64,000 nucleotides of DNA, from assembly GCA_017392525.1 (NCBI GenBank), contig JAFOVD010000006.1:62001-126000 (forward strand), in the 5' to 3' direction. The translations under genes and the position numbers were made by a program. How positions within the stretch are numbered: position 1 is the first letter of the stretch; each line of letters starts with the position of its first letter. This document shows positions 1 through 64,000 of this stretch, piece by piece. The notes beneath the pieces are model-generated. The model was not told the origin of the DNA, made no database searches, and saw only the letters and a list, made by a program, of their open reading frames with translations. Origin of the DNA: Lachnospiraceae bacterium. GTDB lineage: Bacteria > Bacillota > Clostridia > Lachnospirales > Lachnospiraceae.

Positions 1-434
1 GATGCAAACATTGTCCCGTCTTTCATATTGTGTCCGTAAATAACTGTGTTTCTGTCTGTGAAATCCAGACTATTTCTCTTTTGTGTGTAAATGCATCCAG
101 GATAACCTTTTGATTTGTCCAAATTATGCATTAGATAGAAATCGTCATCCTCATCGCCTGTGCTCTGAAGAATCGGATAATTGATTTGCGTCCCCGGAAT
201 TAGAATCCAGGCATAGATATCGCTATTTTTTTCCTGCAACTTATCAAAATCGATAAGTACGTCCTCTGTTCCACTTGCTTCACTTGCATCAAACCCCGTT
301 GTATCCCTGGCCAAATCAACCAGAGCCTTCTTTGCTTGATATCGCCGGAATCGGTGTATGCCAGCTACACATATACCAACAAGCAAAACCGCAGCAGTCA
401 CCATAGCAACGTATTTGATTGTCTCCCTTTTCAT
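1..434 (-). CDS. Class B sortase, N-terminal part (cut by window edge)
   Basis: Reading the minus strand from the ATG at 434 gives an open frame of 144 codons that runs off the left edge. It starts with a membrane anchor (about residues 7-26). A segment of class B sortase type follows, with YAWI, a TQINYPILQ-like stretch, and NTVIYGHNMKDGTMF, which carries the family's catalytic histidine. The catalytic Cys and Arg would lie beyond the edge. Sortase B enzymes cleave a sorting signal and attach surface proteins or pilin parts to the wall outside the membrane. An AAAGGGA ribosome site lies about 12 nt upstream. A good promoter precedes it. The substrate cannot be named from this window. Confidence 0.88.
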   Translation of the reverse strand, partial: MKRETIKYVAMVTAAVLLVGICVAGIHRFRRYQAKKALVDLARDTTGFDASEASGTEDVLIDFDKLQEKNSDIYAWILIPGTQINYPILQSTGDEDDDFYLMHNLDKSKGYPGCIYTQKRNSLDFTDRNTVIYGHNMKDGTMFA

Positions 435-506
435 TATTATACTAAATCCCTTTACTTTTTCTGATTAGAGCAACTCCCCATCACTCCTCATACTCTAGTG
501 CAATAT

Positions 507-535
507 ATTCTAGCTTCATTTTTTTAGAAATGCAA
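507..535 (-). promoter_or_regulatory. Promoter for the sortase gene
   Basis: On the minus strand, TTGCAT (530-535) is separated by 17 nt from TAGAAT (507-512). This is a good sigma-A type match, about 75 nt upstream of the sortase start. Between here and the glmS terminator there is only a short TAGCTG/CAGCTA hairpin (567-584) and no gene. Confidence 0.55.
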
Positions 536-638
536 TGTGTTTTTACATTTTTTTACTGTAGAATTTTAGCTGTTTTTACAGCTACATTTTATCTGATATG
601 TACAATAACTCCCATATGTCCATTATAAAATTGCACAA

Positions 639-677
639 TAAAAAAACAGGTTCTGACTTCATTGTTCAGAACCTGTT
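639..677 (-). terminator. Rho-independent terminator of glmS
   Basis: A perfect stem (AACAGGTTCTGA paired with TCAGAACCTGTT) is followed on the minus strand by a run of seven T. It begins just after the glmS stop codon. Confidence 0.9.
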
Positions 678-683
678 CCCTAT

Positions 684-2504
684 TTATTCAACTGTTACAG
701 ATTTTGCAAGGTTTCTTGGCTGATCCGGATTACATCCCTTACCAATAGATGCATAATAAGCAATCATCTGGCAGAGAACGACTGCCTCGAATACTGCAAA
801 GTCATCATCAATCTTTGGAATATTGAGATGTACATCGCAAATAGATTTATCTGTAATCTCTTCATCCATAGAGATCAGAATAACATAAGCACCTCTGGCC
901 TTAACTTCACGGATGTTAGAAATCACTTTGCTGTATACATTCTGCTGTGTTGCAAGCGCAATTACCGGAATTCCTTCACTAATCAAAGCGATTGTTCCAT
1001 GCTTTAATTCACCTGCCGCATAAGCTTCTGCATGAATATAACTGATTTCCTTAAGCTTAAGCGCACCTTCCATTGCAAGTCTATAATCCTGACCACGTCC
1101 AATATAGAATGTGTGCTCTGCATTTGTCATACGACGAGTGAGATTTTCAATATCCTGCTCGTTATCAAGCATCTTCTGCATAGCTTCTGGTACAGTCTGC
1201 ATTGTCTGAATAAACTTCTTACACTCTGCTTCTGTAAACTCACCACTTGTAAGTCCTAGTTTAGCAGCAAGAAGATACATTGCAACAACCTGTACTGTGT
1301 AGGCCTTTGTTGAAGCTACTGCAATTTCAGGACCTGCATGTGTATAAAGTACATAATTACTCTCACGTGCAATAGAAGATCCCTTAACATTTACAAGAGA
1401 AAGTGTTCTCTGTGTCTTAGTCTTTGCAAGACGAAGCGCCTCAAGTGTATCAATTGTTTCACCTGACTGAGAAACAACTACTACAAGTGAGTTCTCGGAC
1501 AATACCGGTCTTTCATAACGGAATTCTGATGCAATGCAAACATTTACAGGAATTCCAAACTTATTCTGGATAAGAGATGCACCCATATTACCGGCGTACA
1601 TCGCTGTACCGCAGGCAATAATTGTCATATCTGTCACACCTTCAAATAAGCTGTCAGGAATATTATCCTCAGAGAAATCAGGAAGATCATCCTTGATTCT
1701 TGTCATGATTGTACGCTTAATTGCTGCAGGCTGCTCATGGATTTCCTTAATCATATAATGTGGATATCCATCCTTCTGTGCAGCTGTCACATCCCAATCT
1801 ACTGTCATGTATTCAGGCTCAACTACATTTCCGTCCATATCCTGAACTGTCATTGAGTCCGCCTTCATAATCATGATAGTATCTTCCGGCACAATAAAGA
1901 ACTGCTTTGAATACTCGATAAAAGCTGTCAAATCAGATGCTACAAATGAGCCATCCTTCTCTGTAAATGTAGCAACAAGCGGGCTGACTCTACGTGTACA
2001 GTAGATTTCCCCTGGGCGATTCTTGAACATGATGCAGAATGCAAATGTACCATTGATTTTACTTACTGTCTTTTTGATACATTCGATCGGATCACCATCG
2101 TAGTTTGCATCAAATGCTGCTGCAGCCACTTCGGTATCTGTCTCTGAAACTAATTTATCCTGGAGATTATATTCGTTGATAATGTCGTGGTAGTTCTCAA
2201 TGATTCCGTTATGAACCAATGTAACATTTCCGACTTTATGAGGATGCGCATTGGCATTTGTAACTCCACCGTGAGTTGCCCAACGGCTATGTCCAATACC
2301 GCATGTTGAAGTGTTGTCATCATCGCAAATCGCACGAAGGTCTGATACCTTACCCGCTGTCTTACGAACTGAGATATGTCCTCCATTATCACGGAAGAAA
2401 GCGATACCAGCTGAATCATATCCTCTATACTCTAATCTTGCTAAACCATCCAATAAGATATTCTGGGATGGGTTATGTCCTGTTAAACCAATAATTCCAC
2501 ACAT
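684..2504 (-). CDS. glmS: Glutamine--fructose-6-phosphate aminotransferase (isomerizing)
   Basis: GlmS makes glucosamine-6-phosphate from fructose-6-phosphate and glutamine, the first step toward UDP-GlcNAc and peptidoglycan. The start at 2504 gives MCGIIGLTG, so that Cys becomes the N-terminal nucleophile of the class II glutaminase domain after Met removal. A longer frame exists upstream, but it would bury this Cys, and AAGGAG sits correctly before 2504. The N-terminal half has the glutaminase motifs (GIGHSRWATHG, HNGIIENY). The C-terminal half has two SIS sugar isomerase domains (CGTAMYAG, SQSGETIDT) and ends in the typical NLAKSVTVE. The protein is 606 aa, the usual family length. A glmS ribozyme lies in its leader. 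Confidence 0.98.
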   Translation of the reverse strand: MCGIIGLTGHNPSQNILLDGLARLEYRGYDSAGIAFFRDNGGHISVRKTAGKVSDLRAICDDDNTSTCGIGHSRWATHGGVTNANAHPHKVGNVTLVHNGIIENYHDIINEYNLQDKLVSETDTEVAAAAFDANYDGDPIECIKKTVSKINGTFAFCIMFKNRPGEIYCTRRVSPLVATFTEKDGSFVASDLTAFIEYSKQFFIVPEDTIMIMKADSMTVQDMDGNVVEPEYMTVDWDVTAAQKDGYPHYMIKEIHEQPAAIKRTIMTRIKDDLPDFSEDNIPDSLFEGVTDMTIIACGTAMYAGNMGASLIQNKFGIPVNVCIASEFRYERPVLSENSLVVVVSQSGETIDTLEALRLAKTKTQRTLSLVNVKGSSIARESNYVLYTHAGPEIAVASTKAYTVQVVAMYLLAAKLGLTSGEFTEAECKKFIQTMQTVPEAMQKMLDNEQDIENLTRRMTNAEHTFYIGRGQDYRLAMEGALKLKEISYIHAEAYAAGELKHGTIALISEGIPVIALATQQNVYSKVISNIREVKARGAYVILISMDEEITDKSICDVHLNIPKIDDDFAVFEAVVLCQMIAYYASIGKGCNPDQPRNLAKSVTVE

Positions 2505-2597
2505 AGTGTTATTCTCCTTTTCTATATCACGAGTTTTAGCTGACACGAATAAACCATCCCTCATTGCTAATTCATTGCAAAAAGGCATAGTTTACCC

Positions 2598-2756
2598 ATA
2601 TCTCATTCACACATGCAGTGGAAGTATTTTGTCGCAGACTTACATCTCCGGTTTGTTTCTCCCTTTCGTCTCTGCACAGACGCCCTGACATCCGCCGAAC
2701 ATTTCGATCATCAAGGCCCTCGTTATCCAATAGAATTGGAGCATGGCGCTAAAGTT
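2598..2756 (-). ncRNA. glmS ribozyme/riboswitch (GlcN6P-activated)
   Basis: The minus strand of the glmS leader carries the conserved glmS ribozyme core. It has AGCGCC (2745-2750) at the cleavage point, AACGAGG, a CTTGATGATCGAAA segment and TTCGGCGGATG, followed by G-rich pairing segments. Self-cleavage is expected between A2750 and G2749. Glucosamine-6-phosphate is the cofactor in this class, and cleavage destabilises the glmS mRNA, giving product feedback. The core motifs are seen directly; the 3' border is approximate. A further TTCAGTG/CACTGAA hairpin lies just upstream (about 2775-2800). Confidence 0.93.
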
Positions 2757-2858
2757 TCTAAACTTTTCGAAATTCAGTGTCTCCTATCTCTCACTGAACA
2801 TAGGGAGTTTATCACAGAATTCTGTTTTTAGCAACATTTGTCACATAAAATCGAAAGA

Positions 2859-2886
2859 GTGTTACTCGTAGTTTTACAAGTAACAC
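2859..2886 (-). terminator. Hairpin terminator after the 71-aa membrane protein gene
   Basis: The stem GTGTTACT/AGTAACAC with a 12-nt loop is followed on the minus strand by a pyrimidine-rich CTCTTTCGATTTTA tail. It lies 12 nt past the stop of the 2898-3113 gene. The T tract is imperfect. Confidence 0.6.
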
Positions 2887-2897
2887 CCCTTACTTCA

Positions 2898-3113
2898 TTA
2901 ACCCTTCTTTTTTCTGAAGGCAAGAATTCTAGTTACTACAAAACCTACTCCTAAAACCCCCATCATGACCGCTGAAATCCATTTATAATCCTGCCCAAAA
3001 GTGTCCAGGAATGCTGTCACGAATATCATCATGATATACAAAAGCAAGGATATCGTAAGTAGTAATTCACGTTTTGGATTAAAATCCTCATTTCCATTAT
3101 TTCGTTTTTCCAT
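2898..3113 (-). CDS. Small two-helix membrane protein, unknown function
   Basis: This is a 71-aa protein with a charged, Asn-rich N-terminus (about 16 residues). Two hydrophobic helices follow (about 17-37 and 44-64), then a basic RKKKG tail. That layout fits a hairpin membrane protein with both ends in the cytoplasm. An AGGGGG ribosome site lies about 8 nt before the ATG, and a terminator follows, so it looks like a real single-gene unit. I do not recognise a named family. The neighbours (an SDR enzyme and glmS) give no clear hint. Confidence 0.7.
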   Translation of the reverse strand: MEKRNNGNEDFNPKRELLLTISLLLYIMMIFVTAFLDTFGQDYKWISAVMMGVLGVGFVVTRILAFRKKKG

Positions 3114-3183
3114 AGAATTGTCCCCCTAACATTTTTCTATACTTATACTATACCCCACCACTTTTTATTTGCAATATTTGCAC

Positions 3184-3212
3184 ATAAAAAAGCCGGCGCA
3201 AACCGCGCCGGC
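3184..3212 (-). terminator. Rho-independent terminator of the SDR gene
   Basis: The GC-rich stem GCCGGCGC/GCGCCGGC with a 5-nt loop is followed on the minus strand by six T. Confidence 0.92.
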
Positions 3213-3242
3213 CAATATCGCAAATACAAAAATTACGTCATA

Positions 3243-4016
3243 TTACATAGATGTATATCCACCATCCACTGGAAGCATCACACCTGTTACATAGCTAGAA
3301 GCCTTAGAAGCAAGGAATACAACCGATGTATCCAGCTCGCCTTCATTTCCGTAACGTTCCAATGGAATCATTGTCTTCGCATTTTCCTGGAAGAAATCAC
3401 TATCCAGTGTTTCCTTTGTAAGTGGTGTGTAGAAGTATCCTGGGCAGATTGCATTGACATTGATGCCATACTTACCCCATTCACTTGCAAGACCACGTGT
3501 AAGGTTTACCACACCACCCTTTGCTGCATGGTATGGAGATGCAGGTGCAACCTTATTTCCAACTAAACCATACATAGAAGCGATATTGATGATTCTACCG
3601 TATTTTGCAGGAATCATTGCCTTCTTTGCTACGGCACGAGCTACACGGAAGCTTCCGAAGAGATCGATATTAAGTTCATTATAGAACTGATCATCTGTAA
3701 TATCTTCTGCTGGTGCAACTGCTCCTGTACCCGCATTATTTACAAGGATATCGATACGGCCAAAGTGTTCCATAATCTTATCCACTGCTTCTTCAACCAT
3801 CTCTGTATCTGTGATATCACAACGAACTGGAAATGTTTCTACACCGAATTCCTCAGCGATTTCCTTCGCCACTTCCTCAATCTTCTCCTGACGTCTTGCA
3901 AGAGGAACGATCTTACATCCCTGTGATGCAAGTGCCTTAGCCATCTGTACTCCAAGGCCTGTAGAGCAACCCGTTACGAGTGCCACCTGTCCATCTAAAT
4001 TAAACATATCTTTCAT
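3243..4016 (-). CDS. Short-chain dehydrogenase/reductase (classical SDR)
   Basis: A 257-aa NAD(P)-dependent oxidoreductase of the classical SDR family. The cofactor loop TGCSTGLG is at residues 15-22, the NNAG motif near 94-97, and the active-site triad at Ser147, Tyr162 and Lys166 (SPYHAAKGG). The C-terminus ends in VDGGYTSM, as in the FabG and gluconate 5-dehydrogenase branches. The length and the VALVTGCSTGLG opening look most like gluconate 5-dehydrogenase or 2-deoxygluconate 3-dehydrogenase relatives, but the substrate cannot be fixed. It starts 20 nt after azlD with an AAAGGAG ribosome site, so azlC-azlD-SDR are probably co-transcribed. Confidence 0.88.
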   Translation of the reverse strand: MKDMFNLDGQVALVTGCSTGLGVQMAKALASQGCKIVPLARRQEKIEEVAKEIAEEFGVETFPVRCDITDTEMVEEAVDKIMEHFGRIDILVNNAGTGAVAPAEDITDDQFYNELNIDLFGSFRVARAVAKKAMIPAKYGRIINIASMYGLVGNKVAPASPYHAAKGGVVNLTRGLASEWGKYGINVNAICPGYFYTPLTKETLDSDFFQENAKTMIPLERYGNEGELDTSVVFLASKASSYVTGVMLPVDGGYTSM

Positions 4017-4036
4017 TTAGATTTCTCCTTTCATAA

Positions 4037-4348
4037 TTACATCATTGTTAAAGCTCGTTCGACTATAAACACGGCAACACAAGCCCATAGTGCTACCACA
4101 ACCAAACTCTTTTTTCGGAATGCCAGAAATGCTGCCACTAAAAATCCAACCAAGCCGGATATTATACTTTCTGTTGCAGTAATCATCGCCGGAAATGTCA
4201 TTGCCGCAAGGCAGGCATATGGCACATAGTACAAAAATGACTTCACAAAAGGACTGGTGATTTCTTTTCTCCATAATACAAGCGGCAGCGCACGTATAAG
4301 ATACGTCACCAGAGCTGCTGCCAGAATATAAATATATACATTATGCAT
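4037..4348 (-). CDS. azlD: AzlD family branched-chain amino acid export subunit
   Basis: A 103-aa integral membrane protein with about four helices and the AzlD signature: YLIRALPLVLWRK near the N-terminus and a YYVPYACLAAMTFP segment. AzlD is the small partner of AzlC; the pair is linked to export of branched-chain amino acids or their analogues. The start overlaps the azlC stop by one base (TGATG), which implies translational coupling. Confidence 0.9.
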   Translation of the reverse strand: MHNVYIYILAAALVTYLIRALPLVLWRKEITSPFVKSFLYYVPYACLAAMTFPAMITATESIISGLVGFLVAAFLAFRKKSLVVVALWACVAVFIVERALTMM

Positions 4349-5067
4349 CAGCTGTCCTCCTGTTCTGGGTCCGGCACCGGCTGAATCACTGCAGCAACTG
4401 CAGCAACACCTACTGTAATTATAATAATCACAAAACCACCCGTAAGTTGTTTTAACAACGGAAGATAGGTAAACGCCGCGCTAAGAAGCATTGACACCAA
4501 AATCACTACATAAAGCGCTTTATTTTTCTCTGCCGGTGGGATAATAATTGCCATAAACATACCATAAATAGCTACTGACAACGCACTTATGACCATTGCT
4601 GGGAGAACATTTCCAAGCACAGCTCCAAGCAACGTTCCAAGACACCATCCCGGAATTGCCACCGACATTGCACCATAATTATAAAATGGATTTATCCGGT
4701 CTCTATGATTTATACTTATTCCAAAAATCTCATCTGTCATTCCAAAAGCCACCAGGTATCTGTGGATACTGTGACCCTTATCATCTATTTTTTGAGATAC
4801 AGCGAATGACATCAAACTATATCGAAGATTAATAATCAGTGTTGTAAGAATTACCTCCAGGTAACTTCCATCGCCGAATATAATCGTGAGCGCTGCGAAT
4901 TGTCCCGCAGACGTAACATTTGTTACACTTGTTAAAACAGCCTGAAAAATCTTCAATCCGCCGGTCACTGCCATCATTCCAAATGTAAATGATACGGCGA
5001 AATACCCCAGTGCTATGGGGATTCCATCCCGGACTCCAGCCCGGTACTCTTGTTCATTTGTAATCAT
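4348..5067 (-). CDS. azlC: AzlC family branched-chain amino acid export permease
   Basis: A 239-aa multi-helix membrane protein. It opens with the family-typical GVRDGIPIALGYFAVSFTFG and has the SAGQFAALTII and NLRYSLMS segments of AzlC/YgaZ proteins. It forms the large subunit of the exporter with AzlD directly downstream. It lies 40 nt after a UPF0397 ECF S-component gene with no terminator between them, so a longer operon (GNAT, UPF0397, azlC, azlD, SDR) is possible. Confidence 0.9.
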   Translation of the reverse strand: MITNEQEYRAGVRDGIPIALGYFAVSFTFGMMAVTGGLKIFQAVLTSVTNVTSAGQFAALTIIFGDGSYLEVILTTLIINLRYSLMSFAVSQKIDDKGHSIHRYLVAFGMTDEIFGISINHRDRINPFYNYGAMSVAIPGWCLGTLLGAVLGNVLPAMVISALSVAIYGMFMAIIIPPAEKNKALYVVILVSMLLSAAFTYLPLLKQLTGGFVIIIITVGVAAVAAVIQPVPDPEQEDS

Positions 5068-5107
5068 TTTTCTTCTTTCTTCCTTTTCCTTGAGAGTAGA
5101 CTCTCAT

Positions 5108-5659
5108 TTACACCATGGTTTCTTTCCTTACCTTGGAGTATGTATATAGTAACACTGTCCCCAGTGTTCCCATCACTATTGTATCACCTAAGAACGCTAT
5201 CGTCCCCTGGAGAAACACCAGATTCGGCAGTTCTCTATCTATTATTATTGACAAAATCGGCGCCACAAATATCCAAGTGATTGCGTTGGCAATCACTTGT
5301 ACCGTATTGAAAAATACTATATTCCTACCTGTGAACTCGCCTTCATGCACATGATATTTTTTATAAAATGCACCAATTCCAACTCCAATAATAATTTCCG
5401 GAATAATCCAACTCCACCACAATTTCTCGTAATAGAAATAATCACCTAACAGATGTCCAAAAAAAGCTATTAAAACTCCGGACACCGGTCCAAATAATGC
5501 TGTAAAAAATGCTGTTACCGCCATTCTAGGCTGTAAAGATATATTTTTCACTCCCGGAATAAAAATCTCAACCCTTGTAAGTGCCACAAACAACACTATT
5601 CCTATTAACGTTGCAATTACATTATGAATTACTTTGATCAATCTCGTATTCCCCTTCAT
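5108..5659 (-). CDS. UPF0397 family ECF transporter S component
   Basis: A 183-aa membrane protein, the usual length for UPF0397. It has the typical pattern of that family: SLQPRMAVTAFFTALFGPVSG, GHLLGDYFYY and WWSWIIPEIIIGVGIG. These are substrate-binding S subunits that plug into a shared EcfA/EcfA'/EcfT module; several members are annotated as riboflavin-type, others carry unknown vitamins. I chose the ATG at 5659 because GAGGAG precedes it and it avoids overlap with the gene upstream. No ATPase or EcfT gene is adjacent, so it would rely on an energising module elsewhere. Confidence 0.82.
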   Translation of the reverse strand: MKGNTRLIKVIHNVIATLIGIVLFVALTRVEIFIPGVKNISLQPRMAVTAFFTALFGPVSGVLIAFFGHLLGDYFYYEKLWWSWIIPEIIIGVGIGAFYKKYHVHEGEFTGRNIVFFNTVQVIANAITWIFVAPILSIIIDRELPNLVFLQGTIAFLGDTIVMGTLGTVLLYTYSKVRKETMV

Positions 5660-5678
5660 AACCGCTCCTCGCCACCAA

Positions 5679-6254
5679 TTAAAGCAGCTTTTCCGCCTCA
5701 TTCTTTATTGTTTGAAATGGTATCAGTGGTTCCGGCGCTCCCTCATGATCACCTAACCATTTTTCCATCCAGACCATATTGTACCACGTATCGAACTTAT
5801 AAGCACACCTCTTAAATTCACCTACCATACGAAATCCCATATGCTGATGATACTGAACGCTGTTTCTATCCAGGTATGCATCCTCTATTTCCGGCGTTGC
5901 AATACACGCCGTCACCGTTTCAACATGCTGCATTCTTAGAATTTTCTCCAATGCTACATAGAGTTCTTTTCCAAAACCGCCACCTGTCAGACCATGTCTC
6001 ACATAGATTGACGCCTCCGCAGAGGGATCATATGCTGCACGGGGATGAAAACGGCTTGCATACGCATAGCCAACTATATCGCCATCTTTTACAGAAACCA
6101 GATATGGGTAATCCCTTAGAGTCTGCTCTATTCTTGTTTTAAAATCCTCTATGGATGGGACCTCTTTCTCAAAAGTTATCGCTGTATTCCTAATATAATA
6201 CTCATAAATACCAAGAAGTTCTTCTGCATCCTCCGGTGTTGCAAATCTTAACAT
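5679..6254 (-). CDS. GNAT N-acetyltransferase, phosphinothricin-acetyltransferase type
   Basis: A 191-aa Gcn5-related acetyltransferase. It starts MLRFATPEDAEELLGIYEYYIRNTAITFE, then GYAYASRFHPRAAYDPSAEASIYV, and an acetyl-CoA loop region GLTGGGFGKELY, where the usual Q/RxxGxG/A is slightly altered. Its closest match is the Pat/YncA branch, which acetylates glutamate-like compounds such as phosphinothricin or methionine sulfone. It ends 20 nt before the UPF0397 start, so the two are likely co-transcribed. The substrate is unknown. Confidence 0.85.
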   Translation of the reverse strand: MLRFATPEDAEELLGIYEYYIRNTAITFEKEVPSIEDFKTRIEQTLRDYPYLVSVKDGDIVGYAYASRFHPRAAYDPSAEASIYVRHGLTGGGFGKELYVALEKILRMQHVETVTACIATPEIEDAYLDRNSVQYHQHMGFRMVGEFKRCAYKFDTWYNMVWMEKWLGDHEGAPEPLIPFQTIKNEAEKLL

Positions 6255-6313
6255 CTTAACCTCTCTAATTCATAGCCGCCATCCGGCTCTATCTATAGTG
6301 GCTCTATTTTACC

Positions 6314-6360
6314 ACAAAAAGAAGCCAGAGGAAGGGGATTTCTATCCTCTTTCCTCTGGC
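6314..6360 (-). terminator. Rho-independent terminator of the chemotaxis receptor gene
   Basis: A long stem (GCCAGAGGAA paired with TTCCTCTGGC, 6324-6360) is followed on the minus strand by TTCTTTTT. It lies 16 nt past the receptor stop. Confidence 0.9.
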
Positions 6361-6375
6361 ATTCCATAATCTGTT

Positions 6376-8115
6376 CTATTCACGAACCTTAAACTGTTCC
6401 ATAAGATCATTCAATTGATCTGACTGCTCAGACAATTCCTGAGATACGGCACTGGATTCTTCTGCAGTCGCTGAGTTATTCTGAATAACTCCGGAAATCT
6501 GCTCAATTCCCCTTGTAATCTCTTCCATCGCCCTTGCCTGATCTCTAGCTGTCTCTCCTGATTTCTTCATCATATCTGCCACTTCATTAACTGATTTTTG
6601 AACCTGATTCAAAGCCTCACGAGTCTCTTCTACAACACCATTGCCACCTCTAATTTCCTGCAATGTACTGTTGATCAAATCATGCGTATTACTTGCAGCC
6701 TGATTGCTCTGCTCCGCCAACTCACTGATTTCCTCTGCAACAACAGCAAATCCTCGGCCTGCCTCCCCGGCCCTTGCTGCCTCGATAGATGCATTTAAAG
6801 CAAGGAGCTGTGTCTGGTTTGCAATCTGCTCAATAGAATTTGTCACTTCTTCTATCTTGGTAGACGCTTCATTGATACGTGCCATAGCATCTGTAACAAG
6901 CTGCATCTTCTCAGCACCGGTTTCAACATCTCTCTGTACATTAACTGCAAGGGAGTTTCCTTCCTCAGCAGACTCTGCCATTTCATGAGATTGATTTGAA
7001 ACACTCTCCACAGATGCTGTAAGCTGCTGGATTGCCGCAGCCTGATCTGTAGTTCCCTCTGCCAGATCAGATGCCCCTTGAGACATATTGCTTGCACCCT
7101 GGGCTACTGAATAAGATGAATTCTTAACCTGCATAATAGTGTTACTCAACGTATTAGCAATATTATTGATAGCTTCACGAATTGGGATATAATCACCTAC
7201 ATAGATATCCGGATTAATAGATCCCTGTGTAAAATCTCCACTGGCCATTGTCTTCATGGATTCACCAATATCCGCAACAACTGCCTCCGTAATCTCTGTA
7301 GAATGTCGTAAATCCGCTACTGCAGCTCCCAATTCATCATTGGAATCCACAGAAATATCAGAGTGAAACTTACCTTCTGCCATCTGTCTGACAGTATTGC
7401 TAACAACTTCCAGCGGCTCCTGAATATTCTTCGAAAGCTGAACTCTGGCATTTCTAATAAAGATTGTAGTAATAACTACAATGATAATGGAAATCACAAC
7501 CATGATGATAATCACCATTATTGCATATCGATAAGTGCTCTCTGCCATCTCAGCCGAATCCTGCGAAACCGTCTTCAAATCTGTTGCCATCTGAGAAACG
7601 TCAACAAGAACTTCTTCATTTAAAACCGTCTCGATTTCACTCTTGTTTGACATACCTGTTGACTCATCAAGAGTTCCCTCTTTAAATAAATCCTGCAACT
7701 TTGTATTGGATGTCTGTAAGACCGATACATCGGATTCCAGAGCCTTAATTACAGCTTTTTGACTATATACGCCTTCCAATGCTTTTAATTTTTCTGTAAA
7801 CCCTTCCGTCTTCTCATTCATTCCGTCCAGGCACTCCTGCTGCAGGCTGGCGTCTTTGGTCTCAATTGCACACCATCCTTGCTTTGCAAATGCCTGAATA
7901 TCAATTCTCAAATCTGCCTGATACGTATTCAGAGCATAGTACTTCTGATACATACGATTTAAACTGTAGAGCGAAAAGCCAATTGTTACAAGAAGTGCAA
8001 TTACCGCTGCAACAGCATAAATCATAATCCTTTTGAATGTAGCTGCAAACTTTGCCTGCACTTTTAATTCCTTTAGTTTGCGTTCATCCATTGTTAATAA
8101 GCCACCTTTTTTCAT
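6376..8115 (-). CDS. Transmembrane methyl-accepting chemotaxis protein
   Basis: A 579-aa receptor that passes ligand signals to CheA/CheW and the flagellar motor. The layout is a first membrane helix (about 28-50), an extracytoplasmic four-helix-type sensor (about 51-195), a second helix (about 196-218), HAMP (about 220-275) and a long coiled-coil signalling domain. The conserved hairpin tip reads [33 protein letters not shown]. The start at 8115 follows GGGAGGG; a second in-frame ATG eight codons later is also possible. It is a single-gene unit with its own terminator. The ligand cannot be predicted. Confidence 0.95.
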   Translation of the reverse strand: MKKGGLLTMDERKLKELKVQAKFAATFKRIMIYAVAAVIALLVTIGFSLYSLNRMYQKYYALNTYQADLRIDIQAFAKQGWCAIETKDASLQQECLDGMNEKTEGFTEKLKALEGVYSQKAVIKALESDVSVLQTSNTKLQDLFKEGTLDESTGMSNKSEIETVLNEEVLVDVSQMATDLKTVSQDSAEMAESTYRYAIMVIIIMVVISIIIVVITTIFIRNARVQLSKNIQEPLEVVSNTVRQMAEGKFHSDISVDSNDELGAAVADLRHSTEITEAVVADIGESMKTMASGDFTQGSINPDIYVGDYIPIREAINNIANTLSNTIMQVKNSSYSVAQGASNMSQGASDLAEGTTDQAAAIQQLTASVESVSNQSHEMAESAEEGNSLAVNVQRDVETGAEKMQLVTDAMARINEASTKIEEVTNSIEQIANQTQLLALNASIEAARAGEAGRGFAVVAEEISELAEQSNQAASNTHDLINSTLQEIRGGNGVVEETREALNQVQKSVNEVADMMKKSGETARDQARAMEEITRGIEQISGVIQNNSATAEESSAVSQELSEQSDQLNDLMEQFKVRE

Positions 8116-8246
8116 GACAATCCCTCCCGTAACATGCTAAAAATCCACAAATATCATGTATATTTTGATATTAGCATAGATTGCCATACATATTTATTAA
8201 ATTTTTCTGAAAAAGTGCGCTATTTCTTATATTTGTAGTGGCATTT

Positions 8247-9041
8247 CTATTCAATTGTTTCCAGAACGCGCATTACACCTTCTTCATCATTTGTATATTC
8301 GGTAATATGCTTTGCAACCGCCTTTACATCATCGTGACCATTCACCATACAATAGCTCTCGCCAACATGTTTTAACAGTTCTAAATCATTTAAATAGTCT
8401 CCAAATGCCATACAATCCTCTGGCGGAATCTGAAATTTTTCCTGAATGGCAGCTACCGCAACACCTTTGTTAACATCCTGATTCTGAATATCTATCCAAC
8501 TGTCTCCCGAGAGAACCGGTTTCACAAAACTTCTCACAACATCAAATGCACTGTAATATTCCTCTGCTGTTGCACCTTTAAAATAGATTGCCATTTTAAC
8601 GATTTCATCGGAATCAATCACATCCTCCAGATTCTCCGGATAATCCAGATGATCATAATAGAGAATTGCATTATTCTGAACTTCTGCATCCTCCTTATAT
8701 TTCTTCTCCAAATATGCTGATTTAACACCACAAAGAAGTGTGGCCGCATTAGGGAGTGAGCGACAGAGCTTAATGCAGTTTAAAACGTCTTCTTTCTTCA
8801 TTACATTTTTGTAGATAGCCTGTCCTCGGTCAAATACCAACGCACCATTTTCAGCAATAAATGTCAGGTGATCTCGTATCTCTTCAAAATCACGTTCCAG
8901 TGTATAATACTGTCTGCCACTTGCAATTACCGTCTTAATCTGTGGATGCGCCAAAACCCACGGAACAAATCCCGCGGGTTTTACCTTCTGACTATTCAAT
9001 AATGTTCCATCCATATCTGTCGCTACTAATCTAATACTCAT
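8247..9041 (-). CDS. HAD superfamily Cof-type hydrolase (sugar phosphatase-like)
   Basis: A 264-aa haloacid-dehalogenase phosphatase of the Cof/IIB subfamily. Motif I is DMDGTLL (nucleophile Asp9, acid Asp11), and motif IV is FGDYLNDLELL near residue 215. Members dephosphorylate small phosphorylated metabolites such as sugar phosphates or FMN. The gene starts 3 nt after the diguanylate cyclase stop without a clear ribosome site of its own, so it is probably translationally coupled to it. The exact substrate is open. Confidence 0.9.
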   Translation of the reverse strand: MSIRLVATDMDGTLLNSQKVKPAGFVPWVLAHPQIKTVIASGRQYYTLERDFEEIRDHLTFIAENGALVFDRGQAIYKNVMKKEDVLNCIKLCRSLPNAATLLCGVKSAYLEKKYKEDAEVQNNAILYYDHLDYPENLEDVIDSDEIVKMAIYFKGATAEEYYSAFDVVRSFVKPVLSGDSWIDIQNQDVNKGVAVAAIQEKFQIPPEDCMAFGDYLNDLELLKHVGESYCMVNGHDDVKAVAKHITEYTNDEEGVMRVLETIE

Positions 9042-9044
9042 AAA

Positions 9045-10100
9045 TTATGCCACGATAGTATCCCTACCGTTTTCCTTCCCTTTATATAACTTCTGATCTG
9101 CCCGGTTAATGGTGTCATAGATGTTTTCATACTCATATTTCTGAGCCACACCAATCGTAAGCGTCACCGGTATTCTTTGATTCTCATATATGAAATCTTC
9201 ATGCTCTAAGAGCGTTCGAAGTTCCTCCATTCTGTCCATTGTCTGCTCCAGTGTCAATCCATGGAAAAAAAATACGAATTCCTCTCCACCCCATCGAACT
9301 ATTGTCCCAAAAGGACCCATATACTCCTGCAGAATAGATCCCAAAATCTGAAGAACCTTATCTCCCGCCGCATGTCCGTAAGTATCATTGATTTTCTTAA
9401 AGAAATCTATATCCGCCATTGCCACAGTGGAAACCTGACGCATAGACTCAAATATAGCCCGTCGATTGCAAAGTCCGGTCAAAGGATCATGTATCGCCGC
9501 TTTTCTCTCGACTGCACAATACTCCTGCAACTGTAGGCTCTTCATGCTGCCAAGAGAAACCAGAAAAATACACATTGCAAAAATCGTTACGGTATTCATA
9601 ATCTGCGCAATCATAATGTCCTTATTCGGAACTGTAAAATACGGTCTATGTGAAAGCGTATATGCAAAAAGAAAGAGCCTGACCACCAAAAGTCCCGCTC
9701 CATATATAACCTTACGATACATAGAAGCATAATCTAACAGAAAATAATAAATTAAAAGAACAAATAAGAAATGCTGCACTCCGCTATTCCAGCCATAGAT
9801 CCAAACACTAAACACAATCATAAACAGCGAAGAGAAAAATATATATTCTCCGGCAATTGATCGTTTCTCGCCAAATGTAAGCCCCAGGCCAAGCAGTATC
9901 ATAATCAGTGCACAACTACAAATCAAAAAAGACATTGGATGTACCAGAACAATACAATACGTCATTAACAAGATGTAATATGACGAAATCAACAACGCAA
10001 AAGCACGCATCTGAATCACAGATTTCCAGGCATCAAGCTCATTTCCGGTATCCTTCATTATGAAATATCTAATTATGTCAAAACCCTTTTTTAATATCAT
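9045..10100 (-). CDS. Membrane diguanylate cyclase (GGDEF)
   Basis: A 351-aa protein that should make cyclic di-GMP from two GTP. Six or so hydrophobic helices fill residues 33-190. A GGDEF domain follows, with HDPLTGLCNRR, DIDFFKKINDTYGHAAGD and the active site GGEEF at 271-275. The RxxD inhibitory site usually found just before GGEEF is absent, so product inhibition may be weak. A TTGACA/TATAAA promoter lies upstream and a HAD phosphatase gene 3 nt downstream. The input sensed by the membrane part is unknown. Confidence 0.92.
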   Translation of the reverse strand: MILKKGFDIIRYFIMKDTGNELDAWKSVIQMRAFALLISSYYILLMTYCIVLVHPMSFLICSCALIMILLGLGLTFGEKRSIAGEYIFFSSLFMIVFSVWIYGWNSGVQHFLFVLLIYYFLLDYASMYRKVIYGAGLLVVRLFLFAYTLSHRPYFTVPNKDIMIAQIMNTVTIFAMCIFLVSLGSMKSLQLQEYCAVERKAAIHDPLTGLCNRRAIFESMRQVSTVAMADIDFFKKINDTYGHAAGDKVLQILGSILQEYMGPFGTIVRWGGEEFVFFFHGLTLEQTMDRMEELRTLLEHEDFIYENQRIPVTLTIGVAQKYEYENIYDTINRADQKLYKGKENGRDTIVA

Positions 10101-10156
10101 TAATATACATCCTGTCTATAATTTTCTAATATCCCCAATTTAATACTGTTTTACTT

Positions 10157-10185
10157 TTTATATAATATAGAAATAATTATGTCAA
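10157..10185 (-). promoter_or_regulatory. Promoter for the diguanylate cyclase-HAD operon
   Basis: On the minus strand a perfect TTGACA (10180-10185) is followed by a 17-nt spacer and TATAAA (10157-10162). It lies about 57 nt upstream of the cyclase ATG. Confidence 0.75.
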
Positions 10186-10197
10186 GATGCGAACATG

Positions 10198-10941
10198 CTA
10201 TCTCTGGAAACGAAGCGGCAGCTCTAAACCGTGTCGTTCCAGCATTTCCCTGTCATGCATTATCTTTTCTGTCGGCCCATCAAAAATAATTGTGCCATCA
10301 TCCATAAGTACCGTTCTTTCACAGGTATCCATAATAAAATCCAGATCATGACTGGCAATCAACTTCATCTGTGGCATTTCATTTAAGATATTAATCAGCA
10401 CTCGCCGATTCTTAGGATCCAGGGCAACCGATGGTTCATCCATCAGGATAATATCCGGATGCATGGCAAGAATCGTCGCTATACTTGCCAGCTTTTTCTC
10501 TCCGCCAGACATTTTGTAAATCTGTTTTTTTCGAAGTTCCAACAGATGTACCTTTGAAAGGGCGTATTTCACACGCTTCTCCACTTCCTCTTTGTCCAAC
10601 CCGTAATTCAGCGGTCCGAATGCCACATCCTCTTCCACCGTTGTCATAAATAACTGACTATCAGAATCCTGAAATACATATCCAATATGTTCTCGAATAT
10701 GATTCACATTCTCCTTCACCATAGGATGTGTAACAATTTCCAGTTTTCCGGAATAATTCAAATCCAGGCCAACCAGCAGCTTTAACAATGTGGATTTTCC
10801 GATACCATTGGCGCCTATAAGTCCAATAGATTCTCCCTTAACCGCATAGAGATTAACATCTCGGAGCACCGGTTCCTCCGTGTCATAAGAAAATCCGAGA
10901 TGTTCTATATTAATACATTCTTTTAATGTTTCAGTTTTCAT
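10198..10941 (-). CDS. cbiO: ECF-type cobalt/nickel transporter ATP-binding protein
   Basis: A 247-aa ABC ATPase. It has Walker A GANGIGKST (about residues 42-50), the Q-loop GYVFQDSDSQLFMTTVEEDVAFGPLNYG typical of ECF/CbiO ATPases, the signature MSGGEKKLA, Walker B IILMDEPSVALD and the switch His in ASHDLD. It drives metal uptake together with the CbiQ (10956-11753) and CbiMN (11768-12766) proteins encoded just upstream. Whether the cargo is cobalt or nickel cannot be told from the ATPase. The cobalt symbol is used by convention. Confidence 0.92.
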   Translation of the reverse strand: MKTETLKECINIEHLGFSYDTEEPVLRDVNLYAVKGESIGLIGANGIGKSTLLKLLVGLDLNYSGKLEIVTHPMVKENVNHIREHIGYVFQDSDSQLFMTTVEEDVAFGPLNYGLDKEEVEKRVKYALSKVHLLELRKKQIYKMSGGEKKLASIATILAMHPDIILMDEPSVALDPKNRRVLINILNEMPQMKLIASHDLDFIMDTCERTVLMDDGTIIFDGPTEKIMHDREMLERHGLELPLRFQR

Positions 10942-10955
10942 TTCCTATGCACCTC

Positions 10956-11753
10956 TCAAATAAACATTTGCCCCAACATTTCCAAAACAGCTGTATAACG
11001 AAGCAGATAGAATACAGCACACCAAAATACCAGATAGGCAATATCTACCCAACGAAAACTTTTTCGACCGGCGTATGTAAATTCTCCGCGAAAACCACGT
11101 AAACTCATACTCTCGTAAACCACTTCAGCCCGGTCCATACTCCGAAGCAACCATTGTCCAACCAGTGGCCCCCATGCCTTGTAATGAATTCCATTTTGCT
11201 TTGGAGCACGCAATTTATATGCCGCCATAATCCGACCGGCTTCTTCTCCCAGAATATAGAAATATCGATCTATCAACAATATAACTGTCACCAGAATCTT
11301 TGGCATATGAAACCAACGCAGAGCATAGCAGATATCCTCTATTGATGTTGTTGCTATCAGAATATAAGACGCCAAAACAGCGTATATTCCCTTTAACATC
11401 AATGTAATCATCGAAACCATTCCGCCGGTTATTACTATACCCACTCTAGTAATCTCTGTATGATCGAAAAAGGGATTAAAAATCCCCACAACGCAAACAA
11501 GGGGCAGAATCAGCTTCATCCTTCTGATTCCGTCCCATATTGACAAATCTCCCAAATTGAATAGCAAAATCAGGTAGATGCACATGACAAAGCATGGCAC
11601 CACCTGATATTTAGGGAAAGATACAAGCGCTAGAATATACAGGATTGTGGTTACTAATTTCACCACGGGGTGGAGTCCATTTAATATTCCATCACGCATT
11701 TGTAACTCATTTAACTTTTTTACTTCACGCAAATTCTTTTCAATTTTAGACAT
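10956..11753 (-). CDS. cbiQ: ECF transporter transmembrane (T) subunit CbiQ
   Basis: A 265-aa membrane subunit linking the metal-binding S component to the ATPase. It has five to six hydrophobic helices and the two cytoplasmic coupling motifs of the EcfT family: an A-R-x type motif within MAAYKLRAPKQNG and a second within YESMSLRGFRG. The order in the mRNA is cbiMN-cbiQ-cbiO with gaps of only 14 nt, so the three genes form an operon. Confidence 0.92.
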   Translation of the reverse strand: MSKIEKNLREVKKLNELQMRDGILNGLHPVVKLVTTILYILALVSFPKYQVVPCFVMCIYLILLFNLGDLSIWDGIRRMKLILPLVCVVGIFNPFFDHTEITRVGIVITGGMVSMITLMLKGIYAVLASYILIATTSIEDICYALRWFHMPKILVTVILLIDRYFYILGEEAGRIMAAYKLRAPKQNGIHYKAWGPLVGQWLLRSMDRAEVVYESMSLRGFRGEFTYAGRKSFRWVDIAYLVFWCAVFYLLRYTAVLEMLGQMFI

Positions 11754-11767
11754 ACAACCCTACTTCT

Positions 11768-12766
11768 TTATGCCTTAACTGTAGATGTTTTTTTCTTAAA
11801 TCCACGAATCAACACGCTGATGCCAACCACAAGAACAACTACTACAAGTGCTCCCACAATACCTGAGAAACTTGTGCCACCATTGCCACTCTGGAAAGCA
11901 TAGTCCGGAAGAAGCGATGTTGTATTCTGAATATTTGCAGCCGCATCATAAGCTGATCCTGACGCCTCTAATTCTGCTGTACCGGCAATCTTTTCCATTG
12001 ACCATTCAAGTCCATCCGGATATGCAGATGCAAAATGGGATACTACACCACCAAAAAATGCCGCAATTACTGCGATCACACCTAACGTCCATCCTCTGCT
12101 TAACTTGCCTTCCTTTGCCTCTGTTCCAACTCCCCAAAGCATCTCCGGTCTTGCTTCATTAACAAAGATCAGTACTGCAGCTGTAATTAATCCCTCTACA
12201 AATCCGATTGCCAGATGGATTGGCTGCATTGTCGCTACGAATACAGAAAATGGTAATTCTGTAATGCCTGAAATCAACGTCTCAAGTGTTACTGAAAACG
12301 CCCCCATCTGTAATGTTAAAACTGAGCCCAATACAGACGCCAATGCAATCTTTCCACGAGATGTACCTTTCTTCATCATCGGTCTCCAAATAAGAAGTGC
12401 TCCGACAAAACATCCGTAGAAAGCCATATTCCATACATTACAACCAAGTGCCAACAGTCCGCCATCTGCGAACAACAGCCCTTGTACCAATAGAACTCCT
12501 ATCATTGTCAAAAATCCCGCATAAGGTCCGAGAAGTGCTGATGCCAGCATGCCTCCACAGAGATGTCCTGATGATCCCGTTCCCGGAATTGTAAAATTCA
12601 ACATCTGTGTTGCAAATATAAATGCTCCCATAACCCCCATAACCGGGACTTTTTTTAAATCGTCTTCTTCCTTAATTTTCTTAATGGAATAACCTGCTGC
12701 GATAGTTGATGCAGCATACATTGTTCCCGCAACTGCAGGTACAATAAGTGCGTCTGCCATATGCAT
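11768..12766 (-). CDS. cbiM: Fused CbiM-CbiN (PDGLE) cobalt/nickel S component
   Basis: A 332-aa substrate-specific subunit. The mature N-terminus MHMADAL supplies Met1/His2, which in the CbiM/NikM family help coordinate the metal. GTGSSGHLCGGMLA and GCNVWNMAFYGCF are typical CbiM segments. After about residue 225 a second unit begins with a helix and ends in a PDGLEWSMEKIAG segment, the PDGLE (CbiN/NikN) domain, followed by a last helix and a basic tail. M and N are separate in many species; here they are fused. No cobalamin riboswitch is visible upstream, so regulation may be metal-responsive rather than B12-responsive. Confidence 0.92.
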   Translation of the reverse strand: MHMADALIVPAVAGTMYAASTIAAGYSIKKIKEEDDLKKVPVMGVMGAFIFATQMLNFTIPGTGSSGHLCGGMLASALLGPYAGFLTMIGVLLVQGLLFADGGLLALGCNVWNMAFYGCFVGALLIWRPMMKKGTSRGKIALASVLGSVLTLQMGAFSVTLETLISGITELPFSVFVATMQPIHLAIGFVEGLITAAVLIFVNEARPEMLWGVGTEAKEGKLSRGWTLGVIAVIAAFFGGVVSHFASAYPDGLEWSMEKIAGTAELEASGSAYDAAANIQNTTSLLPDYAFQSGNGGTSFSGIVGALVVVVLVVGISVLIRGFKKKTSTVKA

Positions 12767-12835
12767 AATTCTGTTCCCTCACTTTATGTTTATACTCACC
12801 TGTGGTCAAACCCTTACCACGACTACAAATATATC

Positions 12836-12867
12836 AAAAAACCCCAGGTGGAAAAAGCCACCTGGGG
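12836..12867 (-). terminator. Rho-independent terminator of putP
   Basis: The stem CCCCAGGTGG/CCACCTGGGG with a 6-nt loop is followed on the minus strand by six T. It separates putP from the cbi operon. The remaining 68 nt before cbiM hold only a weak GTGGT/ACCAC hairpin. Confidence 0.92.
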
Positions 12868-12916
12868 GGTTAAAAACTGCACAATTTTGTTATGTGTTTT
12901 TTGTTAAAAATACCAC

Positions 12917-14446
12917 CTAGCGGTGTGATACCTGATCAAACATTTCCACAACTTCTTTCTCCGGCGCTGCTGTAATAAGTGAAACCAACACATTTACCAA
13001 CAGAGCTATCAAAAAGGATGGAAGGAGTTCATATATTCCAAGAATTCCGCCCATCGGCGAAACCAGATACTTCCACACAAATACCATCACACCACCTACA
13101 ATCATTCCCGTAATCGCGCCGTACTTATTACTTCGTCTCCAGAACAAGGCAAGCAATACTACCGGACCAAATGCCGCACCAAATCCAGCCCACGCAAAAC
13201 TTACAATAGAGAATACTGAACTGTTTGGATCCCATGCAATTACAACACCTATAAATGCGATTACCATCAAGCTGATTCTGGAAATTGTCAGTATCAGCTT
13301 TTCACTAAACTTCACCTTGAATACATTTACCAGAATATCATTAGAAACCGATGATGATGCTGCAAGAAGCTGTGAATCCGATGTTGACATCGTCGATGCA
13401 AGAATTCCTGACAATACAATACCGGCCACTGCTGCCGGGATAATACCGTGGGTTGATAAGAGGTGAGCACACTTAACAATAATTGTCTCTGAATTGGAAC
13501 CGGAAAGTTCCTCCACTGCCCCTACTCTGGTCATGCCAAGTCCAACGATACCAATCAGCACAGCCACTGCCATGGAAATAACAACCCAGACAGAAGCCAC
13601 TCGTCTGGAGAGTTTTATTTTATTCTCATCTTCAATTGCCATAAATCTAAGCAGAATATGAGGCATACCGAAGTATCCAAGTCCCCAAGCCGCATTGGAA
13701 GCAATAGTAAGTACTGTATAACTTACACTCTTTCCCGTCTGTGGATCATAGGATGATGTGATTGAAAGATATCCCGGAAGTGAGGCTGCATTTGCAAATA
13801 CTGCATCCAATCCACCTGCAGTAACAATTCCAAAGATCAGAATCACTGCAAGTGCAATAGTCATCACAATACTTTGAATAAAGTCTGTCATTGATGCAGC
13901 AAGGAATCCCCCCATCGTTGTATAAAACATAATGATAATTGCACTTACCACCATTGCCGCATGATAATCCACTCCAAATAATGCATTGAAAAGTTTTCCA
14001 CATGCAGCAAATCCGGATGCTGTATATGGTACAAAAAACACAATAATCCATACTGCAGAAATCAGCGTCAAAATATTTTTCTTATCACCGTATCGATGAG
14101 AGAAAAATACCGGAACCGTAAATGATTTACTCGCTGCCGTATACATACGAAGTCGTTTTGCTACAATAAGCCAATTTAAGTAAGTTCCAAATGCCAATCC
14201 AACTGCTGTCCATCCTGCATCTGCAATACCGGACAAGTATGCAACTCCCGGAAGCCCCATAAGAAGCCAACTACTCATATCCGAAGCCTCTGCACTCATA
14301 GCAGTAACAAAGGGACCCAACTTACGACCACCCAAATAGAAGTCATTCACTGTTTCTGTTTCATCTGATAGCTTAATACCCACGCCAATCATACCAAATA
14401 GATATACCGTCATGACTACAAGCATGCTAATCTGTGATATTGTCAT
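12917..14446 (-). CDS. putP: Sodium/proline symporter
   Basis: A 509-aa sodium:solute symporter with about 13 hydrophobic helices. PutP-type features are DFYLGGRKLGPFVTAMSAEASDMSSWLLMGLPG near the N-terminus (the sodium and proline binding region) and GILASTMSTSDSQLLAASS in the helix 9 region. It imports proline, driven by the sodium gradient, for nutrition or osmoprotection. I chose the ATG at 14446 because GGAGAG sits before it; an upstream in-frame ATG would add 12 residues with no family match. It stands alone with its own terminator. Confidence 0.92.
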   Translation of the reverse strand: MTISQISMLVVMTVYLFGMIGVGIKLSDETETVNDFYLGGRKLGPFVTAMSAEASDMSSWLLMGLPGVAYLSGIADAGWTAVGLAFGTYLNWLIVAKRLRMYTAASKSFTVPVFFSHRYGDKKNILTLISAVWIIVFFVPYTASGFAACGKLFNALFGVDYHAAMVVSAIIIMFYTTMGGFLAASMTDFIQSIVMTIALAVILIFGIVTAGGLDAVFANAASLPGYLSITSSYDPQTGKSVSYTVLTIASNAAWGLGYFGMPHILLRFMAIEDENKIKLSRRVASVWVVISMAVAVLIGIVGLGMTRVGAVEELSGSNSETIIVKCAHLLSTHGIIPAAVAGIVLSGILASTMSTSDSQLLAASSSVSNDILVNVFKVKFSEKLILTISRISLMVIAFIGVVIAWDPNSSVFSIVSFAWAGFGAAFGPVVLLALFWRRSNKYGAITGMIVGGVMVFVWKYLVSPMGGILGIYELLPSFLIALLVNVLVSLITAAPEKEVVEMFDQVSHR

Positions 14447-14511
14447 TTTCCGCTCTCCTGTATTTCTTTTATAATAACGCACATTTTACCACAGTAAAGT
14501 ATAGAAGTGCA

Positions 14512-14542
14512 AGAAAAACTCCGCCAGGCAACCCTGACGGAG
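14512..14542 (-). terminator. Rho-independent terminator of the FIST/receptor operon
   Basis: The stem CTCCGCCAGG/CCTGACGGAG (one G-U pair, 4-nt loop) is followed on the minus strand by five T. It lies about 50 nt past the soluble receptor stop codon. Confidence 0.85.
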
Positions 14543-14590
14543 CATTCTTTCTCTCAACTCATCGCTTGAACTGAGAAATAAAGTGAGGTT

Positions 14591-15550
14591 TTATTTTAAA
14601 ATTGTCAACGGAGCAATCTGCTCTAATACATTATTCATATCTTCAAACATGAAGCCCTTCTTAGTAATCTTAACCTTCATGTCTTCGATATCATTCTCTA
14701 CAGTACTGAAGTACTGCTTTGAGTCAGCAATGTTGTCTGAAACAGCTTCAATAGAGCTCTGGCATGTCTGGAATACATCGCCCATCTGCTCATTCTGATT
14801 TGTAACTTCATCCGCAACACCCTTGATTGATGATACCGTCTCCTGTGTATCCACAATCTTTTGATGTGAATCATCAATCGCCACCTTGGTATTCTCAATT
14901 GACTGCACCAGTCGGCTATTATTCTCATCCAATTCTGCCATGCTGTCACGTATAGATGTTACTACTGTCTGAATCTCAGTGGAAAGTTCATTTACCGAAT
15001 CTGCTACAACAGCAAATCCACGACCCGCCTCACCTGCACGTGCCGCTTCAATAGACGCATTCAATGCAAGCAGGTTTGTCTGACTTGCAAAACCACTGAT
15101 CAACTCAACTTTCTGACGAATATCGTCAAAACTCTTCTGGAATGCATCGAATACTTCCTGAACAGAAGCAATCGTATCTGCAACAGAGCTGGAAGACTGA
15201 TCCACCTTTTCCATTCCTTCATATGAATTATCTGCTGTTGCAACCAGTTTTTTTACAATTTCATCAAATGCAGATGTTATTTCCTCAACTGTTCTAAACT
15301 GCTCCTGAAAATCGGAAACAGAGTTTGAAATAGCATCGTACTTTTCTTCTACAATCTCAAAGGAATGCTTAATTGTCTCAATTCCCTCGATTGTATTCTT
15401 CTCTTCTGACTGAAGTTTATCCTTCTGCTCAATCGAAAAACGACCCACTTCACGAAGAGCTTTCATCTGCTGTTCTAAATTTGCTACATCCTGTGGTTTC
15501 TGAACCTCAACATATTCATCTTCCACTTTTTTCTTACCAAATAATCCCAT
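14591..15550 (-). CDS. Soluble methyl-accepting chemotaxis-type receptor
   Basis: A 319-aa protein with no membrane helix and no HAMP. It consists mainly of a long coiled coil ending in a receptor signalling domain, with the hairpin tip [34 protein letters not shown] at about residues 148-180. The first 30 residues are charged and start MGLFGKKK. I chose the ATG at 15550 because AGGAGG then sits 6 nt upstream; the alternative ATG two codons earlier would abut the ribosome site. It lies 14 nt after the FIST gene (15565-16662), so the FIST protein is the likely sensory partner of this cytoplasmic receptor. Confidence 0.9.
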
Positions 15551-15564
15551 GGTCATCCTCCTGT

Positions 15565-16662
15565 CTATTCAAACACTGCGCATACCATCGTCTGGTTTAC
15601 GTGCTGCTTCTTGTACTGCTCACCACCGCCGACAATTCCGATGTGAGGTCCAACATTGGACATAGCGCCCAAAAATGATGTTAGATAACCGCGGTTTGTA
15701 TATAGCAAGTGTCTATAGATACAGTTTACAGAGAACATAAATGAAATCTTGCTGTTCTCATTCTTGATTGTTCTACGTGTATCCTCTCCAATGGACTCAT
15801 AATCCATAAGTTCCATAACCTGAATCGTATCATTTTCATTAATTCTCTTATAGTTAATTAATGAACCATTCTTACCGATTTCGTACGGGCTTGCAATAAA
15901 GATTTCATCACCAATTACTCGTCCCAATGGATTTGTAAGAATATTTCCTACCAACTCGCCCTGGGAAACGCCTGCATCCTGGCAATATACATCTGCTGCC
16001 GGTCTGCCATCCAATGTGATCAATTCCTTATTAGAAAGGTTAACCGATGTCGCAATATGCTGTTTTGCTCCATCCATCGGCTTAAAAATCAATTCTGAAT
16101 AAGTACGAATCTTACCTGACTTATTCTTAATCAATGCATAACAACAAGCATCCTCATACAAAACGCCATTTAGCATTGCATAACTTTTCTTGCCTTCCGG
16201 TGTACCAAATATTGTACCACCAACAATCGGGATTCCCGCATGCTCAAGGGCAACATTCATACTGGTAACCAATCGTTCCTCATCATTGGAACAAAACTCG
16301 ATACAAACCGTATCTTCATTACCGGCATGGATTTTGCTCACCTTATCTTCCATATCTGCAATGTCAATTAGAGGTGCAGCAGAAAGATCTCGTAAAATGC
16401 CAACCTGTGCTTCAGCATCCGAACCAAAGCTAATCAGATTCATACGTCTATCAGATGATTCTGAGCCATAGTAGGAAGTTGCACTTGTACCAATAAGTGG
16501 CACTCCCGGATATTTAGTTGCAATTAACTTTGAAGCCTCTTCAAGGTGGTCATAGGAAGATAAAAGGATCAACAGATTTGGATTTGACCCTGTCTTTGCT
16601 GTTACTTCAGCGACTGCGGATTTGACATCCGCACTTGATGATGTGCCAATTGCTACTTGCAT
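15565..16662 (-). CDS. FIST-domain sensory protein (FIST_N + FIST_C)
   Basis: A 365-aa soluble protein. The N-terminal half has the FIST_N pattern: IGTSSS near the start, [11 protein letters not shown], and [13 protein letters not shown]. The C-terminal half has FIST_C traits: [25 protein letters not shown], and a final cysteine- and glycine-rich [22 protein letters not shown] segment. FIST domains are proposed small-ligand sensors, normally fused to signalling output domains. Here the FIST unit is alone and followed directly by a soluble receptor gene. AAAGGAG precedes the start. The ligand is unknown. Confidence 0.88.
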
Positions 16663-16728
16663 ATAACTAGCTCCTTTCTATTACAAAAGGGCATACTAGT
16701 GTCCCTTTTTTCATAACTCCATAACCAT

Positions 16729-16758
16729 ATAATACAACCATATTCGAAATAATTGCAA
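16729..16758 (-). promoter_or_regulatory. Probable promoter of the FIST/receptor operon
   Basis: On the minus strand TTGCAA (16753-16758) is followed by 18 nt and TATTAT (16729-16734). A short AAAGGG/CCCTTT hairpin with an ACTAGT loop (about 16686-16707) sits between this promoter and the FIST ribosome site. Confidence 0.42.
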
Positions 16759-16820
16759 CATTTTCAGACAATTTATACACTTTTAATATATTATTTGGCA
16801 AAATCACTAGATATAATCAC

Positions 16821-16849
16821 TTGACATCTATTAGAAATGTACAGATAAT
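16821..16849 (+). promoter_or_regulatory. Promoter of the TRIC-family gene
   Basis: TTGACA (16821-16826), a 17-nt spacer and GATAAT (16844-16849) lie about 55 nt before the ATG at 16905. Confidence 0.68.
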
Positions 16850-16904
16850 TCATTAAGTAGGCTAATCATTACCTATCAAAAAAGTAAGACATCAGGAGTA
16901 CTCT

Positions 16905-17558
16905 ATGGGAGATTCTTTTATCACCATTATGAATATAGTAGGAAGTATGGCATTCGCTCTATCCGGCGTATCTCTTGCTATTCGTAAAAAAATGGACATT
17001 TTCGGCGTAATAATTTTAGCTGTAGTAACCGCAACCGGAGGCGGTGTAATGCGAGATATTATCATCGGTCGATTTCCACCGGTCGCATTTACAGATCCAT
17101 CCTATGTTATTTTTTCCGGAATTGTCGCAATTGTTGCATTTACTATTGTTTATTTCATTCGATATCAAAACCATTCGGTTCCTTCAAAATTTCTGGAGAC
17201 ATATAACAAAGCCAATTTCTGGTTTGACACTCTAGGTCTCGCAGCCTTTACTGTGGAGGGCGTGCATGCAGGACTTCTGTCTGACGAATCCGACAATCTC
17301 TTTTTACTTATTTTTCTCGGTGTAATAACCGGTGTTGGTGGTGGACTTCTTCGCGATATTTTCGCAATTGAGATGCCATATATTTTTACAAAACATATTT
17401 ATGCAGTTGCTGCAATTATTGGTGCAATTGTTATGGGAATACTTGTTTTATATACGCCATTTCAGACAATCAGCATGATGGCCGGTTTCCTCATTATCGT
17501 ATGTATTCGTGTCCTGGCTTATCATTTCCAATGGAATCTGCCCAAAATCAAATTATAA
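16905..17558 (+). CDS. TRIC/UPF0126 family membrane protein
   Basis: A 217-aa protein with seven predicted helices made of two related halves, each with the family motif: ATGGGVMRDIIIGRFPP in the first half and GVGGGLLRDIFAIEMPYIF in the second. UPF0126 proteins are the bacterial TRIC (trimeric intracellular cation) channels; some members have been linked to glycine uptake. The gene has its own promoter and terminator, stands divergent from the FIST operon, and has no obvious functional neighbour. Confidence 0.9.
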   Translation: MGDSFITIMNIVGSMAFALSGVSLAIRKKMDIFGVIILAVVTATGGGVMRDIIIGRFPPVAFTDPSYVIFSGIVAIVAFTIVYFIRYQNHSVPSKFLETYNKANFWFDTLGLAAFTVEGVHAGLLSDESDNLFLLIFLGVITGVGGGLLRDIFAIEMPYIFTKHIYAVAAIIGAIVMGILVLYTPFQTISMMAGFLIIVCIRVLAYHFQWNLPKIKL

Positions 17559-17563
17559 AATCC

Positions 17564-17593
17564 GAGCCTGAGGATATCCTCAGGCTCTTCTTG
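17564..17593 (+). terminator. Rho-independent terminator of the TRIC-family gene
   Basis: The stem GAGCCTGAGGA/TCCTCAGGCTC is followed by TTCTTGT. It begins right after the stop codon. Confidence 0.85.
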
Positions 17594-17666
17594 TATACGT
17601 GTCATCTTTTTGCTTTTTCACTTCATAAATATAACCTTTGAAAAATAAGCTTTAACCCCTCAAAAC

Positions 17667-18845
17667 CTATTTTCCACCTACGCCCTTAAGAAGGGTATAA
17701 GTTCCCTCTGTAAGTGTTGTCAATCCATCAGTCACCTGAGAAGATCCATCATATAACTGCTGTGAACCGTTGGACAACTGCGAAGTACCATCTAAAATAC
17801 CTGCATTATTGTCCGTTAACTGCTGCGTTCCGGCATAGAGCTGTGCGATTGCATTGTTTAACACATCATTATTCTCTACGAGCAAAGATGCACCGGAGTG
17901 TGCAGCACTGATACCACTGTTCAATGTATCGTTATTGGCCACTAATAATTGTGAACCAGTATATGCCTGATCCACACCACTGGTGTATTCTGTTACACCC
18001 GCGCTAACCTAACCCGCACCGGCTGCCAGCTTATAGACATTCACATACATTGTACCGGCATTGTTCTGTGTAGAATCAATCATTGCAAGAAGTGTTCCAT
18101 CCTCTGCAGTAAACAGAGTATAGAGCGTATCCTTGTCATAATCCCCTGATACCATCCCAGCAGATACAAGACCTGTCCACACTGTTCCTCCGATAGTATC
18201 TCGCAACTGGTCCAGTCCTCCTGCAACCGTAGATGCGCCACCCCTTAATGCCTCACTATTACTACTAAGCTTTGCAAGCCCCTCATCAAGAGATGCAACT
18301 CCACCGGTATACTGCTGGATACCGGTCTCCAGTTGTCCCAAGCCATCATTCAGCTGAGTTACGCCTGCTGTGTACTGCAGTACACCGGGCTGTAACTGTG
18401 CCAATCCGTTATTTATCTGCGAAACACCGTTCGTATATGTTTGCAGACCGGTAAATAATGAACCTAAACCGGTATTAACCTGCGCTACACCATTGGTATA
18501 TGTAAGGAGACCATTTCTAAACTGTACCTCTCCATTATATAATGTAGCAACCCCACCGGTATAAGTAACAAGTCCATCGTACAAAGATCCAAGACCATCA
18601 TTGACCTGAGACACACCATCGGTGTACGTCACCAGACCATCGTTCATGGATGCCGTGCCATCTGAGACGGTACTAAGTCCCTGTGTAACCTGTGATGAAC
18701 CATCAGTCAATTGTTGCGCTCCATCATATAACTGTTGCGCTCCATCTCTCAATTTACTGATATAGAAGAATCCCCCTCCAATTAGTAATGCCGCGACCAC
18801 TAATGTGATAAGCAATCCCTGCCATAATTTAATCGCCTTTGTCAT
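17667..18845 (-). pseudogene. X-X-X-Leu-X-X-Gly heptad-repeat surface protein, split by in-frame TAG
   Basis: The frame opens at 18845 after GGAGG and encodes 278 aa up to a TAG at 18009-18011. It then continues in the same frame for 113 more codons to a stop at 17667, with the same repeat style on both sides. The N-terminus has a basic stretch and one membrane helix (about 9-31). The body has about six 21-residue units, each three glycine-led heptads (for example GLVTYTDGVSQVNDGLGSLY), matching the x-x-x-L-x-x-G heptad family. A non-repeat patch (GTVWTGLVSAGMVSGDYDKDTLYTLF) precedes the TAG. The downstream part ends LTEGTYTLLKGVGGK. The function of such coiled surface proteins is unclear. 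It may be a recent nonsense allele, a truncated protein, or readthrough. Confidence 0.75.
18009..18011 (-). other. In-frame TAG inside the heptad-repeat gene
   Basis: The minus-strand codons around it read GCG GGT TAG GTT AGC GCG. The codons after it (GGT GTA ACA GAA TAC ACC AGT GGT) keep the glycine-spaced repeat pattern. The only start candidate for the downstream part is a GTG at 17975 without a ribosome site. Confidence 0.9.
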
Positions 18846-19074
18846 TTATAATCCTCCTCATTCATGAGCAAAATCACCGATTACCGAATGATTTCACTTG
18901 AAATCTGTTTGAAGTGAAAAAACATATAAGGATTACCTATGGTAATTACGACACCTCCTTTTGATGTTACTATTATAATATGATTCTTATTCTGTCGTAA
19001 CCCAACCGGTTCATTTTTGCAATTTTTGGAAACTATACACAAAACCATAGTTTCGAAACTGTTAGTTTTAACCA
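18846..19074 (-). promoter_or_regulatory. Leader/upstream region of the heptad-repeat gene with dyads
   Basis: There is no convincing gene here. On the minus strand a TATAAT lies near 18978, with only a weak -35. Downstream are a perfect dyad ATTACC-TAT-GGTAAT (about 18933-18947), an AAAGGAGGTG with no sensible start codon after it, and a TCACTT/AAGTGA hairpin (about 18896-18919), all before the true ribosome site. This layout suggests an operator or a structured leader; no known riboswitch class is recognised. Confidence 0.35.
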
Positions 19075-19112
19075 CAAAAAAGTCCTAGAAATGCTAAATT
19101 TCTAGGACTTTT
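19075..19112 (-). terminator. Rho-independent terminator of metNIQ
   Basis: The stem AAAAGTCCTAGAAAT/ATTTCTAGGACTTTT is followed on the minus strand by six T. It could also work in the other direction. Confidence 0.9.
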
Positions 19113-19190
19113 AAATAATTTGTGGTATTTGTTTATTTTACGATCTCAAATGATTGAATTTGCACATTTTTGATTCTTTTTGCATGTCGC

Positions 19191-20033
19191 TTATCCTTCA
19201 TATGGAACTACAGCGCCGTCATATTCTTCCTCAATCCACTGCTTAACTTCATCACTCTTCAGAACTTTTACAAGTTTCTGGATAGCTTCGTTATCTTCAT
19301 TTCCCTTCTTAACAGCGATTACATTGACATAGTTTTCTGCTGCTTCAGAATTCTGCTCTTCTACTGCAAGTGCATCCTTGCCTACAGAAAGACCAGCCTC
19401 CTGTGCATAGTTTCCATTTAATACCACGTAAGCACATTCATTGACAACACGTGATACCTGTGCAGGTTCAAGTTCTTCAATCTCAACATTATTAGGGTTT
19501 TCTACAATATCATTTACAGTTGCTTCCAGACCAACACCATCTGCAAGTTTGATGATTCCATTTGCCTGAAGAAGCAGTAACGCACGTGCCTCATTTGTTG
19601 TATCATTTGGCACTGCAATCTTGTCACCATCAGAAATATCAGCAAGATCTGTCTTTGTTCCACCATAGATTCCAAATGGTTCATAGTGAATTTCCCCTGC
19701 GGAAACCAAATCCGTATTATTTTCTTCATTGAAGTTATTTAAATATGTAATATGCTGGAAATAATTCGCATCATATTCTCCCTGATCTACAACCAGATTT
19801 GGCTGAACATAATCCTCGAATTCTGTGATTTCCAAGTTAACTCCCTCTTCAGCAAGCTGGTCTTTTACATGCTCTAAAATCTCCGCATGTGGAGTTGTAG
19901 ATGCTGCAATCTTTAATGTAACTGTGTCGTTATCATCTGCTGTTGAATCAGCGCTCTTTGTAGCGCCACAACCTGCTAATAATCCTAATGTTAATAATCC
20001 CACAAGTGCGGATGCTAATACTCTTTTCTTCAT
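19191..20033 (-). CDS. metQ: Methionine ABC transporter substrate-binding lipoprotein
   Basis: A 280-aa NlpA/MetQ family lipoprotein. The signal peptide ends in the lipobox LLAGC (Cys22). The mature part has AASTTPHAEILEHVK, EFEDYVQPNLVVDQGEYDANYFQHITYLNNFNEE and FGIYGG, all typical of MetQ. It captures methionine outside the membrane and delivers it to MetI/MetN. It is the last gene of metN-metI-metQ, 67 nt after metI, with its own GAGGG ribosome site and a terminator after it. Confidence 0.94.
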   Translation of the reverse strand: MKKRVLASALVGLLTLGLLAGCGATKSADSTADDNDTVTLKIAASTTPHAEILEHVKDQLAEEGVNLEITEFEDYVQPNLVVDQGEYDANYFQHITYLNNFNEENNTDLVSAGEIHYEPFGIYGGTKTDLADISDGDKIAVPNDTTNEARALLLLQANGIIKLADGVGLEATVNDIVENPNNVEIEELEPAQVSRVVNECAYVVLNGNYAQEAGLSVGKDALAVEEQNSEAAENYVNVIAVKKGNEDNEAIQKLVKVLKSDEVKQWIEEEYDGAVVPYEG

Positions 20034-20100
20034 TCTATTTCCCTCGCTTAATCTTTCTTCTATTTCTATCTTTTTTCTTTTACGTGCTTTCCCAAATACA

Positions 20101-20763
20101 TTATCTACGGCGTTTATCCATCTTCATAGCTGTAATATTACCTACCAGCTGGAACACCTGCACCAGTAAGACAAGTAAAACAACCGTAACAATCATGATG
20201 TCTTTCTGATAACGATAATATCCATAACGAATTGCAATGTCACCAAGTCCACCGCCACCGACGATACCGGCCATTGCTGAATATCCAAGAATCGTTCCAA
20301 CGCAAATCGTTGCACCGGAAATCAATGAGACTCTAGCCTCAACTAAGAGCACATGAATTATAATCTGCCAGTTTGATGCACCCATAGACTGTGCCGCCTC
20401 TATGACGCCCTGATCAACTTCCTGAACTGAAGACTCTACCATACGTGCAATCATTGGTGCCGCTGCAACGGTAAGCGGGACAACAGTTGCTGTCGTTCCG
20501 ATTGATGTCCCCACAATAAAAACCGTTACCGGAATCAATAGAATTAGCATAATCAAAAATGGTATGGACCTCATAATATTTGCCAGCACATCAAGTACTC
20601 TGTAAATCCCGTTTTTCGGTTTTAATCCACCCTGATTGAATACAACCAGTGCCACGCCCCATGGCAGGCCGATTACATATGCAAACAATGTCGATAACAA
20701 GGTCATATAGAGGGACTCCAGTATACCCTTTTGAATCATTTCAATAACTGTACTACTCCACAT
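20101..20763 (-). CDS. metI: Methionine ABC transporter permease
   Basis: A 220-aa permease with five hydrophobic helices. The EAA-type coupling loop reads EVDQGVIEAAQSMGASNWQIIIHVLLVEAR, the region that docks on the MetN ATPase. SIPFLIMLILLIPVT and GGGGLGDIAIRYGYYRY are further MetI traits. The start lies 11 nt inside the end of metN with GAGGTGA before it, so the two are translationally coupled. Confidence 0.94.
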   Translation of the reverse strand: MWSSTVIEMIQKGILESLYMTLLSTLFAYVIGLPWGVALVVFNQGGLKPKNGIYRVLDVLANIMRSIPFLIMLILLIPVTVFIVGTSIGTTATVVPLTVAAAPMIARMVESSVQEVDQGVIEAAQSMGASNWQIIIHVLLVEARVSLISGATICVGTILGYSAMAGIVGGGGLGDIAIRYGYYRYQKDIMIVTVVLLVLLVQVFQLVGNITAMKMDKRRR

Positions 20764-21790
20764 CCCCTGTCACCTCCTCTACATCCAGGTTATGATCTTT
20801 CAAATATTCAATGATGCTATTCTGTGCATCTTTTTCTTGCGGCAAGCCAAGTATCATCTCACCCTTAGCCTTGCCATTAACAGATTTCGTATCTGCTCTC
20901 AGGATATTTACCGGGCATCCAATGGTCATAATCATATTGGAAATCACCGGTTCATAAGAAGAATTCTCTGAGAAGACAATTCTTATCTTCTTTTCTTCGT
21001 GCAATTCGGAAATAACACCTGTGCTCCATTCGGAATCCAGCTCATTTCTTCCTCCGATAATAAGCTTTCTTGCAGCTCTGGATTTAGGATGAGTAAATAC
21101 CTGCTCTACCGTTCCATTTTCCACAAGCTCGCCTTCCTCAATGATTCCAACTCTATTGCAGATTTCTCTTACAACATTCATCTGATGAGTGATTACGATA
21201 ATTGTAATCCCCAGTTCCTGATTGATTTTCTTAAGGAGTGCCAAAATAGATGCTGTTGTCTGAGGATCCAAAGCGCTTGTCGCTTCATCACAAAGCAGGA
21301 TTCTAGGGTTGGTAGCCAATGCTCTTGCAATAGCAACACGTTGTTTCTGACCTCCTGACAACATCGTCGGATAACTCTTTTCCTTATCAGATAATCCAAC
21401 CATATCCAAGAGCTCTTTCGCTCTTTTCTTGGCTTCTGACTTCTTCACCCCTCTGGTGGTAAGAGGGAAGCAAACATTATCCAATACATTTTTCTGCATC
21501 AGTAAATTAAAATTCTGAAAAATCATGCCGATTCTGGAACGCTGCTCTCTCAGCTCCTTTTCGGTTAACTCTGCTAAATCTTTACCTTCAACAATTACAC
21601 GGCCACTGGTAGGTCTCTCGAGAAAGTTAAAGCATCGCACCAATGTACTCTTACCAGCACCGGACATTCCGATGATTCCGTAGATGTCGCCCTCTTCCAC
21701 TTCTAGGTTAATCCCTTTTAATGCTTCGAAGTCACCATCCTTTGTCTTAAAGACTTTGGTCACATCAGACACGCTAACAATACTAGACAT
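20753..21790 (-). CDS. metN: Methionine ABC transporter ATP-binding protein
   Basis: A 345-aa ABC ATPase. It has Walker A GMSGAGKST (about residues 42-50), the Q-loop MIFQNFNLL, the signature LSGGQKQRV, Walker B ILLCDEATSALD and the switch His in THQMN. The last 90 residues form the NIL regulatory domain (KIRIVFSENSSYEPVISNM, then MILGLPQ), where methionine binding gives transinhibition in this family. It is the first gene of the operon. No SAM riboswitch is seen upstream; a palindromic site is. Confidence 0.95.
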   Translation of the reverse strand: MSSIVSVSDVTKVFKTKDGDFEALKGINLEVEEGDIYGIIGMSGAGKSTLVRCFNFLERPTSGRVIVEGKDLAELTEKELREQRSRIGMIFQNFNLLMQKNVLDNVCFPLTTRGVKKSEAKKRAKELLDMVGLSDKEKSYPTMLSGGQKQRVAIARALATNPRILLCDEATSALDPQTTASILALLKKINQELGITIIVITHQMNVVREICNRVGIIEEGELVENGTVEQVFTHPKSRAARKLIIGGRNELDSEWSTGVISELHEEKKIRIVFSENSSYEPVISNMIMTIGCPVNILRADTKSVNGKAKGEMILGLPQEKDAQNSIIEYLKDHNLDVEEVTGDVE

Positions 21791-21841
21791 ATGTCAAATT
21801 CCTTTCAATTCGAAATAGATTAATCTGATAACCATACTATC

Positions 21842-21904
21842 AGTTATAGCTTGTTCCTGCTAACTCTTAAAACTTATGGCTAGTTATAGGAAAGTTCTAT
21901 AACT
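21842..21904. promoter_or_regulatory. Palindromic operator candidate upstream of metNIQ
   Basis: A perfect inverted repeat AGTTATAG-N7-CTATAACT lies at 21882-21904, and a third copy of the half-site AGTTATAG at 21842-21849. The ATAG-N7-CTAT core has the T-N11-A form bound by LysR-type regulators. The sites lie 50-115 nt upstream of metN, where a promoter would be. This is a likely binding site for a sulfur or methionine regulator encoded elsewhere. Confidence 0.55.
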
Positions 21905-21945
21905 GTACCTTGCTTTCTCGTTTTAACCTATTAAAGTTAGTGCAT

Positions 21946-21974
21946 AAAAAAGCGGCTCACAATATGTGAGCCGC
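21946..21974 (-). terminator. Rho-independent terminator of the OPT-PqqD operon
   Basis: The stem GCGGCTCAC/GTGAGCCGC is followed on the minus strand by six T. It lies just after the PqqD-like gene. Confidence 0.92.
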
Positions 21975-21992
21975 CTGACATTTTATAATTAT

Positions 21993-22355
21993 CTATTTTT
22001 CTTCATCAAAGTAAATAAAATTATTGTTTCTAAGTGTTTCCATATAGGTAACCAACCGATTATACAATGGTTCCGCTGCTTCGCCAAACTCTGATTTCAC
22101 AGCTTCTGCAATATCATTGACTGTATGCACTCCATCTATCTGACCGATAACGAAGTTTCCCAGTTTATCCAGATGAACCGTTGTAGTTCTTGGCATCTTA
22201 AAAAACTTCTGTGCAATCCCATTAAAAAAGCCCTTGTTTTCAACGAGGATAGTAATCTGTCCATCCTCGTCTGTTTCCAACTTATTCTCCGGAATCAATT
22301 TTGGAATATAGTCCAAATAATTTTCACTAACTTTTAATTTCTTTTTCTTTGCCAT
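21993..22355 (-). CDS. PqqD-like (RRE-fold) protein next to an OPT transporter
   Basis: A 120-aa protein. Residues about 45-118 follow the PqqD pattern: VHLDKLGNFVIGQIDGVHTVNDIAEAVKSEFGE, then LVTYMETLRNNNFIYF. PqqD-type domains (RiPP recognition elements) bind precursor peptides and hand them to modifying enzymes. Here no radical SAM enzyme, protease or precursor gene is visible in the window. It starts 20 nt after the OPT transporter stop with AAAAGG before the ATG, so the two form an operon. A role as a peptide-binding accessory of the transporter is a guess. Confidence 0.75.
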   Translation of the reverse strand: MAKKKKLKVSENYLDYIPKLIPENKLETDEDGQITILVENKGFFNGIAQKFFKMPRTTTVHLDKLGNFVIGQIDGVHTVNDIAEAVKSEFGEAAEPLYNRLVTYMETLRNNNFIYFDEEK

Positions 22356-22375
22356 AAAATAGCCTTTTCTAAGAA

Positions 22376-24247
22376 TTAAGCGTTCTTCTTGGAACCAAGA
22401 CCTGCCTTAAGAAGAAGTGCAGCCATAGCAACAAGAAGTACTACTCCACCAATCTGACCTGTTGAGAACGGAAGTGCAATATCCAATCCAACCGCAGCGA
22501 AGATTGCAAGAATGATACCTACAACACCTTCACCGGCAATAAGACCAGAGCTGAAAAGTACACCACCATTTGTCTCATCATTTTCAGAAATATTTCTCTT
22601 CTTATCAATAAACCAGCGGATTACACCACCAACCATGATTGTAGAAGAAAGTTCCAGTGGAAGGTAAAGACCGATTGCTACTGGAAGTACAGGAATCTGA
22701 AGAATCTCAAGTGTTATTGCAATTGCAACACCGATAAACACAAGAGTCCAAGGAAGATTTCCATCCATGATACCTTCTACAATCATCTTCATAAGTGCTG
22801 CCTGTGGAGCTGGAAGTTCTGTGGAACCAAAGCCCCAAGCTGTATTAAGAAGTACAAGCACACCACCGATAGCGAGTGCAGAAGCTACAGAACCAATGAT
22901 TTCACCAATCTGCTGCTTCTTAGGTGTAGCACCTACGATATAACCAGTCTTTAAATCCTGAGACATATCACCAGCCATACCAGCTACGATACAGATGATA
23001 GAACCGATGCAGATTGCACCAATCATACCGTGAGCTCCTGTATCTCCAGTAACTTTTAATAAGAAAGTAGAGATAAGAAGAGTTGCAATAGCCATACCTG
23101 AAACAGGGTTATTACTTGAACCTACAAGACCTACCATACGTGAAGATACTGTAGCAAAGAAGAAACCGAAAATTACGATTAAGATTGCTCCAAGTAAGCT
23201 TACAGGAATATCTGGGAATAACCAGATAGCAAGGATACATACCACTACCATAGGGATAACTACCTTCATGCTAAGATCCTGATCTGTTCTCTTGTTAGAT
23301 GCAACAGCACCACCCTTTAAGTCCTTCATAGAATCGCGGAATGTTGTCACGATTGTTGGGAGAGACTTGATTAAGGAAATGATACCGCCTGTTGCAACTG
23401 CGCCGGCACCAATGTAACGGATGTAAGACCCCCAGATTGCACCAGCACCACCATCAGCATACATGCTGGCAATGCTTGTTGTACCTGGATATAAAACAGA
23501 ATCCCCACCAAATGTTACGATTGCAGGAATCAATACGAACCATCCGAAGATACCACCTGCAAACATGAAGGAAGCAATCTTAGGTCCGCAGATATAACCG
23601 ACACCAAGAAGTGCAGGATATACTTCTGCAGAAAGTTCTGTATACATAGCCTTGATTGGAAGAGTAACTACTCCACCAACACATTTAAATCCATCAACTA
23701 ATAACTTGAAAAGAGCAGAGAATCCGAGACCAGAGAATACAGCCTTAGCGGATGATCCGCCCTCTTCTCCAGCAAGGAGTACATCAGCACAAGCTGTTCC
23801 TTCTGGATATGGTAATACACCATGTTCCTTTACGATTAATGCGCTACGAAGTGGAATCATGAAACAGATACCAAGTAACCCACCAATTAAAGCAACCAAA
23901 GTAATGGTAAGCATAGAAGGAACGTCTGTCTTGCCTTCTTCTGCCCAAAGGAATAATGCTGGCATTGTGAAAATAGCACCAGCTGCGAGAGATTCACCAG
24001 CAGAACCAATAGTCTGAACCATATTGTTCTCAAGAATGGAATCTCTACGAAGGATGACACGAATGACACCCATAGATAATACTGCGGCAGGAATAGATGC
24101 AGAAACTGTCATACCAACTCGAAGTCCGAGATAAGCATTAGCTGCACCGAAAATCACTGCGAGGATAACACCCATAATTACAGAAACTGCTGTAATTTCC
24201 TTATGCACCTCATCCGCAGGAATGTAAGGTTTAAATTCTTCTTGCAT
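22376..24247 (-). CDS. OPT family oligopeptide transporter
   Basis: A 623-aa membrane protein with about 15 hydrophobic helices. OPT traits include EITAVSVIMGVILAVIFGAANAYLGLRVGMTVSASIPAAVLSMG near the N-terminus, VLPYPEGTACADVL, and a GSSNNPVSGM segment. OPT proteins are proton-coupled importers of oligopeptides or metal chelates. The ribosome site GAGAGG precedes the start. Upstream on the minus strand lie a GCCGA/TCGGC leader hairpin (about 24291-24315) and AT-rich promoter-like sequence. A PqqD-like protein is encoded directly downstream. Confidence 0.93.
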   Translation of the reverse strand: MQEEFKPYIPADEVHKEITAVSVIMGVILAVIFGAANAYLGLRVGMTVSASIPAAVLSMGVIRVILRRDSILENNMVQTIGSAGESLAAGAIFTMPALFLWAEEGKTDVPSMLTITLVALIGGLLGICFMIPLRSALIVKEHGVLPYPEGTACADVLLAGEEGGSSAKAVFSGLGFSALFKLLVDGFKCVGGVVTLPIKAMYTELSAEVYPALLGVGYICGPKIASFMFAGGIFGWFVLIPAIVTFGGDSVLYPGTTSIASMYADGGAGAIWGSYIRYIGAGAVATGGIISLIKSLPTIVTTFRDSMKDLKGGAVASNKRTDQDLSMKVVIPMVVVCILAIWLFPDIPVSLLGAILIVIFGFFFATVSSRMVGLVGSSNNPVSGMAIATLLISTFLLKVTGDTGAHGMIGAICIGSIICIVAGMAGDMSQDLKTGYIVGATPKKQQIGEIIGSVASALAIGGVLVLLNTAWGFGSTELPAPQAALMKMIVEGIMDGNLPWTLVFIGVAIAITLEILQIPVLPVAIGLYLPLELSSTIMVGGVIRWFIDKKRNISENDETNGGVLFSSGLIAGEGVVGIILAIFAAVGLDIALPFSTGQIGGVVLLVAMAALLLKAGLGSKKNA

Positions 24248-24512
24248 TTTTATTTTCCTCTCTCTTATGTTTTAATGTGTTAAATCGCCGATTTTGCAAG
24301 GGAACTCGGCAATACACGTGTACTATTTTATACCATAGATAGTATAATGTCACGTATTTTTATGCACTACTTCCCATCCTATGGTTAACTGCATTATACT
24401 TATTAAAGCGGACACATTTAGTAATACATTTACTCTTATCATAGACACCAAAAGGAGGTATCTTACGTAACTACCACCATCACTAACAATAGCGGACCTC
24501 CAACTCTTCAAA
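24248..24512. other. Divergent intergenic region between the OPT and DUF4430 genes
   Basis: There is no gene here that I can support. The features seen are a GCCGA/TCGGC hairpin near the OPT start, an inverted GGAGGT (24454-24459) and ACCTCC (24496-24501) pair that could form a stem with a 36-nt loop, and several TATAAT-like boxes on the minus strand that may serve the OPT gene. No T-box or cobalamin riboswitch consensus was found. Confidence 0.4.
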
Positions 24513-24541
24513 TTGACAAGAAATTTTCCTCTCACTATAAT
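24513..24541 (+). promoter_or_regulatory. Consensus promoter of the DUF4430/ECF pair
   Basis: This is a perfect sigma-A promoter: TTGACA (24513-24518), a 17-nt spacer and TATAAT (24536-24541). The transcript would have a leader of about 80 nt with two hairpins: TTGCGC-TAAT-GCGCAA (24565-24580) and GTTTCC-ATGAG-GGAAAC (24595-24611). The second sits just before the GGAGG ribosome site. Confidence 0.85.
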
Positions 24542-24627
24542 AGAGCGGAAGTTTATTCACTACTTTGCGCTAATGCGCAATATGACAATTTACAGTTTCC
24601 ATGAGGGAAACACGGAGGAAATGTAAT

Positions 24628-25041
24628 ATGAAGAAAAGTACCAAAGTTATAATTGGCGTAGTAATCGCAGCAGTTCTAGTCTGCGCTCTGGCACTGACTT
24701 ACAAGTTCTTCGGACCATCTGCACAGGCAGGATCCAAAGCTTACACACTTGAAGTCGTAGACGCTGATGGCAAAACAACTTCTTATGAAGGAACAACAGA
24801 CGCTGAATACCTGAAAGAAGTTATGGATGAGCTCACTGAAAATGATGAGTTTACATATGAAGGAACAGACAGCGATTACGGTATCATGATAAACACAATC
24901 AATGGCGTAACTGCTGATTACAACGTAGATGGCGCTTACTGGGCAATCTATGTAAACGGCGAATATGGTCAGTATGGTGCTGATACTCAGCCAGTAGCTG
25001 ATGGAGATGCTTTCCAGTTTGTATATGAAACAGCACAGTAA
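24628..25041 (+). CDS. DUF4430 (transcobalamin-like) membrane-anchored protein
   Basis: A 137-aa protein with one N-terminal membrane helix (about 7-26). A compact domain of DUF4430 type follows, with YLKEVMDEL, GIMINTINGVTADYNVDGAYWAIYVNGEYGQYGADTQPVADGDAFQFVYE. DUF4430 resembles the beta-grasp C-terminal domain of transcobalamin, so corrinoid or other cofactor binding outside the cell is a reasonable guess. There is no lipobox, so the helix is the anchor. GGAGG lies 8 nt upstream of the ATG at 24628. The next gene, an ECF S component, overlaps its end, which suggests a capture protein handing a vitamin to an ECF transporter. Confidence 0.82.
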   Translation: MKKSTKVIIGVVIAAVLVCALALTYKFFGPSAQAGSKAYTLEVVDADGKTTSYEGTTDAEYLKEVMDELTENDEFTYEGTDSDYGIMINTINGVTADYNVDGAYWAIYVNGEYGQYGADTQPVADGDAFQFVYETAQ

Positions 25042-25546
25042 AATATCCATCTTGGATATCGCAGAAATGGGCATGATGGTAGCTCTCCTAGAGGCTGGCA
25101 AGTTCACCCTCCAAGCGATACCAAATGTGGAAGTCGTAACACTTCTATTTATTGTGTTTACGGCTTCCTTTGGTTTAAAAACGATTCTAGTCTCTTTTGC
25201 ATTCACCGGACTAGAAACCATCTGGTGGGGAATCAACACATGGAATGTTATGTATCTTTACATCTGGCCGCTTCTTATTGTATACGTCTATTTGACACGT
25301 AAACACGCAAGCGTCTGGTTCTATAGTATCAGTTCCTGTATTTTTGGCTTATTTTTCGGTGCACTATGCTCCATCCCTTATTTTTTTATCGGTGGCCCTC
25401 ATATGATGTTTACCTGGTGGATTGCCGGAATTCCATATGACATCCTGCACGGCATCAGTAACTTCGCCGTTTGTCTGGTGCTTTATAAGCCACTTATGTA
25501 TGCTTGCGGACATATTCGAAAACTTACCAGAGAACAAACACGATAG
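25025..25546 (+). CDS. ECF transporter S component (possible corrinoid/vitamin)
   Basis: A 173-aa membrane protein with about six helices and an ECF S-component look. A short polar N-terminus leads into ISILDIAEMGMMVALLEAGKFTL, and GLKTILVSFAFTGLETIWWG, YFFIGGPHMMFTWWIAGIPYDILHGISNF follow. The ATG at 25025 overlaps the DUF4430 gene by 17 nt with a weak ribosome site, so translation is probably coupled; an ATG at 25001 is the alternative. No EcfA or EcfT gene is near. The pairing with DUF4430 suggests a cobalamin-type ligand, but this is inference. Confidence 0.78.
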   Translation: MKQHSKISILDIAEMGMMVALLEAGKFTLQAIPNVEVVTLLFIVFTASFGLKTILVSFAFTGLETIWWGINTWNVMYLYIWPLLIVYVYLTRKHASVWFYSISSCIFGLFFGALCSIPYFFIGGPHMMFTWWIAGIPYDILHGISNFAVCLVLYKPLMYACGHIRKLTREQTR

Positions 25547-25571
25547 ATTCATATTCTATCGTGTTTTTTTA
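25538..25571 (+). terminator. Rho-independent terminator of the DUF4430/ECF operon
   Basis: The stem ACACGATAGA/TCTATCGTGT with a 7-nt loop is followed by seven T. The stop codon of the ECF gene lies inside the 5' arm. Confidence 0.93.
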
Positions 25572-25630
25572 TTATCAAAAATCCATCAGACTGTATTGTA
25601 TATTTATTTAATATTTATGCATATTTTTAC

Positions 25631-25659
25631 TGGACATTCCCATTCGCATGCATTATTAT
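25631..25659 (+). promoter_or_regulatory. Promoter of the amino-acid ABC operon
   Basis: TGGACA (25631-25636), a 17-nt spacer and TATTAT (25654-25659) lie 50 nt before the start at 25709. AT-rich sequence lies upstream. Confidence 0.55.
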
Positions 25660-25708
25660 AGTTTCATCATTGAATTTTTATTCAGTATTTCGATTTGAGG
25701 TGAACATC

Positions 25709-27229
25709 ATGAAAAAGAAAACGACAAATAAACTTGCCCTTGTCGTTGTCGCATTACTCATCGTAGCTGTAATTGCGGGCATCATCATCAAGGGTATGCA
25801 TTCGGATTCAAAAACTGTATCATCTGTAGATGATCTCTCTGGTGCAACAATCGGCGTACAACTTGGTACCACCGGCGACATCTATGTTTCCGATTATGAA
25901 GGGGACGACGCTGGAACCAAGATTGAACGATACAACAAAGGAACTGACGCTGTTCAGGCACTCCTTCAAAACAAGATCGACTGTGTTTTGATTGACGAAC
26001 AACCTGCTGCTGCGTTCGTAGAAAAGAATTCCGGTCTATCCATCTTAGATGAAGCTTTTACCGAAGAAGAATATGCATTTGCCATCTCCAAGGATAACCC
26101 AGCTCTTACAAGTGCTATCAACGAAGCTCTTGAAACACTGAAAGCAGATGGAACTCTCGATAGCATCATCAAAAACTATGTTGGTTCTGAGGATGAAATC
26201 GGAAAGACACCTTATGAAAAGAAGGACGTTGACCGTAGCAATGGCACATTAACCGTAGCTACAAACGCAACATTTCCACCATATGAATATTATGAAAATG
26301 ATGCTGTGGTTGGCTTAGATATGGACATCATGCAGGCGGTATGCGATACGCTCGGATATGAACTTGTCATTGAAGATATGGAATTCGACTCCATCATCAC
26401 AGCGGTTCAGACTGGCAAAGTGGACGTCGGAGCGGCAGGTATGACTGTTACAGAAGACCGTCTCAAGAATGTCGATTTCTCCAACAGCTATACAACCTCC
26501 AAGCAGGTCATCATCGTTAAGACCAGCGAATCCGGAAGTACACTTTCTCTCGCAGAGAAATTCAAGCAGAACTTCATCGAGGATAACCGTTATCTGTACC
26601 TTCTGAAGGGTCTCGGAAACACAATTATCATCACCATCTTCGCTGTTCTGATCGGTATTATCTTTGGATCCCTGCTTGCGATTGTACGTACTACATACGA
26701 CCGTACCGGTAATCTTCCAATCCTGAACTTCCTTGCCAAGGTATATCTCACCATTATCCGAGGCACACCAACCATGGTTCAGTTATTGATTATCTACTAT
26801 GTCGTATTTGCATCCACGAATGTCAGCAAAGTGTTTGTCGCTATCGTTGCATTCGGTTTGAACTCCGCAGCCTATGTTGCCGAAGTCGTTCGTTCCGGAA
26901 TTATGTCCGTTGACCCTGGTCAGTTTGAAGCTGGTCGTTCCCTCGGACTCCCATATGCAAAGACAATGCGATTGATCGTCATTCCACAGGCTTTCAAAAA
27001 TATCCTGCCTGCCCTTGGAAATGAATTGATCACCCTGTTAAAGGAAACATCCATCTCCGGTTACATCGGATTAATCGATTTAACTAAGGGATCTGACATC
27101 ATCCGTTCCGTAACATACGAAGCCATGCTTCCACTGTTTATGGTTGCACTCATCTACCTCTGCCTGGTACTGATTCTGACGGCATTGGTAAATAAGCTTG
27201 AAAGGAGCCTCCGTAAGAATGAGCGATAA
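25709..27229 (+). CDS. Amino-acid ABC transporter: permuted binding domain fused to permease
   Basis: A 506-aa fusion. A membrane helix (about 8-28) anchors the N-terminus; there is no lipobox. Residues about 38-158 ([18 protein letters not shown], to [12 protein letters not shown]) match the second half of a family 3 amino-acid binding protein. Residues about 179-272 ([53 protein letters not shown]) match the first half. The halves are thus in swapped order. Residues about 290-500 form a His/Glu/Gln-type permease with [35 protein letters not shown] as the coupling loop. I chose the ATG at 25709 because GAGGTGA precedes it. The ATPase gene follows, overlapping by 11 nt. The substrate is probably a polar amino acid. 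Confidence 0.9.
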
Positions 27230-27959
27230 TAACGTTTTAATCGAAGTAAAAGATTTACATAAATCCTTCAAAGATCACGACGTTTTGAAGGGTATTGATA
27301 TCACAATTAAAAAGGGCGAAGTAATCGCCATCATCGGACCTAGTGGTTGCGGAAAGTCAACATTTCTTCGTTCCATGAATCTGCTCGAAACACCAACCTC
27401 CGGACAGATTACTTTTGAAGGAAATGATATCACTTCCGAAGATACCGACATCGATTTGATGCGCCAGAGAATCGGCATGGTTTTCCAGCAGTTTAACCTG
27501 TTCCCTAACATGACCATCAAGAAAAATATCATGTTAGCACCGGTTCAGCTCGGCAAAATGTCGGAAGAAGAAGCTTCCAACAAGGCGGACGAACTCCTCG
27601 ACAGAATCGGACTTAGCGACAAGGCAGAAAGCTATCCTGCTCAGCTTTCCGGTGGTCAGAAGCAGCGTGTTGCAATCGCCCGCTCTCTTGCCATGAATCC
27701 GGATGTTATGCTCTTTGACGAGCCAACCTCTGCACTCGATCCAGAGATGGTCGGTGAAGTTCTCTCTCTTATGAAAGAACTTGCAGCAGACGGTATGACC
27801 ATGGTAGTTGTAACACACGAGATGGGATTTGCCCGCGAGGTTGCAAACCGCGTGCTCTTCATCAACGAAGGGGTTATTGAAGAAGATTCTGATCCAGAAG
27901 AAATCTTTACAAATCCTAAGAGTCCACGTTTACAGGACTTCTTAAGCAAAGTGCTATAA
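27219..27959 (+). CDS. glnQ: Polar amino-acid ABC transporter ATP-binding protein
   Basis: A 246-aa ABC ATPase of the GlnQ/HisP type. It has Walker [10 protein letters not shown] (about residues 37-45), the Q-loop [13 protein letters not shown], the signature LSGGQKQRV, Walker [20 protein letters not shown] and the switch His in THEMGFA. The start at 27219 lies inside the end of the permease gene, 11 nt before its stop region ends, with AAAGGAG upstream. Together with the preceding fusion it forms a complete two-gene importer. The glnQ symbol is by family; glutamine specificity is not proven. Confidence 0.9.
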
Positions 27960-27965
27960 AGAAAA

Positions 27966-28000
27966 AATGCCGGTACACATCACATTGTGTACCGGCATTT
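27966..28000. terminator. Bidirectional terminator between glnQ-type and Dabb genes
   Basis: The stem AAATGCCGGTACAC/GTGTACCGGCATTT has T-rich tails on both strands (TTTCTATTT on plus, TTTTTTC on minus). It serves two convergent transcripts. Confidence 0.92.
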
Positions 28001-28020
28001 CTATTTACCCAGTATGATCT

Positions 28021-28323
28021 TTATACCTCAAAATCTAAGCATACTCTGGAACATGTATATGGGCGAACCTTGCCATCCGCTACTGCTACATGGTCCGGAT
28101 TCACTGCATAAGCCTTGAGTGCTGCTTCATCTTCTAATACAGAATCAAGCATCACATCACAGTTCGAAGACTCTAAACCATTGGTATATACAGTCACTTC
28201 CTTAAGTCCAGGAACCACACCGACAAGTCCTTCTAAACCTTCCTTGATACCAGCCTTCACAGCTTCTCTTTCGGCGCCCTGGATTTCTTCCTTTAATGTC
28301 CATAAAATTACGTGTCTTACCAT
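28021..28323 (-). CDS. Dabb (stress-responsive alpha/beta barrel) family protein
   Basis: A 100-aa protein beginning MVRHVILWTLKEE, with LEGLVGVVPGLKEVTVYTNG and ALKAYAVNPDHVAVADGKVRPYTCSRVCLDFE. These match the Dabb dimeric ferredoxin-like barrel family, including the histidine-led first strand. The family has few defined functions. I chose the ATG at 28323 because AAAGGAG lies about 10 nt upstream. It follows the SDR gene 28363-29328 by 39 nt with no terminator, so the two are probably co-transcribed. Confidence 0.85.
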   Translation of the reverse strand: MVRHVILWTLKEEIQGAEREAVKAGIKEGLEGLVGVVPGLKEVTVYTNGLESSNCDVMLDSVLEDEAALKAYAVNPDHVAVADGKVRPYTCSRVCLDFEV

Positions 28324-28362
28324 AATTTCTATTCTCCTTTTCATTCCTTCCATGGCATTATA

Positions 28363-29328
28363 TCATCGTTCTGCCACGCGCATCAACACCATGAAATATT
28401 CCATGATTGTTGTAGGAACCAGACTCTTCATAAGATACATACCTTTCGATACGATATTCGGCGTAGACAGAGCTCGATCCAGTTTTGCATCTCGAAGCGA
28501 CCACTTCGCTACAGAATCTGCGCTTGAAGATAACTTCGGGAAATGGAAACCGTCACCATTTCCAACAAATTCCGTATCATGAATCCAATATGGGCATACC
28601 GCCGTCACACTGATTCCCTTACCCATTAGTTCAATCCGCAAGCCACGGGAATAATGATATAAGAACGCCTTTGTAGATGCATACGCATTGAAAAATGGAA
28701 TCGGACGGAAGGATGCAATCGAGCAAATCTCCAGAATCCTACCACCAATCTTCATATATGGGATCACCATATCTGTCATCGCAACTGCCGCTCTATCATT
28801 CAGCTCTATCATCTTCTTCTCAGCTTGATATCCCAATTTTGTTGATGCCCCGGCAATTCCATAGCCGGCGCAATTAATTAGCATACTTACCTGGAAATTC
28901 GGGTCCTCCTCTCGTTCCTGGCGAAGCTCACTTCGGAGAATATCTAAATCCGCATCATCCGTCAAATCAATCGCCAAAATCTGCACCGGTAGATCGATAT
29001 GCTGTGCAACCGCCTCCAATCGATCAATTCGACGCGCCACAAGCCAGATTTCACTCACATCATATTTCCGATGCCACGCTGCCACCTGCTTCGCATAGGC
29101 AGCTCCAAGTCCACTTGATGCACCTGTGATAATTGCAACTCTTCGCCTTGCCGTAGCATCATAATTCGCCTGTTTTTTGGCAGCACGAAGTTCCTGCTTC
29201 TGTTTCCGAATACGCCAGAACCTCGCATGCTCCAGCCACTGAATCATCACATCCAGCACATGCCCGATGACAAGCAATGCACCAATAAAACATGTAACCC
29301 CTTTAATAGCATTCCCTAGTTTTTTCAT
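28363..29328 (-). CDS. Membrane-anchored short-chain dehydrogenase
   Basis: A 321-aa SDR protein with an N-terminal hydrophobic helix (about 9-27) and a basic linker. It has cofactor loop TGASSGLG at 68-75, INCAGYG near 151-157 and active-site YASTK (Tyr216, Lys220). The C-terminal end is amphipathic. The layout is like DltE or hydroxysteroid-dehydrogenase-type SDRs that act on lipophilic substrates at the membrane. The substrate is unknown. A GCGTATAAT box lies upstream on the minus strand near 29380. It is not closely related to the SDR at 3243-4016. Confidence 0.85.
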   Translation of the reverse strand: MKKLGNAIKGVTCFIGALLVIGHVLDVMIQWLEHARFWRIRKQKQELRAAKKQANYDATARRRVAIITGASSGLGAAYAKQVAAWHRKYDVSEIWLVARRIDRLEAVAQHIDLPVQILAIDLTDDADLDILRSELRQEREEDPNFQVSMLINCAGYGIAGASTKLGYQAEKKMIELNDRAAVAMTDMVIPYMKIGGRILEICSIASFRPIPFFNAYASTKAFLYHYSRGLRIELMGKGISVTAVCPYWIHDTEFVGNGDGFHFPKLSSSADSVAKWSLRDAKLDRALSTPNIVSKGMYLMKSLVPTTIMEYFMVLMRVAER

Positions 29329-29413
29329 ATCGTCTCCTCCGAATATTCGTCGAAACTCCCCCTTGTGTCTAATTTTTATTATACGCCTTTGTATAGAAAA
29401 TGCTATTCCTTAA

Positions 29414-31330
29414 TTATAAAGAATCACTGCTTGTCGCATCGGTTCCTTGTGTTCCCATCTGGCCACCCATACGGCCTCCTCCCATTCCGGAAGTGCCCAT
29501 GGATTGGCCGGAATAATTCGTTGCATTCACAGAATCTGCGGTGATTGTCTCCGTTGTCTCACCGTATGTAAAGGTATAAGTCTCGCCTTCTTCCATCTCT
29601 TCACTCGAAAGGATTACACAGTTCGATGATTTTGTAGTGGTATAGGTAGCGATAACATTTCCAGAAGAATCTGAAACCGTCACTTCCGTACCAGCTTCCA
29701 CCGTATTCGAGAATACGAATGCAACGGACACCTGCGTCGATGAAGCATCCACCGTTTCCAGCATCTGCGACATACCGATGGCAGTTACATCGCCACCATT
29801 AATCGCGAGTACTCCGCCACTCTCTGTGCCGACATCGAGCGCTGCATTACCACCATTCGAAGGGCCATCCACGTATACAGTACCTCCATTAATCGTGAGA
29901 TTTCCATTGGAATCCAAGCCATCGCCCTCGGCGCTCACATAGATATCACCTCCATTAATCGTAAGTTCCGGCGTATCTGTATCGCTGGATGCATTCATTC
30001 CATCATCGGTTGCATTCACATCGATATCCCCACCGTTGATTGTAATGGTAGCGCCTTCGATACCTTCGTTACTTGTCTCAATATTCACTGTGCCATCCTC
30101 AATAGTAAGCGCACTCTCCGCGTGAATACCATCATCGCCCGCGCTGATATCCAACGTTCCTCCCGTGATTTCTACATCGCTATCACTATGCACTGCATCA
30201 TCTACAGAATTGATGGTGAAACTTCCGCCGGAAATGGTCACGCTACCGGCAGCCTTGACACCCTTCTGGCTCACAGCGGTAGAATCATCCGCATCCGTTG
30301 TTGTATCGGCCGTGTCACCCATGGCGCCCATCTGCCCACCATTCATTCGTCCACCACCCATCTGCGTCGGATCAAATGTAGTAGCTTCTCCACTTGGCGC
30401 TTCTCCGCTTGGAATTTCTCCACCCATACCGGCTGTACTTGCAGAACTTGCGCCTTCACCAGTTGTCACAGCAAATGTACCGTCGATGATTTCCAATGTA
30501 CCATCCGATTGCATGCCATCACCATAGGACGTAATCGTATAAGTACCATCTTCAATATCCAGATCTGTCTCAGCTTTCACACCATCATTTGCTGATGTAA
30601 CCGTCAAATTCAATGTATCCGACAGAAGAATTCCCTTGGACTGAATACCATTATTTATATACCCATTTACCGTAAGCGTTCCAGCACCCGTCAATCGTAA
30701 ATCACATTTTGCCATGATTGCTGCCTTCTCACTATTTGTGAATCCATCATCTTCTGTTGTTGTGCTGTCTTCCGTGGTGTCTGTCGTATCCTCTGTTGTT
30801 GTATCCGTCGATTCTGTCGTATCCTCTGTTACCGAAGATGCCGACTCAGCATTTGCCGTCGCAACCGCTTCCTGCGCCGCTTCATAATCTTCTTCTGTTC
30901 CAGATGTAATGGTATTCTCCGTTCCTTCTGCAACATAGACAATCAGACTATCTGCATTCTTTGCAAATATAGCGCCCTTATCTTCACATGTAAGCGTAAC
31001 ACCATTCAAAATAATGACGACATCCTGGTTCTCTGCATCAACTACAATTCGTCCCTCAGATAATTCACCGCTCACTTCATATGTTCCGGACTTTGTAATG
31101 GTGATTGTTGCTCCATCATCAGAAATATCTACTCCACTTCCAGATGCCGTACTTCCAGAATCACTTAAGGCAATTGTCGCATCAATTTCCTCTACATCCA
31201 CTTCTGCATAAATTCCGCTAGCGTCAGCAGTTCCAAAGGAACACGCAGTTCCAGCCGCTGCTAACATAATTGCAACCGCTACTACAGCAAGTCGCCGTTT
31301 ATTCCCTACTAATAATTTTTTCTTAAACAT
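29414..31330 (-). CDS. Cthe_2159-type beta-helix carbohydrate-binding lipoprotein
   Basis: A 638-aa exported protein. The N-terminus is basic, then hydrophobic, and ends in AAAGTACS, a plausible lipobox (Cys29). The first domain opens IDATIALSDSGSTASGSGVDISDDGATITITKSGTYEVSGELSEGRIVVDA, the pattern of the Cthe_2159/DUF4353 family. Many short repeats of type GGDIDVNATDDGMNA follow and should form a right-handed beta helix. Members bind acidic polysaccharides such as polygalacturonate, with calcium. Two low-complexity inserts are visible: a Thr/Asp/Glu stretch (about 165-195) and Gly/Met-rich patches. The start codon is only 4 nt from a strong hairpin. Confidence 0.85.
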   Translation of the reverse strand: MFKKKLLVGNKRRLAVVAVAIMLAAAGTACSFGTADASGIYAEVDVEEIDATIALSDSGSTASGSGVDISDDGATITITKSGTYEVSGELSEGRIVVDAENQDVVIILNGVTLTCEDKGAIFAKNADSLIVYVAEGTENTITSGTEEDYEAAQEAVATANAESASSVTEDTTESTDTTTEDTTDTTEDSTTTEDDGFTNSEKAAIMAKCDLRLTGAGTLTVNGYINNGIQSKGILLSDTLNLTVTSANDGVKAETDLDIEDGTYTITSYGDGMQSDGTLEIIDGTFAVTTGEGASSASTAGMGGEIPSGEAPSGEATTFDPTQMGGGRMNGGQMGAMGDTADTTTDADDSTAVSQKGVKAAGSVTISGGSFTINSVDDAVHSDSDVEITGGTLDISAGDDGIHAESALTIEDGTVNIETSNEGIEGATITINGGDIDVNATDDGMNASSDTDTPELTINGGDIYVSAEGDGLDSNGNLTINGGTVYVDGPSNGGNAALDVGTESGGVLAINGGDVTAIGMSQMLETVDASSTQVSVAFVFSNTVEAGTEVTVSDSSGNVIATYTTTKSSNCVILSSEEMEEGETYTFTYGETTETITADSVNATNYSGQSMGTSGMGGGRMGGQMGTQGTDATSSDSL

Positions 31331-31377
31331 AAAAATAGCACCATCCTATCCATAATCATTGACTTCGATGGTGCTAT
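31331..31377 (-). terminator. Terminator-like hairpin abutting the beta-helix gene start
   Basis: The stem ATAGCACCATC/GATGGTGCTAT (31335-31377) is followed on the minus strand by TTTTT and then directly by the ATG at 31330. It looks like the terminator of the upstream gene (31422-31859). Its 3' arm also contains the only Shine-Dalgarno-like AGGATGG for the beta-helix gene. Confidence 0.8.
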
Positions 31378-31421
31378 CATAAAATATAAAACTTAAGTGT
31401 AATTTAAAAATGAGGATATAT

Positions 31422-31859
31422 TTAATTATCCATATCCTTATTATACTTCTGAATTACCAGATTCTTCTGATATACCAGAAATTCATAATCCCAATACTCG
31501 TCTTCATTCTCAAAATAACTCATGGAAATAGCGAGCTGTTCCTCACCATCTTCAGAACTATATATTAACTCTTTCAGACTATCTAAATACTCCTCAACTT
31601 CTTCATCCGTCACCGAATAACCAGCATCTACTGCCTTCTGATAAAGTTCTTCTCGCTCCATCAAATACTCTTTCGCCTTTGATTTCGCCTCTTCTTCATC
31701 ATATCCCTGCTGCATATAAGAGTAGGTTGTATATTCCATTTCTTCTTTCGAAATATCACTTTGATATATATATCCCAAGATCAAACTCTTTATAATGAAT
31801 CCGCAGCCAATGACAAACATAACGACTGCTACAATCATTGCTACTCGTTTTGCACTCAT
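31422..31859 (-). CDS. Membrane-anchored acidic helical protein (SurA-N-like)
   Basis: A 145-aa protein with one N-terminal membrane helix (about 5-28). A very acidic alpha-helical tail follows, with EEAKSKAKEYLMEREELYQKAVDAGYSVTDEEVEEYLDSLKE. That stretch resembles the helical N-terminal region of SurA/PrsA-type chaperones, but no PPIase domain follows. I chose the ATG at 31859 because GGGGGG lies 7 nt upstream. A 65-aa membrane protein gene lies 31 nt upstream. A chaperone-like or envelope role is only a guess. Confidence 0.65.
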   Translation of the reverse strand: MSAKRVAMIVAVVMFVIGCGFIIKSLILGYIYQSDISKEEMEYTTYSYMQQGYDEEEAKSKAKEYLMEREELYQKAVDAGYSVTDEEVEEYLDSLKELIYSSEDGEEQLAISMSYFENEDEYWDYEFLVYQKNLVIQKYNKDMDN

Positions 31860-31890
31860 ATGTAACCCCCCATTACATTTCATCAAAAAA

Positions 31891-32088
31891 CTAAAACATG
31901 GCCCCCAAAATTATCTTTATAATCCAGACCATCAACATAATAACCAGTACAATCAAAGCTGATATCATTAGGACAATTATATATTGCATTAACATCCATT
32001 TTAATGGTGTTAATAACATTAATACACCATAAATACATATTGATAGTATGATCGATAATAAAACAAACAATCTACTTTCTTTTCTCAT
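31891..32088 (-). CDS. Small two-helix membrane protein, unknown function
   Basis: A 65-aa very hydrophobic protein with a basic start (MRKESR) and two helices (about 7-28 and 34-62). A GGGGATG ribosome site lies about 8 nt before the ATG. It is probably co-transcribed with the next gene (31422-31859). No family is recognised, and the real status of so short a hydrophobic frame is less sure than for its neighbours. Confidence 0.5.
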   Translation of the reverse strand: MRKESRLFVLLSIILSICIYGVLMLLTPLKWMLMQYIIVLMISALIVLVIMLMVWIIKIILGAMF

Positions 32089-32233
32089 AATTTACATCCC
32101 CATTGCAATTGAATAAGATCTCCCTCATAAACGGATAGTTTAACTCCTACAACTATCCTATCACTTTAACCCCTTGATGCACAGTATACTTATGCTGGAT
32201 ATTATTCACCAAGGATGATGGATTGTTTTTATA

Positions 32234-33583
32234 TCACATTTTTTCCGCTGCTCGTCTATCTACATCCGTCATCATCTGAATAATTGTCTTATCTGTCTCA
32301 GCCATTCCCTGGCTTGCAAGGATTCCAATATTTCGAATGGTGTTTTCCACACCCTTTTCAACGATTCCATCGCCACCAAAGAACTCGCTTCCATTCTCAC
32401 GCATCTTCAATCCCAGAAGACCGGCCTCTACTGCAGAAGCAATCTTTGCCGCACAGCTTGCCTTTGCTCCGTCACATATCATTCCGGAATCAATTGCCAA
32501 AGCATTTACTACGGTATGCGCAATGTCTTCATAGGTTCCACCCTTCATATGGCAGATTCCTGCTGCCGCACCGCATGCTGCACTGGTTGCTCCGCAGTAC
32601 GCGGAAAGCGAACCGATTCCCGTCTTCAAATGAATACTAATCAAATTCGATACAACCAGCGCACGTATCATTTCCTCATCGGATACATGCATACTCTTTG
32701 CAAAGATATATACCGGCACAGAAGCTGTAATCCCCTGATTTCCACTTCCGGAATTGATAATAACCGGTAATTCACATCCGTTCATACGAGCATCAGAACC
32801 CGCTGCCGCATATGCCTTGGCACGATTGTGCGGACCATCGCCATAAGCACGAAGTAATATACGACCGATATTTGCGCCATAGTTACCACGGATTCCCTCT
32901 TCGGCAATCGAAGTATTGTAATCCACCTGACGCATAATCAGTTCGGATACCTCATCTATATCTACGCTATTCGCGTAATCAACAATTCTCTCAACAGTCA
33001 AAAGTGCACGATCGGTCTTATGCTGATCTGCAACTAAGCCATCGCCCAATTCAAGCTTCGTAGCAGTTGCAGAAGTACCATCCTTATCCAGAATTCCTTC
33101 CAGGTATACTTCCTCTCCATCACGTTCCAGACGAACAACATTAGTATGATGTCCGAGAATCTCTGCAACAGCAGTATGATTCTCCCCGACAACTTCGATT
33201 ATAATGTGGAAAATATATTTCGAATCCGTACGTTCCAGAGAAAATTCTGTCGCCTCCTGATATGGCTGAATCTTCGCAATATCATCCTCTGTAATCTTTG
33301 CCAAAACCTGGAGTTTCGCATGTGCATCACCTGCGACAATTCCCGCAACAACTGCCGTTTCAATCCCACGCAGCCCGCCTGTATTCGGTACAATTACAGA
33401 ACGAACATTCTTTATGATATTCGGGCTCACATGGATATCGACCTTCGTTGGTATTTCCCCTAAAATCTCACGAGCGAGCGCAGCGCAATAGGCCAACGCA
33501 ACCGGCTCTGTACATCCCATCGCCGGTACAAGCTCTTCTCTGAGGATTTCAGTAAATTCTTTCATAATCTTTTCTTCTAACAT
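32234..33583 (-). CDS. cyuA: L-cysteine desulfidase family protein (CyuA/UPF0597)
   Basis: A 449-aa protein of the CyuA (YhaM, UPF0597) family, related to the alpha subunit of L-serine dehydratase. It should break L-cysteine into pyruvate, ammonia and sulfide using a 4Fe-4S cluster. Conserved Cys are seen in PAMGCTEPVALAY (Cys24), MNGCELPVIINSGSGNQGITASVPV, SAYCGATSAACGAAAG and MICDGAKASCA. I chose the ATG at 33583 because AAGGAG lies 7 nt upstream; a longer frame would add 20 unrelated residues. A structured leader with an attenuator-like hairpin lies directly upstream, so expression is probably controlled at the RNA level. Confidence 0.9.
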   Translation of the reverse strand: MLEEKIMKEFTEILREELVPAMGCTEPVALAYCAALAREILGEIPTKVDIHVSPNIIKNVRSVIVPNTGGLRGIETAVVAGIVAGDAHAKLQVLAKITEDDIAKIQPYQEATEFSLERTDSKYIFHIIIEVVGENHTAVAEILGHHTNVVRLERDGEEVYLEGILDKDGTSATATKLELGDGLVADQHKTDRALLTVERIVDYANSVDIDEVSELIMRQVDYNTSIAEEGIRGNYGANIGRILLRAYGDGPHNRAKAYAAAGSDARMNGCELPVIINSGSGNQGITASVPVYIFAKSMHVSDEEMIRALVVSNLISIHLKTGIGSLSAYCGATSAACGAAAGICHMKGGTYEDIAHTVVNALAIDSGMICDGAKASCAAKIASAVEAGLLGLKMRENGSEFFGGDGIVEKGVENTIRNIGILASQGMAETDKTIIQMMTDVDRRAAEKM

Positions 33584-33604
33584 AAATACTCTCCTTGGAC
33601 AAAA

Positions 33605-33712
33605 GTAAAGGGGCACGCCAAAAAGCGTCCCCCTAATGCCCAATGTGTTTTAAAAATATCTATCAAGTAAAACCTAATTTTTCAAACCCCTTTAGGTTTC
33701 TGCGACATTATA
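33605..33712 (-). promoter_or_regulatory. Attenuator-like leader of cyuA
   Basis: On the minus strand a TATAAT (33707-33712) is followed by a leader of about 117 nt. It holds a perfect AAACCTAA/TTAGGTTT stem (33670-33699) and then a terminator-like hairpin GGGGGACGC/GCGTGCCCC (33610-33633) with a T-rich tail. That tail runs directly into the AAGGAG of cyuA. The hairpin could also end the amidase transcript. No known riboswitch or T-box consensus is recognised. Confidence 0.6.
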
Positions 33713-33813
33713 CCTCAGTTGTCTAATATACTTCTAGATGTAAAATCAATCATTTTTTCCTTAAATTACCACATTTTTTTATACAACCTATGCAAGAATA
33801 GATTTCGCACAAT

Positions 33814-34908
33814 CTATCTTCCGAGATATGCATCGATTCCATTTGCAATTCCTGATGCTATTTTTTGCTGATAATCCGCAGTTGCCATACTTGCATCCTC
33901 TGTAGGGTTTGTCATGTATCCCATCTCAACAATTGTCACCGGCACTGTGCACCAGTTGACACCACTCATGGAATCCGTTTCCCACACATATTCCTTGTGA
34001 CATCCGGTTGCCGCAACCAAACTGTCCAATACATTGGAAGAGAGTGCATAACTCTTGCCATGTAGATTTCCATTCCATGGATTGGATGAGGTCTGACAAA
34101 TTGTCATTGCACCATTGGCAGAAGAACTATCGGAACCATTTGCATGAATTCGGATAAATGCATCCGCCCCGGCTGCATTTGCAATCGCTGCGCGCTCTGA
34201 ATTGGAAATGTTTACATCGTTCGTCGTACGAACCATAATCACCGTATAGCCACGGCTTGCAAGTTCCTGCTCCAATCTGGCTGACACATCCATCGTTAAC
34301 TCATATTCTGCCAGGCCGCTGACGACACCACTGGTTCCGCTGGCAACCTTGGCCTTCATTTCTGAAGAACCCGGTCCGATTGGCTCTTTTTCACTATTTC
34401 CACGCGCCTGATGCCCCGCATCAATCACAATTGTATAACCATTTGTGCCTTCGATTCGTTCTGCAGCCGCAGGAACATTTCCAGATGACGATGTAACTTC
34501 CGGCTCCGAAGGCTCTTCCTGTGAGAGGTATTCAGAAGAAACATAATAGTATGTTCCGTCAATTTTTACTCTTGTCCAACCGTCCTCTTCCCCATAGGTA
34601 TCAACCGTATCGCCACGCTGTAGTTTCGTCACAACATCGCTGTCTGTACTTGGACTCTTGCGTACATTTACCTTACTTGTCACGTACATCGTCACGGCTT
34701 CTATTTCTTCCTCCTCATCATCATCCGCATTCTCAGAATCCGCATCGCTCTCACTTTTCTTCGTCGCACTGGACTCTGTCTTCTCAGTCTTTGTATCAGA
34801 CTTCGAATTATCACTTTTACTTCCACATGCCGTACAAAGTACCAACATAAGTATCAGCATAAGTGCAACTCCTGCACTTCTATATTTCTTTACTATCTGT
34901 AGCATCAT
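33814..34908 (-). CDS. SH3 plus N-acetylmuramoyl-L-alanine amidase lipoprotein
   Basis: A 364-aa cell wall hydrolase. The signal peptide ends in LVLCTAC (lipobox). A Ser/Asp/Glu-rich spacer leads to a bacterial SH3 domain (about 80-133: [23 protein letters not shown]). An amidase_3 domain follows (about 155-364), with zinc ligands in IVIDAGHQ, in [11 protein letters not shown] and in [10 protein letters not shown], and the catalytic Glu in [13 protein letters not shown]. It cuts the bond between MurNAc and the stem peptide. The gene starts 13 nt after the zinc-ribbon/YARHG gene, so they form an operon. The ATG at 34905 is an equally good start. Confidence 0.92.
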
Positions 34909-34921
34909 TTCCTCATTCCAC

Positions 34922-35893
34922 TTACTTGTATGTATTCAATAAATCTACATTTGATCTCTCAACATCAGAAAGTCCCTGATAAATTGCATCCATATCATTT
35001 GTCTTATCTGTAATTGATGTATACCAGTCATACTGATTAAAATAATTGGTCAATTCTTCATCCGAAAACTGGTATCCTTTTTGTGCATAGATTTCATTAA
35101 TCATCATCTGCACAACTGTACGATCTCCAGGGAATTTCTTATTGCTCCAATCCTGACTCATGTAAGAAGTAATATCCTGGTCCGTGAGTTTTCTTGTCAT
35201 AGAATCCGGACAAATATAATCTGATGAAGAAACCTCTTCTTCGTTATCTTTTTTCGATTCCTCTTTCTTTTCCTGATTGCTCTTATTTGTAGCGGATTTT
35301 GTTTCAGAAGCCTTTGCTTCCAATCCACTTACTTCTATCTGTCCATCTGAATAAAGAAAATCATATGTAAAATATTTCTCATTCGAATATACATTCCATA
35401 CGTACTTCACCTTATCTCCATTGGATAAATCTGTATCATCCTCCGTATCCACGTCATAGGACTCATCCAGCACGTCCTTTGCTGACAGTATACCTATTAA
35501 ACTGTTTGATGCTTTCAAAGCCTCTTCTGAGTAATCCAAATCCGGATAATCTTCAAACACCTGATCCCAGTCAACACTAAGTTCACATGTTCCATTGCCA
35601 TCTACACCAGAAAACTCCGCTTCTACATACGAATTTAAATCAATAGACTTACGTCGTGTAACATATGCATAAACAGCAATTCCTATCATTACTACCGCAA
35701 CCACTAACGCAACTACGATTAAAATCCGTTTCCTATTCATAGGGGTCTTAGAAACTACTCTCTGATTTACGGCTTCATTTGGAGTTACCACTCGGTTATC
35801 CACAACCGCATTTGGAATTACTACCTTCTTTCCACAACTGTTACAAAACTTTGCTCCCTCCGGCAACTGTTTTCCGCAAGAACTACAAAACAT
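34922..35893 (-). CDS. Zinc-ribbon, single-helix protein with YARHG-type C-terminus
   Basis: A 323-aa protein. It starts with a zinc ribbon ([23 protein letters not shown]), then a short linker and one membrane helix (about 53-73). An acidic outside domain follows (about 85-190), then a Lys/Glu/Ser-rich spacer and a C-terminal segment with [30 protein letters not shown], which fits the YARHG domain. The zinc ribbon faces the cytoplasm and YARHG the outside. YARHG domains are common in envelope proteins of clostridia but lack a defined role. Co-transcription with the amidase lipoprotein suggests a wall-related function. Confidence 0.8.
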
Positions 35894-35904
35894 CTTATTT
35901 CCTC

Positions 35905-37107
35905 CTAATTAATCCCTCTTTTCTGCTTCACCATTTGCACAGAATAATCCGTGTCATAATGAATTACACAATAATATCTGTCTCCAATTTCTGAAACAAC
36001 TGCTCTTTGGATTTCTTCTGTCAACTCATCCACTTCCATCTGAAAGCCAAACGGCATCAATACATCAAATACCAGATTCGTATGTGTCGGTCCCGGAACC
36101 ACACGAAAATCATGCATAGAGAGTGTTGTTGAAATCTCCTGAAGAATCGTCAAAATCTGCGTCTTCAATTTCAAAACTCTCGGATCATCTGTCACAATCG
36201 GATCCATATGAATCGTCGCCGTACAATGCAGCGTTTCCTCCAAATCCTTCTCTGCATTATCAATAATGTCATGCAGTTCCAATATATCGCCCTCTGCAGG
36301 AACTTCTGCGTGCAGAGAAACTATACGTCTACCCGGGCCATAATCATGGATAATCAAATCATGAATTCCCGTGATTCGTTTATCCTGACGATGCATGACC
36401 ATACGAATCTGTTTTACAAATTCCGGATCAGGTGCCACTCCAAGCAGGGGATTGATTGTATCCATAGCAGATTGAAATCCAGCCTTTAAGATAAAGCATC
36501 CAACCGCTAAACCTGCAATACCATCTAACCATATAATTCCTGTCAGATGCGAAATAATAGTTACGACGATAACCACCGTTGTTGCCACACAATCTGAAAT
36601 AGAATCCACAGCTGCCGCACGGACAGTAGCAGAATTTATCAATTTACCAATTCTATGATTGTAAAACGCCATATAACATTTTACAAGAATCGTCACTATA
36701 AGAATTCCTATAACCAACCAGGAAAATGTAATTTCTTCCGGATGAATAATTCGCCCAATAGAGTCTCGAATCAATTCCACCGCCATAACCAGAATTAATA
36801 GAGAAACAATAAATCCAGCGATATATTCTATACGCCCATGACCAAATGGATGCTCCGGATCCGGCTCTTCAGCTGCCATCTTAAATCCTACAAGTGTTAC
36901 TATTGCCGATCCCGAATCCGAAAGGTTGTTCATAGCATCCGCTGTAATAGAAATAGAGCCGCTTACTAATCCCGCAAACAGTTTAAAACCAAAAAGAAAT
37001 ACATTTAAAATAATCCCAGCGGTTCCACAGATTTTGCCATAGGCAGTTCTCATTTCTGCTTCCGGCAAATCCTCTCGGATAAAAAGCTTTGCTAATAATG
37101 TAATCAT
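35905..37107 (-). CDS. Cation diffusion facilitator (CDF) family exporter
   Basis: A 400-aa divalent metal/proton antiporter. It has six helices; the first metal-site motif is SITADAMNNLSDSGSAIV (helix 2), HPFGHGRIEY follows in the loop, and the second site motif AAAVDSISDCVAT is in helix 5. The cytoplasmic C-terminal domain (about 210-300) has HDYGPGRRIVSLHAEVP, and the extra 90 residues after it are longer than in short CDF proteins. The start at 37107 overlaps the feoB stop by 4 nt (ATGA), with GGGGTGA upstream. Coupling to FeoAB suggests iron or manganese export balancing uptake, but the metal is not proven. Confidence 0.9.
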   Translation of the reverse strand: MITLLAKLFIREDLPEAEMRTAYGKICGTAGIILNVFLFGFKLFAGLVSGSISITADAMNNLSDSGSAIVTLVGFKMAAEEPDPEHPFGHGRIEYIAGFIVSLLILVMAVELIRDSIGRIIHPEEITFSWLVIGILIVTILVKCYMAFYNHRIGKLINSATVRAAAVDSISDCVATTVVIVVTIISHLTGIIWLDGIAGLAVGCFILKAGFQSAMDTINPLLGVAPDPEFVKQIRMVMHRQDKRITGIHDLIIHDYGPGRRIVSLHAEVPAEGDILELHDIIDNAEKDLEETLHCTATIHMDPIVTDDPRVLKLKTQILTILQEISTTLSMHDFRVVPGPTHTNLVFDVLMPFGFQMEVDELTEEIQRAVVSEIGDRYYCVIHYDTDYSVQMVKQKRGIN

Positions 37108-39527
37108 AAAATCACCCCATTCAATATCACGTTCACAATTCCTGCCACAATCCAGGCAATCATACATTGAAATGCTACTGTTGCAATCGCATATTTACGT
37201 CCCTGTTCCTGTTTAATGGACGCAACTGCCGCGATACATGGCGTATAAAGTAGGCAAAAAGTAAGAAATGTTCCTGCCTGAATCGCAGTCATCGCTCCCT
37301 TCATCGCTTGCTCACCACCATATAAAACACTCATCATGCTAACTATACTCTCTTTTGCCATAAAACCGGAAATAATTGCTGTAACGAATTTCCAATCTCC
37401 AAGACCGATTGGTGCAAAAATCGGAACCAATATACCTGACACCATCGCCAGTATACTATCTGATGAATCCGAAACCATATTTAATCCGGTATCAAAGCTC
37501 TGGAGAAACCAGACTACAATTGTTCCAACAAAAATAAATGTAAATGCTCTCTGCAGGAAATCTTTGGCTTTATCCCACATAAGCTGAAGCACATTTTTCA
37601 CTCCCGGCATACGATAATTTGGAAGCTCCATAACAAACGGAACCGCCTCACCTTTAAAAATCGTATTCTTAGAAATTAATGCTACAAGAATCGCGATTAC
37701 TATACCACCAAAATAGAGTAGAAGCATTATCGGCATCGCATATTCTGGGAAAAACACATTTGTAAAAAACGCATATACCGGCATCTTTGCTGAACAACTC
37801 ATAAATGGAATCAGAAGTGTAGTCATACGTCTATCTCGTTTAGATGGAAGAGTTCTTGTAGACATCACCGCCGGAACAGAACATCCAAATCCAACCAGAA
37901 GTGGAACAATACTTCTTCCGGACAAACCAATCTTTCTAAGCAACTTATCCATTACAAATGCGATTCTTGCCATATATCCGCTATCTTCCAACAATGATAA
38001 AAAGAAAAACAGTGTCACAATAATCGGCACAAAACTAAGAACCGTCCCTACTCCAGTAAATATTGCATCTATCACCAGACTATGTATCGGTGCTGCAACA
38101 TGAAGCGACATAAGTAATTTATCTACCTCTTGCGTAATCAAATCAATTCCGTCGGCAATAATATCCTGCAAAAATGCACCAATCAAATTAAATGTCATAT
38201 AGAAAATCAACGCCATGATTCCAACAAATACCGGTATAGCCGTCCATTTACCTGTAAGAACTTTATCTATCTTCCGACTTCGCTGATGTTCACGACTTTC
38301 TCTTGGTTTAACAACCGTTTCCCGACATAACTTCTTAATAAAAATAAATCTCATATCTGCAATGGCAGCTGCACGGTCCAGACCTCTTTCTTCCTCCATC
38401 TGCCTTACAATATGTTCCATTGCCTCTTCTTCATTTGCATCCAATTTCAGTGCTTTTCTAACAAGTGTATCCCCTTCAATCAATTTGCTCGCAGCAAATC
38501 TCTGTGGTATACCTGCATTTTCTGCATGATCCTCTATTAATGCCATTACTCCATGCATCGCTCTATGCACAGCACCGTTATGATCTGTCTTATCACAGAA
38601 ATCTTCACGCCCCGGTGACTCTTCATACTTTGCGATGTGAAGAACATGTGCTATCAATTCGTCTATACCCTCGGACTTCGCTGCGGAAATCGGAACAACC
38701 GGAATCTGAAGTAATGACTCCATCTCATTAATTCGCACATAGCCACCATTTCCAGTCATTTCATCCATCATATTCATAGCCAATACCATGGGAACGCCGA
38801 GTTCCAAAAGCTGCATCGTAAGATACAGATTTCTCTCCATATTTGTTGCATCTACGATATTAATGATTGCTGTTGGCTTTTCATCCAATATAAATTGTCT
38901 GGATACAATTTCTTCATTCGTATAGGGCGACAATGAATAAATTCCCGGCAAATCCACGACTTCCGTATTGGGATATCCCTTTATAGAACCACTCTTTCTA
39001 TCTACCGTAACCCCTGGGAAGTTACCCACATGCTGATTTGATCCCGTAAGCTCGTTGAATAATGTTGTCTTCCCACAATTCTGATTTCCCACTAATGCAA
39101 TGGTTATCTTCTTATTATCAAACACCTTCTGCTCATGTGTATGCTTTAATCCATCTGTCTTTGTACCATTTTCCACTTCCATATGGGAATCCTTGGTCGT
39201 GCCTTCTTCACCATACCCGGGATGTGCTACTTCCTTCTTTGCCTTAGTCTTTGTTTTCGTCTTCTTTAACTTTTCTTCTTCCGCCTCATAAAATGCGGTG
39301 GATCTAGGCTTAACAATCTCTATCTTCTCTGCATCCGCCAGACGAAGAGTAAGCTCATACCCACTGATACGAAGCTCCATCGGATCTCCCATTGGAGCAT
39401 ATTTAATAAGCGAAATCGTCTGCCCCGGAATCACACCCATATCCAGGAAATGTTGACGCAAAGCGCCCTCTCCACCAACCGATGTAATCGTTGCTGTCAT
39501 TCCGATTTCTAAATCTCTAAGTGTCAT
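37104..39527 (-). CDS. feoB: FeoA-FeoB fusion, ferrous iron transporter
   Basis: An 807-aa fusion. Residues 1-76 are a FeoA-type SH3-like domain (LRDLEIGMTATITSVGGEGALRQHFLDMGVIPG). A Lys/Thr/Glu-rich linker follows (about 77-135). Then comes the FeoB G domain, with G1 GNQNCGKTT (147-155), G3 DLPGIYSL and G4 NMMD, then helical and membrane parts with two gate regions (MARIAFVMDKLLRKIGLSGRSIVPLLVGFGCSVPAVMSTRT and GIVVAILVALISKN-like). It imports Fe2+ powered or gated by GTP. I chose the ATG at 39527 because GAGG lies 8 nt upstream. In many bacteria FeoA is a separate protein. Confidence 0.94.
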   Translation of the reverse strand: MTLRDLEIGMTATITSVGGEGALRQHFLDMGVIPGQTISLIKYAPMGDPMELRISGYELTLRLADAEKIEIVKPRSTAFYEAEEEKLKKTKTKTKAKKEVAHPGYGEEGTTKDSHMEVENGTKTDGLKHTHEQKVFDNKKITIALVGNQNCGKTTLFNELTGSNQHVGNFPGVTVDRKSGSIKGYPNTEVVDLPGIYSLSPYTNEEIVSRQFILDEKPTAIINIVDATNMERNLYLTMQLLELGVPMVLAMNMMDEMTGNGGYVRINEMESLLQIPVVPISAAKSEGIDELIAHVLHIAKYEESPGREDFCDKTDHNGAVHRAMHGVMALIEDHAENAGIPQRFAASKLIEGDTLVRKALKLDANEEEAMEHIVRQMEEERGLDRAAAIADMRFIFIKKLCRETVVKPRESREHQRSRKIDKVLTGKWTAIPVFVGIMALIFYMTFNLIGAFLQDIIADGIDLITQEVDKLLMSLHVAAPIHSLVIDAIFTGVGTVLSFVPIIVTLFFFLSLLEDSGYMARIAFVMDKLLRKIGLSGRSIVPLLVGFGCSVPAVMSTRTLPSKRDRRMTTLLIPFMSCSAKMPVYAFFTNVFFPEYAMPIMLLLYFGGIVIAILVALISKNTIFKGEAVPFVMELPNYRMPGVKNVLQLMWDKAKDFLQRAFTFIFVGTIVVWFLQSFDTGLNMVSDSSDSILAMVSGILVPIFAPIGLGDWKFVTAIISGFMAKESIVSMMSVLYGGEQAMKGAMTAIQAGTFLTFCLLYTPCIAAVASIKQEQGRKYAIATVAFQCMIAWIVAGIVNVILNGVIL

Positions 39528-39652
39528 ATATATATCCTCAAAATCTTCTTTATACCCATAAATCACAGTCTATAACTACTTTACTATAACATTTTCAAAA
39601 CTTTCTTTACATATCTGTTTTATAAAGAATTAATATTTCTCTTTTTATAATT

Positions 39653-39678
39653 TGACATTTGTCATATCAACATATGAC
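39653..39678. promoter_or_regulatory. Overlapping dyads between feoAB and the ABC/two-component operon
   Basis: TGACATTTGTCA (39653-39664) is a dyad, and GTCATAT-CAAC-ATATGAC (39661-39678) is a perfect inverted repeat that overlaps it. A TATGAT at 39711-39716, without a good -35 box, could be the -10 of the ABC operon, which places the second dyad near -50, where NarL-type regulators often bind. It could instead be an operator for feoAB on the other side. Confidence 0.5.
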
Positions 39679-39788
39679 GAAGCACACTACCCCTCTTCTA
39701 CATCAAACGCTATGATGAATTTAGCTTTAAGAAATACCGCACGACATAACAGCGGTTACTTATCAAAACCAATGGAGAGGAAATAACT

Positions 39789-40727
39789 ATGAGCAACATC
39801 ATTTCTATCGAAAACCTGGTAAAAAGATTTGGCGAGAAAATCGCTGTAGATCATTTCTCACTACACGTAGAAGAAGGGGAAATCCTTGGTCTTCTTGGTC
39901 CCAATGGTTCCGGCAAGACAACAACCATCAACTGCCTTTTGTCTCTGCTTCAATATGACAAGGGGGATATTCAGATTTTTGGAAAACCTATGAGTCCGGA
40001 TGCCTATGATATTAAATCCAAAATCGGTGTAGTAATGCAGAATATCGCCATCGTAGATACTCTTAATGTCTATGAAAATGTCGACTTCTTCTGCGGACTT
40101 TACATCAATGATAAAAAGACACGTCAACAGTATGTCGAGGAAGCCCTGGAATTCACCGGTCTGACAGAATACAAAAAATATAAGCCAAAGAAATTATCCG
40201 GAGGTTTACTCCGACGTCTCAATATTGCCTGTGGAATCGCCCATAAGCCAAAGCTCGTTTTATTTGATGAGCCAACCGTTGCAGTCGATCCTCAGAGTAG
40301 AAATGCTATTCTTGAGGGCATCCGAAAAATGAACCGCGAAGGAACCACCGTGATTTACACATCTCATTATATGGAGGAAGTGGAAGAACTCTGTTCTCGA
40401 ATTGTCATCATGGATCATGGCAAAAACGTTGCCAACGGAACCGCTGCAGAATTAAAAGCCAGCTTGAAAAACAGAGAAACCATCCGTATTGGTATCCCTA
40501 ATCTTTCCGATGACATCATTCATCAGGTAAAAGAGATAAATCATGTCTATGAAGCAGTAAGGGACGAGGATAACCTGCTTATCCGATGTGACGGCGGAGA
40601 ACACAATCTGGTTCATATTTTGAGTTTCTTAAGTGATTCCAATATTCCATTTGGCCATGTATCAACAGAACAGCCAACGCTAAATGACGTATTCCTTGCA
40701 ATCACCGGAAAGGAGCTGAGAGATTAA
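39789..40727 (+). CDS. ABC-2 type exporter ATP-binding protein (LnrL-like)
   Basis: A 312-aa ABC ATPase. It has Walker A GPNGSGKTT (37-45), the signature LSGGLLRRL with a double-Gly core, Walker B LVLFDEPTVAVD and the switch His in TSHYMEE. The C-terminal 80 residues are the usual tail of drug or lantibiotic exporter ATPases (DVFLAITGKELRD). It is the first of five co-oriented genes: ATPase, two permeases, histidine kinase, response regulator. The same set occurs in the linearmycin resistance system LnrLMN-JK of Bacillus, so lipid-targeting antibiotic efflux is plausible. GGAGAGG lies before the ATG. Confidence 0.93.
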   Translation: MSNIISIENLVKRFGEKIAVDHFSLHVEEGEILGLLGPNGSGKTTTINCLLSLLQYDKGDIQIFGKPMSPDAYDIKSKIGVVMQNIAIVDTLNVYENVDFFCGLYINDKKTRQQYVEEALEFTGLTEYKKYKPKKLSGGLLRRLNIACGIAHKPKLVLFDEPTVAVDPQSRNAILEGIRKMNREGTTVIYTSHYMEEVEELCSRIVIMDHGKNVANGTAAELKASLKNRETIRIGIPNLSDDIIHQVKEINHVYEAVRDEDNLLIRCDGGEHNLVHILSFLSDSNIPFGHVSTEQPTLNDVFLAITGKELRD

Positions 40728-41866
40728 TGTTTGGACGCATTTTCATCTATAAATTCAAAGCACTCATCCGGAGCCATTGGCTAATCGGTTGGAACTTTTT
40801 ATTTCCACTGGTTTTAGCCACTGCATTTTCTCTGGGGTTTGGAAACTTAATCGATGATGACCCAATCAGTTTTCATACCATGGATGTTGGCTATGTCGCT
40901 GAAGAGGATTCAACATTTCTTACAGTGCTTGAGACATTATCAAAATCTACGGATGAAAGAGAAGCAGTTATTAACCTTCATACCTATAACTCGGAAAAGA
41001 ATGCCAAGCAAGCACTGGCTGACAAGGAAATTGACGGATACTATCTTTTGGATTCCGAAGATATCCACACAACAGTCTCAGAAAACGGTATTGTTTCCAC
41101 CACACTTTTACAGATTGTGAAAGACTATAAGAATTTTCAGACTACCATCAAAAACATCGCAATCGATCATCCGGAAAATCTGGAATCTGCAGTTGAATTG
41201 ATGGGTAGTGACCTGGAAATCATTAAGCAACATAGTTTCGGGCATTCCAACAGTCCCTACTTGCAATATTTTTATGCTCTACTTACCATGACCAGTTTAT
41301 TCGGTTCTTGGATCAGCACATTTACATTGCAGGGAATGTGTGCCAACATGTCCGAACGCGGAAAACGATTTGAATGTGCACCAGGTCACAAATTTAAGGC
41401 CATTGCCGCCGGCGCCCTCGCAGGAATCCTGATTCAATCGGCATCCAACGCTGTCCTTGTTATTTATATTGTGACAGTTCTGAAAATTGACCTTGGATTA
41501 AATCTTGGACTGATTCTCCTAATCACAACACTTGGTAGTGCACTTGGTATCACAGCCGGAACATTTATGGGAGCCCTCCTTAAAAAGCCGGTACTTTTGG
41601 TTGCTGTTCCAATGACATATGCCATGCTTTGTTCTTTCTTCAGCGGATTAATGGTTGCAAGCATTAAACAGTATGTTCAATACTACGTACCATTTCTAAA
41701 CAAGATAAATCCTGGAGCAGTAATGTCAGATTCCCTCTACATTGCATCAAACTATGGATTAACCAGAGAATTCTATCAGGATATTACCATCATGATTGTA
41801 ATAATTATTATCCATATTATTCTTAGTGGAGTAATACTCCGAAGGAGGAACTATGCCAGTATTTAA
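40727..41866 (+). CDS. ABC-2 type permease (LnrM-like)
   Basis: A 379-aa ABC-2 permease with one N-terminal helix (about 19-38), a large outside loop (about 45-170) and five or six C-terminal helices. The loop carries KALADKEIDGYYLLD, the type of segment seen in YhaP/NatB-like exporters. NMSERGKRFECAPGHKFKAIAAGALAG is the cytoplasmic region contacting the ATPase. The start overlaps the ATPase stop by one base (TAATG). It is likely one half of a heterodimeric pore with the next protein. Confidence 0.9.
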   Translation: MFGRIFIYKFKALIRSHWLIGWNFLFPLVLATAFSLGFGNLIDDDPISFHTMDVGYVAEEDSTFLTVLETLSKSTDEREAVINLHTYNSEKNAKQALADKEIDGYYLLDSEDIHTTVSENGIVSTTLLQIVKDYKNFQTTIKNIAIDHPENLESAVELMGSDLEIIKQHSFGHSNSPYLQYFYALLTMTSLFGSWISTFTLQGMCANMSERGKRFECAPGHKFKAIAAGALAGILIQSASNAVLVIYIVTVLKIDLGLNLGLILLITTLGSALGITAGTFMGALLKKPVLLVAVPMTYAMLCSFFSGLMVASIKQYVQYYVPFLNKINPGAVMSDSLYIASNYGLTREFYQDITIMIVIIIIHIILSGVILRRRNYASI

Positions 41867-43007
41867 AGCAACACTTCGATCTGTTCGAGCCTATATTACA
41901 ACGATTATTATCTACTTTGTTGTATTCGCAGTATTCGGAACTATGACTTCTCGCATGAATGCCGGAATATCTGACACTCGATACCAAGATGTACAGTTAG
42001 AAGTTGCCGTCATTGACAATGATCATTCCGACCTCAGCGAAGCACTTACCAACTATATCGATAAAACACAGAAACTGGTGGATAACAAAACTGAAGACCC
42101 ACAGGAACTTAACGACAATGTACGTTTCGACATCTATGACTATGTTCTTGTTATTCCAGAAGGTTTTTCCGAATCTATCACTGCAGATAATCTGGAATAC
42201 TATTCTTCATCTGATTCTGCCTCCGGTTACCTGATGACCGAAAAGATTCGCACTTATATCACCGACATTGTGGTATATTTAGGTAGTGGGTACTCCATGG
42301 ATGAAGCTATTTCTCTTACAGATGCACAGACACTTGAAAATGAGACTACGGATGTATCTATCCTGAATGAGACCGGAACCAAACAGAGTTCCTATCTCTC
42401 CGGAATGTACACATTCTTAGCATACTCTCTTCTCATGATGCTATCTATCTGTATCGGTTCTGTACTGACGTACCTCGCTGAAAACGATATTCGTAATCGT
42501 ATTGCTGTCAGTGGTATGTCATTTCGTTCAAGATACATCGGCCTGATTTCCGCTGTACTTGTAATTGGCTTCATACTCACCATCAGTATGACAGTTTTCA
42601 CTGTTTTGACCGGAATGGAGGATCCGACAATCAACAAAATCGGATATTATATCCTGAATGAATTTGCTTTGATGTTTGTAGGTATTGGAATTGCTTACTT
42701 TATCAGTTCTATTTCACATAATACCAACATCATCAATATGCTAAGTAACATGTTAACCCTCTCCATGGCGTTTCTGTGCGGAGTATTTGTTCCGTCAGAA
42801 CTATTGGATAAAACAATTGTAGCAGCCTCTCACTTTATGCCGCTTTACTGGTATGTACAGGCCACTACCTATATCAACGACCACGCACTGGGACAGATTT
42901 TCAGCAGCGACTTCATCTCTTATTTACTGATTCAGCTTCTGTTTGCTGTAATCTTCTTTGTTGGTGGACTCGTAATCTCAAGGAAAAAAGAACAGTATGC
43001 AATTTGA
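41853..43007 (+). CDS. ABC-2 type permease (LnrN-like)
   Basis: A 384-aa permease with the same plan as the preceding one. It has a first helix (about 14-32), an extracellular domain (about 40-180) with ITADNLEYYSSSDSASGYLM, then a helical bundle with LAENDIRNRIAVSGMSFRSRYIGLISAVLV and NMLTLSMAFLCGVFVPSELL. AAGGAGG lies 5 nt before the ATG, inside the end of the previous gene (14-nt overlap). It is probably the second half of the exporter pore. Confidence 0.9.
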   Translation: MPVFKATLRSVRAYITTIIIYFVVFAVFGTMTSRMNAGISDTRYQDVQLEVAVIDNDHSDLSEALTNYIDKTQKLVDNKTEDPQELNDNVRFDIYDYVLVIPEGFSESITADNLEYYSSSDSASGYLMTEKIRTYITDIVVYLGSGYSMDEAISLTDAQTLENETTDVSILNETGTKQSSYLSGMYTFLAYSLLMMLSICIGSVLTYLAENDIRNRIAVSGMSFRSRYIGLISAVLVIGFILTISMTVFTVLTGMEDPTINKIGYYILNEFALMFVGIGIAYFISSISHNTNIINMLSNMLTLSMAFLCGVFVPSELLDKTIVAASHFMPLYWYVQATTYINDHALGQIFSSDFISYLLIQLLFAVIFFVGGLVISRKKEQYAI

Positions 43008-44052
43008 TGTTTTGATTCGCTTATTGGCAACAATAGAATTAACTATATTATTTAACGCAGAGGGCATTACGACTACGTCAGTCGTAATGTCTATCTGTGC
43101 TTTTTTATTAATGGAGCTAAGCCTATTGCAAAACAATCGAACACTTAGCTATCTGGCTCTTTTTTTACCGTTTTCAATTGGATATATCTGGATTTTTCTA
43201 TACAGCGACAACCATATTATCGCACGTATTCCTATGCTGGCTAACACATCCAAATCAACTCAGATTATCCTGCTTACCATATTTCTTATTCATACGTTTT
43301 TATCCACAATCATCTATGATAAACTGCTGTTTTATAAACAGAATTTACATCAGACAAGAGACGACAGTCGAGAACTTGAAGATATGCTTCGAAATCGAAA
43401 TCAACGCCTCTTAGAAAAGCAGGATGAAGAAATCAATATGGCAACCCTGAGGGAAAGAAATAGAATCGCCCGGGAAATACATGACAATGTCGGACACATG
43501 CTATCACGTGCCATCCTACTTCTCGGCGCAATCAACACCGTAAATCAGGATCAAAATATCAAGCCCCAGCTCGATATGCTTGCATGTACTCTCGATGAAT
43601 CCATGCAGAAGATGCGGGAGTCCGTACATGATTTACATGATGACAGCATTGATCTCGGCAAAAATTTCAACGATATCATCGCCGAACTCGACTCGCACTT
43701 CCATATCGAGACTTCATTGGATATGGATGAAGCTCTTCCTAAAAATGTTAAGCTCTCCCTGATTGGCATCCTAAAAGAGGCACTGACCAACATTATGAAG
43801 CACTCTAATGGTGATTCTGTTACAATTATTCTCAGAGAAAACCGCTCCTTCTGCACCCTGAGCATAACTGACAACGGAACCATCAATTCAGCAAAAAAAC
43901 AGAAGCTAGCCATTGACGACTTCGATGGAATCGGATTAAACAACATCCGAGAGCGTGCACATTCCTGTGGCGGAGATGCCTATTTTTATACAAACAATGG
44001 TTTTACAGTATTCGCAAGACTTCCTTATCATGAAGTATCGCGAGAACATTAA
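42997..44052 (+). CDS. NarL-type sensor histidine kinase
   Basis: A 351-aa membrane kinase. It has about four short-looped helices (7-110) with almost no extracellular domain, like the intramembrane-sensing kinases that work with ABC exporters. A coiled coil (about 120-150) is followed by the HisKA_3 phospho-acceptor RIAREIHDNVGHML (His162) and an HATPase region with the N box EALTNIMKHS and G box DDFDGIGLNNIRERA. It overlaps the second permease gene by 11 nt. It likely senses drug or transporter state and phosphorylates the response regulator encoded next. Confidence 0.92.
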   Translation: MQFDVLIRLLATIELTILFNAEGITTTSVVMSICAFLLMELSLLQNNRTLSYLALFLPFSIGYIWIFLYSDNHIIARIPMLANTSKSTQIILLTIFLIHTFLSTIIYDKLLFYKQNLHQTRDDSRELEDMLRNRNQRLLEKQDEEINMATLRERNRIAREIHDNVGHMLSRAILLLGAINTVNQDQNIKPQLDMLACTLDESMQKMRESVHDLHDDSIDLGKNFNDIIAELDSHFHIETSLDMDEALPKNVKLSLIGILKEALTNIMKHSNGDSVTIILRENRSFCTLSITDNGTINSAKKQKLAIDDFDGIGLNNIRERAHSCGGDAYFYTNNGFTVFARLPYHEVSREH

Positions 44053-44066
44053 AAACGGGGGAACTT

Positions 44067-44696
44067 ATGAACAAGATTTTACTGATTGACGACGACGAAC
44101 TGATTACAATGTCACTGGAAATGATTATAAACAATGATTCTGACTTTACCGTAGTTGGAAAGGGAAATAGTGGACGCGAGGCAATCGCTCTTTACGACGA
44201 ACTGACTCCGGATTTGCTTCTCATGGATATACGAATGAATGATATGAACGGATTAGAGGCTGCCGAGGAAATATTAAATCAATATCCGGATGCGATAATT
44301 CTCTTTTTAACCACCTTCTCCGATGACGAATATATCGTAAAAGCCCTCAAACTCGGTGTAAAGGGCTATCTTCTAAAGCAGGACTACAAATCCCTGCACG
44401 GCGCTCTCCGCGCCGCATTAGACGGCCAGAGCGTCTTCGGTGGCGCGATTGTCGATAAACTTCCAACGCTTATATCCAACAATATGGAATCATATGATTT
44501 TAGTGCACATGATATCACCGAAAAAGAATATCAGGTTATCCAGCTTGTTGCTGATGGTTTATCCAATAAAGAAATCTCCCAGAAGCTCTTCCTGTCCGAA
44601 GGAACCGTAAGAAATTACCTGTCCTCCATCTTGGAAAAGCTAAATCTGAGAGATCGTACACAGCTTGCCATATTCTATTTAAAACATAAGCACTAG
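44067..44696 (+). CDS. NarL/LuxR-family response regulator
   Basis: A 209-aa two-domain regulator. The receiver has the acidic pair DDDE (8-11), phospho-acceptor Asp54 in LLLMDIRMN, a switch Thr in LFLTTFS and Lys in VKGYLLK. The LuxR-type HTH (about 145-205) has LVADGLSNKEISQKLFLSEGTVRNYLSSILEKL. It lies 14 nt after the kinase gene with GGGGGAA before its ATG. It probably activates this operon; a dyad at 39653-39678 is a candidate site. Its TAG stop shares the CTAG at 44693-44696 with the stop of the convergent ABC-F gene. Confidence 0.93.
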   Translation: MNKILLIDDDELITMSLEMIINNDSDFTVVGKGNSGREAIALYDELTPDLLLMDIRMNDMNGLEAAEEILNQYPDAIILFLTTFSDDEYIVKALKLGVKGYLLKQDYKSLHGALRAALDGQSVFGGAIVDKLPTLISNNMESYDFSAHDITEKEYQVIQLVADGLSNKEISQKLFLSEGTVRNYLSSILEKLNLRDRTQLAIFYLKHKH

Positions 44697-46315
44697 TCTT
44701 CTTCCTTTGGGAAACCTAAAACTTTTCGAGCCTCGTCATATTTTCCTGCTCGAAGAAGATCCGTTGTCCTTATCTCAATATCAATTCTCTGCTTTTCAGC
44801 TTCAAAAATATCGCTTGAGAAATAGTTCTTATAGATAGATTTACGATAAGCACGTCCGCTCATCTCGCGGATTGTGCCATCTTCTATCTGAATAATACGG
44901 TCTGCAGTCGAAGCAACCGCAAATAAATCATGTGTAACCATTAACACCGTTCCAGGATACTGCTTAACCGCCTTTTCCAATGCAATCTGCGCATATACAT
45001 CCAAATGACTTGTCGGTTCATCCAAAAGTAATGCACGATGTGCTGTCTCACATAATTTCTGAATCTGAGCCATATTCCGCTCTCCACCAGAGAGTTTAAG
45101 TTTCTCATCGGATTCTACAATCTGACGGAAATATCCAACTTCTCCAGGGGTCTTAGAATCTAACATCTCATAGAGATCTCGAAGCATACTGGACTTTCCT
45201 GTACCATTGGTTCCCACCAGCGCTACCTTTTCCCCTGGTTCCACATGGAATGAAATATCTTTAAGCAGTGGCTCCTGTCCATCATATGCCAATGTATAAT
45301 TCTCCACTTCTATTTCTAGTGGCGATACCACCGCTTCCATCTCATCTGACTCTGGAAATGCCAGCGTAAAGTCGTGGTTATGTTCCTCCAAAAATGGATC
45401 ATCTCCACGCATCTTCTTCAAACGTTCAATATAAGTCGCTCTGGCCTTAAGCTGCTTTCCATACTTGGATTCAGCTGTCATTTCCGCCAATCCCTGAATC
45501 TTCTCTACCAGCGCTTCCTGCTTTTCGATAAATTCATCAAAATCACGAACATGTTCGAAAATCTGAATCTTTGTCTCAAGCATCCACTTATTGTATTCCG
45601 GAAATGTTCCCGGGAATTCGCGGATAGACTTATTCTCAATATCCCAGATTTTGTCAAAACACTGCGTTAATAACAGTCTATTATGCGTAATTGTAAGGAG
45701 CGTTCCTTCATAACTGTTAATCAATTTAATCAAGGCCACAAGATTTTCAAAATCAAGGAACACATCCGGCTCATCCATAATCAGAAGCTGTGGTTTCAGG
45801 AGCATATTTCTCATTACAAAAAGAAGTTTATACTCTCCACCACTCAACTGATCAATCCTATGATCCGCCAAATCAGTCAGCCCTGCTGCCGCCAGTTCCT
45901 TAGCGATATTCGTCTCATAATTATATCCGTCAATCGCTTCGATTTCGTCACAAACTTTCTGATATTCCTGGAAAAGATTATCCAGATCTTCTGCCTCAGC
46001 CATCTTGGCAGTCAATTCATCCGCACGTTGTAATATTTCAACGAATGGTTTTGCCAGAAATTCTGTTACCGTTCCATCCGATGTCTCATGCTCCACAAAC
46101 TGGCTGATATAGCCGATTCTCAGATTCTTTGGTCGACGAATCAATCCTTCATATGTATAGCGTTCCTCATGCAGCAACAGATTAATCAAGGTACTTTTAC
46201 CCGACCCATTACTACCAATTAAAACGGTATGGTCCCCCATTTCCAGCTCTATATTTATATCTTCATACAGGTCCTTCCCCGGAAAACCAAATGAAAAATC
46301 TTCAAATTTAATCAA
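44693..46315 (-). CDS. ABC-F family ATPase
   Basis: A 540-aa soluble protein with two ABC cassettes and no membrane part. The first has Walker A GSNGSGKST (about 34-42) and LSGGEYKLL. The second has GTNGTGKSS (about 360-368), LSGGERNMA and LLLDEPTSHLD. The linker between the cassettes (about 225-325) is alpha-helical with charged residues, as expected for the P-site tRNA interaction motif. ABC-F proteins act on ribosomes: some relieve stalls, others protect from antibiotics. It ends in KVLGFPKEED. It follows the NifX-FKBP region upstream on the same strand and converges on the two-component operon. Confidence 0.9.
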   Translation of the reverse strand: MIKFEDFSFGFPGKDLYEDINIELEMGDHTVLIGSNGSGKSTLINLLLHEERYTYEGLIRRPKNLRIGYISQFVEHETSDGTVTEFLAKPFVEILQRADELTAKMAEAEDLDNLFQEYQKVCDEIEAIDGYNYETNIAKELAAAGLTDLADHRIDQLSGGEYKLLFVMRNMLLKPQLLIMDEPDVFLDFENLVALIKLINSYEGTLLTITHNRLLLTQCFDKIWDIENKSIREFPGTFPEYNKWMLETKIQIFEHVRDFDEFIEKQEALVEKIQGLAEMTAESKYGKQLKARATYIERLKKMRGDDPFLEEHNHDFTLAFPESDEMEAVVSPLEIEVENYTLAYDGQEPLLKDISFHVEPGEKVALVGTNGTGKSSMLRDLYEMLDSKTPGEVGYFRQIVESDEKLKLSGGERNMAQIQKLCETAHRALLLDEPTSHLDVYAQIALEKAVKQYPGTVLMVTHDLFAVASTADRIIQIEDGTIREMSGRAYRKSIYKNYFSSDIFEAEKQRIDIEIRTTDLLRAGKYDEARKVLGFPKEED

Positions 46316-46351
46316 ACTCTTACCTCATTCTAGGAAATGTATCCGCCGCGA

Positions 46352-47263
46352 TTATTCTGCAACCTCAACTAACTCTATGTCAAAATTTAAGGCCTTTCCT
46401 GCCATCTGATGATTTGCATCAAATGTAACCGTCTTATCATTCTTTGCCATAACAACAACTGGGAACTGACGTCCCATGCCATCTTCCAATACGATTCTCT
46501 GGTCTACTTCCAGATTTTCCGAACCAGGCATATCCTCAATATCAATTACAATTAAAGCCTGTGGATCACGCTCTCCATATGCATCCTGTGGTTCCAGATG
46601 GATGCTTCTCTTCTCTCCAACTTCCATCTCAACTACAGTCTTATCAAATCCAGGGATCATCATTCCAACGCCCGCAATAAACTCCAATGGCTCTCCTCTG
46701 TCGTAAGAAGAGTCAAACTTCTCACCATCATCAAATGTTCCAGTATAATGTGCCTTAACAGCTTTGCCTGCGTTCTTACCTTCATATATAACTGTCATCT
46801 CATGGCTTCCACAACCGCCGCAGCCGCCACAGCCACATGAAGAATCTTCGTCACTTCCACAGCCGCAGCCGCAGCCTTCTTCCTCTTCATCATGGTGTCC
46901 GCAACCGCATCCTTCACCTTCGTTATGACTGTGATGGTCGCAATTTACACCCTCAGATGTAAGTGTACCTACAAGATAAGATGCTACTGCAGCATCTGCA
47001 TCGCCCTGTGCTCCGGAGAACACCATAACTCCACCTGCAGAGAGTGCAGACTGTGCTCCTGCGCCCATTCCACCACAAATCAGTACTTCTACACCGTTCT
47101 CAACAAGTACTGATGCCATTGCATCATGTCCATGGGCGCCCCCAGCTGATAACATCTCTGTCGCTACTATTTCTCCATTTTCGATACTGTAGATTTTAAA
47201 TTCATTTGCATGTCCAAAATGCTGAAAGATCTCTCCATTATCATAAACTACCGCTAATTTCAT
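46352..47263 (-). CDS. NifX/DinB-like domain + Cys/His-rich linker + FKBP peptidyl-prolyl isomerase
   Basis: A 303-aa fusion. Residues 1-107 match the NifX/NifB dinitrogenase iron-molybdenum cofactor domain (MKLAVVYDNGEIFQHFGHANEFKIYSIENGEI, LICGGMGAGAQSAL). Residues 108-154 are a linker with 10 Cys and 6 His in CGCG and HHSH clusters. Residues about 157-303 are a SlyD-type FKBP domain (VKAHYTGTFDDGEKFDSSYDRGEPLEFIAGVGMMIPGFD). SlyD proteins bind nickel through a metal tail and act as chaperones. Here the metal-binding part sits between two domains. I chose the ATG at 47263 because AAAGGA lies upstream. A metallochaperone role is inferred. Confidence 0.88.
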   Translation of the reverse strand: MKLAVVYDNGEIFQHFGHANEFKIYSIENGEIVATEMLSAGGAHGHDAMASVLVENGVEVLICGGMGAGAQSALSAGGVMVFSGAQGDADAAVASYLVGTLTSEGVNCDHHSHNEGEGCGCGHHDEEEEGCGCGCGSDEDSSCGCGGCGGCGSHEMTVIYEGKNAGKAVKAHYTGTFDDGEKFDSSYDRGEPLEFIAGVGMMIPGFDKTVVEMEVGEKRSIHLEPQDAYGERDPQALIVIDIEDMPGSENLEVDQRIVLEDGMGRQFPVVVMAKNDKTVTFDANHQMAGKALNFDIELVEVAE

Positions 47264-47287
47264 ATTTAGTAATCCTTTCGTTTTCAT

Positions 47288-49045
47288 TTATAAATCGCTG
47301 CAAACCTGATTTTTTCCATTTGATTTTGCACGATATAAGAGACTATCCACTCTTTTAATTGTCTCCATCACACTTTCTGCCTTACGGTGACTAGTCACGC
47401 CGACGCTAATTGTGATTCGTCCGGCCATATTTCCACCTGAATTTACCATATCTCTACGAATATTTTCCGCAATTTGTTTTGCTTCAGAATCTGTGTATTC
47501 AGGCAGAAGAATCATAAATTCTTCGCCACCCCATCTTCCTACTTCAACATTTCTCAATGCCTTTATCTGATATGTCAAATACTTCGCCATTGAACGAAGT
47601 GTCTGATCTCCCTCCTGATGACCAAAATTATCATTTACCATCTTAAAGTCATCTACATCGATCATAATCAGATGCCATTTCTTATTCACATTCTCCAAGC
47701 GTTCATCTGTCTCATAGATAATTCGCTCTATTGCTCCTCGATTCAGCAAGCCCGTTAAAGCATCATGAGATGCATTATGAAGCATCTCATTTAATTGTTC
47801 ATTTTTCTCCATCAACTCTTCTGTAATCGTATTGATAAAAATGGCCAGTCTTGCTGTTATTGGCATATTCGCATCATCTGTTAACGTATCTATGGTCACG
47901 TCAGTTCTAGGAATTGCAACACCTTCACGCATCGCAACCGTAACGATGGACAGATTGTTCAATAACGTAATGCGTTTATATCTCATTATCTCCCCAAGAG
48001 CACTGAAGCCTGCAGTTGTTACAAATTTTGACATCTCAGAAACTTCTAGATTCGCTTTATCTCCCCAAAACAGCATACGTCCCATACAATTAAATATAGT
48101 GACAACCTGCGGCGAAAAATCTTTCACCTCCAACTCTGTTCGCTTTGTATGTTCGAAAATGCGTCGTGGATCCCCATAAGCAATTCGCACATCACTTCCT
48201 CTAGGAATATTTGAAGACATTAAGATTGAGCCATCCTCATATACTGCTTTTGCATGACGAATATACTTCGTCTCTTCATCAACCTGAACCTCCCAAGGGA
48301 ACTCCAGTGCATTATAAAAGAATCTCTCATCCTTTTGGATATGAAGATAATGATTATATACATCATAAGCCGGTTTTCCGTCTAACTCGTAAACAACCGC
48401 TCCTTCTGACTTTGTTACTTTTAGTGGATATCCGATAGGTTTCCACCCAAACATCCGATTCGTCTGGATATGCAAATCCTTACCAATGTAAAATGCAAAG
48501 GCGGTACCATCTGCAATATAATCCGAGTCATCTGCAAACACAAAAGACTGCTGAACGTCGTCACCTACCGCCACGCCACCAAATAGCTCTATTTCTTCTG
48601 GAAGTGCATCCAGAATCGCACCTACAGTTTCCAGTCTCTCATATCTAGCATTGGTAAGCACCTCTATACCTTTCAGATTTTGAACAGATTCTAATCTCTC
48701 AAGAAGGTCTGCTGCATCCTCTAAATCTCGTTCCTCATCACAATAGGCCATAACTTCGACACGACTATCCGGATCATCAAATAAAGTAAGCGTAACCACC
48801 AACTGATTACTTCGCATATGTCCATCGACAATCTCACCCGTAGCAGAGCAACCTATTACCGGTACCCCGGGAACCTCTTGCATTAACACCTTTCTCACAT
48901 CTGCCAAATCATCTTTTATATCTTTTCTGTCATAAGGCGCATATATATGAAACAGCGCAGCGCAATTGCTCTTCTGAACATCCTCTGCCCAATTTCGAAT
49001 TGTAATCATAAAATTTTCATCTACTGCAGTTTGTAGTAATTTCAT
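47288..49045 (-). CDS. FIST-domain diguanylate cyclase
   Basis: A 585-aa soluble protein. FIST_N (about 20-200) has CAALFHIYAPYDRKD, VPVIGCSATGEIVDGHM and ELFGGVAVGDD. FIST_C (about 205-395) has DGKPAYDVYNHYLH and PQVVTIFNCMGRMLFWG. A helix leads into a GGDEF domain (about 420-585), with HDALTGLLNRG, DVDDFKMVNDNFGHQEGD and the active site GGEEF at 506-510. The residue set at the inhibitory position is RNVE rather than RxxD. The protein should make c-di-GMP in response to a FIST ligand. A NifX-FKBP gene starts 24 nt downstream. A second, GGDEF-free FIST protein is encoded at 15565-16662. Confidence 0.92.
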   Translation of the reverse strand: MKLLQTAVDENFMITIRNWAEDVQKSNCAALFHIYAPYDRKDIKDDLADVRKVLMQEVPGVPVIGCSATGEIVDGHMRSNQLVVTLTLFDDPDSRVEVMAYCDEERDLEDAADLLERLESVQNLKGIEVLTNARYERLETVGAILDALPEEIELFGGVAVGDDVQQSFVFADDSDYIADGTAFAFYIGKDLHIQTNRMFGWKPIGYPLKVTKSEGAVVYELDGKPAYDVYNHYLHIQKDERFFYNALEFPWEVQVDEETKYIRHAKAVYEDGSILMSSNIPRGSDVRIAYGDPRRIFEHTKRTELEVKDFSPQVVTIFNCMGRMLFWGDKANLEVSEMSKFVTTAGFSALGEIMRYKRITLLNNLSIVTVAMREGVAIPRTDVTIDTLTDDANMPITARLAIFINTITEELMEKNEQLNEMLHNASHDALTGLLNRGAIERIIYETDERLENVNKKWHLIMIDVDDFKMVNDNFGHQEGDQTLRSMAKYLTYQIKALRNVEVGRWGGEEFMILLPEYTDSEAKQIAENIRRDMVNSGGNMAGRITISVGVTSHRKAESVMETIKRVDSLLYRAKSNGKNQVCSDL

Positions 49046-49155
49046 TTAACAATCTCCAACAATTAATACATCCTAACTCTATATATTCTACTACGTATCA
49101 ACAGTATATGCATCTAACTTTTTTATAAAATATTCTTTGTATCTTCATCTTTTCA

Positions 49156-49183
49156 TTGACTTTCGTCGAAAATATGATAGGAT
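49156..49183 (+). promoter_or_regulatory. Promoter of tRNA-Pro
   Basis: TTGACT (49156-49161), a 16-nt spacer and TAGGAT (49178-49183) lie 31 nt before the tRNA. A TTGTCGC/GCGACAA hairpin (49188-49211) forms the precursor leader. Confidence 0.5.
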
Positions 49184-49214
49184 ATTACTTGTCGCGAAAA
49201 CTTGCGACAACAAT

Positions 49215-49289
49215 CGGGGTGTGGCTCAGCTTGGCTAGAGCACCTGGTTTGGGACCAGGGGGTCGCAGGTTCGAATCCTGTCACCCCGA
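49215..49289 (+). tRNA. tRNA-Pro (anticodon UGG)
   Basis: The cloverleaf is complete. The acceptor stem is CGGGGTG/CACCCCG, the D arm GCTC/GAGC, and the anticodon stem CCTGG/CCAGG with loop TTTGGGA (TGG at 49250-49252). The T arm is GCAGG-TTCGAAT-CCTGT. The discriminator is A289. The CCA end is not encoded and must be added after transcription. Wobble U34 would read CCA, CCG and other Pro codons. Confidence 0.97.
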
Positions 49290-49297
49290 CGATATCA

Positions 49298-49341
49298 AAA
49301 GCCACGAGATGGATTTTCATTTCCACCTCGTGGCTTTTTTA
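49298..49341 (+). terminator. Rho-independent terminator of tRNA-Pro
   Basis: The stem AAAGCCACGAG/CTCGTGGCTTT is followed by T6. It begins nine bases after the tRNA. Confidence 0.93.
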
Positions 49342-49411
49342 ATTCTTTCATTCTTTCTTAGAAACTCATTTTTTAATGAAAGCGAAAAGTCCATTGATTT
49401 TACTAACCTTC

Positions 49412-49969
49412 TTAAATATTTGATAAGTTACATATCATATTTATTTCATCCCGATATGTCCCATCCTTTAATTTGAACGCCCTTGGTGTACGTCCATATT
49501 CCTTGAACCCTAATTTCTTATAAAGTGAAAATGCATTTGCATTATCCTCAAATACTCCCAACTCCAACTGCTCAAACCCCAGTTCTTTGGCTTTATCAAT
49601 TGCTCGCTCCAATAGCATTGTCCCCAGGCCTTGACCCACATATTCTTGCAGAATTGCAATTCCCAAACCACATCGATGTCGATACTTTATTTTGTCACTT
49701 ATCCCGGAAATCGAGCAATTGCCAACCACCTTATCTCCATCAAATACTGTAAACCAAACTGTTTTATCCGACTCCAAACTCTTTCGTAATATCTCCTTCT
49801 CCTCTTCCAAATCCAGCCTAACTTCTTCTGGATAACAAATAAGAAAATACGTCTCTTCTGCAGTTCTTCTGATATATTCCAACATCGCTTCTGCATCTAA
49901 TTCATCAACTGATCGCATTAATAATTCTCGTCCATCTCTTAAGTGTAATCTTTCTTCTTGTATTCTCAT
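49412..49969 (-). CDS. GNAT family N-acetyltransferase
   Basis: A 185-aa acetyltransferase. It has TVWFTVFDGDKVVGNCSISG, CGLGIAILQEYVGQGLGTMLLERAIDKAKELG (the acetyl-CoA loop Q-x-x-G-x-G/A in the form EYVGQGLG) and LGVFEDNANAFSLYKKLGFKEYGRTPRAFKL. The pattern looks like RimJ/YkkB-type GNATs that act on ribosomal proteins or amines; the substrate is unknown. I chose the ATG at 49969 because GGAGG lies 5 nt upstream; a GTG four codons earlier is the alternative. Confidence 0.87.
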   Translation of the reverse strand: MRIQEERLHLRDGRELLMRSVDELDAEAMLEYIRRTAEETYFLICYPEEVRLDLEEEKEILRKSLESDKTVWFTVFDGDKVVGNCSISGISDKIKYRHRCGLGIAILQEYVGQGLGTMLLERAIDKAKELGFEQLELGVFEDNANAFSLYKKLGFKEYGRTPRAFKLKDGTYRDEINMICNLSNI

Positions 49970-50076
49970 GCCAGCCTCCACACATCTGTAATCTTTCTTT
50001 TAGTTAACAACTATTACAAATATAGTTAACCTCCTCATTATTTGCAAATCATTTTTTATGCAACACTTTCAGATAT

Positions 50077-50111
50077 ACAAAAAAGGCTGCAATATGAAAA
50101 TCGCAGCCTTT
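50077..50111 (-). terminator. Rho-independent terminator of the DUF554 gene
   Basis: The stem AAAGGCTGC/GCAGCCTTT is followed on the minus strand by a T run (TTTTTTGT). Confidence 0.88.
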
Positions 50112-50138
50112 GTATTCATCCCATAAGTCTTCTTCGTC

Positions 50139-50855
50139 TTATAAAAATGTTGTCCATATCCAGCTTATCGGCATAACCAGTATCATTGCCGGAATCATAT
50201 CCGCTGTAGGAAACATCTTAACCTTAATCATTCGAAATCCTGTTGCAAGTAATAACACACCACCACACGCCTCAAAATCGCCAATCATTGCTGGTGTAGT
50301 CAATGGATAGATGAATCCTGCCAAAAGATATAAAATCATAAAGATAATAACCTGTGGAACTGCAATTGCAGATACTACTGCGCCAAGCAGACAAGCGAAT
50401 ATAATTGCTGTAAAGAAATCTAGAATAGACTTAGAAATCAATATCGTATGATCGCCCGTCATTCCTTCCACAATTGACCCATAGATTCCCGTTCCACTTG
50501 CACAAAAGAGCACAATAATCGTAATCAGTGTCGCTTTAAACTCTTCCTCCGAAATATCGGATTCTTTTCTGGTAATAAATTTAGAAACTATTTTTTCCAT
50601 CTGGCTACAAAGCAGTGCCACTTTATCTCCAAAATGAATCGCAAGCCCGATTGCAGTCCCCACTACAACTGAGAAGATAACTGCAGGCATATTCTCCATC
50701 TGTGTGATTGTACTGATTCCCATCGTCATAGCACAAGCACCAAATATCATATTGAGCTTTTCCTTAAAATCAAGACTCAGCTTATGTCCGGCAATAGTAC
50801 CAACAACACCACCTAACATAACAGATAAAACATTAATCATAATTCCAATTGGCAT
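50139..50855 (-). CDS. DUF554 (YdfK) family membrane protein
   Basis: A 238-aa membrane protein with seven or so helices. The family pattern is seen: IGIMINVLSVMLGGVVGTIAGHKL at the start, CAMTMGISTITQM, and FEACGGVLLLATGFRMIKVKMFPTADMIPAM near the end. The function of DUF554 is not established; it is listed as a possible transporter. I chose the ATG at 50855 because GGAGG lies 6 nt upstream. A terminator hairpin sits directly before the ribosome site, so this gene may be read only by transcripts that escape termination. Confidence 0.85.
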   Translation of the reverse strand: MPIGIMINVLSVMLGGVVGTIAGHKLSLDFKEKLNMIFGACAMTMGISTITQMENMPAVIFSVVVGTAIGLAIHFGDKVALLCSQMEKIVSKFITRKESDISEEEFKATLITIIVLFCASGTGIYGSIVEGMTGDHTILISKSILDFFTAIIFACLLGAVVSAIAVPQVIIFMILYLLAGFIYPLTTPAMIGDFEACGGVLLLATGFRMIKVKMFPTADMIPAMILVMPISWIWTTFL

Positions 50856-50868
50856 AATAATCCTCCAT

Positions 50869-50901
50869 AAAAAAAGAAGGCTTTCAATATTCTTGAAAGC
50901 C
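50869..50901 (-). terminator. lysS terminator abutting the DUF554 ribosome site
   Basis: The stem GGCTTTCAA/TTGAAAGCC with a 5-nt loop is followed on the minus strand by TTCTTTTTTT. It then leads directly into GGAGG and the ATG of the DUF554 gene. Confidence 0.88.
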
Positions 50902-50991
50902 CCCATTTATATTTCTATATTATTTTTCAAAATATATCGATAATCCCATCCTCATAACCCTAGGATTACAAGAAACTAAAGCCACTAGTTA

Positions 50992-52995
50992 TTAGTAAAG
51001 CTTAGCACCTGCAGGAATGTGATTATCTACCATAAGAAGGTGAAGTTCTTCTTCTTCAGAATCCTTCTTATTATTTACTGCAGAAAGTAACATACCGCAT
51101 GACTCAATTCCCATCATAGCTCTTGGTGGGAGGTTTGTAATTGCGATTAATGTCTTTCCAATTAATTCTTCCGGTTCATAGTAAGCATGAATTCCGGAGA
51201 GAATCGTACGATCTGTACCGGTTCCATCATCAAGAGTAAACTGAAGTAACTTCTTAGACTTAGGAACCGCAACACAATCCTTAACCTTTACAGCACGGAA
51301 GTCTGATTTAGAGAATGTTTCGAAATCAACAGCTTCTTCGAATAAAGGTTCAATTGCAACATTGCTGAAATCAATCTTTGCATTTGGTGTAAAGAATCCA
51401 TTGTTATCTCCAGCAGTTGCTGTTGATACAGATTCTTCCTTATCACCATCAAGTGACTTCATTGTCGGGAACAATAATACATCACGGATAGCAGGACTAT
51501 CTGTTAAAAGCATTACTAAACGGTCGATACCGTATCCGATACCACCTGTTGGTGGCATACCGATTTCCAACGCATTCATGAAATCTTCATCTGTATGATT
51601 TGCTTCTTCATCACCAAGATCAGCAAGACGATCCTGTTCTGCAAATCTTTCTCTCTGATCGATTGGATCATTTAACTCAGAATATGCATTACACATCTCA
51701 CGACCATAGATATATAACTCAAATCGCTCAACCTTTGTAGGGTCAGATGGCTTCTTCTTTGTCAATGGGCTGATTTCAACCGGATGATCAATGATGAATG
51801 TTGGCTGAATCATCTTCTCTTCACATGTTTCTTCGAAGAAGAGATTTAAGATATCACCCACCTTATGATGTTCTTCATAAGGAATCTTGTGTTCATCAGC
51901 AACTTTTCTTGCCTCTTCAATTGTAGAAATCTGGTCAAAGTCCACACCAGTCTCTTCCTTGACAGCATCTGTCATAGAAAGTCTACGGAAAGGCTTACCC
52001 AGATCAATCTCTGTTCCCTGGTAAGTAATAGTTGTTGTGCCACAAACCTTTTCAGCAAGATAACGGAACATAGACTCTGTAAGTTCCATCATTCCTTCAT
52101 AATCGGTATATGCCTGATATAATTCCATCAGTGTAAATTCTGGGTTATGGCGTGTGTCTACACCCTCGTTACGGAATACACGACCGATTTCGTATACTCT
52201 TTCCATACCACCGACAATCAGTCTCTTCAGATATAATTCAAGAGAAATACGAAGCTTAACATCTTCATCCAATGAATTATAATGTGTTTCAAATGGTCTA
52301 GCTGCTGCACCACCTGCATTATGTACAAGCATTGGTGTTTCAACTTCCATGAAATCTCTTCCGTCAAGGAAGTTTCTGATTTCCTTGAGAATCTGAGATC
52401 TCTTAACAAATGTATCCTTTACTTCCGGATTCATAATTAAATCAACATATCTCTGACGATATCTTGTATCTGTATCTGTAAGACCGTGGAACTTCTCTGG
52501 AAGAATCTGAAGACTCTTTGTAAGAAGTGTAACTTCCTTTGCATGTACAGACACTTCACCTGTCTTTGTGCGGAATACAAATCCCTTGATACCAAGGATA
52601 TCACCCATATCGAACTTCTTGAATCTAGCATATGCCTCTTCACCGAGATCATTTCTAGTGATATAAATCTGCATATCACCCTTTAAGTCACGGATATTTG
52701 CAAAACTTGCCTTACCCATAACACGCTTGAACATCATACGTCCAGCAAGTGTGACTACCTTGCCTTCCGGAATGTCCTTAAGATCTACAACTACAGCCTT
52801 ACCTTCTTCATCAACAGGTGGCTCAAATTCTAACTCTTCGAAGTTCACACGAATATCATTTGTGTGATGTGTTACGTCAAACTTTGTAATAACAAAAGGA
52901 TCTAATCCCTCCTGACGTAATGTCTCTAACTTATCACGACGAATCTGAAGAAGCTGTTCCTGCTGTCCGCCGTTCTTATTATTCTGATTTGCCAT
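50992..52995 (-). CDS. lysS: Lysyl-tRNA synthetase class II with C-terminal tRNA-binding domain
   Basis: A 667-aa class II enzyme that charges tRNA-Lys. The N-terminal OB fold (about 60-160) has [33 protein letters not shown]. The catalytic core has motif 2 [25 protein letters not shown] and motif 3 [14 protein letters not shown]. The last 110 or so residues (about 556-667) are an extra tRNA-binding domain of the Trbp111/EMAP type, with [37 protein letters not shown] and [10 protein letters not shown]. LysRS in E. coli lacks it. It follows greA by 16 nt, so they share an mRNA. Confidence 0.95.
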
Positions 52996-53011
52996 TTCTA
53001 CTTCCTTCTAT

Positions 53012-53497
53012 CTATGCGTTTGGTCTGGTTACTTCCAGAATCTTGTACTGAAGTTCTCCCATTTCTGTTTCAACAGTAACAGTATCACCAACCTTAGCAC
53101 CCTTAAGTGCCTGACCAAGTGGTGATTCATTGGAAATCTTACCCTTTAAACTGTTAGCCTCTGTAGAACCTACAATTTTATAATCAAGTTCTTCATCATA
53201 CTCTACATCAAGTACTTTTACAGAACATCCAATACCAACGGAGTCCTTATCTGTATCTTCATCCAGAACAACTTCTGCGTTCTTCAGGATCAGCTCGATC
53301 TCTTCGATACGAGCTTCGATATCTCTCTGCTCATCCTTCGCAGCATCATATTCAGCGTTTTCGGACAAATCGCCCTGTGCTCTAGCTTCTTTAAGCTTCT
53401 CAGCAACCTCTTTACGCTTTACAACTTTAAGATTCTGTAATTCGTCCTCTAACTGTTTTAATCCTTCGTATGTTAACAGATTTTTCTTTGCTTCCAT
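53012..53497 (-). CDS. greA: Transcription elongation factor GreA
   Basis: A 161-aa GreA. The N-terminal coiled coil carries LSENAEYDAAKDEQRDIEARI, with the conserved acidic tip residues that stimulate RNA cleavage in backtracked RNA polymerase. The C-terminal FKBP-like fold (about 85-158) has SPLGQALKGAKVGDTVTV. I chose the ATG at 53497, which gives the usual length, with AAAGGG upstream; a TTG start nine codons earlier is less likely. lysS follows 16 nt later. Confidence 0.95.
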   Translation of the reverse strand: MEAKKNLLTYEGLKQLEDELQNLKVVKRKEVAEKLKEARAQGDLSENAEYDAAKDEQRDIEARIEEIELILKNAEVVLDEDTDKDSVGIGCSVKVLDVEYDEELDYKIVGSTEANSLKGKISNESPLGQALKGAKVGDTVTVETEMGELQYKILEVTRPNA

Positions 53498-53629
53498 GAT
53501 CAATTGCCAACCCTTTCTTTTCAATTCATAATTCTTTAGCTCAGTGGTTTACTAAAACTCCCCAGAGAGCAATCGCTATATTATAGTCTAAATCCCTTGA
53601 TTTTGTCAAGATTTTAGCCTATTTGCGCC

Positions 53630-54610
53630 TTAATCACAGCGCAAACACTCAAACAATTCCTCCAGCTCTGCATATGTGGATACGTGATTCACTGCGTTTC
53701 TAAGATGAGATGAATTTTTATATCCGGCCGTATACCAGGCGGCATGTTTTCTCATCTCTCGAATTGCAACCTCTTCGCCCTTCACTTCAATCATCAATCT
53801 CGCCTGTCTAAGCATCATATCAATCATATCATTAACCGTAGGCTTTGCCGGTGTTTCACCCGTTTTAAAATATTCCAAAATCTGTGAAAAAATCCACGGA
53901 TTTCCCTGCGCCCCGCGCCCAATCAAGAACCCGTCACACCCGGTTTCCTGATACATCCGCTCTACATCTTCGCCAGATTTAATATCTCCATTTCCAAGTA
54001 CAGGAATCTTAACTGCTTCCTTGACTTTTCGAATAATATCCCAGTCCGCATGACCACTGTAATACTGCTCACGCGTTCTGCCATGAACTGCTATTGCTGC
54101 CGCTCCGGATTCTTCTGCAATATGAGCTATCTCTACTGCATTAATATGCTCATCGTCAAATCCTCTTCGAATTTTAACTGTAAATGGCTTATCAATTGCT
54201 CTTGCGGTCGCTTCAATAATCTTTCCCGCCAAAATCGGGTCCTTCATTAGTGCAGAGCCTTCACCGTTGTTTACCACTTTCGGCACGGGACACCCCATAT
54301 TAAAATCCAAAATATCAAAGGGCAGATGTTCAATCTGCTTTGCCATTGCACTGATTATTTCCGGATCCGAACCAAACAACTGCAGCGACACCGGTTTCTC
54401 TCGTTCATCAATTTTAAGCAGCTCTTTTGTGTTTTTATTCTTATAATAAATCGCCTTGGCACTGACCATTTCCATGGATACCATTCCCGCCCCCTGCTCA
54501 CGGCATAAGAGACGAAATGGCAGGTCCGTAACGCCTGCCATTGGTGCCAAGATTAAATTGTTCTCTAATGTAACATTTCCAATTTGGAGTTTATGTACTG
54601 CCTGCTCCAT
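53630..54610 (-). CDS. dusB: tRNA-dihydrouridine synthase
   Basis: A 326-aa flavoenzyme that reduces uridine in the tRNA D loop. The TIM barrel has LAPMAGVTDLPFR near the start, the active-site Cys in DFNMGCPVPKVVNNGEGSALM, the HGRTREQYYSG motif and GNGDIKSGEDVERM with DGFLIGRGAQGNPWIF. The DusB type is chosen from the length and HGRTREQYYSG. GAGG lies 5 nt before the ATG at 54610. It follows coaX by 12 nt, as part of the birA-coaX-dusB cluster. Confidence 0.93.
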   Translation of the reverse strand: MEQAVHKLQIGNVTLENNLILAPMAGVTDLPFRLLCREQGAGMVSMEMVSAKAIYYKNKNTKELLKIDEREKPVSLQLFGSDPEIISAMAKQIEHLPFDILDFNMGCPVPKVVNNGEGSALMKDPILAGKIIEATARAIDKPFTVKIRRGFDDEHINAVEIAHIAEESGAAAIAVHGRTREQYYSGHADWDIIRKVKEAVKIPVLGNGDIKSGEDVERMYQETGCDGFLIGRGAQGNPWIFSQILEYFKTGETPAKPTVNDMIDMMLRQARLMIEVKGEEVAIREMRKHAAWYTAGYKNSSHLRNAVNHVSTYAELEELFECLRCD

Positions 54611-54622
54611 CAAATCCTCTTT

Positions 54623-55396
54623 CTATCTCTGCTCTTGCTTCTCGTATATCAACCGCATACCCTGCAATGTAAGATCCGGATTATATACGTCAATGCAATC
54701 TGTATTTTCTGCAATCAATCTGCCAAGGCCGCCTGTTGCAACAACTTTAACATGGTCATAACCACATTCCTCAATCATCTTCTTGACGATATATTCTGTC
54801 TGACCAATCTGTCCAAAGACAAGACCTGCCTGCATAGATGTAATCGTATTCTTTGCCAGGATATTATCCGGTTTCTTTATCTCAATCTCCGGAAGTTTCG
54901 CTGTATCTTCCCAAAGTGCCTTTGCTGAAATTCTAATTCCCGGAGCTGTAACACCACATTCAAATGCTCCTGTCGGTCCAACCAAATCATACGTTGTAGC
55001 TGTACCAAAATCCAAAACAAGTGTTGGTCCACCATAAATCTCATAGGCACCAACTGCATCCACAATTCGATCGGCACCAATCTGATGTGGATTGCCTGCA
55101 ACAATCTTGATACCCGTCTTTACGCCTGCTTCCACAATCACCGGTTCAATATCAAAATACTTTACAACAGCATTCGTAAGAGAATGCATAACCTTTGGTA
55201 CTACAGATGCGATAATACATCCATTAATATTTCCGATTTCAACACCGTTTTTTGACAGAATATCTGTCATAAAAATTCCATACTCATCAGAAGTACGCTC
55301 TATTCCTGTTGTCATACGGTGTATTCCACCTAATTTCTCCCCATCAAAAACACCCAGTGTGATGTTTGTATTTCCGACATCAATTGCAAGTAACAT
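54623..55396 (-). CDS. coaX: Type III pantothenate kinase
   Basis: A 257-aa enzyme for the first step of coenzyme A synthesis. It has the phosphate motif [19 protein letters not shown] (Asp6), then [33 protein letters not shown] and the [15 protein letters not shown] end motif. Type III kinases are not inhibited by CoA and need a monovalent cation. It overlaps the hypothetical gene upstream by one base and is followed by dusB. Confidence 0.95.
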
Positions 55397-55794
55397 TAAT
55401 AATCCTCCTCAGTTTCCTTTCCTTCTTCCAGTTCTTTTTCTACCTGGTCATAGGATTGACCCAATACAAATACTTTAAAATATGTTTCCAGCGCCTCGAA
55501 TAATTCGTCACGCTCTCTTCTCAACTGCTTAATCTTCAAAACAGCACCGATTTCATCATATAGATAATCTCCGGCCTCTGCCTCTGTTCTCATCTGCAAA
55601 TTGCCTAAATCATCAAAAAGCAGTGTCAATTCACCACCAATTTCTTCTGTATACAAGACACACATAATCTGCAGATCTGTCTTAATTCCATCCGGTAATC
55701 CATCAAAAAGCGGATCCAGATAGAATTTCTTCGTATATTTGCTCGCACCGCAAAGTACGATTTCATCCTCGTATCCCTGTTCTCTATCTAACAT
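55396..55794 (-). CDS. Small acidic protein, unknown function
   Basis: A 132-aa soluble protein. The first 90 residues look like a compact mixed alpha/beta domain ([59 protein letters not shown]). The end is a charged helix rich in Glu and Lys. It may belong to DUF6145, which I recall only weakly. It sits between birA and coaX with a 9-nt gap on one side and a one-base overlap on the other, so it is part of that operon. No function is proposed. Confidence 0.72.
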
Positions 55795-55803
55795 ACTACA
55801 CTC

Positions 55804-56571
55804 CTATACATAACCATAGATGCCACGAACGCTAACCTCGCCGGAATCCACTGCCCGTAGTTGACCAAAAGTCTCTACCAGTAGTTCTCCCCGCTCATTC
55901 ATTCCTCTCGCAACACCTGTATATTCACCTAACGGATCCAATACACGAACCTCTCTGTTTCGATTAACCAACCTCTGATTGTATTTCTCTAAGATACAGG
56001 TCAGATCCTCTGTTTCTTGAAAAAGGTCGTAGTACTTTTGGAAATAATACCAAATGGCATTATCCACATCTTCTCTACTTGTCGGCACAACATCTCCACC
56101 AAGTTTCTCCAGTTCTAAATCCAACGATGTCGCTTTGTCTCTGATATCTTCCGGGAACTCCCTTGTATGGACATTGACACCTATTCCCACAACTACGTAC
56201 TGAACACGATTATCTTTGGCATCCATCTCTGTTAAAATACCACAGACTTTCTTGCGGTTCACCAGGATATCATTGGGCCACTTTATCTCAGTTTTAAGAT
56301 TGTATAAATTCTCCACCGCATCTGCAACTGCCATCGCTGCAATCAATGTAAGACGGCTCACATTTTCAATCTCAACTCTCGGCCTTAGCAGAATAGATGT
56401 TGCCACCGATTCATGCATCGGTGTCTTCCACTGATGCCCCGAACGACCCCTACCGGCTGTCTGCTCACCAGCGGAAACAACGGTTCCCTCCGCCGCGCCA
56501 TCAGATGCCATCCTCTTTATCTCCAGATTCGTGGAATCAATTGTCTCAAAATAATGCTTACGAATCTCCAT
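55804..56571 (-). CDS. birA: Biotin--[acetyl-CoA-carboxylase] ligase
   Basis: A 255-aa enzyme that attaches biotin to carboxylase subunits. The catalytic motif AGRGRSGHQWKTP lies at about 40-52, followed by KWPNDILVNRKKVCGILTEM and VVVGIGVNVHTREFPE. The C-terminal SH3-like domain ends VDSGEVSVRGIYGYV. There is no N-terminal winged helix, so it is not a biotin repressor. It is the first gene of the birA-hypothetical-coaX-dusB cluster, with AAAGGAGCGG before the ATG. Confidence 0.95.
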   Translation of the reverse strand: MEIRKHYFETIDSTNLEIKRMASDGAAEGTVVSAGEQTAGRGRSGHQWKTPMHESVATSILLRPRVEIENVSRLTLIAAMAVADAVENLYNLKTEIKWPNDILVNRKKVCGILTEMDAKDNRVQYVVVGIGVNVHTREFPEDIRDKATSLDLELEKLGGDVVPTSREDVDNAIWYYFQKYYDLFQETEDLTCILEKYNQRLVNRNREVRVLDPLGEYTGVARGMNERGELLVETFGQLRAVDSGEVSVRGIYGYV

Positions 56572-56610
56572 ATCCGCTCCTTTTTCTCAAGATAGTATAC
56601 AACACAAACA

Positions 56611-56645
56611 AAAAAATGGCTATCTGCTTTTATCGCAAATAGCCA
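56611..56645 (-). terminator. Rho-independent terminator of argF
   Basis: The stem TGGCTAT/ATAGCCA with a loop of 15 nt is followed on the minus strand by seven T. It is close to the argF stop codon. Confidence 0.88.
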
Positions 56646-56652
56646 CAATTTC

Positions 56653-57639
56653 TTACTTCAATGTTGCATACATTACAGCTTTGATTGAGTGCATCCGATT
56701 CTCCGCCTCATCAAACACCACTGAATGTGGACCTTCAAAAACTTCATCCGTTACTTCCATTTCATCAAGGCCGAATTTTTCATGAATTTCTTTACCGATT
56801 TTTGTATCTAAATCATGAAAAGCTGGAAGACAATGCATAAAAATCACTGAGTCTTTTGCCAACTCAAGTGCTTGTCGATTTACCTGATACGGTTTTAACT
56901 CTTTGATTCGTTCTTCCCAGACCTCATCCGGCTCTCCCATAGAGACCCATACATCTGTATAAATTACGTCTGCGTCCTTGCATCCCTGTTCTACAGATTC
57001 CGTAAGTTCTACGGAACCACCTGACTTTTCAGCTTCTGCTCTTGCATATGCAACAAGTTCTTCATCCGGAAAATACTTCTTGCTGGTACAAGCCACAAAA
57101 TCCATTCCCAACTTTGCAGCTGTAACCATCAGCGAATTACCCATATTGTATCTGGCATCACCCATATATACAAACTTTACGCCTTTTAATTTTCCAAGTT
57201 TTTCTTTTACTGTGAGCATATCCGCAATCATCTGAGTTGGATGTGATTCATTTGTCAAACCATTCCAAACCGGAACTCCGGCATATTCTGCCAATTCCTC
57301 CACGATATCCTGACCGAATCCACGATATTCAATTCCCTCATACATTCGCCCCAGAACTCTTGCCGTATCTGCAATACTTTCTTTTTTCCCAATCTGTGAT
57401 CCAGATGGATCCAAATATGTGGTTCCCATGCCAAGATCATGTGCTGCCACCTCAAATGAGCAACGTGTTCTCGTACTGGTCTTCTCGAAGATCAATGCAA
57501 TATTCTTGCCACGAAGTTCATCATGAAGAACTCCCTTCTTCTTCTTTTCCTTCAATTCTGCTGATAGATCAATAAGATATTCAATCTCTTCCGCAGAAAA
57601 ATCCTTCATCTTTAAAAAGTTTCTACCTTTTAAATTCAT
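56653..57639 (-). CDS. argF: Ornithine carbamoyltransferase
   Basis: A 328-aa enzyme that makes citrulline from ornithine and carbamoyl phosphate, in arginine synthesis or in the reverse direction in the arginine deiminase route. The carbamoyl phosphate motif STRTR is at 55-59, HPTQ lies in [14 protein letters not shown], and the ornithine site HCLP in [12 protein letters not shown]. No other arginine genes are adjacent, so the direction (ArgF or ArcB) is not settled; argF is used as the default symbol. A terminator follows. Confidence 0.95.
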
Positions 57640-57683
57640 AAACAGCCTCCTATTCTATTCATCTCTTTTCCTTTTCTTACCTA

Positions 57684-57720
57684 TAATAAAACAGAGTTGC
57701 AACTACTTGCAACTCTGTTT
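57684..57720 (-). terminator. Rho-independent terminator of the SH3/wall-hydrolase gene
   Basis: The long perfect stem AACAGAGTTGCAA/TTGCAACTCTGTT with a 4-nt loop is followed on the minus strand by TTTTATT. Confidence 0.9.
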
Positions 57721-57774
57721 CTAAATACCATTAACTTTTTGTCTAGCTGTATCGCCAATCAACAATATTCTAAA

Positions 57775-58995
57775 TTAATAGAATACGTGGTTACCAATTA
57801 CTACACCGGACTGTCCAGATGATGCTCTCTTAAATGAAGTAGCTCCACCTGTATTATCTGTTCCAGCGATGGCAGCCTGTGCTGCTGAATATGCTGATCC
57901 GCTAGGACCACTTGCAGCTACGCTGGCAACTGCACCTGTAGATGCAGGACCAAACTGCCCACTCTGATATATTACATTATAAATACTACTTGGATAAGAT
58001 CCACTACGTACACGGTTCATAACAACCGCACCAACTGCCACCTGTCCTTCATATGACTCAGATCCAGCCTCACACTGAATCAATGCGGCAAGAAGTGTTG
58101 TCTCATCTACACTTGCAGCAACAGCTGCCTTCTGTGTTGTAGTTGTAGAAGATGTCTGATTTTTCTTTTCAGCTTCCTTCGCTGCTTTTTCTGCTGCTTC
58201 CTTTGCTGCTGCAGCCTCAGCGGCTTTTTCTTCCTCAATTGTAATTGCACTGCCATACTCTGTTTCCACTGTAACATAGTCTGACTTCACATAACCAGTC
58301 TTACCATTAATTGATACTGCTACCCAACCATCAACAGCTGCGGCGCCTGTATCAACAACAGCCTTTTCTCCTTCACCAAGAGCAGAGATAACAGACGCAT
58401 CCTCTCTGGCTTCAGAGCGGACACGAAGTCCGCCTGTTGTGGATGTTGCATATGTTGTACATACAGACTGTGCCAATGCCTTCGCATCGTCTCCTGTCAC
58501 AACATAATCTGCGCTAACATACCCGGTAACATTTCCAGAAGTGATCTGATACCAACCCTCTTCTGTAGAAACAATTGTAGCCACATCGCCTTTGCGGAGT
58601 TTTCCCACAAGTTCACTATCTGAAGATGCTGCACTTCTTACGCTCAGTTCATCTTCTACATTTGCCATAAGGCGATTAGCCCATTCGGAATCAACTTCAG
58701 TTTCAGTATTTTCGGAGCTAGACACTTCAGCAGTTTCCGTTTCTGCAACAGATGCAGCGGAAAGCGCCTCTACGCTAATGGTATTCAGGGATGAGATAAC
58801 ACCTGCGACATGTCCTGTTGCTGTGTATTCTACATCAGCATCAGAATCCTGCGCAGCAACGATTCCAGCTGTAGCATTGGCTTGAACTGTCAATGCCGGT
58901 GTAGTCAGAACTAATCCGCCAGCCATAGCCACTGTAGCTAATGCCAATGCGGAATTCTGTGCAACTCTGCCCTTCACTCTCCTATTCATATTCAT
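57775..58995 (-). CDS. Exported cell wall hydrolase with two SH3 domains (SleB-type)
   Basis: A 406-aa exported protein. The signal peptide (about 1-40) is followed by a Ser/Glu/Thr-rich stretch. Two bacterial SH3 domains follow (about 110-160 with ELSVRSAASSDSELVGKLRKGDVATIVS, and about 185-240 with GLRVRSEAREDASVISALGEGEK). A coiled Ala/Lys/Glu linker leads to a hydrolase_2 (SleB-like) domain (about 300-406) with TLLAALIQCEAGSESYEGQVAVGAVVMNRVRSG and HVFY at the end. The SH3 parts should bind wall peptides. A role in wall turnover is likely. I chose the ATG at 58995 because GGAGG lies 10 nt upstream. Confidence 0.9.
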   Translation of the reverse strand: MNMNRRVKGRVAQNSALALATVAMAGGLVLTTPALTVQANATAGIVAAQDSDADVEYTATGHVAGVISSLNTISVEALSAASVAETETAEVSSSENTETEVDSEWANRLMANVEDELSVRSAASSDSELVGKLRKGDVATIVSTEEGWYQITSGNVTGYVSADYVVTGDDAKALAQSVCTTYATSTTGGLRVRSEAREDASVISALGEGEKAVVDTGAAAVDGWVAVSINGKTGYVKSDYVTVETEYGSAITIEEEKAAEAAAAKEAAEKAAKEAEKKNQTSSTTTTQKAAVAASVDETTLLAALIQCEAGSESYEGQVAVGAVVMNRVRSGSYPSSIYNVIYQSGQFGPASTGAVASVAASGPSGSAYSAAQAAIAGTDNTGGATSFKRASSGQSGVVIGNHVFY

Positions 58996-59162
58996 ACGAT
59001 ACGTTTCCTCCATGCGTATTGCTCTACAATTACGATTGAAAGTAGCAATACATTATGTTTTTGTTTCATTGATTGCAACTTTTTTACAATTTGTTACATT
59101 TTTGTTACAGCACGAATTATAACATCATCATATAAGGCTGTCAAATTTTTAATCCTCACACC

Positions 59163-59215
59163 AACAGAAAATGCGCATTTTGCGATTACTATCAAGTACC
59201 GCAAAGTGCGCATTT
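59163..59215 (-). terminator. Hairpin terminator of pgi
   Basis: The stem AAATGCGCA(C)TTTGCG with one mismatch and a 15-nt loop (59168-59215) is followed on the minus strand by TTTTCTGTT. Confidence 0.78.
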
Positions 59216-59262
59216 CCATAGGCTCCCAACTTTAGTTGAGATATTTTCATCTATATGTTTTT

Positions 59263-60843
59263 TTAGATATTGAGAAGGTCACTATATACAGAAAGTGCTC
59301 CTTCTGTATCGTGAGCAAGTACTCTCTTGGCAAGAACCTTACCAAGCTGAACACCTTCCTGATCGAATGAGTTAATGTTCCAAACGAATCCCTGGAACAT
59401 AACTTTGTTTTCGAAGTGAGCAAGAAGAGCACCCAGTGTCTTAGGATTTACTTCCTCACCGATAATAATTGAAGATGGACGTCCACCTTCGAAGTTCTTA
59501 TTCTTGTCGTCATCAGACTTACCACAAGCGAATGCAACAATCTGAGCTGCTACATTGGCACAAAGTTTCTGCTGACTAGTTGAACCCTGGATATCAACAT
59601 CATTTCCAATCTGGCTGTTCTTATATGCAATGAACTGTAATGGAATGATAGTTGTTCCCTGATGAAGCAACTGATAGAAACTATGCTGTCCGTTTGTTCC
59701 CGGTTCACCAAAGATAATAGGGCCGGTTACATAGTTAACAGGTTCTCCAAAACGGTTTACTGACTTACCATTAGATTCCATATCAAGCTGCTGTAAATGT
59801 GCAGGGAATCTGTTTAATGCCTGAGAATATGGAAGCACTGCTGTGTTCTCCATTCCCAAAACATTTCTTTCATATACACCAATAAGTGCATCTAACATAG
59901 CAGGATTCTTGCGAATATCTTTCTCAAGAGCAGTCTTGTCCTCTGCTGCAGCACCTTCAAGGAACTGAGCAAATACATCTGGTCCAAATGCAAGTGAAAG
60001 AACTGCACCACCTACTGCAGAAGTAGATGAGAAACGTCCTCCAATATAGTCATCCATAAAGAATGCATCCAAATAATCATCAGACTTGGCAAGTGGAGAT
60101 GTTTCGGAAGTAACTGCGATCATATGATCTGCAGGGTTTAATCCGGCCTTCTTTAAAGCATCCTTTACAAATGATTCATTTGTAAGAGTCTCCAATGTTG
60201 TACCTGATTTAGAAACTAATACAAAGATAGCATGTGCTACATCTGTTGAATTAAGAACTGCTGAAGCATCATCAGGATCTACATTAGAAATGAACTTTGC
60301 ATCCATCTTAAAGTTTCCTGTCTTCTTAGCCCAATTCTCAAGAGCAAGATACATTGCTCTAGGTCCAAGATCAGATCCACCAATACCAATCTGAACTACA
60401 GTAGTAAATTTCTCACCTGCAGCATTTGTAATTTCTCCGGCATGTACCTTCTTTGCAAATTCTGCAATACGGTTCTGCTGTGTAACATAGAATTCTCTCT
60501 TATCTACGCCGTCAGCTTCTACCTTGTTTCCAAGCTGACCTCTTGTTAACTGGTGAAGTACAAGTCTCTTCTCTCCTGTATTAACTACAGCACCGTTGTA
60601 CAGTTCTGAAAACTTATCTACAAGCTGTGCTTCCTCTGCAAGCTTTGCAAGTGTGTCGATGATCTTATCATCTACAGCCTTTGCTGCATAGTTGTATGCA
60701 TAACCTTCTGCCATAGGTACAGAATAGTTCTTCACACGATTTGCTCCGTTATCGCCTGACATAGCTTCAACAAGATTAACGCGCTGAGCCCCTTCTAACT
60801 CCTTATAGGAAGAAAGTGTATCTAAATTTTTCCACTCGATCAT
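59263..60843 (-). CDS. pgi: Glucose-6-phosphate isomerase
   Basis: A 526-aa enzyme that interconverts glucose-6-phosphate and fructose-6-phosphate, so it also supplies GlmS substrate. Seen are QIGIGGSDLGPRAMY, FVLVSKSGTTLETLTNESF, DYIGGRFSSTSAVGG, GEPGTNGQHSFYQLLHQGT and the C-terminal segment with FDQEGVQLGKVLAKRVL. I chose the ATG at 60843 because GGAGGG lies upstream. An extended -10 promoter lies at 60892-60919. Confidence 0.96.
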   Translation of the reverse strand: MIEWKNLDTLSSYKELEGAQRVNLVEAMSGDNGANRVKNYSVPMAEGYAYNYAAKAVDDKIIDTLAKLAEEAQLVDKFSELYNGAVVNTGEKRLVLHQLTRGQLGNKVEADGVDKREFYVTQQNRIAEFAKKVHAGEITNAAGEKFTTVVQIGIGGSDLGPRAMYLALENWAKKTGNFKMDAKFISNVDPDDASAVLNSTDVAHAIFVLVSKSGTTLETLTNESFVKDALKKAGLNPADHMIAVTSETSPLAKSDDYLDAFFMDDYIGGRFSSTSAVGGAVLSLAFGPDVFAQFLEGAAAEDKTALEKDIRKNPAMLDALIGVYERNVLGMENTAVLPYSQALNRFPAHLQQLDMESNGKSVNRFGEPVNYVTGPIIFGEPGTNGQHSFYQLLHQGTTIIPLQFIAYKNSQIGNDVDIQGSTSQQKLCANVAAQIVAFACGKSDDDKNKNFEGGRPSSIIIGEEVNPKTLGALLAHFENKVMFQGFVWNINSFDQEGVQLGKVLAKRVLAHDTEGALSVYSDLLNI

Positions 60844-60891
60844 GATTTCATTCCCTCCGTGACTTATTCTATATAACATTTTGTCCACGAT

Positions 60892-60919
60892 ATTATAACA
60901 CCTTTCTCGCCAATTCCAA
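60892..60919 (-). promoter_or_regulatory. Promoter of pgi
   Basis: On the minus strand an extended -10 TGTTATAAT (60892-60900) and TTGGAA (60914-60919) are separated by 16 nt. It faces away from the murG promoter. Confidence 0.68.
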
Positions 60920-60983
60920 AGGAATTTGTCGAATTTTTAACATGCTTTTTATAGTTTTCTTCTATATACATGTTATCCCCGTC

Positions 60984-61011
60984 TTGACTTTTTGTTTCTG
61001 GATTGTATCAT
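60984..61011 (+). promoter_or_regulatory. Promoter of murG
   Basis: TTGACT (60984-60989), a 16-nt spacer and TATCAT (61006-61011) lie 35 nt before the murG ATG. Confidence 0.62.
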
Positions 61012-61046
61012 GTTTTATGATTATAAAAATGCAAGGAGTTTGTAAT

Positions 61047-62111
61047 ATGAAAAAAATCGTCATGACTGGCGGAGGAACTGCTGGCCACGTAACACCAAAT
61101 ATTGCGCTTATGCCAGCCCTTAAAGAAGCCGGTTATGAAATCGAATATATCGGTTCTTATAAGGGAATGGAAAAAGACCTAATCGAAAAACACGGCATCA
61201 AATATTACGGAATTGCTTCGGGAAAGCTTCGTCGTTACTTCGACTGGAAAAACTTTTCTGATCCATTCCGTGTCATCCATGGATTTTTCCAGGCTCGTAG
61301 ACTTATGCGTAAATTAAAGCCTGACGTCGTCTTTTCCAAAGGCGGATTTGTCTCTGTACCGGTTGTACTGGCAGCCAAGGCAAAGCATATTCCGGCAATT
61401 ATACATGAATCTGATATGACTCCGGGACTTGCAAACCGCATCGCTTCAAAGGCAGCAACAAAAGTCTGCTGTAACTTCCCGGAAACAGTAAAATATCTCC
61501 CGGCGGACAAGGCAGTTCTCTCCGGTTCGCCAATTCGTCAGGAACTGCTCCACGGCGATCGCAATAAAGCATATGCCTTTACCGGTTTTACAGAGGAGAA
61601 ACCTATTCTGTTAATTATCGGCGGATCCCTGGGTTCTGTTTTTGTTAACAATGCTGTTCGTGATTCTCTGGACACTTTACTTAAAGACTTTCAGATTATT
61701 CACCTCTGTGGCAAGGGTAACCTGGATCCATCTCTTGATGGAACTGCTGGCTATCGTCAGTATGAATTCATCAGTAAGGAGTTGCCTGACTTATTTGCTG
61801 CCGCAGATTTAATTATTTCCCGTGCCGGAGCAAATTCAATTTGTGAATTGCTTGCTCTCCACAAACCAAATATTCTGATTCCACTTTCAAGAAATGCATC
61901 CCGTGGCGATCAGATTCTAAATGCTCGTTCATTTGAAAAGCAGGGCTTTTCTTATGTTATTGAGGAAGAGGATGTAACTTCCAAATCCCTCACTGAGGCT
62001 ATCTGTCATGTACATGAACACTCTCAGGAATACATCCATGCCATGGAAAATTCCGGACAGATGGATGCCATCAAAACCATTATTGATTTAATAAAAGAAA
62101 TCTCTAAATAG
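61047..62111 (+). CDS. murG: UDP-GlcNAc:lipid I N-acetylglucosaminyltransferase MurG
   Basis: A 354-aa GT-B glycosyltransferase that turns lipid I into lipid II at the inner face of the membrane. The N-terminal GGGTAGHVTPN (8-18) is the lipid-side motif, and GGSLGSVFVNNAVRDSL with SRAGANSICELLALHKPNILIPLSRNASRGDQILNA is the UDP-GlcNAc site. I chose the ATG at 61047 because AAGGAG lies 9 nt upstream. The gene stands alone, outside the dcw cluster in which murG is often found. It shares the pathway that GlmS feeds. Confidence 0.95.
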   Translation: MKKIVMTGGGTAGHVTPNIALMPALKEAGYEIEYIGSYKGMEKDLIEKHGIKYYGIASGKLRRYFDWKNFSDPFRVIHGFFQARRLMRKLKPDVVFSKGGFVSVPVVLAAKAKHIPAIIHESDMTPGLANRIASKAATKVCCNFPETVKYLPADKAVLSGSPIRQELLHGDRNKAYAFTGFTEEKPILLIIGGSLGSVFVNNAVRDSLDTLLKDFQIIHLCGKGNLDPSLDGTAGYRQYEFISKELPDLFAAADLIISRAGANSICELLALHKPNILIPLSRNASRGDQILNARSFEKQGFSYVIEEEDVTSKSLTEAICHVHEHSQEYIHAMENSGQMDAIKTIIDLIKEISK

Positions 62112-62172
62112 AAAAAAGTCCATAGAACTGTTTTGGAAATGTTTTTTCGCTTACAGTTCTATGGACTATTTT
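62112..62172. terminator. Bidirectional terminator between murG and the HIT gene
   Basis: The 14-bp stem AGTCCATAGAACTG/CAGTTCTATGGACT with a 23-nt loop has ATTTTTAT on the plus side and TTTTTTC on the minus side. It serves two convergent genes. Confidence 0.92.
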
Positions 62173-62190
62173 TATAATCTTTGCACTTTT

Positions 62191-62607
62191 CTACTGCAAT
62201 TTCTTACAAATATCCTGAATTTCTTCCTCTGTCAAACCCGGATGTGTGAATTCAATCAATCCCTTATTGTTTGGCGCACCCACATATCTTGGAATCAAAT
62301 GCATGTGCAGATGAAATACAGACTGACCTGCTGCCTCTCCATTATTCTGAAGGATATTAAAACCATCACATCCCAGAATCTCTGTCATTTTTGTAGCCAT
62401 CTTTTTAGCCAATGGATAAATCTTAGCAGCTACTTTGTCGTCAAGCTCATAAATATTTGCATAATGCTGCTTTGGCAGAATTAATGCATGTCCTTTGCTG
62501 ACTGGATCTGCGTCCAAAATCACCTTGAAATCCTCATCTTCATAGATTGAATTTGTAGGAATATCCCCATTTGCTAATTTACAAAAAATACAATTCTCGT
62601 CTTTCAT
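62191..62607 (-). CDS. HIT family nucleotide hydrolase/transferase
   Basis: A 138-aa HIT protein. It opens with CIFCKLANGDIPTN (a CxxC zinc pair) and has GHALILPKQH and the catalytic triad HLHMHL (His99, 101, 103). HIT proteins hydrolyse AMP-lysine or adenosine phosphoramidate-type bonds. A 15-nt gap separates it from the flavodoxin-SCP2 gene upstream, so they are probably co-transcribed. Confidence 0.93.
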   Translation of the reverse strand: MKDENCIFCKLANGDIPTNSIYEDEDFKVILDADPVSKGHALILPKQHYANIYELDDKVAAKIYPLAKKMATKMTEILGCDGFNILQNNGEAAGQSVFHLHMHLIPRYVGAPNNKGLIEFTHPGLTEEEIQDICKKLQ

Positions 62608-62622
62608 TTTCCGTCTCCTTTT

Positions 62623-63618
62623 CTATGCAAATACAAAAATAGTATCCAGCATTCTTAAAATTCGTAAGTTACCCTTTGCAGTCATATCTCCAACACCAAA
62701 TGCTCTTTGGAATGTTTCACGTCCTCCAATAATATCATTTAACACTCCGGTAGATACTCGCGCATATACGTCAACCGGACCTTGCTCACCATATATAACC
62801 GATATATCTCCATTATCCACATGAATATAGAGCGGTTTTGATTTTCCTTCAATCTGGAAACTATATCCTGCCTTAAAATCTGCCTGAGGTACAAAGTGAG
62901 AACGAAATGTTCCGATATACTCAGTCTCAGCATTCTCTTCCATCTGACCTCCCAGCAGGTTTCTATACATAGAGGAAAGTTCTGCGATATCCATCTTCTG
63001 CTGTTTAACGTAATTATCATCTGAAACGTATTGTGATAACTGCTCGCTCTCCTGTGGCGTCAGATTCAATGCCTGTGTATGAAGCACATTATTTCGAACA
63101 GCCTGATTACTTGTCGGCAATCCCTTGGCTTTTTGAGAAATAGTACGATACAGATTTTCGGCCTTTTTCTCAATAATTCTGGAATACTCTGCGTTTACTT
63201 CAAATGTAGAAACATCTTCCACATAACCACAAAGACCGCTACAAGGAAGGCCACCGAGAATCTCCCAGGCATTTTCCAGTGTCGTCATACCCTCGCGCTC
63301 GCCATATGTTGTAGACATAACAACCGGCTGCATATACATGTGTTTCATCTTTTCTTTGTCCCCATAAAGCCAGCATGCATCCAAAAATTCATTCATAAAG
63401 CCGCCGATTCCAAGCCACTCCACCGTTGTTGCCAGAATAATTCCATCCACATCCTTGAATGTCTGTGGCAAGGTTGAGATTTCTTTCTTATTCTCATATA
63501 TATTAAATCGATGAACCTCAACATTCAGCTCCAACAAAACCTGTTCCATTTTGCTGATTACATGAAGTGTTGGATCATCCAGGACACCTCGTCCTCCGTA
63601 ATAGATATTTACTTTCAT
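62623..63618 (-). CDS. Flavodoxin-like FMN protein fused to an SCP2 domain
   Basis: A 331-aa fusion. Residues 1-175 fit a flavodoxin-fold NAD(P)H-type FMN reductase (MKVNIYYGGRG, ILATTVEWLGIGGFMNEFLDACW, PVVMSTTYGEREGMTTLENAWEILGGLPCSGLCGYVED). A helical spacer follows. The last 100 residues fit the SCP2 sterol-carrier fold: FKAGYSFQIEGKSKPLYIHVDNGDISVIYGEQGPVDVYARVSTGVLNDIIGGRETFQRAFGVGDMTAKGNLRILRML. The SCP2 part may bind a lipid. A TTGATT/TATACT promoter lies upstream. The HIT gene follows. Substrate unknown. Confidence 0.85.
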   Translation of the reverse strand: MKVNIYYGGRGVLDDPTLHVISKMEQVLLELNVEVHRFNIYENKKEISTLPQTFKDVDGIILATTVEWLGIGGFMNEFLDACWLYGDKEKMKHMYMQPVVMSTTYGEREGMTTLENAWEILGGLPCSGLCGYVEDVSTFEVNAEYSRIIEKKAENLYRTISQKAKGLPTSNQAVRNNVLHTQALNLTPQESEQLSQYVSDDNYVKQQKMDIAELSSMYRNLLGGQMEENAETEYIGTFRSHFVPQADFKAGYSFQIEGKSKPLYIHVDNGDISVIYGEQGPVDVYARVSTGVLNDIIGGRETFQRAFGVGDMTAKGNLRILRMLDTIFVFA

Positions 63619-63662
63619 TAAAGTCCCTTTCTACAAGTTTCTCTTGGATTTATCTATGGATA

Positions 63663-63691
63663 AGTATAATTTTTTTCCAAACGAAAATCAA
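63663..63691 (-). promoter_or_regulatory. Promoter of the flavodoxin-SCP2/HIT operon
   Basis: On the minus strand TTGATT (63686-63691), a 17-nt spacer and TATACT (63663-63668) lie 45 nt before the ATG at 63618. The box sits about 40 nt past the end of the small RNA candidate. Confidence 0.65.
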
Positions 63692-63710
63692 TTTGTAAGA
63701 CCTATTTCTG

Positions 63711-63750
63711 CATAGAAAAAGAGTTCGAGCTTTATTGCTCGAACTCTTTT
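63711..63750 (-). terminator. Terminator of the small RNA candidate
   Basis: The perfect stem AAAAGAGTTCGAGC/GCTCGAACTCTTTT with a 6-nt loop is followed on the minus strand by TTTTTC. No protein gene ends just before it on this strand within the window. Confidence 0.92.
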
Positions 63751-63910
63751 CCTAGTTGTTTTCGTTTTGAGGGTTTCCGGATATCTTCCTAAATGAGGGA
63801 GGGGAAGATATCCAGGGAAAGAGCAGAAGAAAATTGAGGGGGAGAGGGGAAACTGCTCTTTCCTGTTTTAAAACTATGATTGAAACGTATCCTGTCGTTT
63901 CCTTCAGGAT
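63711..63910 (-). ncRNA. Candidate small RNA with four hairpins and C-rich loops
   Basis: An extended -10 TGCTATTAT on the minus strand (63917-63925) would start the RNA at A63910. Four hairpins follow in order: ATCCTG/CAGGAT (63889-63910); GGAAAGAGCAG/CTGCTCTTTCC with a C-rich loop (63816-63863); GGATATCTTCC/GGAAGATATCC with a C-rich loop (63779-63813); and a terminator stem AAAAGAGTTCGAGC/GCTCGAACTCTTTT (63716-63750) with T5. The two C-rich loops and the linker after hairpin 3 all contain CCCTCA. Such CU-rich loops can pair with ribosome binding sites. A 62-codon frame here has no ribosome site and breaks no stems, so I do not call a gene. Confidence 0.62.
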
Positions 63911-63916
63911 GGTTAT

Positions 63917-63925
63917 ATAATAGCA
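63917..63925 (-). promoter_or_regulatory. Extended -10 promoter of the small RNA candidate
   Basis: On the minus strand TGCTATTAT fits an extended -10 element (TGnTATAAT with one change). Seven bases further is A63910, the first base of hairpin 1. No good -35 is needed for this promoter type; TTGAAC at 63935-63940 is a weak alternative paired with TATAAC. Confidence 0.5.
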
Positions 63926-64000
63926 ATCGATTATGTTCAAATTGTCACCATTCTCTAAAGACTGCCTAAATTAAAAATTAATAGTTTATTAATTTTATGA

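Follow-up and report, generated by a model that had tools for sequence, protein, structure and literature searches.

Small RNAs (sRNAs) such as RsaE and FsrA act in Firmicutes through a C-rich seed that is directed against Shine-Dalgarno (SD) sequences. Both are named beside LhrC in the available part of PMC4132741, where LhrC1-5 of Listeria are described as five almost identical copies of 111-114 nt that carry UCCC sites. According to the same part of that paper, LhrC has three redundant CU-rich sites and binds a G-rich leader, in its SD region, independently of Hfq. IsrR of staphylococci is presented in the available part of PMC9410917 as having three C-rich regions that are redundant sites, and as being iron-repressed and Fur-regulated. 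In actinomycetes, 6C RNA consists of two stem-loops with at least six C in each loop (PMC8388888, in part), and a title cited in that source describes the pairing of the C-rich loops of M. tuberculosis 6C as independent of chaperones; the available part of a further 6C paper (PMC3890552) contains nothing on mechanism. Among the open-access matches listed for base-pairing sRNAs of Lachnospiraceae, a set of titles and abstract beginnings with many journals outside its scope, we found no description of such an RNA. Lachnospiraceae are abundant in gut and rumen.

The window analyzed here is a 64,000-nt stretch of a Lachnospiraceae bacterium (GCA_017392525.1, contig JAFOVD010000006.1, positions 62,001 to 126,000). 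Its minus strand very probably encodes, at 63913-63715, an uncatalogued sRNA that is one of two related genes (copies a and b) in two gut-type Lachnospiraceae species. With a predicted promoter and terminator of its own, a conserved structure, and conserved C-rich sites that appear to be exposed, this RNA is, on the evidence of its sequence, probably a representative of a known functional kind (the C-rich base-pairing sRNAs) rather than of a homology family. We consider it likely that it acts in trans as a base-pairing sRNA of ~195-200 nt that pairs through three CCCUCA sites without Hfq and lowers the translation of selected mRNAs. In the mechanism that we propose, akin to that of LhrC, IsrR or 6C, a common promoter and upstream element would switch on copies a and b together, and two covarying stems would hold the three redundant CCCUCA sites open. 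These sites would then pair, without the help of Hfq, with UGAGGG or GGGAGG at ribosome-binding sites, and the pairing would block ribosome binding so that less of the selected mRNAs is translated. Translational repression at the SD region would fit known practice among the sRNAs of Firmicutes.

The locus resembles LhrC in being multicopy and in having three C-rich sites per copy, here with two copies per genome. Unlike LhrC, the RNA is ~200 nt long, its two copies are 73% identical, its CCCUCA motifs lie in two loops and a linker, and an extra hairpin is found at its 5' end. It has three C-rich sites in common with IsrR and the C-rich-seed principle in common with RsaE and FsrA, but the Rfam scans revealed no relation to IsrR and no match to the families of the latter two. 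Loops A and B each contain at least six C, as in 6C RNA. This is a resemblance only: the phylum is a different one, there is no 6C covariance match up to E 10, C and U alternate in the loops, and there is a third site in the linker. When the window was scanned at Rfam gathering scores, only tRNA and glmS were reported, with no family at the sRNA. The glmS ribozyme/riboswitch is at 2610-2761 on the minus strand and scores 52.2 bits against a gathering score of 37. A permissive scan of 63600-64000 yielded 18 weak matches, all rejected; the best, ylbH, lies on the other strand and reaches 23.9 bits where the cut-off is 50. Neither 6C, LhrC nor RsaE was matched in this interval up to E 10, and Rfam presumably contains an LhrC model.

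From 63925 to 63711, the minus strand presents in order TG-C-TATTAT, ACCATCCTGAAGGAAACGACAGGATACGTTTCAATC, two long hairpins with C-rich loops, a linker containing CCCTCAAAA, and finally the terminator with its 16-bp stem. A previous sequence-only reading of this strand had pointed, at 63711-63925, to an extended -10 one promoter length before a hairpin, to long stems with C-rich loops, and to a terminator, and all of these elements are indeed present. The extended -10 (TGCTATTAT, 63917..63925) comprises TG at 63925-63924 and TATTAT at 63922-63917, and TG-N-TAT is kept in all four known copies. Upstream of it, a conserved element (TGAACATAATC, 63929..63939) aligns in all four copies and belongs to a block common to the promoters of both paralogues. 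From the position of the extended -10, we infer that transcription of copy a starts at ~63911-63910, directly 5' of the first hairpin; the predicted transcript of ~200 nt would begin near CCAUCCUG. A simple promoter scan of the window listed three other weak promoters and omitted that of copy a, which has no good -35.

The 5' hairpin (63889..63910) is formed by AUCCUG/CAGGAU around a AAGGAAACGA loop, the GAAAC of which may alternatively pair with GUUUC at 63886-63882. It is followed by hairpin A (63816..63863), whose 11-bp stem carries a 26-nt C-rich loop (63852-63827) with the first CCCUCA site at 63840-63835, and by hairpin B (63777..63815), whose 13-bp stem carries a 13-nt C-rich loop (63802-63790) with the second site at 63799-63794. 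The single-stranded linker (63753..63776) contains the third site at 63773-63768, as had been claimed for CCCTCA; AAAA follows, and the site is kept in all four copies and predicted to be 93% unpaired. An intrinsic terminator with a 16-bp stem, a 6-nt loop and a U-rich 3' arm completes the gene (63715..63752). Because of its A/U flanks, it is almost symmetric between the two strands, and the terminator scan reported it on the plus strand only; in our reading, the minus-strand form went unlisted because the U run was counted within the stem.

The minimum free energy of copy a is -72.4 kcal/mol, compared with -36.2 +/- 4.0 kcal/mol for 200 dinucleotide shuffles of the same 196 nt (z -9.1), none of which folded as low; the folded segment began at 63906, so that the 5' hairpin lacked its initial bases. 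The corresponding z values are -6.3 for copy a of strain AC2012, introduced below, and -4.5 for each of the two b copies. When both window strands were searched for hairpins with a minimum of 10 stem pairs and 45% C in the loop, seven rows resulted, five of which are nested registers of hairpins A and B; the other two are 10- and 11-bp hairpins whose loops have no long C runs. The same scan of six 2-mer-shuffled sequences, one strand each, returned 0, 1, 0, 3, 1 and 0 rows. Taken together, the shuffle test and the hairpin scan argue that the structured element is real and not due to chance. The motif CCCUCA occurs three times in copy a, a number reached by 2 of 20,000 mononucleotide shuffles, and the three occurrences fall in loop A, loop B and the linker in each of the four copies. 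In the predicted ensemble of the window copy, these sites are 93-100% unpaired.

The genome from which the window derives (G000) is a 1.99-Mb assembly that is 79% complete. It contains a second copy of the gene, copy b, 73% identical to copy a, at 31264-31437 of contig C8 (31295-31448 by a second delimitation). Strain AC2012 (G003), a rumen isolate which NCBI assigns to Lachnospiraceae, Lachnospirales, carries both orthologues (contig JNIN01000001.1, 38564-38717 and 1544691-1544852), and its copy a is 92% identical to that of the window. The identity of G003 with this strain follows from the exact agreement of their coordinates at the two loci. No paper on AC2012 was found in the open-access literature searched. 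The distribution of the gene is narrow. A DNA search of 98 relatives, the window genome among them, located it in two, and a covariance model of the RNA, applied with strict filters and seven candidates scored per listed genome, located it in 2 of 397 genomes of the family. A search of the four genomes of the genus (G000-G003) gave strong matches in G000 and G003 only; weak ones (E 0.5-9.9) appeared in G001 and G000, and the two that were read have only a short common stretch. A pattern scan of named genomes produced 38 stretches; the covariance model, run on 16 of them, matched just the two AC2012 loci, and none of the remaining 22, inspected by eye in their printed bases, resembled the sRNA. 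In G002 (contig C69), a more distant member of the genus, an apparent FHA-domain gene is followed within ~50 nt by a flavodoxin-like gene, by eye with no RNA gene between them. This interval suggests that the copy a locus is lineage-specific, and the locus would represent either a gain in the lineage or a loss in G002.

The divergence of the two copies allows a view of selection at the RNA level. Between copies a and b of G000, both bases have changed in 7 of the 11 pairs of stem A, and these positions still pair. In stem B, this is true of 3 of 12 pairs, and one position of copy b is unpaired; in the terminator, it is true of 6 of 16, with one more change on one side. These counts come from a script of our own with registers set by hand. 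The terminators were compared from the loop outward, and their count assumes a base-by-base match between two sequences that differ strongly. For stem A and the terminator, the covariation was taken from the script because MAFFT moves the 5' arm of stem A by one base; a second alignment brought no improvement. In AC2012 copy b, 9 of 11 positions of stem A are paired in the same register, and the copy's own fold has a small internal loop. For the 5' hairpin and stem B, a covariation tool run on a separate alignment found all 68 cells paired and three pairs with two-sided changes, and sliding that alignment by 1-3 columns reduced the paired fraction to 24-52%. Of the tool's five measures, three exceed the shuffles, with 3 of 500 shuffles reaching them; the other two, reached by 294 and 390 of 500, do not exceed them, as is to be expected with only four sequences. 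The 5' stem is identical in all four copies, and this invariance means that it offers no covariation evidence either way. The earlier proposal that the four stems should covary is thus borne out by compensatory changes in three of them, but not by the invariant 5' stem. This covariation rests essentially on one duplication, represented by four sequences from two species. The possibility that conservation instead follows a protein frame had also been raised. A 62-aa open frame does span the sRNA, but it is broken in the 92%-identical copy a of AC2012 by deletions of 2 nt and 1 nt, and conservation therefore does not follow it. Together, the paralogue, the orthologues, the compensatory changes, the promoter, the terminators and the lack of a matching Rfam family lend good support to the view that this is an independent, uncatalogued C-rich sRNA gene.

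The region upstream of the two copies is conserved between them as ACAA..T.TGAACATA.TC..TTG.TAT..TA. In both G000 and G003, exact matches to a pattern that combines the upstream element with the -10 (TGAACATANTCNNTTGNTATNNTA) are confined to the two sRNA genes. Its other matches have three mismatches, and the totals equal those of a reversed control (6 and 6 in G000, 5 and 5 in G003). Because promoter and upstream element are common to both copies, the two are probably under one regulator and respond to the same signal.

How the RNA acts is a separate matter, and its surroundings bear on it. Copy a lies upstream of a gene on the same strand (62623..63618) with an SCP2 domain and an N-terminus that we take to be flavodoxin-like; this neighbor lies outside the sRNA, ~95 nt away, with the terminator between them. 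Such an arrangement would suit a cis-acting leader or attenuator of the flavodoxin-SCP2 gene, but the latter has a promoter-like site of its own past the terminator (TTGATT-17-TATACT, 63663..63691, minus strand), kept with the same hexamers and spacing in AC2012, which appears to mark the sRNA as a separate unit. Folds of the four copies contain no antiterminator, and no such element was seen by eye in 13 other upstream regions (G001, G002 and 11 more distant relatives). Nor would a leader role account for copy b. In both genomes, the 3' end of this copy faces that of a convergent HD-domain gene, and on its other side the copy diverges from a gene of the small-multidrug-export family; no plausible gene lies downstream of it in its own orientation in G000 or AC2012. 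A 94-aa frame that overlaps the HD gene in AC2012 does have that orientation; we took it to be spurious. We therefore regard a leader function as very unlikely and favor action in trans, given that copy b has no plausible downstream gene in its orientation and that a separate promoter-like site precedes the neighbor of copy a. Both species have retained two divergent paralogues together, as might be anticipated if the copies were sponges of other RNAs and not repressors at start sites; yet both are C-rich in the same sense and cannot pair with each other through their loops, and we find this notion hard to credit. The near symmetry of the terminator and the lineage-specific locus could also be reconciled with a non-functional remnant, be it a mobile hairpin element or a bidirectional terminator. 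Against this stand the compensatory changes and the conserved promoter, the detection of the gene twice in each genome by the DNA search (E 0.001), and the absence of matches among plasmids and phages (blastn) and viral contigs (exact pattern). A remnant accordingly strikes us as extremely improbable.

The rival that touches the RNA's most conserved part concerns protein binding. No portion of the sRNA is more conserved than the 5' hairpin, whose loop is AAGGAAAC, and the AUCCUG/CAGGAU and GAAAC/GUUUC arms do not vary among the four copies. At 63882-63910 of the window (minus strand), pairing of AUCCUG/CAGGAU and of GAAACG/CGUUUC is nearly equal in energy (-5.9 versus -5.8), the alternative comprising 5-6 bp; in copy b, AUCCUG/CAGGAU is favored (-5.9 or -6.3 versus -2.7). 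As only 1-3 nt would span the first stem, a switch or a simple hairpin seems as likely as a pseudoknot. The loop of this hairpin displays AAGGAAA, with ACAGGAU next to the loop. CsrA was found in three of the four genomes of the genus. The main role of the sRNA might thus be to bind and titrate a protein, CsrA being the likeliest, by means of GGA motifs in the 5' hairpin and elsewhere, with the C-rich loops secondary. GGA occurs seven times in the window RNA versus 1.3 times in mononucleotide shuffles, none of 1000 of which reach seven; the four copies have 7, 8, 5 and 5. RNAs of the CsrB/RsmZ kind display many GGA motifs in hairpin loops, but the predicted fold of the sRNA does not: most of its GGA motifs lie inside stems, in part as the complement of UCC, and only one is in a loop. 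The predicted unpaired fraction is 63%, 32% and 13% for three of the seven motifs and 0% for the other four. We consider titration of CsrA as the main function to be unlikely. The base-pairing mechanism that we prefer gives the 5' hairpin no role, and a combined scheme would be a two-headed RNA in which the nearly invariant 5' GGA hairpin, as a pseudoknot or a two-state switch, docks or titrates CsrA and the three-site CCCUCA body pairs with mRNAs, encoded by two co-regulated paralogues in a lineage in which no Hfq gene was found. This scheme seems doubtful to us; if true, genes for metal uptake and the cell envelope would be tied to CsrA control. As to the chaperone, a search for Hfq (PF17209) found none in the four genomes G000-G003, one of which is 99% complete and three 77-83% complete; the same search was positive in 5 of 14 control genomes.

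For the base-pairing sRNA that we favor, we looked for targets among the 59 gene-like ORFs of the window. Fifty-seven have a comparable leader in AC2012; their rank was set by whichever species gave the weaker duplex energy, and all energies, those of the AC2012 leaders included, were computed with the loops of the window genome. The chemotaxis receptor (start 8115) and pgi (start 60843), which the sequence-only reading had put forward as targets, did not stand out in pairing: their leaders rank 6th and 16th of the 57. In each species, two of the 57 leaders contain UGAGGG; the sole shared occurrence precedes the gene that starts at 12766. This gene, on the minus strand at 11768-12766, is of the CbiM/CbiN cobalt-transporter type (above the Pfam cut-offs and below those of NCBIfam), and its leader ranks 9th of 57. 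The leader sequence AAAGUGAGGG is kept in both species and the adjacent bases have changed, but conservation of this UGAGGG is expected anyway because the same bases are the ribosome-binding site.

A genome-wide search for TGAGGGRG...ATG found 26 sites in G000 and 28 in G003, compared with 7 and 8 in the reversed control, counts that are confounded by SD sequences and by sites that we take to resemble 23S rRNA (one in G000 and five in G003, which were left out); they are not treated as statistics. Of the 48 remaining rows, 12 precede an ORF that is 100 aa or longer and has no more than 15 open codons upstream of it. In both species, a TGAGGGAG site precedes an ftsA/pilM-like gene, a candidate picked from these pattern matches. 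Its leader contains UGAGGGAG in both, with predicted loop B pairing of -22.5 and -22.9 kcal/mol. Of 200 composition-shuffled versions of loop A, 192 equalled or surpassed the real loop in pairing with the window leaders. SD pairing in general is therefore no evidence of specificity or of target enrichment. The cbiM and ftsA/pilM-like leaders may be viewed as candidate targets and as leads only, and the chemotaxis receptor can be kept among the possible ones.

If the proposed mechanism is correct, the design of LhrC and 6C, with several copies and redundant C-rich sites, would work where no Hfq gene was found. The sRNA pair is an example with comparative support in a species with a named strain, AC2012, and offers a test bed for how such an RNA chooses its targets.

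A wider class of RNAs with CCCUCA repeats was also considered and rejected. A pattern of three CCCTCA motifs occurs in 45 of the 397 genomes of the family, and by our count the reversed control occurs in 45 as well, which places the pattern at background. Of the 43 pattern genomes other than G000 and G003, 10 were fetched and scanned for repeats and ORFs, with six stretches printed, and 33 were judged from the printed match, in some cases a partial one. The six printed stretches (from G254, G228, G170, G201, G372 and G042) are direct-repeat arrays of CCCTCA or CCCTCATAAAAATG and not homologues of the sRNA. These arrays of other Lachnospiraceae are probably the ends of mobile elements, and those of G254 and G228 have a TTTGGCAAACCCTCA end in common.
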